Positions 1 through 38,004 of a DNA stretch of 38,004 nucleotides are shown in pieces; positions within the stretch are counted from its first letter, which is position 1, and each line of letters begins with the position of its first letter. The stretch is from a virus. A program made the position numbers and the translations under genes. Location of the stretch: the IMG/VR virus record IMGVR_UViG_3300037246_000467, positions 1-38,004 of that record; one strand, given 5' to 3'. The notes beneath the pieces are model-generated. The model did no database searches, was not told where the DNA came from, and saw only the letters and a list, made by a program, of their open reading frames with translations.

Positions 1-116
1 GTGAAGGTCTTTATTTCAAGTCCAAGCCGCTTTATAGTAATCTCATCTATTCCCCTTTCCGTTAAGTACTCTAATTGCTCTTTGAAGTCCGTAAAGGAAA
101 AGGGAGTCGTTGCCAC
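1..116 (-). CDS. Small hypothetical protein, running off the left edge
   Basis: A minus-strand reading frame opens at GTG (116-114) behind a good ribosome site (AGGAG, 6 bases upstream) and stays open to position 1, encoding 38 residues rich in charged helix formers (starts MATTPFSFTDFKEQ). If the window is circular, the frame continues from 38004 down to a TGA at 37956-37958, giving a 54-residue protein. I recognise no family. It would be the last gene of the leftmost minus-strand group and has its own likely promoter at 156-185. A small early accessory protein is the most one can infer. Confidence 0.5.
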   Translation of the reverse strand, partial: MATTPFSFTDFKEQLEYLTERGIDEITIKRLGLEIKTF

Positions 117-155
117 GTCGTGCTCCTGGGATTATAGTTAGTCTTTGTACTTACC

Positions 156-185
156 ATAATACGCGGCTGGCCCACGAATTGCTAA
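156..185 (-). promoter_or_regulatory. Sigma70-like promoter for the gene at 116
   Basis: On the minus strand, TTAGCA (185-180) lies 18 bases from TATTAT (161-156). The predicted transcript would start near 149, leaving a leader of about 30 bases before the GTG at 116. The -10 is followed by GGTAA, resembling the TATTATGTAA seen at other promoters in this window. Confidence 0.45.
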
Positions 186-232
186 ACTCGTTAATCCGGG
201 CCATACTAGGGGCAGGGCCTACCTTAGATGTA

Positions 233-253
233 GCGTCTGGGGGCTTCTGACGC
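233..253 (-). terminator. Weak hairpin downstream of the zinc-binding gene
   Basis: GCGTC (233-237) and GACGC (249-253) form a 5-bp stem shortly downstream of the minus-strand stop at 265. No clear U-run follows, so it may be only a weak terminator or an mRNA-end structure. Confidence 0.2.
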
Positions 254-264
254 AGGGGATTTAC

Positions 265-564
265 CTAGTCAAACGGGTAAAACGCCTTAGCCCGTGACAA
301 TGCTGCCGCCTGCCCTGCCGACCCCTGCTTGTGAAAGCCTGGAGTTGGTGGCCTTGCGATATCCTTTAAGACCTCATTTAACTCGTTGGCATCTCGCATC
401 GCATTCATACGCGCCCTGTGGAATTCCACACTTCGGTTGCCTGCTTTAGTCACACAGGCATAGCCGATGGGTGCGTCACAGGCTGTACAGGGGACATCAT
501 AATACTTTTGGTATTTCTTAACCCTTGTCCAGTGTGGCCCTTGATTCACCTTGTGGTTATTCAT
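265..564 (-). CDS. Small zinc-binding phage protein
   Basis: A 99-residue protein with the pattern C-x2-C-x6-C followed by a histidine 12 residues on (CTACDAPIGYACV…VEFHRAR). This is the typical signature of small phage zinc-binding proteins that carry one CxxC...C...H site, found in many phages and usually thought to bind nucleic acid. I chose the ATG at 564 rather than 591 because it overlaps the stop of the upstream gene as ATGA and has an AAGG site. The ATG at 591 has no ribosome site and would overlap by 31 bases. Basic residues flank the zinc site. The exact role is unknown. Confidence 0.75.
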   Translation of the reverse strand: MNNHKVNQGPHWTRVKKYQKYYDVPCTACDAPIGYACVTKAGNRSVEFHRARMNAMRDANELNEVLKDIARPPTPGFHKQGSAGQAAALSRAKAFYPFD

Positions 565-776
565 ATGCGGTCGCCTTGGCTTATTGTCCACGTAATCGCT
601 ACGCTACGTCCCAACATTTCATGCGTGTTGGTGAAATGCCTAACAAAATGCCGACGTTTAGCCCACTGATTCTCACCTTCTTGTATAATCAGTAGGCCCA
701 TGATATCTCCATCGCAAAGTTCTTGGTTTGCGTAGGCCCGACACTCTACTCTGCTGTGCTCTATTACTTTACTCAT
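561..776 (-). CDS. Hypothetical protein, 71 aa
   Basis: No family recognised. The start ATG at 776 has GAAGGA about 12 bases upstream and follows the stop of the upstream gene after 3 bases; the stop overlaps the next gene's ATG by 4 bases. Two cysteines and a central run of hydrophobic residues (IMGLLIIQ) are visible, with a histidine/arginine-rich middle. Its place in a coupled run of small minus-strand genes suggests an early accessory protein. Confidence 0.65.
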   Translation of the reverse strand: MSKVIEHSRVECRAYANQELCDGDIMGLLIIQEGENQWAKRRHFVRHFTNTHEMLGRSVAITWTISQGDRI

Positions 777-779
777 TAG

Positions 780-1139
780 TTAGTATCCTTCAATTTCCAC
801 TTTCATAAAGTGGGCGATATGGGTTAAAGCATCAGGGTGGCCACTTTCAGCCATAGCCTGACACCAAATTGCAATGAGTAACTGACACTCATCGTCCTCG
901 TTTCCGTTTTCCGGAATGTATTCGCTTATGTAGTGCGAATCCTGTGGTATGACGTCCCATAGGCCGTCATGGTAAAAGTAAGGTTCGTCCTTCAAGCAAC
1001 AGTCTGGGGTAGGCTCGTGTAATTCCGTTAGGATACTTTGCCGTATCGTTTTCTGCTGCTTTTCATCCATCCACAACTCTAGCAGTAACTCGTACTGCCT
1101 GCTACGACCTTGTTGCTGTTGATATTTAAGTTTATCCAT
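780..1139 (-). CDS. Hypothetical protein, 119 aa
   Basis: Not recognised. I use the ATG at 1139 (MDKLKYQQQQG…), which overlaps the SprT-like gene upstream by 8 bases; a longer version starting at 1193 would overlap it by 62 bases. A GGAG lies about 12 bases upstream. The N-terminus is Gln-rich and basic; the rest is acidic, with several Cys and His (PDCCLKDE, DDECQ) but no clear metal-binding spacing. Confidence 0.65.
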   Translation of the reverse strand: MDKLKYQQQQGRSRQYELLLELWMDEKQQKTIRQSILTELHEPTPDCCLKDEPYFYHDGLWDVIPQDSHYISEYIPENGNEDDECQLLIAIWCQAMAESGHPDALTHIAHFMKVEIEGY

Positions 1140-1614
1140 TTCCTTGGTACTCCAAGTTAGTGCCGCATTTGCGACAGGTAAATTCAACGCCATATATGAT
1201 ATGTTTGTTGTGGCGTCCTGTTTTCATATAGTGGTCGCCACAGCCACACCGATAATGATGCTCATTGTGCCGAACCACTGGTACGTCGCTTTGGTACATT
1301 CGGTGGCAGCGTTGAGGTTCAATGCCTAGCAGGTACATCATATCCTGCCACTCTAGTCCATGTGGCTTGCACCGATGGTCATGGTTTACGCGGACCATCA
1401 AGTGTGCCAATTCGTGTAAAACTGTATCCCTTAGCTGGTCGGGGTACTTTTCCGCAAGGTCTGCATTTATTTCTATACATCGGTGGCCTTTGGCTCGGCC
1501 TGCGGTATGCGAATTGCGGAATAGTTTGACCTTAAAGCAAGGCATTTTCACGCCTTCTGGTATGCCGGGGTAGACATCTTCCAGTATTGCCTGGACTTTA
1601 GTTAGGGTTGACAT
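1132..1614 (-). CDS. SprT-like zinc metalloprotease
   Basis: A 160-residue protein with the catalytic motif HELAH (about residues 67-71) and a third metal ligand in KPHGLEWQ (about residue 85), followed by a C-terminal zinc ribbon (CGC…CRKC, about residues 123-150). This is the SprT/Spartan layout: a DNA-associated metalloprotease domain plus a zinc ribbon. The ATG at 1614 is preferred over the GTG at 1620 because AAGGAA lies 7 bases before the ATG but only 1 base before the GTG. Phage versions are common but their substrates are unknown; cleaving a host DNA-bound protein or a DNA-protein crosslink is an inference from the Spartan family. Confidence 0.85.
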   Translation of the reverse strand: MSTLTKVQAILEDVYPGIPEGVKMPCFKVKLFRNSHTAGRAKGHRCIEINADLAEKYPDQLRDTVLHELAHLMVRVNHDHRCKPHGLEWQDMMYLLGIEPQRCHRMYQSDVPVVRHNEHHYRCGCGDHYMKTGRHNKHIIYGVEFTCRKCGTNLEYQGNG

Positions 1615-1771
1615 GGCCACGTTCCTTAATGGTTATATCGTAAACCATGTCACCTAGCCGCACCCCAATTTCTGCTTCCGGGGTTTCCAGTTCCATACCG
1701 GCGTCAACTATTTTTGCTCCGTTGTGTTCCAGTATGCCAATTATCACATTCCTTAATTCCAGTACGTTCAT
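1598..1771 (-). CDS. Small hypothetical protein, 57 aa
   Basis: A short open frame of 57 codons (starts MNVLELRNVIIGILEHNG) with a strong ribosome site, AAAGGAAG, 8 bases before the ATG at 1771. Its end overlaps the start of the SprT-like gene by 17 bases. The product is acidic with a hydrophobic N-terminal half and no recognised family. It is the first gene behind the promoter at 1807-1835. Confidence 0.6.
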   Translation of the reverse strand: MNVLELRNVIIGILEHNGAKIVDAGMELETPEAEIGVRLGDMVYDITIKERGHVNPN

Positions 1772-1806
1772 TAGTTAGCTTCCTTTCTGTTGCTACCTTG
1801 TATATA

Positions 1807-1835
1807 TATTATATAAAATGCAGCCGTCAACTACA
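1807..1835 (-). promoter_or_regulatory. Sigma70-like promoter for the SprT-like gene group
   Basis: On the minus strand TTGTAG is followed after 17 bases by a perfect TATAAT; an overlapping alternative is TTGACG with 16 bases to TATATA. It sits between the 174-aa gene and the 57-aa gene and would start a transcript about 30 bases before the ATG at 1771. Confidence 0.5.
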
Positions 1836-1852
1836 ATACTTTGACCAACTAT

Positions 1853-2377
1853 TTACTCAGGTTGTATTGAATTATACCCGTGAAACCATGCAGCGACCAG
1901 CGGTATTTCATACTTATACGGACAACCCCAAATGCGCTTGAGGGTATAGTATTCCGTAATGTACTTAAGAGTTCTGAAAGAAGCATGTGAACTATGACGC
2001 ATGTACTTTGGACCTTTTAGAGCTGCCTTGGCTGACCGCACCCCTTGAAGGTATGCCGTATCGGGCGTAGGGTGAACACTGTAGATATCGATGGGATAAT
2101 ATGCCCACCCTTGATTCCATCCTGAATTAGGGACAGTGACCATCCAGTCATTTCCACTACAGCCCGGATGGGCAGTGAAAGGGCGGATATATATTTGCTT
2201 GGCGAATATTATGCGACCATAGCCGAGCCTGCCGTAAGATATTACAGTACCTTCGCGTGTTGTAGAATTATAAGTGTGTACTTTCCGTAATTGCTGACCA
2301 TTGCCGGTAGCCCGAAGGTACATGCCCGCAAAAGGTTCAACATGCGGTGTTTGTCGTGTTTTTATAATGTCATACAT
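1853..2377 (-). CDS. Hypothetical protein, 174 aa
   Basis: No family recognised. The ATG at 2377 is preceded by AGGAAATTATT. The product is rich in aromatic residues (Tyr, Trp, His) and glycine, with a basic patch near residues 113-135 (RSAKAALKGPKYMRHSSH). No signal peptide or membrane segment. It is the first gene of the leftward block, next to the divergent promoter region, where early phage genes are often found. Confidence 0.65.
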   Translation of the reverse strand: MYDIIKTRQTPHVEPFAGMYLRATGNGQQLRKVHTYNSTTREGTVISYGRLGYGRIIFAKQIYIRPFTAHPGCSGNDWMVTVPNSGWNQGWAYYPIDIYSVHPTPDTAYLQGVRSAKAALKGPKYMRHSSHASFRTLKYITEYYTLKRIWGCPYKYEIPLVAAWFHGYNSIQPE

Positions 2378-2530
2378 AATAATTTCCTAGTTATTTATAC
2401 CTTTATATAATACAGCAAACCAGCCCTGATTTATATAATTATAGTTTCCTCACTTGTTGAATAAAGACCACTTGTACTTCAGCCCCAGTTATGTAATTAT
2501 GTAAATGTAGGCTAACTTAGGAATCAAATT
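2378..2530. promoter_or_regulatory. AT-rich divergent promoter region
   Basis: About 150 bases separate the two divergent transcription blocks. The plus strand has TTGTAC (2472-2477), 17 bases, then AATTAT (2495-2500) with an upstream TG. The minus strand has a TATTAT element (2412-2407) followed by ATAAAGG, matching the TATTATATAAA at 12687. The region is strongly AT-rich. An operator or replication origin could also lie here, but no iterons or clear palindromes are visible. Confidence 0.5.
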
Positions 2531-2818
2531 ATGTCATATGTATACATTGGAAATATTGAAGATCAGGTTACAGGTGCGTTGCATCAAGTAACTCTAGAAG
2601 AACTTCAACAGCCTGACGGCACTATGGAGCTCACTACCCGCATCAACGGTACGCTTATCTCCACCAGTGCTGAATATCACCTGCGGGCTGTTGCAGCTTA
2701 TCAAGCATGGCAAGATTCATATGCTGGCATAGAAGATCTGGATGAGTACTTGTTCAAAACTGAGGTCATGCCGCCACTGGAAGCTGCCATCACCAAGGCG
2801 CGTGAATCCAATGGCTAA
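2531..2818 (+). CDS. Hypothetical protein, 95 aa
   Basis: First gene of the plus-strand block, with AGGA 8 bases before the ATG. Acidic, likely beta-rich N-terminus and helical C-terminus. No recognised family, signal peptide or membrane segment. Its position directly behind the divergent promoter suggests early expression. Confidence 0.65.
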   Translation: MSYVYIGNIEDQVTGALHQVTLEELQQPDGTMELTTRINGTLISTSAEYHLRAVAAYQAWQDSYAGIEDLDEYLFKTEVMPPLEAAITKARESNG

Positions 2819-3008
2819 GTGGGGAGTCTGGGCAAAACGGTCAGCCGGTAGTGTCTGCGGTGCTGCCGAACGTTGGTGTACGAGGGATGACCACCATATC
2901 ATATTTGACACAGAAGATCTAGCAATTTCACTAGCTTCACACTACAACGAAAACTGCATTAGCCCGAACGTCAGCTACGCAGCAAAGGAATATAATGACC
3001 AAGGATAA
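2811..3008 (+). CDS. Hypothetical protein, 65 aa
   Basis: The ATG at 2811 overlaps the previous stop by 8 bases, and the product (MAKWGVWAKRSAGS…) has the compact look of small phage early proteins. A longer start at 2742 would overlap the previous gene by 77 bases and is unlikely. Two cysteines and several His are present but no clear metal site. Function unknown. Confidence 0.6.
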   Translation: MAKWGVWAKRSAGSVCGAAERWCTRDDHHIIFDTEDLAISLASHYNENCISPNVSYAAKEYNDQG

Positions 3009-3195
3009 GAAGAAACAAAGGCTCCAACGCTTCCTTATTGTGAGTCTAAATGCTTCAGGTAAGCCTCGAGTTATTGGCACGAATGGGGGCCTCCCCTTTG
3101 TGTCAGCAGCAGCAACGAAACATGCTACCCGATTAACTGAGCGGGATAAAATTCCACATGAAGTAGTGGAAATCACCAAGCTGACTAAAGCATGA
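2995..3195 (+). CDS. Hypothetical basic protein, 66 aa
   Basis: Starts with a very basic stretch (MTKDKKKQRLQRF) that could contact nucleic acid. The ATG at 2995 has AAGGA upstream, and the end overlaps the next gene as ATGA. No family recognised. Confidence 0.6.
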   Translation: MTKDKKKQRLQRFLIVSLNASGKPRVIGTNGGLPFVSAAATKHATRLTERDKIPHEVVEITKLTKA

Positions 3196-3422
3196 TTGAT
3201 GATAAACTCAAACTTCTCGCTATGCTGACCCGCAGGTCAGCATTAAAGTTAGAACTGCTTGGTATGAAACGTAGCCGTTCACCTTCAGCATACATAATAG
3301 TCAAACGTGCATACGGGATGACTGGCAATAGAATTCATGTGCTAGAGCAGTTGGAAGTCCTTATTAGCCAAGAAAAAGAAGCACAACAGAGGAAATATCA
3401 CAATGTCCAGCTTATTAAGTGA
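3192..3422 (+). CDS. Hypothetical protein, 76 aa
   Basis: Begins inside the previous stop (ATGA), so probably translationally coupled. Basic, leucine-rich and mostly helical, ending in a Glu/Gln/Lys-rich segment. No family recognised. Confidence 0.6.
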   Translation: MIDDKLKLLAMLTRRSALKLELLGMKRSRSPSAYIIVKRAYGMTGNRIHVLEQLEVLISQEKEAQQRKYHNVQLIK

Positions 3423-3810
3423 AATAAAAGCAGAAATCCGTAATTCTAAAAGAACATGGAAGCAACAGCGGGATTTGTTTAAGGAATATGAAGCTGATAT
3501 TACTGAACTGGTAAAGGAAATAGATCTTTCTAAGGCTAGTTCAGCACGTATGAATTGCGATACAGAAGATGTCAACTTTTATGTATCTGGTAATACAGAG
3601 GTACTTAAAGAAATATTCCGTACCTTCCGCAAGCTAGGCTACGAACCAAGTAGCCGACCAGATGCGAAACCCCAATCTAGCTTCACTTGCTATTTCCACC
3701 AAGATGGAAGGCCCAGCTTCTACCTTAGCTTCTCTTCTACACTCTGTAAGCGGGTCAAGGTGGGTACTACGACACAGGAAGTAGATGTTTACGAAACGGT
3801 GTGTGAATAG
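3403..3810 (+). CDS. Hypothetical protein, 135 aa
   Basis: The ATG at 3403 overlaps the previous gene by 20 bases and has AGAGGAA upstream. Residues 1-45 look like a charged coiled-coil; the rest looks like an alpha/beta fold with aromatic strands (FYVSG, FYLSFSS). Three or four cysteines but no clear zinc motif. No family recognised. It ends the first plus-strand gene run; a new promoter follows. Confidence 0.65.
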   Translation: MSSLLSEIKAEIRNSKRTWKQQRDLFKEYEADITELVKEIDLSKASSARMNCDTEDVNFYVSGNTEVLKEIFRTFRKLGYEPSSRPDAKPQSSFTCYFHQDGRPSFYLSFSSTLCKRVKVGTTTQEVDVYETVCE

Positions 3811-3830
3811 TACCAATTGAAAACCCCCTG

Positions 3831-3839
3831 TGCTATTAT
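3831..3839 (+). promoter_or_regulatory. Extended -10 promoter before the replication genes
   Basis: TGCTATTAT (TGn plus TATTAT) with no good -35 at normal spacing, so an extended -10 type. The following GTAAATGCAGGC is nearly the same as the sequence after the first plus-strand promoter (2500-2513), suggesting a repeated regulatory element. The transcript would start about 30 bases before the ATG at 3876. Confidence 0.45.
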
Positions 3840-3875
3840 GTAAATGCAGGCCACCATAGAATAAGGAGCACGAAT

Positions 3876-4250
3876 ATGGACCTAGCAGACCTCAAAGCCA
3901 TAGCCCGACAGTATGATTATGCCAAGGCTGAACGCCTAGTTGCCGACCGTGCCGCTAGGGATCTCAAGACTAAAGAAGACGAGCTTTATGCTGCAATAGT
4001 CCTACACTGTAATGAAAACGGTGGGGCTGGAGTAGACATGGGCGACATACTTGTGGAGTATATGGCCACCCAAGAACCTGTGGGAGAGGATTGGGCAGCA
4101 ATTCACCAGTGGATAGTCGCCAATGACGCCATGGACCTCGTACATAAGCGTCTTACAGTTACGGCAGTCAAGCTACGCTGGGATGATGATGTTGAAATAC
4201 CCGGCATAGGGCGGAAACTTGTTGAAAAGATAAAGGTGATACTCAAATGA
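3876..4250 (+). CDS. Hypothetical protein, 124 aa
   Basis: Good ribosome site (AAGGAG, 8 bases from ATG). The N-terminal half is helical and charged (AERLVADRAARDLKTKEDELYAAIV); the C-terminal half ends PGIGRKLVEKIKVILK, which resembles a helix-hairpin-helix-like turn but is too short to assign. The stop overlaps the next gene as ATGA. As first gene of the replication run, a replication or recombination accessory role is possible but unproven. Confidence 0.6.
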   Translation: MDLADLKAIARQYDYAKAERLVADRAARDLKTKEDELYAAIVLHCNENGGAGVDMGDILVEYMATQEPVGEDWAAIHQWIVANDAMDLVHKRLTVTAVKLRWDDDVEIPGIGRKLVEKIKVILK

Positions 4251-4990
4251 CTAAAAAGAAAGAAGCAAGTAGCGAAACTGGGATTGTCTCATGGGAAGAG
4301 ATGATGAAGGACGAAGCCAAGGATGTAGCCAAAACCGAACGGCCTAGCGTCACACGCATATCGTTACAGTCGGGGGTTATGACGTTTAATGACACCCCTG
4401 TACCAGACAACGAATTGACCTGCATTGTGGCCGATGTAATACATGAGCAGGTGTACTACGACCAGCCTTACGAACCGGGCGTAGTCAACCCTCCCGCTTG
4501 CTTCGCTTATGGCGACGTAGGCCAGGACCTCCAAGCACACGATGCTGTACCTGACCGTGATTGGGAGGGCTGGGGGACTTGTGCCACCTGTATTATGAAC
4601 GCATGGCGGAAGCCACCTGGAAAGGGGAAGCCCTGTGGGGAACGTCGCAAGCTGGCAATTCTGCCGTTGCTTGACAATGTAGAGGAATATGCCAACGCTG
4701 AAATTGCTGTGCTGAGCTTGCCGGTTATGTCGGTTAAGAATTGGGCCAACTATGTCAATGGCCTGTCGGCCAACTTCCAGCGGCCTTCGTGGGGTATGCT
4801 TACTAAGATACTGGTTAAGCCCGATCCTAAGTCACAGTTCCGGGTACATTTTGAGCCAGTTGAACCACTAAGCGACGAGTATATCGCCGCAACTCACGCC
4901 CGTAAAGAAATATGCCGCAGCACACTGATGGTCCCGTATGACCTCAGCCCCAAAAGCGAGGAGGCTCCAGCAGACAGCGGGAAATATTAA
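4247..4990 (+). CDS. Possible zinc-containing ssDNA-binding protein
   Basis: A 247-residue protein with a four-cysteine arrangement: Cys85, CxxC at 112-115 and Cys130 (CATCIMNAW…GKGKPCGERRKLA). Proteins with a CxxC…W…GKGKPC…R-L segment occur beside phage DNA polymerases and are sometimes annotated as ssDNA-binding; I recall the pattern but cannot confirm the assignment. N-terminus acidic and disordered; C-terminus has scattered acidic residues (PKSEEAPADSG) but ends basic, unlike classic SSB tails. Placement two genes before the polymerase supports a replication role. Confidence 0.55.
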   Translation: MTKKKEASSETGIVSWEEMMKDEAKDVAKTERPSVTRISLQSGVMTFNDTPVPDNELTCIVADVIHEQVYYDQPYEPGVVNPPACFAYGDVGQDLQAHDAVPDRDWEGWGTCATCIMNAWRKPPGKGKPCGERRKLAILPLLDNVEEYANAEIAVLSLPVMSVKNWANYVNGLSANFQRPSWGMLTKILVKPDPKSQFRVHFEPVEPLSDEYIAATHARKEICRSTLMVPYDLSPKSEEAPADSGKY

Positions 4991-5005
4991 CCAAGGGGAA
5001 TAACA

Positions 5006-5224
5006 ATGAAACGATGCGACCTATGTGACCGTACGGAAAAAACCCACAAGATATCCTCAGTTGGGATATGCTCTACTTGTGATGTTTCTCTTATCTACTG
5101 GAATACCAAGACTACTACCCAGAAAGTTAAACGAGCAAGGGCGCTTGACAGCTTCCAAGCCCGCATGGAGATCACGCTAGGTAACATTCGTACCACTCGT
5201 AAACGTAAGCGTCGCGCAGCATAG
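5006..5224 (+). CDS. Small zinc-ribbon-like protein, 72 aa
   Basis: Two CxxC pairs (CDLC at 4-7 and CSTC at 22-25) predict one structural zinc, followed by a strongly basic tail (RTTRKRKRRAA), as expected of a nucleic-acid-binding protein. The stop overlaps the GTG of the polymerase by one base, so the polymerase is probably translated by coupling. The ribosome site is AAGGGG. Confidence 0.65.
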   Translation: MKRCDLCDRTEKTHKISSVGICSTCDVSLIYWNTKTTTQKVKRARALDSFQARMEITLGNIRTTRKRKRRAA

Positions 5225-7032
5225 TGCTGCCGAAGCCTATAACGCTTGACTTTGAAACGGAAGCCATTGTCGGAAACCCGTTAGTCAAGCCCCCGATGCC
5301 CTGTGGTCTCGCTTCCATAGGCATCATAGATGAGGACAGCCCGGTCTACACGACGGGCTGGGACTCTATGAGGCATATGTGGTATCAAGCCATAGCTTCT
5401 GACCGCCCTCTTATATTCCACCACGCACAATTTGATATAGCTGTAGGAACTCATTGGTTCAAAACTGAACGGCCACATTGGGAGCGAGTACATGACACAA
5501 TGTTCTTACTGTTCTTGGATGATCCCTATAGCAATACTCTTAGTCTTAAGCCTGCTGCCGATAGGTATTTGGATATGCCGCCGGAAGAACAGGATAGGCT
5601 TACTGAGTGGATCCTTGCTAATGTCCCAGAGGCGACAAAAAAGACAGCAGGAGCTTATATCTCACGTGCTCCTAGCACTCTTGTCGCCCCATACGCACAA
5701 GGTGACGTACTTCGTACCATCGGACTGTTCAATCTTCTCTATACTCCAGAAATTAAGGAGCCTTATGATAGGGAGCGTAGGCTCGCCCCCATCATGGCGG
5801 AAAGTAGCCGAAATGGAATACGTGTTGATGTGGAACAACTCACAATTGACGTTGAAATTTGTACATTTGGACTTGCACAAGCAGAACAACGGATTTATAA
5901 AAGGCTTGGATGCGCCGAATTTAACATCGGATCAGGAACTGTTCTTGCGGACAGACTTGATACAGCAGGAGTTATGCGAGAATGGAAGTACACCCCAACA
6001 GGAAGACGAAGCACCGCCAAAGACAACCTAATCCAAGGGATCGATCCAGCATACAGCGACCTGTTAGACCTGCTGGCCTATCGGTCTACTATGAGTACAT
6101 GCATCGGTACTTTTATGACTCCGTGGCTCGCTTTTGCCAAAGCCGATGGGCGTGTTCACACAGAATGGAATCAGGTAAAGAATAATGAAAAAGGAATTGC
6201 AGGTGCTAGAACTGGCAGACTGTCTAGCGCACGACCCAATTTCCAAAATCCTCCTAATCCGTTTGATTGGATCATACCAGACGGTTTGCCTCCGCTGCCG
6301 TCTATGCGGAGCTATCTACTTCCTGAGGAGTTCCACATATGGATCAAGAGGGATTTTAGTTCTCAGGAAATACGCATTCTTGCACACTTTGAAGATGGAC
6401 CTCTTATGGTTGCGTACTGTAATGAACCATTCTTGGATCCCCATACGATGGCGCAAGAGCTTATTCGGCAGATCACTGGTGTCTTATACGCGAGACCCGA
6501 TGTAAAGATCACAGGCTTTAGTATTATCTACGGGGCAGGTGTACCGGGGCTTGCTCAACAACTAAAACGACCGCCTGCTGTGGCCTTCGAGCTTAGGAAC
6601 GCCTACTTTAAGGCTATGCCAGCGGCAGCACAACTCGCTGCGTCCACACGCAGTCGAGGGCGATCTGGGGGTACAATCCGCACATGGGGCGGGCGGCACT
6701 ACCCGGTGGAGCCAGCGAAGCTAATCAAAGGTAAGATACGTAGCTTTGAGTATAAACTCCTTAACTATTTAATTCAGGGCAGCGCAGGGGACCAGACTAA
6801 ACAGGTTATCTGTGACTGGCATGATATAAAAGGCTCGGATACTATGTTCCTGGCCACCATACATGACGAGATTAACGCTTCCGTACCCACCGAAATATGG
6901 GAGGAAGAAATGGCACACCTTCGCTATGCTATGGACAAAGATTTGTTTGACGTGCCTATGCGTAGTGAAGGGTTCCACGGACCTAATTGGGGTTCGCTTA
7001 CTAAAATGACAAGGAAAGAAGACTATGGCTGA
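5224..7032 (+). CDS. Family A DNA polymerase with 3'-5' exonuclease
   Basis: A 602-residue replicative polymerase of the Pol I type without the 5'-nuclease domain. Exonuclease motifs: LDFETE (D9/E11), HHAQFD (D71), YAQGD (Y157/D161). Polymerase motifs: TGRLSSARPNFQN (331-342), motif A RDFSSQEIR (D377), motif B K428-F432-Y436 (KITGFSIIYGAG), NYLIQGSAGD (514-523), motif C HDE (547-549). All catalytic acids are present. The residue matching E. coli Phe762 is Phe, a state associated in published phage surveys with virulent phages. GTG start at 5224, overlapping the previous TAG by one base. Confidence 0.97.
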   Translation: MLPKPITLDFETEAIVGNPLVKPPMPCGLASIGIIDEDSPVYTTGWDSMRHMWYQAIASDRPLIFHHAQFDIAVGTHWFKTERPHWERVHDTMFLLFLDDPYSNTLSLKPAADRYLDMPPEEQDRLTEWILANVPEATKKTAGAYISRAPSTLVAPYAQGDVLRTIGLFNLLYTPEIKEPYDRERRLAPIMAESSRNGIRVDVEQLTIDVEICTFGLAQAEQRIYKRLGCAEFNIGSGTVLADRLDTAGVMREWKYTPTGRRSTAKDNLIQGIDPAYSDLLDLLAYRSTMSTCIGTFMTPWLAFAKADGRVHTEWNQVKNNEKGIAGARTGRLSSARPNFQNPPNPFDWIIPDGLPPLPSMRSYLLPEEFHIWIKRDFSSQEIRILAHFEDGPLMVAYCNEPFLDPHTMAQELIRQITGVLYARPDVKITGFSIIYGAGVPGLAQQLKRPPAVAFELRNAYFKAMPAAAQLAASTRSRGRSGGTIRTWGGRHYPVEPAKLIKGKIRSFEYKLLNYLIQGSAGDQTKQVICDWHDIKGSDTMFLATIHDEINASVPTEIWEEEMAHLRYAMDKDLFDVPMRSEGFHGPNWGSLTKMTRKEDYG

Positions 7033-7240
7033 CCCATTAGAAGGGGCAATAGAAGAGACTGCTATGATACGGGCTATGGCTGAAGGCGTAGCGAATAGAG
7101 TGGGGCTGGACTTAGCAGACGGTAAACTTCTGGACCGCCCGTTCCTACTGCTTCTCTTCCTATGCGAAAACATACTGGACCGCTTAGAGCTTCTTGAAGA
7201 GGTGATTAAGATTAAACATGAAAAGGGAAATGGCAAATGA
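7025..7240 (+). CDS. Hypothetical acidic protein, 71 aa
   Basis: Overlaps the polymerase end by 8 bases and the nuclease start by ATGA. Leucine-rich helices (LDRPFLLLLFLCENILDRLELLEEVIKI) suggest a small helical, perhaps dimeric, partner protein; the hydrophobic run is broken by charges and is not a clear membrane segment. No family recognised. Confidence 0.6.
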   Translation: MADPLEGAIEETAMIRAMAEGVANRVGLDLADGKLLDRPFLLLLFLCENILDRLELLEEVIKIKHEKGNGK

Positions 7241-7905
7241 ACTACGGCCCTTACTCATATTCGCGGATGGCTACGTTTCACAAGTGTCCAGCTAAGTTCA
7301 AATTTAACTACATAGACAAAGTGAAGGTAGAGTTTATCGTATCCCCAGCCATGGAGCGAGGTACTGAAATCCACAACTCGCTTGAAGCCTATATGAATGG
7401 GCATAGCGAACACTTACACCCTGATATACATGAACACTATGGCCAGTTCTTTTTTAGCTTGCGGGAAACTTACGACTGCCAGCCTGAGTATAAGTGGGGC
7501 ATAGATGAAGACTTGGCCCCCTGTGGGTATGACCACCCTGACGTTATGGTGCGGGGCTTCATGGACTTACGCTTTGTGCCAGAGGATGAACGAGTACAGG
7601 TATTTGAGTATAAGACAGGGAAAATATACCCCGAGCATGTTCAGCAACAATGGCTCTATGGCGTAGTAACTCTTTTAGAATTACCTGACCAGGAAGGGGT
7701 GGACGTTACTGCTGTCTACTTAGACCAAAAGCAGAACAAAAAGATTTACTACCCAGCTTCAATGATGTTTGAGTACAAGCCAGCCCTTCTACGAGAAATA
7801 GAAACAATTGAAAATACACCACTGGATGAGTTCATACCTAAGCCTCAATGGTCTTGCAAGTGGTGTCAATTTAGCAAAGCTAATAGAGGACCCTGCCAAT
7901 TCTAG
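7237..7905 (+). CDS. PD-(D/E)XK nuclease, Cas4/RecB-like
   Basis: A 222-residue nuclease of the RecB/AddB/Cas4 type. Visible: YSYSRMATFHKCPAKF (opening helix with Cys17), RGTEIHNSLE (His46), GFMDLRF (Asp110), VFEYKTGK (Glu124-Lys126) and C-terminal Cys207, Cys210 and Cys220. The one-plus-three cysteine pattern is that of the Fe-S-containing Cas4/AddB exonucleases. Such phage proteins process DNA ends in recombination or replication, or degrade host DNA. It sits between polymerase and VRR-NUC and overlaps both neighbours, pointing to one replication/recombination operon. Confidence 0.9.
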   Translation: MNYGPYSYSRMATFHKCPAKFKFNYIDKVKVEFIVSPAMERGTEIHNSLEAYMNGHSEHLHPDIHEHYGQFFFSLRETYDCQPEYKWGIDEDLAPCGYDHPDVMVRGFMDLRFVPEDERVQVFEYKTGKIYPEHVQQQWLYGVVTLLELPDQEGVDVTAVYLDQKQNKKIYYPASMMFEYKPALLREIETIENTPLDEFIPKPQWSCKWCQFSKANRGPCQF

Positions 7906-8186
7906 AAAGTAAAATAGAGCAAAAGGCGAGTAAATATGCTGAAGCTATCAATTACCTATCACTTAAGATCAACGTCGTTGGCCAACGAGGATGGCCTGAC
8001 CACCTATTCATTAATCCTTACGGCTATCACCTATGGATTGAGTTTAAGAAGCTCGGGGAAAAGCCTAGCAAGATACAGGAGTACCGACTCAAGCAACTTA
8101 CTGAGTCTGGTGCTGCGGCGTATTGGACGGACAACTATGAAAGAGCTAAAGCCATACTAGATGAGCATTCCATGGACACCCCATGA
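7899..8186 (+). CDS. VRR-NUC nuclease with a likely ATT start
   Basis: The frame encodes a classic VRR-NUC domain: LESKIEQKASKYAEA, GQRGWPDHLFI (catalytic Asp), WIEFKK (Glu and Lys) and YRLKQLTESGA. Length (95 aa) matches stand-alone phage members, which act as small structure-specific or nicking nucleases. No ATG, GTG or TTG exists in frame upstream of the domain. The best start is ATT at 7899, with AGAGGA 8 bases upstream inside the previous gene, and it overlaps that gene by 7 bases. CTG at 7893 is too close to the ribosome site. The end overlaps the helicase start by 26 bases. Confidence 0.85.
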   Translation: MLESKIEQKASKYAEAINYLSLKINVVGQRGWPDHLFINPYGYHLWIEFKKLGEKPSKIQEYRLKQLTESGAAAYWTDNYERAKAILDEHSMDTP

Positions 8187-9522
8187 GTACCAGCTTCGCG
8201 CCTTAAAGTTCATATTATCGCAGGGGAGCGGAGGGTTATTCTTAGACCCCGGTCTCGGTAAAACTGCTGTGTGTCTTGCGGCCTACAAGATACTCAAGAG
8301 CAAGGGTCTAGCACCTAAGGGAATGTTAGTCATCGCTCCCCTGCGTCCCTGTTATAAAGTCTGGCCTGACGAAATAGAAAAATGGTTAGACTTTAATAAG
8401 ATCAGCTATGCAGTTGTGCATGGAAATGATAAAAGGCAGATGCTAGAGTTGGACGTAGACATACATATCATTAACCCTGAGGGGCTGGCGTGGCTCTTTA
8501 ACATCAAAGCTTCCCACCGCAAGGAATGGACTATTGTATGCGTAGACGAGAGTACTAAATTCAAAAACTCAACAACCAAAAGATTTAAACTAATGAGGCC
8601 CCACTTCCCCCGATTCGATCGCAGGTGGATACTCACAGGAACCCCTATGCCCCTCGGCCTAGAGGATTTATTCGGCCAAATGTTTATACTGGACGAAGGA
8701 AACGCATTGGGCCGATATGTCACCCATTACCGAAATAAGTTTTTCCACAGTAATGCTTGGGAACCTTACAAGTTCTACCCCAACCAAGGAGCATGGGATC
8801 AGATAATGGCGAGGGTAGATCCTCTGGTTATTCGGCTGGCTGCACAGGATTACTTGGAGATGCCTGCTGTCTTACAAGAGCGTATCTATGTGGACTTACC
8901 CCCAGAAGCCCGAGAAAAATATAAGGATATTGAAGATGAATTCATCACACAAATCGACGAAGGAACCATTGTCGCAGCAAATGCCGCTGTTGCTGGAGGG
9001 AAATGCAGACAAATTTGCAATGGAGCTATCTATACTAATAAAGAACACGATTGGTCCCAAATACATGACGCGAAACTTGATGCAATGGGAGACCTTATTG
9101 AACAACTTGGAGGGGCTCCTGCACTTGTTATGTATGAATTCAATCACGACAGAGAGCGACTACTCGGACGCTTCGGCTCTGCAATCCCTGTTCTTGGAGG
9201 AGGCACGTCGATTGGACGATCTACTGAGTACATACAAGAATTTAATAATGGGGAACACCCGATAATGATTTGCCACCCAGCTTCCATGGCGCACGGCTTG
9301 AACTTACAAGAAGCTTGCCATCATATAATATGGTTCGGCATAACGTGGAACCTTGAGTACTATGACCAAGCTAATGCGCGTGTGAATAGGCAAGGTCAGA
9401 AATTCCCTGTCTTTATTTATCACATACTGGCTTCCGACACCCTGGACGATACAGTAATGGATACTCTAGCCTTTAAGGATCATACCCAGAAAAAATTGTT
9501 TGCGAGTTTAAGCACTAGATAG
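8161..9522 (+). CDS. SNF2-type DNA helicase/translocase
   Basis: A 453-residue superfamily 2 ATPase. Walker A DPGLGKT (29-35), Walker B DEST (129-132), motif III LTGTPMPLGLEDLFGQ (158-172), and C-terminal ASMAHGLNLQEA and NARVNRQGQK motifs (V and VI). These match phage SNF2-like helicases, usually near the polymerase and PD-(D/E)XK nucleases. Likely role: unwinding or fork remodelling in replication or recombination. No DnaB-type helicase or primase is seen, so this may be the main helicase. It overlaps the VRR-NUC gene by 26 bases and ends just before a promoter. Confidence 0.93.
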   Translation: MSIPWTPHEYQLRALKFILSQGSGGLFLDPGLGKTAVCLAAYKILKSKGLAPKGMLVIAPLRPCYKVWPDEIEKWLDFNKISYAVVHGNDKRQMLELDVDIHIINPEGLAWLFNIKASHRKEWTIVCVDESTKFKNSTTKRFKLMRPHFPRFDRRWILTGTPMPLGLEDLFGQMFILDEGNALGRYVTHYRNKFFHSNAWEPYKFYPNQGAWDQIMARVDPLVIRLAAQDYLEMPAVLQERIYVDLPPEAREKYKDIEDEFITQIDEGTIVAANAAVAGGKCRQICNGAIYTNKEHDWSQIHDAKLDAMGDLIEQLGGAPALVMYEFNHDRERLLGRFGSAIPVLGGGTSIGRSTEYIQEFNNGEHPIMICHPASMAHGLNLQEACHHIIWFGITWNLEYYDQANARVNRQGQKFPVFIYHILASDTLDDTVMDTLAFKDHTQKKLFASLSTR

Positions 9523-9551
9523 TTGCACGAAGACGCTCTTTGTGTTACACT
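9523..9551 (+). promoter_or_regulatory. Sigma70-like promoter for the 104-aa gene
   Basis: TTGCAC (9523-9528), 17 bases, then TACACT (9546-9551) with TG one base upstream (extended -10). The sequence from CACGAA to TGTGTTA is closely repeated at 12669-12688. The transcript would start near 9558, before the AAAGGAG site of the gene at 9590. Confidence 0.55.
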
Positions 9552-9589
9552 CACTATGCACCCATATAAACCAAAAAAGGAGAACGAAG

Positions 9590-9904
9590 ATGGGCAAGTC
9601 CAATGTTACGCCGCCGACCGGAAAAGCTGATAAAAAAGAAGCATCCGGCGATAAGAAGCCCCGCGCCGCCAGGAAAGATTACGGGTATGCCAAAGGAGCC
9701 ACCATTGCTCTAACCGATGGTGAACAAAAGTTCCGTGGTGCTCGTGCTCGTTGGTATGAATACCTGACGAAAAGCGACGGCAAGCCTGTTGAGCATTTCG
9801 CCAAGCTTGCTGAAAAGGCCGAAGAGAAAGAGCAGCCTCGTGGCTGGCTTCGCTTCTTTGTTGAAGTGGAAGCTTGCACCTTGACTGCTCCGGCAGAAGC
9901 GTAA
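9590..9904 (+). CDS. Hypothetical protein, 104 aa, own transcription unit
   Basis: Not recognised. The start at 9590 is clear: AAAAGGAGAACGAAG precedes the ATG, while the longer version from 9542 has no ribosome site and begins inside the promoter. The N-terminal 35 residues are Lys/Ala-rich and probably disordered; the rest (ARARWYEYLTKSDGKPVEHFAKLAEKAE…) looks helical and charged, with an aromatic C-terminal strand. It is flanked by a promoter and a strong terminator, so it is probably made at a high level. Basic head and abundance suggest a DNA-binding or host-takeover protein, which is inference. Confidence 0.75.
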   Translation: MGKSNVTPPTGKADKKEASGDKKPRAARKDYGYAKGATIALTDGEQKFRGARARWYEYLTKSDGKPVEHFAKLAEKAEEKEQPRGWLRFFVEVEACTLTAPAEA

Positions 9905-9910
9905 GCCCTA

Positions 9911-9952
9911 GAGCTCGGATTACACCCCCCGTGATCCGAGCTCGTTTTGTTT
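9911..9952 (+). terminator. Strong intrinsic terminator after the 104-aa gene
   Basis: GAGCTCGGAT (9911-9920) pairs perfectly with ATCCGAGCTC (9934-9943), and the stem can extend by three more pairs inward; GTTTTGTTT follows. A textbook rho-independent terminator for plus-strand transcription, which would set the 9590 gene apart from the cassette downstream. Confidence 0.85.
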
Positions 9953-9965
9953 ATGGGGAAAGATT

Positions 9966-10790
9966 ATGAACTTATACATAATGACCCGAGGGCGTATCGG
10001 CGCTCAACGCACGTACGAATCTATACCGTGGTCTTGGCGGGACAAATGCTTCCTTGTAGTACCACCGACAGAACATAACGAACACTATACTCTTGGTGGG
10101 GATGATGACTTCGGTAACCGCATCCCAACTATTCCCGTCCCCTATACCGTCACTAACTATAGCCAGAAGATGCAATGGATCCTACAAGACGGTATGGATG
10201 ATGGAGAAGAATGTTGCGTTATACTTGATGATGACTTAGTGTTCAGCCGACAAATTATCAAGGATGATGGCAAGGTTGGTCTTAAGACATTGACCGGGTC
10301 AGATACTGAAATCTTACTTGGGCCATTCGCTTTAATGGAGAATTTACTTGAAGATACCGCATTGGTGGGAGTCCACCCCAGACAAATGGGACACATCCAA
10401 AAACCCCCGTATAACGAAAATGGTAAGGTTATCTGTATTCAAGGATGTAATCGCCGTCTTATTGGTACTATTCCTGATCTTACTAAATACCCGATTCTTT
10501 CAGATGTTGTCTTAAACGCGACCCTATTAGCCCGAGGGCAGGGGAATAAAATAATCACTACCATTTTTCAAGATTGGGGGAGTTGCAACGCCCCCGGAGG
10601 ATGCAGCCTGTACCGAACACCTGAAATGCAAGCCGAAGCCTGTTACTGGCTAGAGGAGCGCTTCGGCCCTTACATCAAAGCGGTAGAGAAGGAGTCAAAA
10701 GATGGATGGTTGGGAGGTAAGCGAGTCGACTTTAGAGGTCAATGGAAAGCCTTATACAAGGCCGGAGCTGCTGGCCTATTGGATATCTGA
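9966..10790 (+). CDS. GT-A glycosyltransferase, TET-associated type
   Basis: A 274-residue protein starting MNLYIMTRGR, the typical opening of phage glycosyltransferases of the TET-associated (TAGT) family, with a DxD-type metal site ILDDDLVF (86-93) and a conserved Cys/Gly segment QDWGSCNAPGGCS near residue 205. TAGT proteins are predicted to add sugars to modified bases in phage DNA. It overlaps by 89 bases with an aGPT-PPlase-like gene and precedes a thymidylate-synthase-like hydroxymethylase, so its likely acceptor is a hydroxymethylated pyrimidine in the phage genome. No TET/JBP oxygenase is present, so the hydroxymethyl group would have to come from the nucleotide pool. Start has GGGGA upstream. 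Confidence 0.75.
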   Translation: MNLYIMTRGRIGAQRTYESIPWSWRDKCFLVVPPTEHNEHYTLGGDDDFGNRIPTIPVPYTVTNYSQKMQWILQDGMDDGEECCVILDDDLVFSRQIIKDDGKVGLKTLTGSDTEILLGPFALMENLLEDTALVGVHPRQMGHIQKPPYNENGKVICIQGCNRRLIGTIPDLTKYPILSDVVLNATLLARGQGNKIITTIFQDWGSCNAPGGCSLYRTPEMQAEACYWLEERFGPYIKAVEKESKDGWLGGKRVDFRGQWKALYKAGAAGLLDI

Positions 10791-11568
10791 ACGGGAGAGA
10801 ATACGTGTTAAAAAGGAACGTGGTGATAAGCGACCATGGAGTGAAGATATGGTATTCCAATGGACCTATTTCTGCAACGTTCACCGGGAGGACGATCGTG
10901 TTACGCGATGGATCAGGGAAAACTATACTCCGGATACGTTCGGAGAACACTATGAAACTGCTATTGTCGCGGCGCGTCTATTTAACTGGCCCCCGACCCT
11001 CGAAGAAATAAAGTTCAGCATAGTACCTTCTCCTCACATGAAGTTGTGGCAGGTCTTAAAAGACCGGCAGGCTAGAGAAGAAAAAGTGTGGGGAGGGGCT
11101 TACCTCATTACTACGCATGGGCGTAAGATGGATAAGGTAGACTACTGTGTAGAACTACTACAGAATGTAATGAACATTACCCCTGTTTCTTGCCAGCCTA
11201 AATGCGAAGACTACTGGCATTGGTTCAAACGTATTGACGGGCTAGGTAGCTTCCTCTCCGCCCAGATTGTGGCAGACCTTAAAAATACGAAGGGCCACCC
11301 ACTGGAAGCAGCCATTGATTGGATGTACTTCAGTGCGCCAGGACCAGGAAGTCTCCGTGGGCTGGCATGGTTTCATGAACGTAAGATTACCCCTTCTAAT
11401 TATCAAGAGGCTATAATAGAGGTTAAGAGCTATATTGAGAGTCGCTTAGGGGAACCATACTTCACAATGTGTATGCAAGACATGCAGAACTGCCTGTGTG
11501 AGTATGACAAGTATTGTCGCGTTCTGACCGGTACTGGCAAGAGTAAGCGGGGCTATGCGGCCTATTGA
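10702..11568 (+). CDS. Base-hypermodification protein, aGPT-PPlase2/HMUDK-helical family
   Basis: A 288-residue protein with the marks of the phage family described with DNA hypermodification (alpha-glutamyl/putrescinyl thymine pyrophosphorylase, 5-hmdU DNA kinase helical domain): FCNVHREDDRVTRWIREN (57-74), ARLFNWPPTL (91-100), VWGGAYLI (129-136), an HhH-like turn IDGLGSFLSAQIVADL (178-193), PGPGSLRG (213-220) and QNCLCEYDKYCRV (262-274). The fold is DNA-glycosylase-like; family members are predicted to act on 5-hydroxymethyluracil in DNA as part of hypermodification. The start at 10702 has AAGGAG 7 bases upstream, so the 89-base overlap with the glycosyltransferase is real. No separate P-loop kinase is seen. 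Confidence 0.8.
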   Translation: MDGWEVSESTLEVNGKPYTRPELLAYWISERERIRVKKERGDKRPWSEDMVFQWTYFCNVHREDDRVTRWIRENYTPDTFGEHYETAIVAARLFNWPPTLEEIKFSIVPSPHMKLWQVLKDRQAREEKVWGGAYLITTHGRKMDKVDYCVELLQNVMNITPVSCQPKCEDYWHWFKRIDGLGSFLSAQIVADLKNTKGHPLEAAIDWMYFSAPGPGSLRGLAWFHERKITPSNYQEAIIEVKSYIESRLGEPYFTMCMQDMQNCLCEYDKYCRVLTGTGKSKRGYAAY

Positions 11569-11615
11569 GCTAAAATGGCTGCACCAGACGCCGCTCGACG
11601 CTAAATCACATACCG

Positions 11616-11643
11616 GGCAATGCCTAGCTATTGCCTTATTATT
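11616..11643 (+). terminator. Likely terminator after the hypermodification gene
   Basis: GGCAAT (11616-11621) pairs with ATTGCC (11630-11635) across an 8-base loop, followed by TTATTATT. A short stem, so moderate; it precedes a new promoter. Confidence 0.5.
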
Positions 11644-11650
11644 CAGCCAG

Positions 11651-11679
11651 TAGACGGGCTTACACTAAAATGCTATACA
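11651..11679 (+). promoter_or_regulatory. Sigma70-like promoter for the hydroxymethylase gene
   Basis: TAGACG (11651-11656), 17 bases, then TATACA (11674-11679) with TGc upstream (extended -10). The transcript would start close to the AAGGGG ribosome site of the gene at 11698. Confidence 0.45.
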
Positions 11680-11697
11680 TAACAAGGGGTTACACGC

Positions 11698-12666
11698 GTG
11701 ATTATAGAAATAACAGGGCGAAACGCGCCTCAAGCTTACGTAGAAGGGCTACAGATATTCCGGGTATGCTCTATAATGGAGCATACTAGGAACGGGCCAG
11801 CGATGGTTATGCCTGCTCCAGTATTCCTAACCATACAATTTCCTGAGGAGCGTCTACTCAATTGCCCTGTTAGAAGGACTAACCCGTTTTTCCATTGTAT
11901 GGAGTTTATCTGGATGATGGCAGGGTCTAACGACGCTTCCTGGATAAGTCAATTTAACCAACGAATGATGGAGTACGCTGATGATGGAATTTTACGTGGA
12001 GCATATGGATGGAGATGGTCCAATCCGGTATTCCAAATCCCCCAACTCATTGACCTGCTGCGTAAAGACCCCAGCAGTCGCCAAGCTGTCTTGTCCATGT
12101 GGGATACAGTATATGATGGACCTAATGCAAGAACCAGTGACAGGCCGTGTAATACTCACATTTACTTTAGAGTTGATGAAACCGACAGCCTTAACATGAC
12201 AGTATGTAACCGAAGCAATGACTTTATCTGGGGAATGCTAGGGGCGAACGTGGTACATATGACAATGCTACAGGAGCTTGTAGCTTCCGCTGCCGGGTTC
12301 AAGCTAGGTATGTATCATGTATTCAGTAATAACTGCCATATCTACACCACCGTCCCCCGGTATGAGGGCATTATCAAAACAACGCTAGACGTAGACATGT
12401 ACAAGGGGAAGGGAATGGTTGAAGCGCACATGCCCTTGTTAGAAGGTTGCACTCACGTTGAGTTTATAGAAGACTGTGTTCGCTTACTTGATGGGGAGGA
12501 AGAATTCCAATGCCCTTGGATACAGCATGTCGCATGGCCTATTAAGATGGCCTATACAGACCGAGCTAACAGGTACGATTATATAGGGGAAATAGTAGCT
12601 TCAGATTGGCATCGTGCCTGTTGGGATTGGGAAACGAGGAGGCTCGAAAGGAAAAAATTGAATTAG
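11698..12666 (+). CDS. Thymidylate-synthase-like pyrimidine hydroxymethylase
   Basis: A 322-residue ThyA-fold protein. Visible: Arg128 region (SSRQAVLSMWD), nucleophile Cys151 in DRPCNTHIYF, NRSND (171-175, matching the QRSxD phosphate/folate motif), and SNNCHIY (His214, Tyr216). The segment after NRSND reads WGMLGANVVH instead of LGLPFNIASY, so the Asn that selects dUMP in E. coli ThyA is not clearly kept. This divergent form, with no dihydrofolate reductase gene nearby and two DNA-base-modifying genes upstream, fits a dUMP or dCMP hydroxymethylase better than housekeeping thymidylate synthase. Plain thymidylate synthase remains possible. GTG start with AAGGGG 8 bases upstream. Confidence 0.8.
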   Translation: MIIEITGRNAPQAYVEGLQIFRVCSIMEHTRNGPAMVMPAPVFLTIQFPEERLLNCPVRRTNPFFHCMEFIWMMAGSNDASWISQFNQRMMEYADDGILRGAYGWRWSNPVFQIPQLIDLLRKDPSSRQAVLSMWDTVYDGPNARTSDRPCNTHIYFRVDETDSLNMTVCNRSNDFIWGMLGANVVHMTMLQELVASAAGFKLGMYHVFSNNCHIYTTVPRYEGIIKTTLDVDMYKGKGMVEAHMPLLEGCTHVEFIEDCVRLLDGEEEFQCPWIQHVAWPIKMAYTDRANRYDYIGEIVASDWHRACWDWETRRLERKKLN

Positions 12667-12683
12667 GTCACGAAACGTCCTTG

Positions 12684-12692
12684 TGTTATTAT
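12684..12692 (+). promoter_or_regulatory. Extended -10 promoter, repeat of the 9523 promoter
   Basis: TGTTATTAT (TGn plus TATTAT). Upstream bases CACGAAACG…TTGTGTTA nearly copy the promoter at 9523-9551, but spacing to a -35 is shorter. Drives the small membrane protein and DUF3310 genes. Confidence 0.45.
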
Positions 12693-12722
12693 ATAAACGT
12701 ACTAACTACAAGGAATATAAAT

Positions 12723-12869
12723 ATGAATAAGGATACAGCAGTGAAAGGGTACACGGATGAGATGGAAATGGGCGAATTCCTGGGCGATGTTTACCGTGGT
12801 GTAAGTCACATAAGGGTGGGGATTTGGTGCCTCGTAGTATTAGAGCTAGCCAAGTTCGTACTATGGTAG
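12723..12869 (+). CDS. Small membrane protein, 48 aa
   Basis: A 48-residue protein: an acidic N-terminal part and one C-terminal hydrophobic segment (VGIWCLVVLELAKFVLW) that could span or sit in the membrane. AAGGA lies 9 bases before the ATG at 12723; the larger frame from 12606 lies inside the upstream gene. The stop overlaps the DUF3310 start by 7 bases. Possible roles (host membrane targeting, exclusion) are guesses. Confidence 0.55.
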   Translation: MNKDTAVKGYTDEMEMGEFLGDVYRGVSHIRVGIWCLVVLELAKFVLW

Positions 12870-13204
12870 CCCCCAATGAACGGCAAGTTGGAGGGACGCA
12901 CTATAAGGACAAGGCTAAGTGTCCCCATTGCGATAGTGTTCTTGAGCATTGGGATATTGCTTGGGCCTTCCGTTTTAATTGCTTCCAGTATATTATATCA
13001 AAGTGGATATTCAGGAAGAAGGGTCCGGAGGGTCGTCATCTCCTCGACGACCTTGAAAAGATTAAACATGCTTGCGACAAGTACATTGAAGTTACGCAGC
13101 AGGAAGAGAGTATTGCCGCTGGCTACGGACCAGACGTGAACATGGCCCGCGCTAAGTTAGATGAGAGTGGCGAGCCAGGAAAGGACTACGTTAACCAGGA
13201 TTAG
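12863..13204 (+). CDS. DUF3310 family protein
   Basis: A 113-residue protein with the DUF3310 pattern common in phages: QVGGTHYKDKA, EHWDIAWAFRFNCFQYIISKWIFRKKG, and LDDLEKIKHACDKYIEV. An added CPHC pair (CPHCD) could bind metal. The family usually sits with nucleotide or DNA metabolism genes; function unknown. The ATG at 12863 overlaps the previous stop by 7 bases but lacks a strong ribosome site; GTG at 12827 or TTG at 12824, behind GGTGGGG, are alternatives adding 12-13 residues. Last gene of the plus-strand block. Confidence 0.85.
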   Translation: MVAPNERQVGGTHYKDKAKCPHCDSVLEHWDIAWAFRFNCFQYIISKWIFRKKGPEGRHLLDDLEKIKHACDKYIEVTQQEESIAAGYGPDVNMARAKLDESGEPGKDYVNQD

Positions 13205-13279
13205 TAGTCCGCCCGAGGTGGCCGATGGGTACTAGTTAGCTCTGGGTGCGGCCGGAGTCAGCCACCACCGCACTACTTA
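13202..13279. terminator. Structured convergence region, possible bidirectional terminator
   Basis: Between the two convergent blocks lies a nested inverted repeat: AGTAGT (13203-13208) with ACTACT (13272-13277), and GGTGGC (13217-13222) with GCCACC (13261-13266). A competing inner stem is GTGCGG (13246-13251) with CCGCAC (13268-13273). No U-run follows in either direction, so it may block readthrough by structure only, or be part of a small RNA. Confidence 0.35.
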
Positions 13280-13674
13280 GTCTTACCCTTTAACTTTTCA
13301 ACGGTACGCATCGTACCTAGAAGTCCGAGCATGCCCAGAGTTAACTGCATGATAGTAGCATGAGGAAGCTCCGGTCCTGCCACCCCCGTGATCCATTGTA
13401 TCCATGGATTTATGAGCACCATATTAAGAACTCCCATGCCACAGACCCAGCCGATCCACGGCCTCCAGCCTGCCACAAAGATACTACGATGTTGAGCTTC
13501 AATCTTACTTAGCTCAACCTGTGCCATGTCAGGCTTCATGGCTAACCGCATACGGATTTCTTCGTGGGTTAGCTTTTCATCCTTGCTCGTAAACAAGTTG
13601 TCAAGCACGTTACCGATCGCAGTGACGCCTGCGACTGCGGTGTCACCCCCAAGTAGCTTTGTCAGGATTCCCAA
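13273..13674 (-). CDS. Holin, GTA-type with three membrane segments
   Basis: Matches the holin family first named from gene-transfer-agent release: KIEAQHRSIFVAGWRPWIGWVCG, a second hydrophobic stretch (VLNMVLINPWIQWITGV), a third (MQLTLGMLGLLGTM) and the C-terminal RTVEKLKGK. It would form membrane lesions that release endolysin. The frame opens at ATG 13707, but the only strong ribosome site, AGAAGGAG, lies 7 bases before a TTG at 13674 (MGILTKLLGGD…), so I use that start (133 aa). It overlaps the upstream membrane protein by 32 bases. Last gene of the late block. Confidence 0.85.
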   Translation of the reverse strand: MGILTKLLGGDTAVAGVTAIGNVLDNLFTSKDEKLTHEEIRMRLAMKPDMAQVELSKIEAQHRSIFVAGWRPWIGWVCGMGVLNMVLINPWIQWITGVAGPELPHATIMQLTLGMLGLLGTMRTVEKLKGKTK

Positions 13675-13855
13675 GGACGTTCTCCTTCTTAAAGTAACCG
13701 AAGCCAATCATGATTGCTGTGACTAAATACCCCTGATATTCAGGGGGTATCTGCACATAAATTTCAGGCCAAGCAAGCTTGATGATAAGTAGAGCAGTCG
13801 CTGCTAGAAATCCAGAGATTCCAGCAGCCTGAATGGTACTTGAAGGTTTATTCAT
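13643..13855 (-). CDS. Small holin-like membrane protein
   Basis: About 70 residues with two hydrophobic segments (IQAAGISGFLAATALLIIKLAW and YLVTAIMIGFGYF) separated by a short loop, plus a charged tail: the class II holin shape, though lambda-type dual-start motifs are not clear. The start is uncertain: ATGs at 13912, 13864 and 13855 are all possible; I chose 13855 (MNKPSSTIQ…) because the protein then begins like similar phage membrane proteins. Between FN3 and GTA-type holin genes, it belongs to the lysis group and may be holin or anti-holin. Confidence 0.7.
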   Translation of the reverse strand: MNKPSSTIQAAGISGFLAATALLIIKLAWPEIYVQIPPEYQGYLVTAIMIGFGYFKKENVLGNPDKATWG

Positions 13856-13919
13856 GATGAACATCCCGATCCTGATGGTTTTGATGGTGGCCCACATGGA
13901 GGGTTTGGACATGGAGGAC

Positions 13920-14270
13920 CTACGGCAGGGACACAGAAAAACCTGTAGGTGCTTCCGGTTTGGATGGATCTACAGTAAAATTTACGGAGTTACTTGCGTC
14001 CGATTCCTCCCCATTTATCGCTACTGTCGTAGCGTGACAATTATAGGCTCCTGCGGGCAGGGGAGGGGACGTCCACGTGTCCGTACCTCCTGTGTTCGGT
14101 ACGTTACCGAGCAGCACCGCATTACAGAAGATGTTGTAGCTGGCGATGTCTGCATCGGGCAGCGGAGTACCATCGGTATTCTGAATCGGCGGTGTCCAGT
14201 CAAATGTTTTCGGCTGGACCGCAAACACCAGTGGTGAACATATCAACAGACAATAAAATAATTTTCTCAT
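13920..14270 (-). CDS. Secreted fibronectin type III domain protein
   Basis: A 116-residue protein with an N-terminal signal peptide (MRKLFYCLLICSPLVFAVQ) and one FN3-like domain (FDWTPPIQNTDGTPL, IASYNIFCN, WTSPPLPAGAYNCHATTV, DASNSVNFTV). Starting at 14270 gives AGAGGA 6 bases upstream and ATGA coupling to the DUF5675 gene. No lysozyme motif. In a lysis group it could act in the periplasm or outer envelope, perhaps binding glycans, or stand in for an outer spanin; the signal lacks a convincing lipobox. Confidence 0.75.
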   Translation of the reverse strand: MRKLFYCLLICSPLVFAVQPKTFDWTPPIQNTDGTPLPDADIASYNIFCNAVLLGNVPNTGGTDTWTSPPLPAGAYNCHATTVAINGEESDASNSVNFTVDPSKPEAPTGFSVSLP

Positions 14271-14731
14271 GCTACGTCCTCTATTGTTATCCACACTGTG
14301 TCTTTCATTATTGCTGCATGGATCATTTCATACAAACGCCTGTAAGCAAGAACACTACTTGTGACTTGCCCCCGTTCAACTATGTTGGATATCTGGCCGT
14401 CGCCAACGAGAATACAACCTTCTGAATCATCGTCTTTGTTGCCAACGTGAATGTATATAAATGTGAAACCCGGTACGTCTTGGAGCCAGAGCATTCCGCC
14501 ATGCCACGGTTGAAATCTTTCTGTATACCTCTTGTGCATACCTCCCTCGGTACGCAGCTTGATTTCATACCTTCCCGCTGGTATTCTAGTTTCACCTGGA
14601 ACCTTTGGTTCATTGTACTGGTCCTCTAGGGTATAGCAACGAAAGCTAAGGTCATCAGTCCCTATTACTTCAAACAGGTTGCCGAGGGTAGCTTCATCCC
14701 CACTGGAAATCCTAGTGAGTTTCAGCTCCAT
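14267..14731 (-). CDS. DUF5675 protein, candidate endolysin
   Basis: A 154-residue DUF5675 member: TLGNLF, YTLED, KVPGETRIPAGRYEI, GMLWLQDVPGF and IHVGNKDDDSEGCILVG. The His…Ser-x-Gly-Cys layout resembles L,D-transpeptidase-type active sites, and the gene sits next to holins, so a peptidoglycan-acting endolysin is a reasonable inference; no other endolysin is visible in the window. The ATG at 14731 has AGGAGG 5 bases upstream; GTG 14737 and ATG 14734 are too close to that site. Confidence 0.8.
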   Translation of the reverse strand: MELKLTRISSGDEATLGNLFEVIGTDDLSFRCYTLEDQYNEPKVPGETRIPAGRYEIKLRTEGGMHKRYTERFQPWHGGMLWLQDVPGFTFIYIHVGNKDDDSEGCILVGDGQISNIVERGQVTSSVLAYRRLYEMIHAAIMKDTVWITIEDVA

Positions 14732-14969
14732 CATCACCTCCTAAACCTCCCGGTGGCTTTTCGTCAAAGAGGGGGACCCCTTCTCCCACTGGCTTTTGAA
14801 GCTCAGCTGTATCAATAATCTTAAGTTGACCATTGGCTATAGCTGCGAGCCATAGCTTCATCTCGGATATCTGTTCAGATTTAGCTGAAGATACAGGTAC
14901 TCCTTCGCTAAAGATTTGGTAAATACCGAGGGCTATTTTTTGATGTCCATCTGGCTGTTGGTCGGGCAC
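14712..14969 (-). CDS. Hypothetical protein, 85 aa
   Basis: GTG start at 14969 with AAGGAG 6 bases upstream. Acidic, with a Gly/Pro-rich C-terminus (KPPGGLGGDDGAETH); the middle (SAKSEQISEMKLWLAAIANG) is helical. The end overlaps the DUF5675 start by 20 bases. No family recognised. In the lysis group by position. Confidence 0.6.
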   Translation of the reverse strand: MPDQQPDGHQKIALGIYQIFSEGVPVSSAKSEQISEMKLWLAAIANGQLKIIDTAELQKPVGEGVPLFDEKPPGGLGGDDGAETH

Positions 14970-15007
14970 TTCATTCTCCTTATTATATGTGAGTAAATTG
15001 TACCACG

Positions 15008-15361
15008 CTAGGTAGTGTCCTGCAATGCTGACTTAGCTTCTTCTAATGCTGCCAGTTGGATTTCTAGATCAGCTAGGTACAGGGCATCCTCTTCTGTCCA
15101 TACTTCATCATCATCTCTTTGTCGGAACCTCAATGCAGCCATCTCTTTTCGGGTTGCATTGATATCCCGTTGTAACAGAGCAACGAAAGCACCACTGATA
15201 GGGGCAGTCTGCTCTGCTACTATCTCCTTGATATCCTCAGCCAATGCGGAAATAATAAGTGGCTGTATGACAAACCAGAAGATAGGTATGAGGGTAAGGT
15301 AGGTCACCAACTGGTTCACCCCTATGCGGATTCCTGTTTCCTTAGCTGTTGCATTTGTCAT
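15008..15361 (-). CDS. Inner-spanin-like membrane coiled-coil protein
   Basis: A 117-residue protein with one membrane segment near the N-terminus (LVTYLTLIPIFWFVIQPLIISAL) and a long charged helix after it (INATRKEMAALRFRQRDDDE, DLEIQLAALEEAKSALQ): the shape of an Rz-like inner spanin anchored in the inner membrane with a periplasmic coiled-coil. No sequence match to a named spanin is claimed. The ATG at 15361 overlaps the previous stop as ATGA. Confidence 0.6.
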   Translation of the reverse strand: MTNATAKETGIRIGVNQLVTYLTLIPIFWFVIQPLIISALAEDIKEIVAEQTAPISGAFVALLQRDINATRKEMAALRFRQRDDDEVWTEEDALYLADLEIQLAALEEAKSALQDTT

Positions 15362-15831
15362 ACTGGTGTCCATTCAATAATAATATCGTAGGAATTACCA
15401 TTGATCATATCTAATGATGGGATGGTGGTGAAAGCCCACTGAGTAGTGCCGCCACTGATAGCCTGATAAGCATTCACCTCGCTACGCAAAGTGACCCTAG
15501 TGAATGTACCCTGTTCAAATGTGCCAGTAATTGAAATATTCACAAAAGACTGATCAATATTCGGAATATTCTGCGGCTTGAGTCTGAATGTCAGGTTGGT
15601 GTTGACAGTTTCTAACATCGAAATGTCATAGTTGTTGCCATTTGGCTCGTAGTCCACGTTAGGCGACAACGAACCTTGTGCGGGACCTACGGTTCCGTCA
15701 CTAAATCCTGTGTGTTCGTTAGGAGCAGGACCATTCTCTCCTGCGACCAAAGTATATTCTTCAGTCACTATAGGCGGAGGAGGCTCTGCTGCCGCAGAAG
15801 CTGCCGAAGCACCATGCTGGAACCCGCTCAT
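15358..15831 (-). CDS. Probable small tail/fibre-associated protein
   Basis: A 157-residue beta-rich protein with an Ala/Pro-rich N-terminal linker (AASAAAEPPPPIV) and strand-like Thr/Asn repeats, ending IIIEWTPV. It directly follows the tail fibre gene with ATGA overlap, so a fibre chaperone or distal fibre part is likely. No signal peptide. Confidence 0.6.
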   Translation of the reverse strand: MSGFQHGASAASAAAEPPPPIVTEEYTLVAGENGPAPNEHTGFSDGTVGPAQGSLSPNVDYEPNGNNYDISMLETVNTNLTFRLKPQNIPNIDQSFVNISITGTFEQGTFTRVTLRSEVNAYQAISGGTTQWAFTTIPSLDMINGNSYDIIIEWTPV

Positions 15832-17270
15832 GAAATACCCGCACCCCAGATAAAGTATTCAGTATTGATATATTTCACAATAGTAGCGACCCCACCAGAA
15901 GCTAGGCTTCTATTGCCAAGTAATCCACCAGGAGTTGATCCATCAAACCAGCGGAGAGCTACTCCACCACCTTGAGTGATACTGAGTACTTCTGTATCTT
16001 CATTACAGATTGTGTAAACAGTCCCCGCCAATATAGCTGAATCATTATCCAGTGTATAGGTCACCGCGCCACCAGAATCTTTATGTATGAGCTTCTGGTT
16101 TTGAATCTTGCTAAGAGTAACACTGACATCCTGTTCAAGGATAGGCATCACTGCTACGCCTATATCGTGGTAGGCTCCGCCTGCATGGAGTACTTCTCCC
16201 CTTGTATTTTCCCCCGAATTATCACGAGTTCTAACTGCTGGAGTATTATTGTCATACAGGGAGACCGCCCCATTAAGAACACCCCGGATCAATGTTTCTC
16301 CTTCAGTTTGCACCATAAAGGTAGGAGTACCAGTTCCAAGAACATTACAGGATAATCCCCAAGCATCATTATCATGTACGCCAAAGAAAACAGCCCAATT
16401 CCGAATACTATCATTCGCATAGGCTACCCACCCAACTTGATCACCTGAAGTTTGTGAAGTTATTTGGAATCCTTGATTTTGTCCCGCACTTAGACTAAAT
16501 GGGACTAGGACTACATCACCCGGACCAACTCGGCATATTCCTGCTTGTTCTCCCGTAGGCATAAAGTGAAGTTGGTTTGTATTTTGACTATCAAATTCTG
16601 TAGCCCCAGTTATTCCATGGCGTATCGTACCATAAGCACCGACACTACCACCGACTCGTATTTCATTGAGGAATTGTGTATAGTCAACCCCCGTACCCGT
16701 ACGAGCAACCCAGAAAGCATTTTCTACATCAACCGTAGGGGCAGCATCCGTTGCAGTCGCGAGGACTAATTGGTCACCAGTAGCTCGGAAATTCCAATTA
16801 CCTTCGTCCGCAGTTGCTCCTGCTTCTTGTATAGCAACAACTGGAGTTGGACCGAGGATAAATGATGCTGCTCCTGAGAAATCCCAGTTGCCTGTAGGGG
16901 AATAGTCCCCACCCTCGTTCATCACTGCGACCCACATACCTCCTACGAATATATCCATAGGATTAAGAGCGTCGCTAGTCCACCGTGCTTTGTCGTTAGC
17001 AGCAACACTGACCCGCATCTCGTCCAGACCAGGACGATAGAAGCCCAAGTTCTGTTGGTTAGCCCACGATATACCGGGGAGGTTAACCGTACCGTCTGCA
17101 TTGAGGAATGGTACGAGCATACCCCCTGACCCTGTACGGGAAAGGGAATCGGTAAGCGCGGCAGCGATGTCTGACATTGTGGGGTTCGCCCACGTTGTTT
17201 CAATAATTGTACCCGGAATTACCGGGTTCCCTGCTGGAAGGGTATATGTCCCACCACCATCACGTGGCAT
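15828..17270 (-). CDS. Tail fibre protein
   Basis: A 480-residue protein starting with the podovirus fibre N-terminus: GTYTLPAGNPVIPGTIIETTWANPTMSDIAAALTDSLSRTG, followed by a beta-rich, Gly/Asn/Thr-rich shaft with GFYRPGLDEMRVSVAANDKARW, a motif echoed in the large fibre at 25618-28419. The C-terminus (YTLDNDSAILAGTVYTICNE, YINTEYFIWGAGIS) looks like a beta-sandwich tip. Likely host recognition; the N-terminus should attach to the tail. Last structural gene before lysis. Confidence 0.85.
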   Translation of the reverse strand: MPRDGGGTYTLPAGNPVIPGTIIETTWANPTMSDIAAALTDSLSRTGSGGMLVPFLNADGTVNLPGISWANQQNLGFYRPGLDEMRVSVAANDKARWTSDALNPMDIFVGGMWVAVMNEGGDYSPTGNWDFSGAASFILGPTPVVAIQEAGATADEGNWNFRATGDQLVLATATDAAPTVDVENAFWVARTGTGVDYTQFLNEIRVGGSVGAYGTIRHGITGATEFDSQNTNQLHFMPTGEQAGICRVGPGDVVLVPFSLSAGQNQGFQITSQTSGDQVGWVAYANDSIRNWAVFFGVHDNDAWGLSCNVLGTGTPTFMVQTEGETLIRGVLNGAVSLYDNNTPAVRTRDNSGENTRGEVLHAGGAYHDIGVAVMPILEQDVSVTLSKIQNQKLIHKDSGGAVTYTLDNDSAILAGTVYTICNEDTEVLSITQGGGVALRWFDGSTPGGLLGNRSLASGGVATIVKYINTEYFIWGAGIS

Positions 17271-17274
17271 AGTC

Positions 17275-18975
17275 TTACTCCTCTACTATTTCTTTGACAA
17301 CATCAAGTCGTACAGGCATACCAAGAGCTCTAAATAACCCCTGCATTTGAGGATGATTCAATGCGGCCTTGCCTCGGTAACTTCCCATTAAAAATTCTTG
17401 AAACTTTCTCGTCCCAACCCATCTTGCTACTGTGTAGATACCAGCAGCCGTAAGAGCCGGCATCCCCGTACCTAGGAATACACCCATAAAACCTGAACTA
17501 AGACCAAGAGCTGCCACCATCTGGTAGACACCAGCCTTAGATGGAAAGTCTTGTAGTGATTTGGCAGCCTTCCCTGCAATCTGCTGGAAAGTCCCACCCC
17601 CAGAGCGAGCCGCTGCTCCTGCTTTTTCTGCTGCGGCAACAAGGAGTTGCGGAGGTGTGAATTGCTGTCCTGCTGCCTTAGCTGCATCCACCGCAGACTT
17701 TAATGTTTGATAGTTACGGTACGAAGGGCCAAGGTGTTCGTAGTGAGCAAAGATATCAGGATCTATTTGCTTTTCAAACTGGTCGTCAATCTTTTTCAAA
17801 GTATCGTCAAGGTTAGCTCGTAGGGTTTTAGTCATCTGCCCCGGCTCTAACTTCATTTTAATTTCAGACACAGCGTTCCTGAAGTTAAGCATGTTCTGAG
17901 TTTTAGACTGTATGCCCTGAGGAATCCGGTAGGCTACACCCAACCTATTAGATTCAGCCTCCACTAAATCACGGGTGACCTTATTCACCTTGACCTTACT
18001 GGCATCCATGACAGTGTTGCCCATCTCCGCATACGCACCAGGAATTCCTTTCTCTTTATTGCCCTTCCAGAAATCATCCAGCTTAACAAAGATAGCATGA
18101 ATATCATCTTCGGGTAAAATATCAATCCTAGCAACAGAGTCATTTGGATGGGCTTTTGTTCCTGCCCACTGGCGTAGATACTTTAGACCCTCCTTGTACT
18201 GGCCACGAATTTTACCAGCCGACCCCGGTAAGTTGGAGAGGATAGCATTGTAGATCATACGGGGGAGGCCATCCTCTAAGCCAGCTTGCGATATAGGAAA
18301 GAACGCACCCAATTCCTCGGCTGCTTCCTTTGCCTCGTCCATCACGCTGACCTTAGCATTCTTCCAGGCATTGCCCAGACCCTTAACAAGACCGCCCATA
18401 CCTAGACCAAGTCCTGCTCCCCACAAAGCTCCTTTCCCACGATCTCCTGGCCCTGCATACACAGTGCCATACACAGCCCCCTCGACGGTTCCTCTGCCTA
18501 CGGGCTTACCAAGGGCCTTGCCAAGCGCCCGACCGCCTCTGGCGGCCATCGACGCTCCTCGAGCAGCAGTTAAACCCTTGGCCGCAGCACCCAACCCGCC
18601 GCCAATCGGCCCACCAGTTGCCGCGAGGCTACCGACTATGTCCCCTGTGATACCCATGCCCGTAGCCATGAGGTCTTTATCTAACTTCCTAGCTTCGGCT
18701 ATTTCTTCATCGCTTATTAGGCCGAACATATTCCCAAGCTGCCGCCCGGTATTAACGAAGCCCCGACCCACACCTTCTAAAAACCGACCACCCTTAGTCT
18801 CCCCAGCAGCACCGAGTTCACCTTGGTAGTCCTTTGCAGTTTCATAACCAAAGTCTTCATTGGTCGCCATGCCGCGTTTGATAGCTTCCATTGCGACCAT
18901 GTGCTTCTTATCAGCCACATCGTCAGGCACATTCTTTAGAATGGCTCCGTTAGGTAGTCGTATATCTACAGGCAT
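17275..18975 (-). CDS. Internal virion/ejection protein
   Basis: A 566-residue protein with long Gly/Ala-rich hydrophobic tracts (GITGDIVGSLAATGGPIGGG, LWGAGLGLGMGGLVKGLG) and a C-terminal membrane-like segment (LGLSSGFMGVFLGTGMP), separated by a charged helical middle. This is the composition of podovirus ejection proteins (P22 gp7/16/20, T7 gp14-16), which enter the envelope to form a DNA channel. Position between the internal virion genes and the fibre supports it. Confidence 0.65.
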   Translation of the reverse strand: MPVDIRLPNGAILKNVPDDVADKKHMVAMEAIKRGMATNEDFGYETAKDYQGELGAAGETKGGRFLEGVGRGFVNTGRQLGNMFGLISDEEIAEARKLDKDLMATGMGITGDIVGSLAATGGPIGGGLGAAAKGLTAARGASMAARGGRALGKALGKPVGRGTVEGAVYGTVYAGPGDRGKGALWGAGLGLGMGGLVKGLGNAWKNAKVSVMDEAKEAAEELGAFFPISQAGLEDGLPRMIYNAILSNLPGSAGKIRGQYKEGLKYLRQWAGTKAHPNDSVARIDILPEDDIHAIFVKLDDFWKGNKEKGIPGAYAEMGNTVMDASKVKVNKVTRDLVEAESNRLGVAYRIPQGIQSKTQNMLNFRNAVSEIKMKLEPGQMTKTLRANLDDTLKKIDDQFEKQIDPDIFAHYEHLGPSYRNYQTLKSAVDAAKAAGQQFTPPQLLVAAAEKAGAAARSGGGTFQQIAGKAAKSLQDFPSKAGVYQMVAALGLSSGFMGVFLGTGMPALTAAGIYTVARWVGTRKFQEFLMGSYRGKAALNHPQMQGLFRALGMPVRLDVVKEIVEE

Positions 18976-18979
18976 AACA

Positions 18980-19909
18980 TCACCAATTCTGAACTAAGTT
19001 GCCAGTCTCAGGATTAACTAGAGGCTCTGCAACACTGGACTCATAGTTAGCTGCTTCTGAATCTGCATCTGGAACTGCTCCCTCCCCAAATGTAGGCATA
19101 GGAGCAATACCTGAGTACATACTTTCAACCCACTCAGGTTTATAGAGGGGGACATCATTCTTGTACTGTTCCTTTAACTTCTTGGAGGCAATTTCAGATA
19201 ATGTCGCCAAGCCACGCTTAATGACATCATCCGGGGAGTTGGGACTAATATTAGCGCCCTCCCAAGCCTTGATTTCAGAGTCGGTTAATGCTGAACCGAA
19301 CAGTTGGTTCCTACGACCCAATGTGTACATGAGATCGTAGTCAGCCCACCACCTAGCCTGATCCTTCAGGCCCTCAGTACCACCGAACTTACCAATGAAG
19401 TTAGCGATGGAGCCTTCACCAATAAATCCCGCACTTGAAGCATACTCAGGCTTATAGGTTTTGAGTACTCTGGCTATACCATCATAGGATTCTTTAGCTT
19501 CTTGCGTTTTCTTCTGTGCAGAAACACTGGGAGCTTTGAACCCTGCGCCAGTTAGAGCTCTCTCTGCTCGCATAGCTGCTGTTCTTTCAGTTTCAAGATT
19601 GTGTCGTTCAAGCTCATCCTGCTTACGGACATTCATAGCCATCGTAAGCCGGTTATTCTCCGCCATCTGGGTGTAATAACCTTCCGTTATATCACGCTGC
19701 TGTTTCTTTTGCAGATTTGTTGCTTCATTCCGCACCCTACGATCAGTACGCTCACTCAACCTCTGGCCAAACGGGGCGAGTATTTCATCCCCCGTTAGTT
19801 GAGCAAGTGTTCCTATTTCTGCCTGACGGCGTAGACCTTGTGCCAGAGCCCTCTGCATAGTAGGGTCCCGGTCTTCCATAAGCATAAGTTCAATTGGGCT
19901 TGGAGGCAT
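18980..19909 (-). CDS. Probable internal virion protein, 309 aa
   Basis: A mostly helical protein with a charged coiled-coil region (RLSERTDRRVRNEATNLQKKQQRDITEGYYTQ) and an acidic C-terminus. It overlaps the previous stop by one base (TAATG) and precedes the 566-aa ejection protein, so it is likely another ejected or core protein. No enzyme motif. Confidence 0.6.
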   Translation of the reverse strand: MPPSPIELMLMEDRDPTMQRALAQGLRRQAEIGTLAQLTGDEILAPFGQRLSERTDRRVRNEATNLQKKQQRDITEGYYTQMAENNRLTMAMNVRKQDELERHNLETERTAAMRAERALTGAGFKAPSVSAQKKTQEAKESYDGIARVLKTYKPEYASSAGFIGEGSIANFIGKFGGTEGLKDQARWWADYDLMYTLGRRNQLFGSALTDSEIKAWEGANISPNSPDDVIKRGLATLSEIASKKLKEQYKNDVPLYKPEWVESMYSGIAPMPTFGEGAVPDADSEAANYESSVAEPLVNPETGNLVQNW

Positions 19910-20460
19910 TATGCGTATCCTATATCTTCCATATCTTCCTTAGTTAAATCTTCCTTGTTACGCAGAAGATCAATAATCCCCTTACGTCCTTTTGTCTGCT
20001 CTCCACCGATCCGTTTGGCTTCCTTCTTACCCTTCATTCGGCGCAAACCAACAGACAGATGCTCAAGGGGGTGAGCAGCCACAAAGGTTCGCCCTTGGTT
20101 AAGGTATCGGCCCGCAGCATCTTCCGTGTCCCGTAATTCTTCAGCACGTTCCCTCTGCTTCTTTAGCTCACCCATGCCCGCATACATTTGAGCCTGTTCC
20201 TCGTCCATGCTGGCAAAGACCCCGGGAGGAGCGGATGCTCCTGTTCCTGCTCCTGCTAGTGCAGGTTGAGGGACAGTGTGCTGCGCGGGAGCATTCCCCC
20301 GGACTTCCATAGTGGATAACTGCATAGGATTATCCATAGTGCCATAGGATGGGCCTACTGAAGCACTAGGGTCAGCCGCTATAAACCATTCAGGGATTGG
20401 ATCGCCTTGCTTCCAGCCGGAAGCGAGGAGCTTCTGCATTGCTGCCTGTGAATCAGCCAT
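19909..20460 (-). CDS. Hypothetical virion protein, 183 aa
   Basis: N-terminal half low in order with Ala/Pro/Gly-rich stretches (APAQHTVPQPALAGAGTGASAPPG), C-terminal half charged and helical (ELKKQRERAEELRDTEDAAG, RRMKGKKEAKRIGGEQ). One-base overlaps with both neighbours. Likely part of the internal virion set. Confidence 0.6.
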   Translation of the reverse strand: MADSQAAMQKLLASGWKQGDPIPEWFIAADPSASVGPSYGTMDNPMQLSTMEVRGNAPAQHTVPQPALAGAGTGASAPPGVFASMDEEQAQMYAGMGELKKQRERAEELRDTEDAAGRYLNQGRTFVAAHPLEHLSVGLRRMKGKKEAKRIGGEQTKGRKGIIDLLRNKEDLTKEDMEDIGYA

Positions 20461-20870
20461 TAGTATCTCCTCCCACCTCCACGCATACCTCGTTGCATAC
20501 GGGGATTCATCATAGCTGCGCGACCACCTCCGGGATTAGGAGGTGCTCGCATTTGCTGAGCTAACTGTTGCTGCTGTTGCATACGACCTTGCAATTGAGG
20601 CCTCCCACCGCCCATGAAACCTCCTCTTCCCGGGGGAACAACAGGACCTCTTGGCCCCATCATACCACCTCCAGGACCTCCTGGCATCTGTCCTCGTTGC
20701 TGCTGCGCTTGTCCGTACATTTGTTGAAGAGCTCCACGAGGAGGACGTTGTGGGGTAGCCACAGGGCCACGAGTACCTCTACCCTGCATCTGCCGTTGCT
20801 GCTGCATGCTCCTGATTTTGTCAGCGATACCGCCGCCGCCACCTTGACCACCTCTGAAATTACCCATCAT
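20460..20870 (-). CDS. Disordered Gly/Gln/Arg/Met-rich protein, 136 aa
   Basis: Almost entirely low complexity: Gly, Gln, Arg, Pro and Met with RG/RGG-like clusters (MRGGGRRY at the end) and Gln runs. No hydrophobic core. The frame is well placed (ATGA with the gene before, TAATG with the gene after), so it is a real gene. High positive charge suggests binding of nucleic acid inside the virion, or a flexible linker. No family recognised. Confidence 0.7.
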   Translation of the reverse strand: MMGNFRGGQGGGGGIADKIRSMQQQRQMQGRGTRGPVATPQRPPRGALQQMYGQAQQQRGQMPGGPGGGMMGPRGPVVPPGRGGFMGGGRPQLQGRMQQQQQLAQQMRAPPNPGGGRAAMMNPRMQRGMRGGGRRY

Positions 20871-21955
20871 AGTCTCCCGTAATCAACAATCGCGTAGCCA
20901 GCCGGAGCAGCCACGACCATATCTGGATTCTCATGTGCCAGTACACCGAAGCCTTTTTCGCCCCAGATATACGTCCACTTATAAAACTTACGATCAGCCC
21001 AACGCCCGACATACTCAACATTACGCTTCAAGCGTACATCACTGAAACTCATCATGCCTGCGCCAGCATTCATAACACTCTGCCAGCCTGCCTGATCTGC
21101 ACTAAACTGATCCATGTCAGCACTATACTGGCTCGCAGCAGCCCCCGAATAATCAGCCCCTTCTGTAACTCCAGCAGTATTAAATCCGGGCATACTCGGC
21201 ATTCCTACTTGCTGACCATGTAGTATAGCATTGATCTCGTTGAGGCTAAATCCTCGGGCTTGCATAGCTTCAGCAATTTCTTGCTGGCGGAGCTGAGTAT
21301 TGTACCCTCCGGCTCCGATATCCATGCCCTGCATACGAGCACCCTCTTGTGCTGCCGCCATGTCAGCCTGGAACCCTGCCTGCTGATAAGCATCAGTCCG
21401 CTGTTGCGTCATCTGCTCCATAGCATTGTCGTAAGCTTCGTCACCAGGACGCAAGCCTTGATTCCGTAGAGCAGACTCTTGCTGCTCAGCACGTTGTTCC
21501 CACTGTGGGTCAAGACGGGAAGTGGCTCGGCCATACATAGCTTCGCCTGCCTTGTCACCGTAGTAGTCACCACCTTCAACCCGGCCACCACCTTCAGCAA
21601 ATTGGGTCCAATCCATAGCTTCGCCAAACTCACCTTCTACCCTGCCCATCATACCAGCAGCAAGATTACTCCTGCTAGTTTGCATACCGAGTTGTGCGTC
21701 AAGTGCTTCTTGTTGTTCAGGGGAAAGAGTAATATTTTGAGTCCAACCACCCTCAGTACCACCTTCCATGCGGCGAGTCTCAGGGTTCCATGTCCCAGCC
21801 GTACCTTCTTGTTCCGTCCACTCAACAGTACCCCACGGAGTAATCTGCGTAGGACGGTTAGCCCGCGTCTGTAGCTCCATCATTTCAAGATTGCCAGCAG
21901 CAGTCTGTTCAGCCGCCGCCTCGTAATCAGGCGCTTCTGGCGTAGATTTGCCCAT
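20867..21955 (-). CDS. Virion protein with S74-like C-terminal domain
   Basis: A 362-residue protein: a helical Gln/Ala/Met-rich body (QEALDAQLGM, QEIAEAMQARG) and a C-terminal 70 residues reading SDVRLKRNVEYVGRWADRKFYKWTYIWG…GFGVLAHENPD…GYAIVDYGRL, the pattern of the intramolecular chaperone (peptidase S74) domain, which usually trimerises fibres and then cleaves itself off. Here it ends an internal-virion-type body rather than a fibre. AAGGAA precedes the ATG at 21955. Confidence 0.7.
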   Translation of the reverse strand: MGKSTPEAPDYEAAAEQTAAGNLEMMELQTRANRPTQITPWGTVEWTEQEGTAGTWNPETRRMEGGTEGGWTQNITLSPEQQEALDAQLGMQTSRSNLAAGMMGRVEGEFGEAMDWTQFAEGGGRVEGGDYYGDKAGEAMYGRATSRLDPQWEQRAEQQESALRNQGLRPGDEAYDNAMEQMTQQRTDAYQQAGFQADMAAAQEGARMQGMDIGAGGYNTQLRQQEIAEAMQARGFSLNEINAILHGQQVGMPSMPGFNTAGVTEGADYSGAAASQYSADMDQFSADQAGWQSVMNAGAGMMSFSDVRLKRNVEYVGRWADRKFYKWTYIWGEKGFGVLAHENPDMVVAAPAGYAIVDYGRL

Positions 21956-22370
21956 CTTCCTTCCTTATATATTTGCAGTTCTCTTTGCGATACTCTGTAA
22001 TCACAAAGTCAATACCTACTTCAAAGCCATCTTTAACTCTGAATATCTCCTCAAAGCCGATGTGCTTGTTAAATCGTAAGGCTTTCTTGTTACATGCTGG
22101 AGTAACGCCTATGATTACGCCCTTGTCACAAGTGTTGAAGGCGTACCCAAAGACAACCTCTGCCCAGCCATGCTTGAATATAAACAAATCCTCAAAAGCG
22201 ATGTGGATATGTACGCTATTGTGAGCCCATGTATCAAAGGCCACCATACCTACAATCTTCCCATCCTTATATGCGACAATACCTTTCGTATCAGCACACC
22301 GGACACACTCAGCCCTAGCGTGTATCCAATCCCACTCTTCATTTCGTGACATGGGGAGGTAGTCAATCAT
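21927..22370 (-). CDS. GNAT-type acetyltransferase
   Basis: A 147-residue protein with GNAT features: GIVAYKDGKIVGMVAFD (strands 2-3), GVIIGVTPACNKKALRFNKHIGFEEIFRV (motif A/B with the common NKHIGF). It is the small phage acetyltransferase type often found among tail genes. Substrate unknown; could modify a virion protein or host target. The ATG at 22370 overlaps the previous stop as ATGA; a longer start at 22391 is unlikely. Confidence 0.75.
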   Translation of the reverse strand: MIDYLPMSRNEEWDWIHARAECVRCADTKGIVAYKDGKIVGMVAFDTWAHNSVHIHIAFEDLFIFKHGWAEVVFGYAFNTCDKGVIIGVTPACNKKALRFNKHIGFEEIFRVKDGFEVGIDFVITEYRKENCKYIRKEDGQIYARSA

Positions 22371-23959
22371 AGCAGACCACCTTCGTCCCACATGATGCCA
22401 ATGGCGATCAATGTAGTTTCAACTTGCGACTTACCTCGTAGAGCAATGGCCATTGTCTTGCCTATGCCATAAGCTCCACGCGCTGGCTGAAAAGCTGCTG
22501 ACCCGCCACCCCAGATATCTATATCCCACAAGCCTGTATCCCAAATGCCAACACCGAAAGCACTTGCATTAGGAGGCGAAGCTAGTTGGGTTAAGTCATA
22601 ATCATAAAGAGCTCTAACAGTGTATGATGGGAATGACTGTGCTATGAAGATAGGCCTGATAAATTGCATACGTTTGAATTGCTCAGGTGTATCCACATCT
22701 TGGTAGCTAGTGAGTAACTGCCAATCAATCTGTATAGGGTTAGGGTTAGATAGTTCTACATTATCTATAGTGCCTTCTACCTTCCATACATTGATAGTAG
22801 CCGCACCAAAATAGAACTCTGATTGGTACTGTTCTGATGTGAGGATAGGTACATCATTCCAAAGAGACCATGCCTTCAAATTAAGGTCATACACATACTG
22901 AGTATGAGGTATGTTATTTTCTTTGGGAGAGGAAATCACTAGCCGCGATATGCTGGGGTGAATCTTAACCTCCCACCCAAACAAATCTTTACTACGCGCC
23001 ATCGCTTGATTAATGAACGCTTGTATCTTCCACGTCAGGCTGGCCTCTAAACTAAAGGGATCCTTGCCTTGCAGGAGGGCTCCCATGCTTATTAGTCCAT
23101 AGGTAGACAGGAGGAGCATATCCCCACCATACAGGGAAGTAATTCTTCGCCCAAAGGGTACAGCCCCAACGAACCAAAGTCCTATAATCCCAAAAGTCGC
23201 TGAGCTGCTTGGGTCTGTGCCTGCATATACGATAACATCCCCCGCAGAGGATACCGCAACAAGATAGTCATCTGGCCCTTCGCCACTGTCAAGAGTCCAA
23301 TCAGCAAGGACTGCAAGGATACCACCATAGCGGAACCTAGAACCAAAGTTGAACTCAGTAAGGGTTCCACCAAAAACGCCAACATCACTGTACCAAGAGC
23401 TCGTACTATTCTTTTCAATATACCACATCCTATTTTTCCAGGACATGACAAAAGCAATATCTGCTGCGCCATTTGTCGGGCCTACTATAGCAGGGACTGA
23501 CCATAAGTCAGTTGACTCAGTGTATAGTTGGAGGCCATTTTCTTCATCAGCTGTTAACATGAAGTGTGCGCCACCATCATTGGTAAATTGAGCAGAACTA
23601 CACCGACCTGCGGGACTAGATTTTATCAACCAGTTCAATACCTTCACAGGAGTAGTCGTACTAGCACTAATGTCATAGATACCATCACTGTTAGCTGCAA
23701 ATAATCTATCATTAGTACGGTCGTCCTCACTTCCTGTGTAGGGTAGGATAGTTTGGATGCCCCCACCGATAAATCCATTAGCATACTCAACATTCCCGGG
23801 GCGTACCTTCAAACCCACAGTCGTAGCATCAATGTTAATGGTGACAATAGCATCCCGAGGTTCCATACCATAGAGGTTTACTATGGAATTGATCCCAGCG
23901 GTCGGCGCGGGGAAGGTAGCCGGTTTCGTTATTTGCTCTTGTGGTTGTATGCCGAACAT
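22367..23959 (-). CDS. Tail hub/stabilisation protein, P22 gp10-like
   Basis: A 530-residue, beta-rich protein with repeated blade-like segments (FAANSDGIYDISA, WYSDVGVFGGTLTEFNFGSRF, YVYDLNLKAWSLWNDVP, WDTGLWDIDIWGGG), consistent with the beta-propeller-like packaged-DNA stabilisation/hub proteins of P22-like tails. It directly follows the gp4-like connector gene, as in P22-type and related podoviruses. T7 nozzle-like is the alternative name. Confidence 0.65.
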   Translation of the reverse strand: MFGIQPQEQITKPATFPAPTAGINSIVNLYGMEPRDAIVTINIDATTVGLKVRPGNVEYANGFIGGGIQTILPYTGSEDDRTNDRLFAANSDGIYDISASTTTPVKVLNWLIKSSPAGRCSSAQFTNDGGAHFMLTADEENGLQLYTESTDLWSVPAIVGPTNGAADIAFVMSWKNRMWYIEKNSTSSWYSDVGVFGGTLTEFNFGSRFRYGGILAVLADWTLDSGEGPDDYLVAVSSAGDVIVYAGTDPSSSATFGIIGLWFVGAVPFGRRITSLYGGDMLLLSTYGLISMGALLQGKDPFSLEASLTWKIQAFINQAMARSKDLFGWEVKIHPSISRLVISSPKENNIPHTQYVYDLNLKAWSLWNDVPILTSEQYQSEFYFGAATINVWKVEGTIDNVELSNPNPIQIDWQLLTSYQDVDTPEQFKRMQFIRPIFIAQSFPSYTVRALYDYDLTQLASPPNASAFGVGIWDTGLWDIDIWGGGSAAFQPARGAYGIGKTMAIALRGKSQVETTLIAIGIMWDEGGLL

Positions 23960-24705
23960 TAAGGTCCGCCGTAATTGGTATTCGGGATATTCCTAAAGTC
24001 AAGGTAATGGATACCAGCAGCGCGACGTCCAGCATTTATAATGGGAGCACTCTTATTACCTTCTGTTGCTGCCTCCCAAGCCTTCGCAAATGCTGCACCA
24101 GCAGAGGCTGAACTGAACCCCTTGGCATCTAAGAATTTGAATCTCAGGTACTGAACAATCATCACTGGCTTGAACAGCACAATATCATCATTCGCCGTAA
24201 CAGTATCTCCAGAAGGTACTCCAGCAGCCGCCGCATCCGAAACCCATTCACGGGAAATATACTCAAAGTTAATGTCAAGATCATTTGGAGGGGGTTGAGG
24301 GAATATTTGGAACTTATTCTCCATGATACGGAAGCTGGCGTAAATCGTAAAGCTCACCAAGTCCCGGCCAAACAGATACGACCATTGCTGCGGCGACAGA
24401 GGCCCACCCAGAGGTACATTTTCTGAACGTTCCCAACCTGTCTGTGGGATCATGTACCCAAAGTCATCGGGGAGATCGTAAACCCCATCGTCCGGGGGAA
24501 CCACTGTAATTATCTGGTGTTCTCTACGGAGGATCTCCCACGGATATGACTCAACAAGATCCTGGCCACAAGTTGTGATTAAATTACGAAGCTGGACAAA
24601 AGAAGGATTGGTGTCAGCAAATACGTCAGCGGAAGGCTCCAGGCCACATTCAACTGCTGCCCGATTAATTATATCCGCTGCTGGTATATATCTGCTGACA
24701 GCCAT
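23959..24705 (-). CDS. Head-tail connector, gp4/tail-tubular-A-like
   Basis: A 248-residue protein matching the podovirus head-completion adaptors that dock on the portal: helical N-terminus (YIPAADIINRAAVECGLEP, QLRNLITTCGQDLVESYPWEI), then beta-strands (YDLPDDFGYMIPQTGW, RIMENKFQIFPQPPP) and an aromatic/helical C-terminus. One-base overlap (TAATG) with the hub gene. Confidence 0.75.
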   Translation of the reverse strand: MAVSRYIPAADIINRAAVECGLEPSADVFADTNPSFVQLRNLITTCGQDLVESYPWEILRREHQIITVVPPDDGVYDLPDDFGYMIPQTGWERSENVPLGGPLSPQQWSYLFGRDLVSFTIYASFRIMENKFQIFPQPPPNDLDINFEYISREWVSDAAAAGVPSGDTVTANDDIVLFKPVMIVQYLRFKFLDAKGFSSASAGAAFAKAWEAATEGNKSAPIINAGRRAAGIHYLDFRNIPNTNYGGP

Positions 24706-25302
24706 TTACTTCCCCTTCTTAGGCTTCTCCAGCTTAGTGACCTTAGCCATAAGATCTTCTACAGCTTGCTGGAGGGCGGCAATTTCATTATCTTTAACGT
24801 CAATGGCCGCATTGAGCTGCACCAGAGGAGCCGCTTCCCGTGACGCCTGTATAAAGGCTTGAGCATCTCGCTTGAGGTTGCCCAGACCCATGAATTTCTG
24901 CACATGGACGTCGGCAAGATCTGCCAGTTGCTCCACAGTGTAGATGCCAAAGAACTTCATCTCTTCCACTTGGGAGCGAGTGACCATCGGCCACGCCTTC
25001 AGCGGCGTACCCTCATGTATCTCACCCTCGCCCTGTTCAAATGCAGCGAACTGCTTGGCGAAGCGTTGCTTGTCCATGTCACGGGCTGGGCGGATAATAA
25101 CGCTATCCTTGTCACCAGGAACCATGATGCGGACATAAGCCTCATCCTTGAATTGGGGGCGGCCTTCCTTCAGCGTTGCCACTTCGTCCTTACGAGGGTG
25201 GTTAAAGAATACAACGAACAACTTGTCGTCGCCTGCGAACCGAGCGTTATTGCCCTCACCAAGCATCGCCTGTTCGGTTATTGCGTAATCAGCTTCTATC
25301 AC
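24706..25302 (-). CDS. Conserved phage structural-module protein, 198 aa
   Basis: GTG start at 25302 with GGAGAAGGAA upstream. The N-terminal half looks like a compact fold (DDKLFVVFFNHPRKDEVATL, MDKQRFAKQFAAFEQG), followed by GTPLKAWPMVTRSQVEEM, a segment seen in podovirus proteins next to coat and connector genes, and a C-terminal coiled-coil. I recall this type only as a conserved protein of unknown role. It ends directly before the connector ATG. Confidence 0.65.
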   Translation of the reverse strand: MIEADYAITEQAMLGEGNNARFAGDDKLFVVFFNHPRKDEVATLKEGRPQFKDEAYVRIMVPGDKDSVIIRPARDMDKQRFAKQFAAFEQGEGEIHEGTPLKAWPMVTRSQVEEMKFFGIYTVEQLADLADVHVQKFMGLGNLKRDAQAFIQASREAAPLVQLNAAIDVKDNEIAALQQAVEDLMAKVTKLEKPKKGK

Positions 25303-25315
25303 TTCCTTCTCCTTA

Positions 25316-25618
25316 TTATGGGATCAACCAATGTATCTGGGCTTGGAATTCTGTACCATGCCCCTTCGTCATCAAATGACTGCATCCAATTTCATAAGAA
25401 ATGACGGCAGCATTATTATTGAGCCTGCGTAGATATTCATCAAACAGATGCTTACATTGCATCTTGCTCAGTCCATCTTCATTAAACAGAACAAATCTCT
25501 TCTGTCCTCCAGGCACTTCTGGTGTCTGTATAGCTTCGTACACCATACTCCAATGATCATCATACGCCGTACACGCAGATAGGATAAAAACAATGGCTAG
25601 AAGTATACAGGTCTTCAT
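25316..25618 (-). CDS. Predicted lipoprotein, 100 aa
   Basis: A clear type II signal: MKTCILLAIVFILSACTAYDD with lipobox LSAC (lipidated Cys16). The mature part is about 85 residues with two other cysteines (MQCKHLF, IGCSHL) that could form a disulfide. Asp at +4/+5 after the Cys does not clearly force inner-membrane retention. It sits inside the virion operon with one-base overlap to the large fibre. Candidates: superinfection-exclusion lipoprotein (like T5 Llp) or outer spanin placed far from the lysis group. Confidence 0.7.
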   Translation of the reverse strand: MKTCILLAIVFILSACTAYDDHWSMVYEAIQTPEVPGGQKRFVLFNEDGLSKMQCKHLFDEYLRRLNNNAAVISYEIGCSHLMTKGHGTEFQAQIHWLIP

Positions 25619-28419
25619 TAGAGCAACCTTGTTACTTGGAGCGAAACATTTTCCGCAGTAAAAACTTCGAGTCCACCAGTATCCGGTATTTGATTTAATT
25701 GTAATGTGACAAAATCATTAGCAGTCAAGTTAGCAATAAATCCATTACTTAAATGGGAGAAAAATCGGTTATCATTACCAGTGCCTACCGAAGTATCCCG
25801 AAATGCGCTTGTACTTGCTAGTGAACCATTTATGCCAGTTCCTGCATCATTCAATCGCACTCTTGCTTCCACAAGTATTAAATCGGAACCAGATACGAGA
25901 GCGTTATCAATATCTAATTCGTATTCAATCTTGTATGTGCCAGTCTCCATGACCTCAATATCATCTGTAGAAAGATCAACATGCTCAATTACGGCTGCAT
26001 CCGTTTCAATATCTGTTGCGTCCAATGTCACATCACCAAAGGATGCAAGTATTGTGAAAGATGTTGTACGTCTTGCCTGTACTGCATCATTTGCAACACT
26101 AGGAGCACTGAGATCCGATTCAGTTAGTACTCGTTCCAGGCCACCGCCGGTATCTTGGTTATTAGCTTGAAGTCCACCAGCCGAAGCTGCTACAGTACGA
26201 GTGGATTCCTCTCCATCACTAATCTGAGACATTGAACCAACAGCATTAGAACCAAGACCTGTATCAGCATCATTCTGTCTTACGTTTATAACTGGATTAA
26301 CGGCAGAAGGAGCCTCAAGAAGCATTCTTGGCCCTGTTGCTGCTTCTACACCAATACTTCCATCAACAGTAAATGCTGAACTGTTAAGGAACGCTTTACG
26401 GCTACCAGCGATACTCACATTTAGCTGGGCGACACCGCCTGTCCAAAATCCTGTGCCAAGAGCACCGATGGCTAAGGATGGAGTTGCTGCTGCGCCATCA
26501 CGGGGGAGGAAGAATTGGTCTGTCGCAGATGTACCAGCTTCAATCGCCCTTGCAATTTCAACTCCACCAGCAATTAGGCTGAGTTGATCTGGGTCATCCC
26601 GTCCTATGCCAGTGTTGGAGTCATCGTTTCTAGGCGTCAGGGACGGAGTAGTGGGGCCACCACCTACGTTCCGCATAGATGGCCTGTCTGTTCCTATACC
26701 GGAAATACCGCCTAGCGTAAATTCCCAAGTCGGTTGCGCCACTCCACCAAGTGCCAACGATACTGCGTCAGTTGTGCTGCGATAAAACCCAACGTCCTGT
26801 TGTCCGGTTGCGCTGAAACTATAACTCGGAGCTGCTGCGCTACCATCTGGCGCTAAGATTGGGCCTTTTGTATCAATAGTGATTACGGCTGCGGCTTCGG
26901 TTACACGAAGACCTTCAACACCACCTGCGATCAACGAAACCTGATCAGCGGCATTAGCCCCGATACCTGAATCTTGATCATCACTCCTTGGAACTAGTGT
27001 CGGATTAGTAGCAGATGCTGATTCATTCTGTAGGGAAGCACCAAGACCCGTATCTGATCTGAAAGTATCACCATTGAACTGCCATTTAGCTAAACCCCCC
27101 ACAGAGACTCTTAATAGATTGTCAGTACTCTCAAAGAAACCTGTGTCCCCATTACCAAATGCTAAGGCTGGGAAAGCCGGATTATTTTCAACAAATCCAG
27201 GCGAGACAATGAATTGTTCCGCACCAACAACTTCTTGGCATCGTGCAATCTCTTTAGCACCAGCGATCAAGGAAAGCTGATCTGCGTCACTTTGGCCAAC
27301 GCCCGTATCAAGATCTGTCTTATCCGGTACGAGTGTGGGTACAGTTCCACTTGCGCCGGTATTGATTATTGCGGGGCCAGTGCCGAATCCTGCGGTGGAT
27401 TCTAGATTACCAGAAAATACACAGGTGATTACACTTCCTACTTCGGCCACCTTAAAGCCTTGGATACCGCCAGCAAATAACGACAAAGCATCATCGGTGT
27501 CCCACCCAATGCCCGTATCCAAGTCTGTCTTATTCGGTGCAAATAAGACACCTGTTCCGGCTGCTATATCTACGATTGCGGGGCCAGTAGCGGTAACTCC
27601 CTGTAACACCCCTGAAATTATGTCAAAGTTTGGGTCACCTTCAATCGTGCCATCACCAGTCCATACACCGATCTGGTTATTAGCTGGAGTGCCTACCTTA
27701 AAGACATCACCCCCACCACTTGCTGCTCCACCAATTTGTAGAATAACAAATAAGTCTTCTCCATCAGCAGGAAGCCCACCACTGGCTTCAATTGTACCTT
27801 CAATAGTGAACCACCCCGTATTATCCGTGATGGGCGCAGTTACATTGAGTACCAAAAATTCAGATGAATCTTTATCAGTCTGTACATATATTCTGTCATC
27901 CGTAGTAATGAGTGACAAGAGATTAGAAACATCTATACCATTTTCATCAAAATCATCAATATAGATTTCGGTAACGCTGGCGGGAGTGGCACTATTAAAT
28001 CGGAGTAATCCAAGGCCAGGATCAGCAGCGATAATAGAATCACTAAATTTGTAGGGAGCACTGAGCATCCCGCCTGACCTATTTTGATCCTTAAAGGATA
28101 AAACCCCTGCTCCATCAGTAGACAGGACTTGATCGGCTGCGCCATCTGCTGCGGGAAAGGAATAATTGGGGAGGAGTAGCTGCGACCCATCAAACTTAAA
28201 GCCTGGAAAACCTTTAATAGTCCCATCACCAGTCCACACACCAATTTGATCAACAGCCGGAGTACCTACCTTGAATACATCCGCTGCACCAACAACAGCG
28301 AAAGCCTTAATCTGATCAAGCGTGGTTCTAAAGTCAGCCCCAGCTTTATCTGTTGCAAAATTATCAGTCCCTGCTGGAGCTGGATTAAGAGTTGCTGCTG
28401 AAATTTTAAGATCGGCCAT
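25618..28419 (-). CDS. Large repeat-containing tail fibre/appendage
   Basis: 933 residues from the ATG at 28419 (AGAGGC upstream; the frame from 28464 overlaps the previous gene). The N-terminus (LKISAATLNPAPAGTDNFATDKAGADFRTTLDQI) is fibre-like. Two copies of VFKVGTPAxxQIGVWTGDGTI follow, then five ~30-residue repeats around DTGIG…DQLSLIAGGVE…R, alternating with GFF/GFY/GFW…VSVGG units, and the linker GLERVLTESDL. The C-terminal 140 residues (GTYKIEYELDIDNAL…FVTLQLNQIPDTG…ENVSLQVTRL) look like a C1q/TNF-type jelly roll. Likely receptor binding. Confidence 0.8.
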   Translation of the reverse strand: MADLKISAATLNPAPAGTDNFATDKAGADFRTTLDQIKAFAVVGAADVFKVGTPAVDQIGVWTGDGTIKGFPGFKFDGSQLLLPNYSFPAADGAADQVLSTDGAGVLSFKDQNRSGGMLSAPYKFSDSIIAADPGLGLLRFNSATPASVTEIYIDDFDENGIDVSNLLSLITTDDRIYVQTDKDSSEFLVLNVTAPITDNTGWFTIEGTIEASGGLPADGEDLFVILQIGGAASGGGDVFKVGTPANNQIGVWTGDGTIEGDPNFDIISGVLQGVTATGPAIVDIAAGTGVLFAPNKTDLDTGIGWDTDDALSLFAGGIQGFKVAEVGSVITCVFSGNLESTAGFGTGPAIINTGASGTVPTLVPDKTDLDTGVGQSDADQLSLIAGAKEIARCQEVVGAEQFIVSPGFVENNPAFPALAFGNGDTGFFESTDNLLRVSVGGLAKWQFNGDTFRSDTGLGASLQNESASATNPTLVPRSDDQDSGIGANAADQVSLIAGGVEGLRVTEAAAVITIDTKGPILAPDGSAAAPSYSFSATGQQDVGFYRSTTDAVSLALGGVAQPTWEFTLGGISGIGTDRPSMRNVGGGPTTPSLTPRNDDSNTGIGRDDPDQLSLIAGGVEIARAIEAGTSATDQFFLPRDGAAATPSLAIGALGTGFWTGGVAQLNVSIAGSRKAFLNSSAFTVDGSIGVEAATGPRMLLEAPSAVNPVINVRQNDADTGLGSNAVGSMSQISDGEESTRTVAASAGGLQANNQDTGGGLERVLTESDLSAPSVANDAVQARRTTSFTILASFGDVTLDATDIETDAAVIEHVDLSTDDIEVMETGTYKIEYELDIDNALVSGSDLILVEARVRLNDAGTGINGSLASTSAFRDTSVGTGNDNRFFSHLSNGFIANLTANDFVTLQLNQIPDTGGLEVFTAENVSLQVTRLL
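26190..27534 (-). repeat. Five-copy ~30-codon repeat in the large fibre gene
   Basis: Five protein repeats of the form (N/D)xxD(T/S)GxGxxxxDQLSLIAGGVExxR, near 27531-27444, 27321-27231, 26988-26895, 26628-26538 and 26277-26190 (minus strand). The DNA is similar but not identical, so the copies are old or selected at protein level. They alternate with a second unit of GF(F/Y/W) type. Confidence 0.75.
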
Positions 28420-28421
28420 AA

Positions 28422-28877
28422 TTATGCCTCTGTTCGCCAAACGCCGCCGCTCTCGGTTCCCCAAGCATCGGTAGACCCTTCTAACTGCCAGTTGTTCACC
28501 CCAGGACCACCCGGGAGGTCTGAAACCCCTATACCTCCTGCACCATTAACAGTGATCCCATGAACAAAATGTATTTGATTTCCTCCAACGGCACTTTGAC
28601 GTCCATCGCTATCCGTAACAGAAAAACCTTCTGGGTACGGTAGAAAAGGACCTACTTGGTCAAAATACCTGACTCCCTGATTGGTATGTCTTATGCCGTT
28701 AATGAGCACATCAGTAGCACCTTGATTCGCATCCACCGTGGTGTACATACGACCATCGATATCATGCAAAGTGCCATTGATCCGAACATCAGTTGCTAAA
28801 GGTCCATAGCCAGCAGAAACAAGAGTGTTCTGAAGCTCGCCTTCATTGCTTAGTAAACTTCCGTTACTAAAGAACAT
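28422..28877 (-). CDS. Hypothetical virion protein, 151 aa
   Basis: Beta-rich, Gly/Asn/Thr/Asp-rich throughout (ATDVLINGIRHTNQGVRYFDQV). The N-terminus contains repeated DVxINGxxH (DVRINGTLHDIDG, DVLINGIRHTNQG). No signal or membrane segment. Between decoration and large fibre genes, so probably a head-decoration or fibre-base protein. The hairpin at 28885-28904 overlaps its ribosome-binding region. Confidence 0.6.
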   Translation of the reverse strand: MFFSNGSLLSNEGELQNTLVSAGYGPLATDVRINGTLHDIDGRMYTTVDANQGATDVLINGIRHTNQGVRYFDQVGPFLPYPEGFSVTDSDGRQSAVGGNQIHFVHGITVNGAGGIGVSDLPGGPGVNNWQLEGSTDAWGTESGGVWRTEA

Positions 28878-28884
28878 AAGAAGT

Positions 28885-28904
28885 GGGGGAGGGAATCCTC
28901 CCCC
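28885..28904 (-). terminator. GC hairpin after the decoration gene
   Basis: GGGGGAGG (28904-28897 on the minus strand) pairs perfectly with CCTCCCCC (28892-28885) over a 4-base loop, 10 bases after the stop of the decoration gene. The following ACTTCTT is only partly U-rich, so it may act as a partial terminator or RNA-protecting stem, and it would hide the ribosome site of the next gene. Confidence 0.6.
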
Positions 28905-28913
28905 AATCCGTTC

Positions 28914-29231
28914 TTACGTGGCGTCTGCTGTGATGACAGCGTTGCGAATAAACCCGAACTCGTTGTCAGCGAATGCGAGTGTGTTCACATACGTTCCTGC
29001 ACCATCCGTCGCTTGACCTGCCGCGTCAACGGCAATGTCAACTTGGGAAGCGGGGATAACACCATCTGCCTGGACGTAACGGTACATGAACCCGTCCGAC
29101 CCCTTGGCCTGAGTATTCAGAGCAAAGTCTGCATGTGGAAAACCATCCACACCTCCGTCTGAATTTATCAGCTTACGGGCGTCAGGGTCAACTGCTCCGA
29201 TTCGTCCTTCGGCTGTTGCTAATCCTACCAT
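28914..29231 (-). CDS. Likely head decoration protein, 105 aa
   Basis: A small protein directly after the coat gene and separated from it by a terminator-like hairpin. Gly/Asp/Ala-rich and beta-strand-like (FMYRYVQADGVIPASQVDIAVDAAGQ), without Cys. Size, position and likely high expression suggest a capsid decoration or stabilising protein. No specific family recognised. Confidence 0.6.
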   Translation of the reverse strand: MVGLATAEGRIGAVDPDARKLINSDGGVDGFPHADFALNTQAKGSDGFMYRYVQADGVIPASQVDIAVDAAGQATDGAGTYVNTLAFADNEFGFIRNAVITADAT

Positions 29232-29245
29232 TTCAAATTACCTCT

Positions 29246-29273
29246 TAAAAAGAGCCGGGGCCGAAACCCCGAC
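29246..29273 (-). terminator. Intrinsic terminator after the coat gene
   Basis: On the minus strand CGGGG pairs with CCCCG across TTTCGG, with a wobble and a further pair outside (7 bp), followed by CTCTTTTT. It lies between coat and decoration genes and should reduce transcription into the downstream genes. Confidence 0.75.
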
Positions 29274-29287
29274 TGAAGCGTGAGCCC

Positions 29288-30247
29288 TTACGCGCCGTTA
29301 ATACGACCCTGATACCGCGAGCCACTGGACGTCAGGTTGCCAGCCCATGCCAGGATCTGCACTTCTGCATCCTGGTTAGTGCTGTACCGACGGTTCGGCG
29401 AAAGCGGGACCATGTTCCGGTCGCTGTGGGGACGGTAGAAGATGTAGTCGCAGTTAAGCGAGAACATCGTGCTTGCCGGAACGAAGCCGCCAATACCACC
29501 GTCAAGGACCACGTCTGCGTCCATGAACTTCAGGGTAGGGAACCCGAGGTTGCCAACCTCTGGCGAATTGAAACGCTGCTGAGCCTGTAAGGATGCAACG
29601 TAAATCTGCCAGAAGAGGTTATCCATCAGGAGTAAGTCTGGTCGATCTGATCCGCGGACTTGACTTGACCACAGAGCATTCATCGTCTGCTGAACATTAG
29701 CCGCAGTGACCGTTACGGTCTGAAACTGTGAACGCCAGAAGGTGAAGGTTGCCCGATCGATTCCCCCATAAGTTCCGGTACTTGGGTCAACCGGGATGGC
29801 TGCATCAAGGCCGGTAATTTCTTTACCAGCCGATCCAGTTCCGTCGGAGTACAGACCGTCACTTATGAGATTTGCAATGGTTGATTCTGCAACGCCCAAC
29901 CGACCTTCCATAAGGTCAATCATGCGTTCCCGGCCGGAGTTTTGCAACATCTCCAGGCCAGAGATGACAACGGGGACCGCTGCCTGTTTCCAATCGTATT
30001 CAGCAGCACTGAGCACGTCCGATACACCAACAGGCAGAAGGTCGTAACCGCTATACCAGCCTTGGTTGGAGTTCTCAGCAAAACTGAGCTCCTGCAAGAT
30101 CTTTGTACCACCGGAAGCCGGCTTGATCTTGCCCTTCATACTGAGCTTACTCAGCAGGGCATTGTTCGCAGTTACGTTGTCAGCAATTTTGCGCGTACGA
30201 CTTTCGATCGTAGTAGCAATGATATCGCTAACATTTGGGAATGCCAT
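29288..30247 (-). CDS. Major capsid protein
   Basis: A 319-residue protein of the major-capsid type found in several podoviruses: N-terminal MAFPNVSDIIATTIESRTRKIADNV, GGTKILQELSFAENSNQGWYSGYD, WKQAAVPVVISGLEMLQNSGRERMIDLMEGRLGVAE, and C-terminal HSDRNMVPLSPNRRYSTNQDAEVQILAWAGNLT. The order scaffold, coat, decoration is standard. It has its own promoter upstream and a terminator after it, matching its need for high expression. GAGGAATC precedes the ATG. Confidence 0.9.
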   Translation of the reverse strand: MAFPNVSDIIATTIESRTRKIADNVTANNALLSKLSMKGKIKPASGGTKILQELSFAENSNQGWYSGYDLLPVGVSDVLSAAEYDWKQAAVPVVISGLEMLQNSGRERMIDLMEGRLGVAESTIANLISDGLYSDGTGSAGKEITGLDAAIPVDPSTGTYGGIDRATFTFWRSQFQTVTVTAANVQQTMNALWSSQVRGSDRPDLLLMDNLFWQIYVASLQAQQRFNSPEVGNLGFPTLKFMDADVVLDGGIGGFVPASTMFSLNCDYIFYRPHSDRNMVPLSPNRRYSTNQDAEVQILAWAGNLTSSGSRYQGRINGA

Positions 30248-30337
30248 TTATGATTCCTCCATGGCTTGATGTGAAAAGAGTATTTTCTGCCAACTTGGGG
30301 AATCTGCGCTAAGGCTGGGAGTTCCTAGTTCCCGTGT

Positions 30338-30367
30338 AGGATAGCATATATAAGGTGTGAACTGCAA
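30338..30367 (-). promoter_or_regulatory. Late-type promoter for the coat gene
   Basis: TTGCAG (30367-30362), 18 bases, TATCCT (30343-30338) with TGc before it. The -35 region GCTTGCAGTTCACACC closely matches GCTTGCAATTCAGTACC at the small-terminase promoter, the best evidence for a shared late promoter. Confidence 0.6.
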
Positions 30368-30368
30368 G

Positions 30369-31460
30369 CTATCCGTGGCCGACGTCTCCTGCCGCATCAT
30401 CCCATAACTCAGTCATTATAGCCCGAGTATCATCTCCAGCAGCCTGTAATCCTCCTCCGCTATTTGCAGACCCACGAATACTGGAAGCTGCGGCCCTCTT
30501 AGCTGCCGCTGTCGCTGGATCCAACTTGCCAGCTTCAGCCGCTGCTCGCTGTTTTAGGATAGGGCCAATTTCAGGATGAGCGTTAGCTGCATGATTATAA
30601 GCTTCGTCTAAGCTCATATTACGACCTCGGTTAGTAGCCATTTCCATGAGGTCAGCCATATCTTCCCGTAAATCTTCGTAATACTCCCCATGAGTCTGTT
30701 GGAAAGTTCCTAACTCAGTAGCTGCCTCTTGGTTCACTTCCTGTGCCTGATCATGCCGTTGCTGACCAATAGACCCCATGAAATCATTCATAGGAGCAAG
30801 ACGCTCATCAATAGCTGCGAGTAGGGGAGCATTAGGATCGTCCTGTACTGGCTGGCCAGACAGCAGTTCGTCTAGCATGGTAATATCCACACCATACTCA
30901 TTAATGATGTTTCGTACTACCTCTGCCTTCTTAGCGGGGGAGCCTGCCGTCAACTGCGAAGCAGTAGTCATAAGTTCAGTTATAGCCTGAGCTGGCGTTG
31001 ACCCGGCAGCTTGGATATATTGCTGAAAAGGAGCTACCGTCTTGTAATATTCATCAGCGACGCGTTTATGCCCGGAAGCCTGCTGAAGCCCTCGGGCAAT
31101 GTCCCCTTCCCGTTTAATAATCTCTGCTTGGGCTTGCGGGGGGACTCCTGCCCAATGTTCGCGGGCTGCCGGTGTCCAGGAAACGGGCGCTGTCGGATCT
31201 CCTCCAATAGGCTCAGCATCCCCTGCGGGAGCGGCCTCAACAGGAAGCGGTTCCCCAGGAGGGTCTTCTGTTGCATCAACTTGTCCGAGTTCAGTGGCTT
31301 CGGGTTCTTCGGCCGCCCCGACCCCGGCTTCCTCGCCGGCTTCGGCAGCCCCCAAGGACTCCTCGGGCTCCGCTGGGGGTCCCCCTGTTTCTTCTTGCTC
31401 TTCTTCATTCTCTGCTCCATCAAATGCAGCCTCCATAGCCTCACGCATTGAATCAGTCAT
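30369..31460 (-). CDS. Scaffolding protein
   Basis: A 363-residue acidic, mostly helical and partly disordered protein: the first 100 residues are Glu/Pro/Ala-rich (AENEEEQEETGGPPAEPEES), the middle has WTPAAREHWAGVPPQAQAEIIKREGDIARGLQQAS, common in phage scaffolds, and a coiled-coil region follows. Placed between portal and coat. Expected to guide procapsid assembly and then leave. Confidence 0.8.
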   Translation of the reverse strand: MTDSMREAMEAAFDGAENEEEQEETGGPPAEPEESLGAAEAGEEAGVGAAEEPEATELGQVDATEDPPGEPLPVEAAPAGDAEPIGGDPTAPVSWTPAAREHWAGVPPQAQAEIIKREGDIARGLQQASGHKRVADEYYKTVAPFQQYIQAAGSTPAQAITELMTTASQLTAGSPAKKAEVVRNIINEYGVDITMLDELLSGQPVQDDPNAPLLAAIDERLAPMNDFMGSIGQQRHDQAQEVNQEAATELGTFQQTHGEYYEDLREDMADLMEMATNRGRNMSLDEAYNHAANAHPEIGPILKQRAAAEAGKLDPATAAAKRAAASSIRGSANSGGGLQAAGDDTRAIMTELWDDAAGDVGHG

Positions 31461-31771
31461 GGTCGTTCTCCTAGTTTGTAGAGGGTCTCTTTTATGGCCT
31501 CTATCCGTTCTTCTTTTCCAGTCCTGCCAGCAAAGAATTCTTTACGTTCTTGTTCCTTACCTTTCCAGTCCTGCATATGGCCGTCAGTTGTCTGTTCAAC
31601 ATTGTGCCGACGGTTATGGTCGTGCAAATCCTGCTTATTGCGGATTAAACTGCCATCAATAGGGCTTTTGAATGTTTCGTCAAACCGCAGGTCATCACGA
31701 GGGATATTATTAGAAGGCGTAACCTCCACCATCCCCCTGCCGGGAATCTGGCGCCAAGTTCTACGTCCCAT
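31457..31771 (-). CDS. Small conserved head-module protein, 104 aa
   Basis: Between portal and scaffold, overlapping both (11 and 4 bases). Charged, with KSPIDGSLIRNKQDLHDHNRRHNV, a segment common to small phage proteins in this position. Zinc binding through His is possible but not shown. Role unknown; the location suggests head assembly. Start ATG 31771 has GGAGG 5 bases upstream. Confidence 0.65.
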   Translation of the reverse strand: MGRRTWRQIPGRGMVEVTPSNNIPRDDLRFDETFKSPIDGSLIRNKQDLHDHNRRHNVEQTTDGHMQDWKGKEQERKEFFAGRTGKEERIEAIKETLYKLGERP

Positions 31772-33911
31772 TCCCGCCTCCAGGCCTCGGCTTGTTGTCG
31801 TCGATCTTCATTGTATTCGCTGTTTCGCGATCGTCCTGAACCATAGCTGCCTGACCCTGTGCAATTTCCTCTTGTATCGCTGCCAGCATTTCAGCTTGGA
31901 TCTTCTTCATCTCCATCTGGAATTCTGTCCGCGCTTCCTTCATATCAGCCTGATGCTTGGCCTGCAATTCATCCATAGACTGCTGATGCTTGGTAGCCTG
32001 AAGCTCCATATCCTGCTGGTGCTCCTGCTGGGACCTCTGCATCTCCAGTTCGGCTTCGCTGGGACCCTCATCCTGCTGTTGTTCCTGCTCTTGGGCTTTC
32101 TGCATGGCCTCAATAGCCCTGTCAAGCGTACCCTCAATCTCACGGCTACCCTTGAAGCCTGCGACTGCCCATTTGAGCAACTCAATAAGCGTGGGAGTAG
32201 CCGCTGGATCCATCTGCACCAGAGGCGCGGCTGATTGCATGAAAGTAGAAACAGACTGGATGAACTCACCCCTCTCCTGCCGCATCTTATCGTAATCCAC
32301 CATAGCCACTGACTCTGGTCGGACCTCAATGCGCCATGCAGCTTCCTCTGGGTCTTTAAGAAGTTTCAAAGCTGACTGGATCAATTCCTGATTCTGGCCA
32401 TCAGGCGTTCGCAGGATGTTAGAGTCCTCTACAATCGTTTTAGCCTCAAAATGCTTGCAGATAATTTCGCCCTTCAGCGCCATAAGATCACTGGCAAACC
32501 GTGCGAAATCCTCTTGTAGAGCCTGTATGCGTATAGAAGCGAAGGTTTTCTTACCCTCAGCAGCAGTAGCAGACTCTCGTGACGGCCCTGCCGCCCCTCG
32601 GACTATATCCGCCATGCCTGTGACCTCGTACAATAAGGCCATTGCATCTGATCGCTGAGCCACCAATTTTTCAAGGGCATTAACGATATCTTCAATGGGG
32701 AGCCAATCAACCTGCCCGTCCATCCCGCCCTTTTCGGAGAACTGTGCCCAATTCTTCATGGGAATCAGGTCATTCTCAAAGCCCTCCTCCAGCATACGCT
32801 TGACGCCATCATTGGCTTCGTCGTACACGCCAACTACTCTTACCGCAGTCGTGATAATGCCGATTCGCGTTTCAAGTTCATCAATTTCATTGTATAAGTC
32901 TTGCGCTATGGCAAAATCAGGCTGCGGTAAGAGTAAATTCGAAACGCAGTTGGCGAGCATTGGCTCTGGCGTAGGCCAGAACCCAAATAACTTCAAAGGA
33001 TCCTTCTTTTTATCCAGGATGCGCTCAAAACCTTTGGACCACCAGAAAACTTGTTCTGTCTGTTTGTCCCATATTTCCCACACTTCAGCCCTGTCCCACG
33101 CATCCGCTGCCTCTTCTGCTGTAAGACGTTTTTCAACTAGCTCCCCAATACTCTTATTCTTATACTGGAGCTGTTTGGCAAATTCTTCACCAAATCGTAC
33201 AGTAGCTTGATCCTTAGTCAGATACGACCGGAAGCCAATCCATGGAACCTCAGACCACGTTCGCGCCCAGCCCCACCTGAAATCATCCCAGTGAACATAG
33301 TCCACCGGGGCTTTTTCACTGAGGACCTTTTGCTCAACATAAGCCGCAGCCTGGATTACATTGTCTTCCCCAACAATCTCCTCATGTTCAACTTTCTCCA
33401 TCTCCACTTCATAGCGAACACGCGCAATGCCGAGGCCGGGGAGCAACCTGTCATCTAGCGAGTACTGAAGTGAGGACTTATAATCATCACCGCTGGCCTC
33501 AATGCTAGTGTTCAGCAAACGATTGAGGATAAGTGAACCCACCCGCGCCGCGTCGTCATCTGCATCAGCAAAGCGCCTAGAAACATCCACCTTTGGGGTG
33601 CTCCCGTACAGCATAGCACGTTGAGTATTGATGTTTGCATTGAATAAATTGACCCTAAACATATTCCCGCCAGCACCTTGCTCGTCGGTAGAGTACCCTC
33701 TGCTGCCCTGCATACCTCTTCGATCAGCATAGCGAGCTTGTATTTTGTCGCCTTGCCTGTGCCATTTACGGATTCGCTTGTTAGCAGCGACCATTTCAGA
33801 GTCCCACCTCTTATACCAGCCGGTCGGAGTCTTTTTGAAGTCCTTACTAGTCTTAATGGGGGAGAGGGTGCTGCCCATCGGTGTTCGTTGGTCGTCAGTT
33901 CCGAAACTCAT
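31761..33911 (-). CDS. Portal protein
   Basis: A 716-residue protein of the podovirus portal type: GWYKRWDSEMVAANKRIRKWHRQGDKI, NMFRVNLFNANINTQRAMLYGSTPKVDV, YVHWDDFRWGWARTWSEVPWIGFRSYLTKDQA, VTGMADIVRGAAGPSRESATAAE. The C-terminal 120 residues form a Gln/Glu-rich coiled-coil (QDEGPSEAELEMQRSQQEHQ), like a barrel. It forms the 12-fold ring for DNA entry and exit. ATGA overlap with the terminase stop. Confidence 0.93.
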   Translation of the reverse strand: MSFGTDDQRTPMGSTLSPIKTSKDFKKTPTGWYKRWDSEMVAANKRIRKWHRQGDKIQARYADRRGMQGSRGYSTDEQGAGGNMFRVNLFNANINTQRAMLYGSTPKVDVSRRFADADDDAARVGSLILNRLLNTSIEASGDDYKSSLQYSLDDRLLPGLGIARVRYEVEMEKVEHEEIVGEDNVIQAAAYVEQKVLSEKAPVDYVHWDDFRWGWARTWSEVPWIGFRSYLTKDQATVRFGEEFAKQLQYKNKSIGELVEKRLTAEEAADAWDRAEVWEIWDKQTEQVFWWSKGFERILDKKKDPLKLFGFWPTPEPMLANCVSNLLLPQPDFAIAQDLYNEIDELETRIGIITTAVRVVGVYDEANDGVKRMLEEGFENDLIPMKNWAQFSEKGGMDGQVDWLPIEDIVNALEKLVAQRSDAMALLYEVTGMADIVRGAAGPSRESATAAEGKKTFASIRIQALQEDFARFASDLMALKGEIICKHFEAKTIVEDSNILRTPDGQNQELIQSALKLLKDPEEAAWRIEVRPESVAMVDYDKMRQERGEFIQSVSTFMQSAAPLVQMDPAATPTLIELLKWAVAGFKGSREIEGTLDRAIEAMQKAQEQEQQQDEGPSEAELEMQRSQQEHQQDMELQATKHQQSMDELQAKHQADMKEARTEFQMEMKKIQAEMLAAIQEEIAQGQAAMVQDDRETANTMKIDDNKPRPGGGNGT

Positions 33912-35290
33912 ACTCGTTGCCTATTAAATCGGGGTTTTTTCATTGCCCGGTCATGGAATAGAGCCTCCAGGGTCATTCCTGGGGGCGTATAGTTCTGTTC
34001 GTTTAAGATCTGGCGTACAGAGCGTGTTTCAATCTTCTCCTTAGCTACCAGAGCAAAATATCTAAAGGCATCAGCCCCATTAGAGCTCCAATCATGCAGA
34101 GGCTTGGGGCTAAAGGCTTTAGTCATCTCATCGTACCGTCTCCTGTATGCTCGTAGTGCTTCAATACCATCACCGCACTTCCCTTGGTCTATGTAGCAAT
34201 GAGGAAGTATAAAACGAACAGCGTCAATGCCGTGCTGTACATCAAGGCGAGGAGCAATCCTAATTGGGAACGCTCCGTTCCCGTCGTCATCCACTTGAGC
34301 AAGGTACTGTTCAACAGTGGTTCGGCCAGTTTGAAGGCTCTTTGCCTTAGCATCGTGAGGTAACCAGATAGTTTCGTAATCATAAGGTTTATTCCTTAAC
34401 AACTCAAAGTAGAAAGGTAACGCCTCTCCGTGATGTTCCTCATAGTCAATAACTGCAATACCGTCGGGTCTATGCTGCCAGAACCAAATTGCATTTGAAT
34501 CACTATACCCGATGTCTTGAGCAGCCGAAACTGGAAACTCCGGATCGTGCTTGTAAATTCCAATTTGAGGTTCTCCCGCTTTGCCATCAATGCGGCCAGC
34601 CTCCATAAGCGATATCTGTTTAGCATAATACGTCCCTAGTACCGCTGCTTCAAATGAACACTCCATTTCTTGTTCATACTGCGCCTCAGTCATCTGAGAT
34701 TTCATTTCATCAAGTTCTTCCTGAGGGAGGACGCACCCAGGATCACTGGCCTTAACCTCTAAGTAGAACCAGTTCTTTTCTCGTTTCGCCCTTTCCCGAA
34801 CTTGCCAAAAATGATTCTTACCTTTAGGAGTTCCAATAAAGACCGCCCAACCTTTCCTATCCGCAAGCGTGGGTAGAACAACCTCACCCCATAGAGACGG
34901 TCGGCAATCACCAAATTCGTCGAGGATGACCCCGTCAAGATATAATCCGCGGAGTGCATCAGGGTTATCCGCACCATAAAGCGTGATCTTGGCACCGTTG
35001 AAGAGCTCAACTGAGAGTTCACTTTCTTTTACCTTGAACGCGCTGTCTTGCGTTGCATCTTTAAGGTACATCCACGCAACATCCTTAGCCTGCCGGTAGA
35101 ACGGAGCGATATAGGCATACCGGGCATTCTTTTTCCCAGTATATAAGGCTCGACTATGGATTTCATTGATACAGCCGACTGTTTTTCCACCTCGCCTGTG
35201 GTAAACGATGCAAGCCCATCGTTCCTTCCTGGCATGGAAGGGAAGAAAAGGAGCGCGTGGCTCATAATATACCTCAATCTGTTTACTCAT
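33908..35290 (-). CDS. Terminase large subunit
   Basis: 460 residues from the ATG at 35290, which overlaps the previous stop as ATGA (a 35317 start would overlap by 31 bases). Walker A-like HRRGGKT (31-37), Walker B VILDEFGD (121-128; Asp124-Glu125), coupling motif FIGTPKGKNHFW, then RNase H-like nuclease acids in AAQDIGYSDSNAIW, VIDYEEHHG and WSSNGADAFRYFA. This is the packaging motor that translocates and cuts DNA. Packaging mode (headful or cos) cannot be read from the sequence. Confidence 0.95.
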   Translation of the reverse strand: MSKQIEVYYEPRAPFLPFHARKERWACIVYHRRGGKTVGCINEIHSRALYTGKKNARYAYIAPFYRQAKDVAWMYLKDATQDSAFKVKESELSVELFNGAKITLYGADNPDALRGLYLDGVILDEFGDCRPSLWGEVVLPTLADRKGWAVFIGTPKGKNHFWQVRERAKREKNWFYLEVKASDPGCVLPQEELDEMKSQMTEAQYEQEMECSFEAAVLGTYYAKQISLMEAGRIDGKAGEPQIGIYKHDPEFPVSAAQDIGYSDSNAIWFWQHRPDGIAVIDYEEHHGEALPFYFELLRNKPYDYETIWLPHDAKAKSLQTGRTTVEQYLAQVDDDGNGAFPIRIAPRLDVQHGIDAVRFILPHCYIDQGKCGDGIEALRAYRRRYDEMTKAFSPKPLHDWSSNGADAFRYFALVAKEKIETRSVRQILNEQNYTPPGMTLEALFHDRAMKKPRFNRQRV

Positions 35291-35508
35291 GGTAGCTGAG
35301 AGATCACCGCGTCCCAACTGGCAACATCATCCGTCACATTTAGGATCTCATCTTCAAATTCTGCCTTCTGTGCCGTAATTCGTGTCAGACGGTCCTGAAG
35401 CCGGTCCCGTTCACGCTCGGCAAAGAATCGATCAAAGACTGCGGGGTCCCCTTCAACCTCGATTTTACCATTCTTAACTTTTTTCGGTTTCGGAGTCTTC
35501 CGAGCCAT
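35287..35508 (-). CDS. Small coiled-coil protein upstream of terminase
   Basis: 73 residues with a basic N-terminus (MARKTPKPKKVKNGK) and a charged coiled-coil (FFAERERDRLQDRLTRITAQKAEFEDEI). Good ribosome site AGGAG. Small size, basic head and position just before the large terminase make it an alternative small-terminase or DNA-packaging accessory; no HTH is visible. Confidence 0.65.
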   Translation of the reverse strand: MARKTPKPKKVKNGKIEVEGDPAVFDRFFAERERDRLQDRLTRITAQKAEFEDEILNVTDDVASWDAVISQLP

Positions 35509-35517
35509 TATTCTCTC

Positions 35518-36780
35518 CTATATCGGACTGTTCACAATCGTGCCAGCGCCGTCCACCCACACATCAGCGTCGGCTGGACCGACCGCATAGACGGGATTAT
35601 CAGTACTACTATTGTAAATCACAGCACCCTGTATCTTCCCTGCATCTGTGTTAATCGCATTCGCTACTGCGTCAAGCTCAGCATCAGTGGCCGTCTTCAA
35701 CTGTATGTAGCTTCCAGGGCGGAAACCCTCGAATCCAGAGAATGCAGCAAGTCCAATACCCGCGATGCGAAAATTAGTACCGTCGAAGTCAATAGCAACA
35801 TCGTCACCAGTACCGAAGCTAAGTTCCGCATTATCTTCAAAGCGATTGACCGCGCCTGATTGCATGACAACTGTAGCACCGGAGGAATTGGTTTGAGCAT
35901 AGCTGGGTGAGACAGCCCACGTAGCTGTGAGCGTCTGATTGACTCCACCGATTCCGCCGAGATCGCTGACAGTCAAAATTCGTTCCAAACCGATACCTGT
36001 CAAAGCATTATTGCAGACCGCACCGCCTGACGAAGCAATCATCGTTCGTAGGGATATAATATCGTTATAGCGTATGTCGGTTTCAAAGCCAAACACGGCA
36101 CGGACAGCGGTCTTAAATCCGACAGTCATACTACAAGTATTCGCACCCTTGATAAACGTACCACCTTCCTGCGCTCGGAAAACGTCTTCGTTTACGCCGC
36201 TACTGTTCTCTCTAGCGATGCGAACTTCGCCGCCATGATTAAATGACTTTATAAACAGGTCGTCAGTGCCTGTGAAGCCAAAGTGGGCGAGCAATGTTCC
36301 ATCTAGTCGTGTCTGTCGCAGCAGTACATCTTGGTTCCCACCTATGCCGACATTGCCAACTGTATGAACGTCTAGTGGAGTAAGGAAAGGTGAACCTCCC
36401 CCGGGAATGGTGATAGTTTTATTGATCCCTGCACCAGTCGCCGTCACACCAGCCCCAACAAAATTAAGAGAGTCGGCAGCAGTTACAAGGGGGATACCCT
36501 CATCCGCTATGGTAAGATCGTAGAACCCTGCATAATCAGCAATAAGCGGAACAACTATTCCTACCCTACCGTTGAAAGAAGTGACCCCTCCGCCACCTCC
36601 CCCAGCAGCAAGCCTGACAAGGCTAGTCCCATCAGGCGAAAAATAAAGTCCTACACCAGCCCCAGGATCATACTGAAGGTTATACAGAGTCCACTGGGAC
36701 AATTCCTGGGGTAAATCGTCCGCTGCCTTAATTACATAGACATTGTCCGTTGGGATTAAATTGGAGAACCGATCGGTCAT
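35518..36780 (-). CDS. Fibre-like structural protein, 420 aa
   Basis: Beta-rich, Gly-rich fibre-type protein: GVTSFNGRVGIVVPLIADYAGFYDL, a unit common in phage fibres, LLRQTRLDGTLLAHFGFTGTDDLFIKSFNHGGEVRI, and GIGLERILTVSDLGG, matching GLERVLTESDL in the large fibre at 25618. It lies upstream of the terminase, an unusual place for a fibre gene. Likely a second receptor-binding or head-appendage protein. One-base overlap with the 112-aa gene. Confidence 0.7.
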   Translation of the reverse strand: MTDRFSNLIPTDNVYVIKAADDLPQELSQWTLYNLQYDPGAGVGLYFSPDGTSLVRLAAGGGGGGVTSFNGRVGIVVPLIADYAGFYDLTIADEGIPLVTAADSLNFVGAGVTATGAGINKTITIPGGGSPFLTPLDVHTVGNVGIGGNQDVLLRQTRLDGTLLAHFGFTGTDDLFIKSFNHGGEVRIARENSSGVNEDVFRAQEGGTFIKGANTCSMTVGFKTAVRAVFGFETDIRYNDIISLRTMIASSGGAVCNNALTGIGLERILTVSDLGGIGGVNQTLTATWAVSPSYAQTNSSGATVVMQSGAVNRFEDNAELSFGTGDDVAIDFDGTNFRIAGIGLAAFSGFEGFRPGSYIQLKTATDAELDAVANAINTDAGKIQGAVIYNSSTDNPVYAVGPADADVWVDGAGTIVNSPI

Positions 36781-37118
36781 TACTTAGTCCCAAGTTCCCT
36801 CTCTGCCATGTCTAACTGTTGTTTACGTTCGTACCGAGATATCTCCTCGGTGGCCTCAGCTTGAGCTGCCGCTGCTGGAACCAAGTAGTTTTCTGGGGAT
36901 GCCTCCATATCTCGCAGAAGCTTTTCGTAGGCACGAGTTTGCCATTTCTTACGCAAGCCATAATCCATAGCTGATTCGTCTTCTCCCTGTACGAATGTTG
37001 GGGGCTCAGGGGGTGGAGCGCGGACCATCTCCCTCGCAATAGCACTTTCATCTTCCTTCCTCGTGAAGGCAGCTATCAGGTCGTCAAACCAGCCCTTCTC
37101 GTCAGGGATGTCAGCCAT
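36780..37118 (-). CDS. Hypothetical structural-module protein, 112 aa
   Basis: Charged helical protein with a Pro-rich stretch (RAPPPEPPTF) and a C-terminal coiled-coil (EATEEISRYERKQQLDMAEREL). One-base overlaps with both neighbours. No family recognised; its position in the terminase group suggests packaging or head assembly. Confidence 0.6.
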   Translation of the reverse strand: MADIPDEKGWFDDLIAAFTRKEDESAIAREMVRAPPPEPPTFVQGEDESAMDYGLRKKWQTRAYEKLLRDMEASPENYLVPAAAAQAEATEEISRYERKQQLDMAERELGTK

Positions 37119-37441
37119 CAGTATCCTCCGCGGTGGGGATTATGGTATTTCCCACCTTTCATCTCCGCAGAACTTTGGCCTGGATTACGCAGAGCTGATA
37201 TCATCGCGTATGCGCCAGCAGAACCTCGCGTCTGCGGGTTGCGCTTTTTCTTGACTGGGTCGTGACGGTACTCTGCGTTACTCCCAGCGGCCCCGCCGCC
37301 CATCGTTCCGCCAGTTGAGTATTTAGGCTTGTTTCCGTATCCCATGAATTCTCTCCCTACGCTCTGGGGTATCCCCAGTGTTGATTTCCCGGCGGCTGCT
37401 GCTGCCATCGCTCTATGCTGTTTCGCTGTCTTAGCGGGCAT
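37118..37441 (-). CDS. Small basic protein, MPAKT type
   Basis: 107 residues, strongly basic and Gly-rich, starting MPAKTAKQHRAMAAAAAGKSTLGIPQSVGREFM. The MPAKxxxQxRxMAAA…GIP…VGxEF opening is typical of small phage proteins near packaging genes, similar to DUF3008-type. The rest is Gly/Asn/Arg-rich and disordered. Likely DNA-binding or packaged in the virion; role unknown. Confidence 0.65.
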   Translation of the reverse strand: MPAKTAKQHRAMAAAAAGKSTLGIPQSVGREFMGYGNKPKYSTGGTMGGGAAGSNAEYRHDPVKKKRNPQTRGSAGAYAMISALRNPGQSSAEMKGGKYHNPHRGGY

Positions 37442-37842
37442 TACTCTTGTTCATCCAGTGGGCCTCGCGGTAAGACGTGCTTAACGATTATCTCCCCACT
37501 ATGCTCAAGCTGTTGCTGAGCGGTCGTGGGGAGTAACCGAGCGTAGAGCTTATAGAACGCTGACGGAGATTGGTCAGCCCAGTGTGCTAGGCGGGGAACC
37601 CCTCCTATAAGCTCAAACGCATCCTGGAAGGCGTTGACCACTCTCTTCCGTTGGAGCTCGCGCGGTACACTGATACGGCTGACTCCATTACCACTGGTCG
37701 CAAGCTTGGTCAGTTCTTTGCAGTCCTCGGCTACGTCACTATACGGTTGAGGATCATCGTAGACGCGCTCCGTCTCTGTCTCCTCAGCCTCTACGTATTC
37801 TTCTGCAGGAATGAACTTTTGGACAGTTTGTGTCTTGCTCAT
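37441..37842 (-). CDS. Probable small terminase subunit
   Basis: 133 residues: an acidic N-terminus (EYVEAEETETERVYDDPQ), then RKRVVNAFQDAFELIGGVPRLAHWADQSPSAFYKLYARLLP, a helical segment I associate with small-terminase or HTH DNA-binding proteins next to phage terminase genes. First gene of the late block, four genes before the large terminase. A nearly perfect promoter ends only a few bases before its ATG. The assignment rests on recall, so the 73-aa protein at 35287 remains an alternative. Confidence 0.65.
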   Translation of the reverse strand: MSKTQTVQKFIPAEEYVEAEETETERVYDDPQPYSDVAEDCKELTKLATSGNGVSRISVPRELQRKRVVNAFQDAFELIGGVPRLAHWADQSPSAFYKLYARLLPTTAQQQLEHSGEIIVKHVLPRGPLDEQE

Positions 37843-37850
37843 GGGTCAGA

Positions 37851-37880
37851 ATTATACGCCCTCCAGGTACTGAATTGCAA
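37851..37880 (-). promoter_or_regulatory. Late promoter for the structural block
   Basis: TTGCAA (37880-37875), 18 bases, perfect TATAAT (37856-37851). The predicted start is about 37844, two bases before the ATG at 37842, so the mRNA would be almost leaderless. The upstream half shares GCTTGCA(A/G)TTCA…ACC with the coat promoter. Confidence 0.6.
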
Positions 37881-37955
37881 GCCCTCAGTGAGGAGCTCAC
37901 AGCCTCATTTTATACGGCTGGCACGAGTAGATGTATATGTAGTTTTAGGGGTAAG

Positions 37956-38004
37956 TCATCGGGGGGACTTTACATAATACTGTCGTTTAACATAATACTC
38001 CCTC
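37956..38004 (-). CDS. Probable 3' part of the edge-spanning small gene
   Basis: Reading the minus strand from 38004 in the frame left by the gene that exits at position 1 gives 15 full codons and then TGA (37956-37958). The residues (…REYYVKRQYYVKSPR) are basic and tyrosine-rich. This is a continuation only if the two ends of the window are adjacent in a circular or permuted genome. A random frame would stay open this long about half the time, so on its own this is modest evidence. Confidence 0.35.
   Translation of the reverse strand, partial: REYYVKRQYYVKSPR
37971..37999. repeat. Direct repeat ACATAATACT at the right edge
   Basis: Two copies of ACATAATACT separated by about 9 bases; read on the minus strand they give AGTATTATGT, containing the TATTATGT seen at several promoters here. 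They lie within the edge-spanning small gene, so they may be tandem -10 elements or coding coincidence. Confidence 0.4.

What the first reader, a model, noticed from the sequence alone, without database searches (positions are those of the whole stretch)
25316..25618. Lipoprotein gene inside the virion operon
A 100-aa protein with a clean lipobox (LSAC) lies between the fibre and the 198-aa head-module gene. It is not in the lysis group, where an outer spanin would be expected. It could block the receptor of this phage (superinfection exclusion) right next to the receptor-binding fibre gene.
Basis: inference. Interest (0 to 1): 0.5.

Follow-up and report, generated by a model that had tools for sequence, protein, structure and literature searches.

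The report
Optional envelope protein behind phage fibre
A virus of bacteria carries, right behind its probable host-recognition fibre gene, an optional small protein that is probably tethered in the bacterial envelope; it may keep other viruses out, but that function is inferred, not shown.

Summary
In detail: 25316-25618, on the minus strand, is a real 100-aa lipoprotein gene (lipobox LSA|C, Cys16) that starts one base inside the fibre stop codon. It belongs to a small family without a Pfam or NCBIfam model, found on 18 IMG/VR contigs (59-100% identity) and in none of the phage and plasmid records searched.

The family is a conserved domain of about 81-91 residues with two invariant cysteines on exchangeable anchors. 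Four lipobox sequences (two of them 98% alike) all lie just behind a fibre, in two virion backgrounds. Eight other sequences have one N-terminal hydrophobic helix instead, and by inspection none lies next to a fibre. The gene is optional: a collinear 32-kb sister contig (with a different fibre tip) lacks it, as does a 7-kb fragment with a 92% identical tip.

Outer spanin: unlikely (TM-anchored relatives; the sister has the same lysis-like genes without it). Virion part: unlikely, untested. Best reading: an accessory periplasmic envelope protein, probably an exclusion factor in the style of Llp or SieA. The mechanism is inferred.

The parts
25316..25618 (-). lipoprotein gene, 100 aa; optional gene behind the fibre
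   Evidence: ORF; related contigs; alignment; purifying selection
25571..25618 (-). signal peptide and lipobox up to Cys16 (MKTCILLAIVFILSAC); next residue Thr, not Asp
   Evidence: anchor DNA of the lipobox members 64-77% identical (near-copy pair 96%), 0 of 100 shuffles as good in each pair
25319..25561 (-). predicted periplasmic domain, residues 20-100, with invariant Cys55 and Cys79
   Evidence: 70-98% identity to 11 relatives; AlphaFold models of low confidence, mean pLDDT 64
25616..25620 (-). TAATG: fibre stop overlaps lipoprotein start (translational coupling inferred)
   Evidence: same in L021; in L023 and L024 the overlap is with a 124-127 aa ORF that lies between fibre and lipoprotein
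25618..28464 (-). fibre-like gene, 948 aa from the first TTG (true start not settled)
   Evidence: weak BclA_C match at residues 828-947, below Pfam's cut-off; comparisons
24706..25302 (-). 198-aa gene of the Mx8/BUCT555-type virion module, downstream border of the insertion
   Evidence: 13-base gap with TAAGGAG kept with or without the lipoprotein gene

Best explanation
An optional phage gene that places a small, probably disulfide-bonded domain in the periplasm of an infected Gram-negative cell, held there by a lipid anchor (by the E. coli sorting rule, recalled, on the outer membrane). It is made with the virion proteins, coupled to the fibre. Most likely it is an exclusion factor: from the periplasmic side it acts on a conserved envelope target or on the incoming DNA conduit, and so keeps further phages, or the phage's own progeny, from entering the infected cell or being lost on it and its debris. 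Related phages mount the same domain on a transmembrane anchor. Shown: gene, family, exchange of anchors, optional presence, place. Inferred: periplasmic location, late expression, exclusion, target.
For: Four sequences keep a lipobox, eight others have one N-terminal hydrophobic helix: tethering outside the cytoplasm is what is conserved. Two invariant Cys, and a further pair (CDDDGNC) present or absent as a pair, suit an oxidising compartment. Purifying selection. Optional presence on Mx8-type backbones: window, L020, L021, L022, L024, L025 have it, L163, L166, L168 lack it. Same place behind a fibre in a second virion background, L023. Position as T5 llp (PMC9586334, passages). Membrane proteins that block the DNA conduit of a short-tailed phage are known (P22 SieA, PMC10883804, passages).
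Against: No sequence match to a known exclusion or defence protein; the match to the Cor PHROG covers residues 1-19 only, E 0.064. Lipoprotein identity does not follow the fibre tip. TM-anchored relatives lie away from fibres, 6 of 9 loci coupled to a protein with a Tat-like signal, which no exclusion model explains. Expression with the virion genes (inferred) is late for keeping out a second phage. No reliable structure and no phenotype.
Confidence: 0.38

Rival explanations
1. Another envelope effector: it binds a host periplasmic protein (protease, stress sensor, muramidase) or tunes lysis timing like a periplasmic antiholin, and has nothing to do with exclusion.
For: TM-anchored relatives sit among small exported proteins (Fn3-like, Tat-like) or after a primase-like gene, not at fibres; the domain is well conserved between phages with different virion genes.
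Against: All lipobox-type loci found are at a fibre, in two virion backgrounds, and the gene is not with the lysis-like genes of the window.
Confidence: 0.3
2. One reading: the protein blocks the receptor of this phage's own fibre.
For: Position directly behind the fibre in all lipobox-type loci found, and fibre end plus lipoprotein occur together in two virion backgrounds; precedents T5 Llp and Rtp45 on LptDE (PMC12685063, passages).
Against: Lipoprotein and fibre-tip identities are discordant; L160 has a 92% identical tip without the gene at that place (7-kb fragment); TM-anchored relatives away from fibres.
Confidence: 0.2
3. An outer spanin placed outside the lysis group.
For: It is the only credible lipobox ORF in the window; the 121-aa gene at 15008-15373 has a hydrophobic helix and a long tail and could be an inner spanin (inspection only); two of ten members match an Rz-like spanin PHROG in the signal region, best E 0.12.
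Against: TM-anchored relatives could not sit in the outer membrane; the sister contig of L166 has homologs of the five lysis-like genes, lacks this gene, and the lipobox scan there gave only three ORFs antisense to late genes.
Confidence: 0.05
4. A virion part or a fibre-assembly factor.
For: It lies in the virion operon and overlaps the fibre stop.
Against: Signal or TM anchor in all 12 aligned members; absent from the L166 contig, whose capsid protein is 97% identical to the window's.
Confidence: 0.05

Closest known systems
T5 Llp, lytic conversion lipoprotein
   Same: Small lipoprotein gene directly downstream of the receptor-binding gene; periplasmic; a disulfide is reported, here two invariant Cys (PMC9586334, passages).
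   Different: No Llp entry among the matches of a PDB profile search at E up to 10 (whether that copy holds the Llp chain was not checked); mature part 85 residues here, 61 in Llp; TM-anchored relatives here.
Cor family (T1, phi80; PHROG 1119) and Rtp45 of phage Rtp
   Same: Small phage lipoproteins; Rtp45 and probably Cor change an outer-membrane receptor from the periplasmic side (PMC9586334, PMC12685063, passages).
   Different: PHROG 1119 matches signal residues 1-19 only, E 0.064; Rtp45 is about 6 kDa; no domain likeness found.
P22 SieA and HK97 gp15
   Same: Membrane-anchored phage proteins that block DNA entry (PMC10883804, passages); like the TM-anchored relatives in place.
   Different: SieA has about 162 aa and three predicted TM segments; no sequence comparison was run; gp15 seen only as mentioned in that paper.
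PHROG 1096, unknown function
   Same: Weak match of residues 46-83: E 0.0019 in the window; 8 of 10 members at E up to 1, best 0.0014; E 7.8e-5 in a six-frame search of the L027 record.
   Different: Too weak to call homology: 1 of 6 records matched, two records with a family member did not, and none of three annotated phages.

Membership tests
Bacterial lipoprotein | Signal peptide with lipobox and Cys | tested here: met
   Cys16 in LSAC, kept in L021, L023, L024; lipidation not testable here
Cor exclusion lipoproteins | Sequence similarity beyond the signal peptide | tested here: not met
   PHROG 1119 matches residues 1-19 only, E 0.064; 2 of 10 members at E up to 1
T5 Llp and Rtp45 | Sequence similarity | tested here: inconclusive
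   neither is among the 8 PDB matches at E up to 10, but their presence in that copy was not checked and no direct comparison was run
Llp/Cor/Rtp45-type exclusion lipoproteins | Gene next to the receptor-binding gene | tested here: met
   that the 948-aa protein is the receptor-binding protein is inferred
Llp/Cor/Rtp45-type exclusion lipoproteins | Blocks infection when expressed | not testable with these tools
   needs an experiment
Outer spanin (Rz1 type) | Outer-membrane lipoprotein paired with an inner spanin in the lysis cassette | tested here: not met
   outside the lysis-like group; TM-anchored relatives; sister contig with the five lysis-like genes lacks it
Virion protein | Present in particles and conserved with the virion module | tested here: inconclusive
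   optional on backbones with the same capsid genes; particles not testable

The most novel reading that the evidence does not exclude
Phages with unrelated virion genes share an unnamed periplasmic domain that they re-mount on different membrane anchors: lipid at the fibre locus, a single TM helix elsewhere, there often coupled to a phage-encoded protein with a Tat-like signal. It would be an exclusion module that hits one conserved envelope target from either membrane, and so works across virion types rather than against the carrier's own receptor alone.
Probability: 0.25. Interest if true: 0.6.

Novelty: new variant of a known kind. Interest (0 to 1): 0.42.

Why it matters
If it is an exclusion factor, it extends the fibre-adjacent lipoprotein strategy of coliphages (Llp, Cor, Rtp45) to Mx8/BUCT555-type phages, with a different domain. 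The natural exchange of lipid and TM anchors would separate where such a protein is held from what it binds, and phages with and without the gene on one backbone give a ready comparison. If it is not an exclusion factor, it still marks the place behind the fibre as a site for optional envelope genes.

Tried and rejected
Outer spanin and virion part: see rivals. Likeness to the eukaryotic 'enhancer of rudimentary' protein (PDB E 0.024; Pfam ER in 1 of 10 members, E 0.11): 24-28 residues only, taken as chance. Structure: two AlphaFold runs, mean pLDDT 63.9 and 64.2; Foldseek gave nothing at E <= 0.001 in PDB (first model) or BFVD (second model); no fold is claimed. Distant homologs: none in phages (window query, E up to 0.1, L030 query, E up to 10), none in plasmids (L030 query), none confirmed among 47 pattern matches in genome contigs (two short peptide patterns, so relatives can be missed), none in 369 and 385 sampled genomes of two classes (no genome known to match was among them). 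PHROG 1096: too weak. One or several origins of the lipobox form: not resolved, 2 of 9 inner branches well supported. BASEL paper PMC8594841 (passages): 'superinfection' once, 'lipoprotein' and 'Llp' never; no use.

Only L160 (92%) has a near-identical tip; L163, L166 and L168 have tips of 57, 46 and 52%.

Full report
What is there. The ORF at 25316-25618 runs on the minus strand, has an ATG start and encodes 100 residues with a lipobox ending at Cys16. The phage is of the Mx8/BUCT555 type: its major capsid protein is 71% identical to that of Stenotrophomonas phage BUCT555 and 61% to that of Myxococcus phage Mx8. The gene's start overlaps the fibre stop (TAATG), and a 13-base gap with TAAGGAG separates its end from the 198-aa gene. 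A lipobox by itself is not rare: shuffled windows hold 3.75 on average, but 0.25 in ORFs of 100 aa or more. Conservation is the real evidence.

The family. Scans of IMG/VR found a relative on 15 contigs and on 18; a profile search finds the gene once in each of these 18 records. There was no match in 50,697 phage records or 72,556 plasmid records, and none in 369 and 385 sampled genomes of two bacterial classes. Pfam has no model above its cut-off for any of 10 members; NCBIfam and PADLOC, tried with the window's protein and that of L029, gave nothing. PHROG 1096, of unknown function, matches weakly. Twelve sequences were aligned. Residues 20-100 of the window form a conserved domain with two invariant cysteines, 70-98% identical to 11 relatives. 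Apart from the near-copy pair window/L021, pS is 0.51 or more in every pair compared (some estimates exceed 1, a sign of how crude the method is there) and domain pN is 0.04-0.22: purifying selection.

The anchor is exchangeable. Window, L021, L023 and L024 have a lipobox. L026, L027, L028, L029, L030, L031, L034 and L035 have instead one N-terminal hydrophobic helix without a lipobox. Anchor and domain DNA have different histories: L034/L035 are 92% identical in the anchor and 72% in the domain; L027/L028 85 and 74; L023/L024 64 and 84; window/L023 77 and 69; window/L024 65 and 79. The window's domain is no closer to the lipobox types L023 and L024 (73 and 74%) than to the TM forms (70-80%). 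The domain tree does not settle whether the lipobox form arose once.

Place. All lipobox-type loci found lie directly behind a fibre gene: window, L020, L021 and L022 with nothing between; L023, L024 and L025 with a 124-127 aa ORF between. L023's 32-kb contig has no Mx8-type capsid match and a different tail gene downstream (PHROG 376), yet its last 300 fibre residues are 80% identical to the window's. So fibre end and lipoprotein gene occur together in two virion backgrounds, which is in favour of some link with the fibre locus. The nine TM-type loci (L026, L027, L028, L029, L030, L031, L033, L034, L035) are, by inspection of neighbouring ORFs, not next to a fibre: L029 follows a primase-like gene and L026 a similar one; the others lie among small ORFs, several with signal sequences, and in L027 ahead of a terminase gene (similar-looking genes in L028, L031, L034 and L035 were not searched). 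Of L033 only about 630 bases upstream are held. In 6 of these 9 a protein with a Tat-like RRxF signal starts in the gene's stop region; in L028 one starts about 580 bases on; L031 was flagged too (RRIV), but I read that one as an ordinary signal peptide; in none of 4 lipobox loci examined. The same rule flags two ORF starts in the window, neither credible.

Optional. Of 23 loci with a related fibre tip, 6 have the lipoprotein gene behind it and 15 the ORF of 124-162 aa (3 have both); L161 and L178 end too soon to tell. L160 has a tip 92% identical to the window's, and nearly the same DNA up to the fibre stop is followed by another gene; its contig is 7 kb. L163, L166 and L168 (tips 57, 46 and 52%) have the Mx8-type 198-aa gene behind fibre and ORF without the lipoprotein gene. 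The contig of L166 (32 kb) matches the window gene by gene, with few exceptions, from the window's right end to about position 7000, the five lysis-like genes included. It lacks the family (0 of 30 records; 18 of 18 in the positive control), and a lipobox scan, less exhaustive than that, gave only three ORFs antisense to late genes. In 89 Mx8-type loci with both border genes, a simple lipobox rule flags an ORF in this slot in 4 (window, L041, L053, L054), all members of this family. In BUCT555 the slot holds a putative holin and an endolysin among others; in Mx8 one structural gene.

Lipoprotein identity: window/L021 98, window/L023 71, window/L024 72, L021/L023 71, L021/L024 72, L023/L024 84%. 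Fibre tip, last 140 residues, same order: 92, 77, 41, 82, 45 and 49%. The lipoprotein of L023 goes with L024, its tip with the window. Four types are a small sample, but the expected coupling is not seen.

What it does. The conserved trait is tethering of the domain outside the cytoplasm, whichever the anchor. With optional presence, this fits an accessory envelope factor. Exclusion is the most economical function, because fibre-adjacent small lipoproteins with that function are known (Llp: PMC9586334, passages; Rtp45 on LptDE: PMC12685063, passages), and so are membrane proteins that block the DNA conduit of a short-tailed phage (SieA: PMC10883804, passages). The step from envelope factor to exclusion is inference. 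Thr after the lipobox Cys suggests the outer membrane by the E. coli sorting rule (recalled). Late expression is inferred from the overlap and the direction of the operon; it would suit protection of progeny from loss on debris better than exclusion early in infection.

Verdict. Observation confirmed; interpretation partly supported. The gene is an unannotated accessory family that may work like the known exclusion lipoproteins; membership in the Cor family is not supported by sequence, and that in Llp or Rtp45 was not shown.

Noticed in passing
L027:5033-5365, L029:7270-7608, L030:7273-7593, L034:7246-7494, L035:1376-1672: Small phage proteins with a Tat-like signal (RRxFI plus hydrophobic stretch) whose start overlaps the stop of the TM-anchored relatives; several share a stretch like RMAxALARSMMQTKExV. 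Pfam and NCBIfam TAT models match two of them weakly, below cut-off.
   Followed up: partly
window 13920-14294: Exported protein with a signal peptide beside the lysis-like genes; relatives, one with an fn3 match, lie near TM-anchored members of the lipoprotein family.
   Followed up: partly
L024:6612-6995 and 14 other fibre-tip loci: An ORF of 124-162 aa follows the fibre in 15 of 23 fibre-tip loci but has no credible match in the window; no PHROG or Pfam match.
   Followed up: partly
L017:10076-11396 (BUCT555): The slot that holds fibre and lipoprotein in the window holds a lysis cassette (putative holin, endolysin) in BUCT555.
   Followed up: no
L164:5266-5812 and L169:5266-5812: Behind other fibres with a related tip: a short TM protein followed by a lipobox ORF, looking like a spanin pair.
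   Followed up: no
window 14267-14737: DUF5675 protein (Pfam E 2e-27, weak Tlde1 match) in the position of an endolysin.
   Followed up: no
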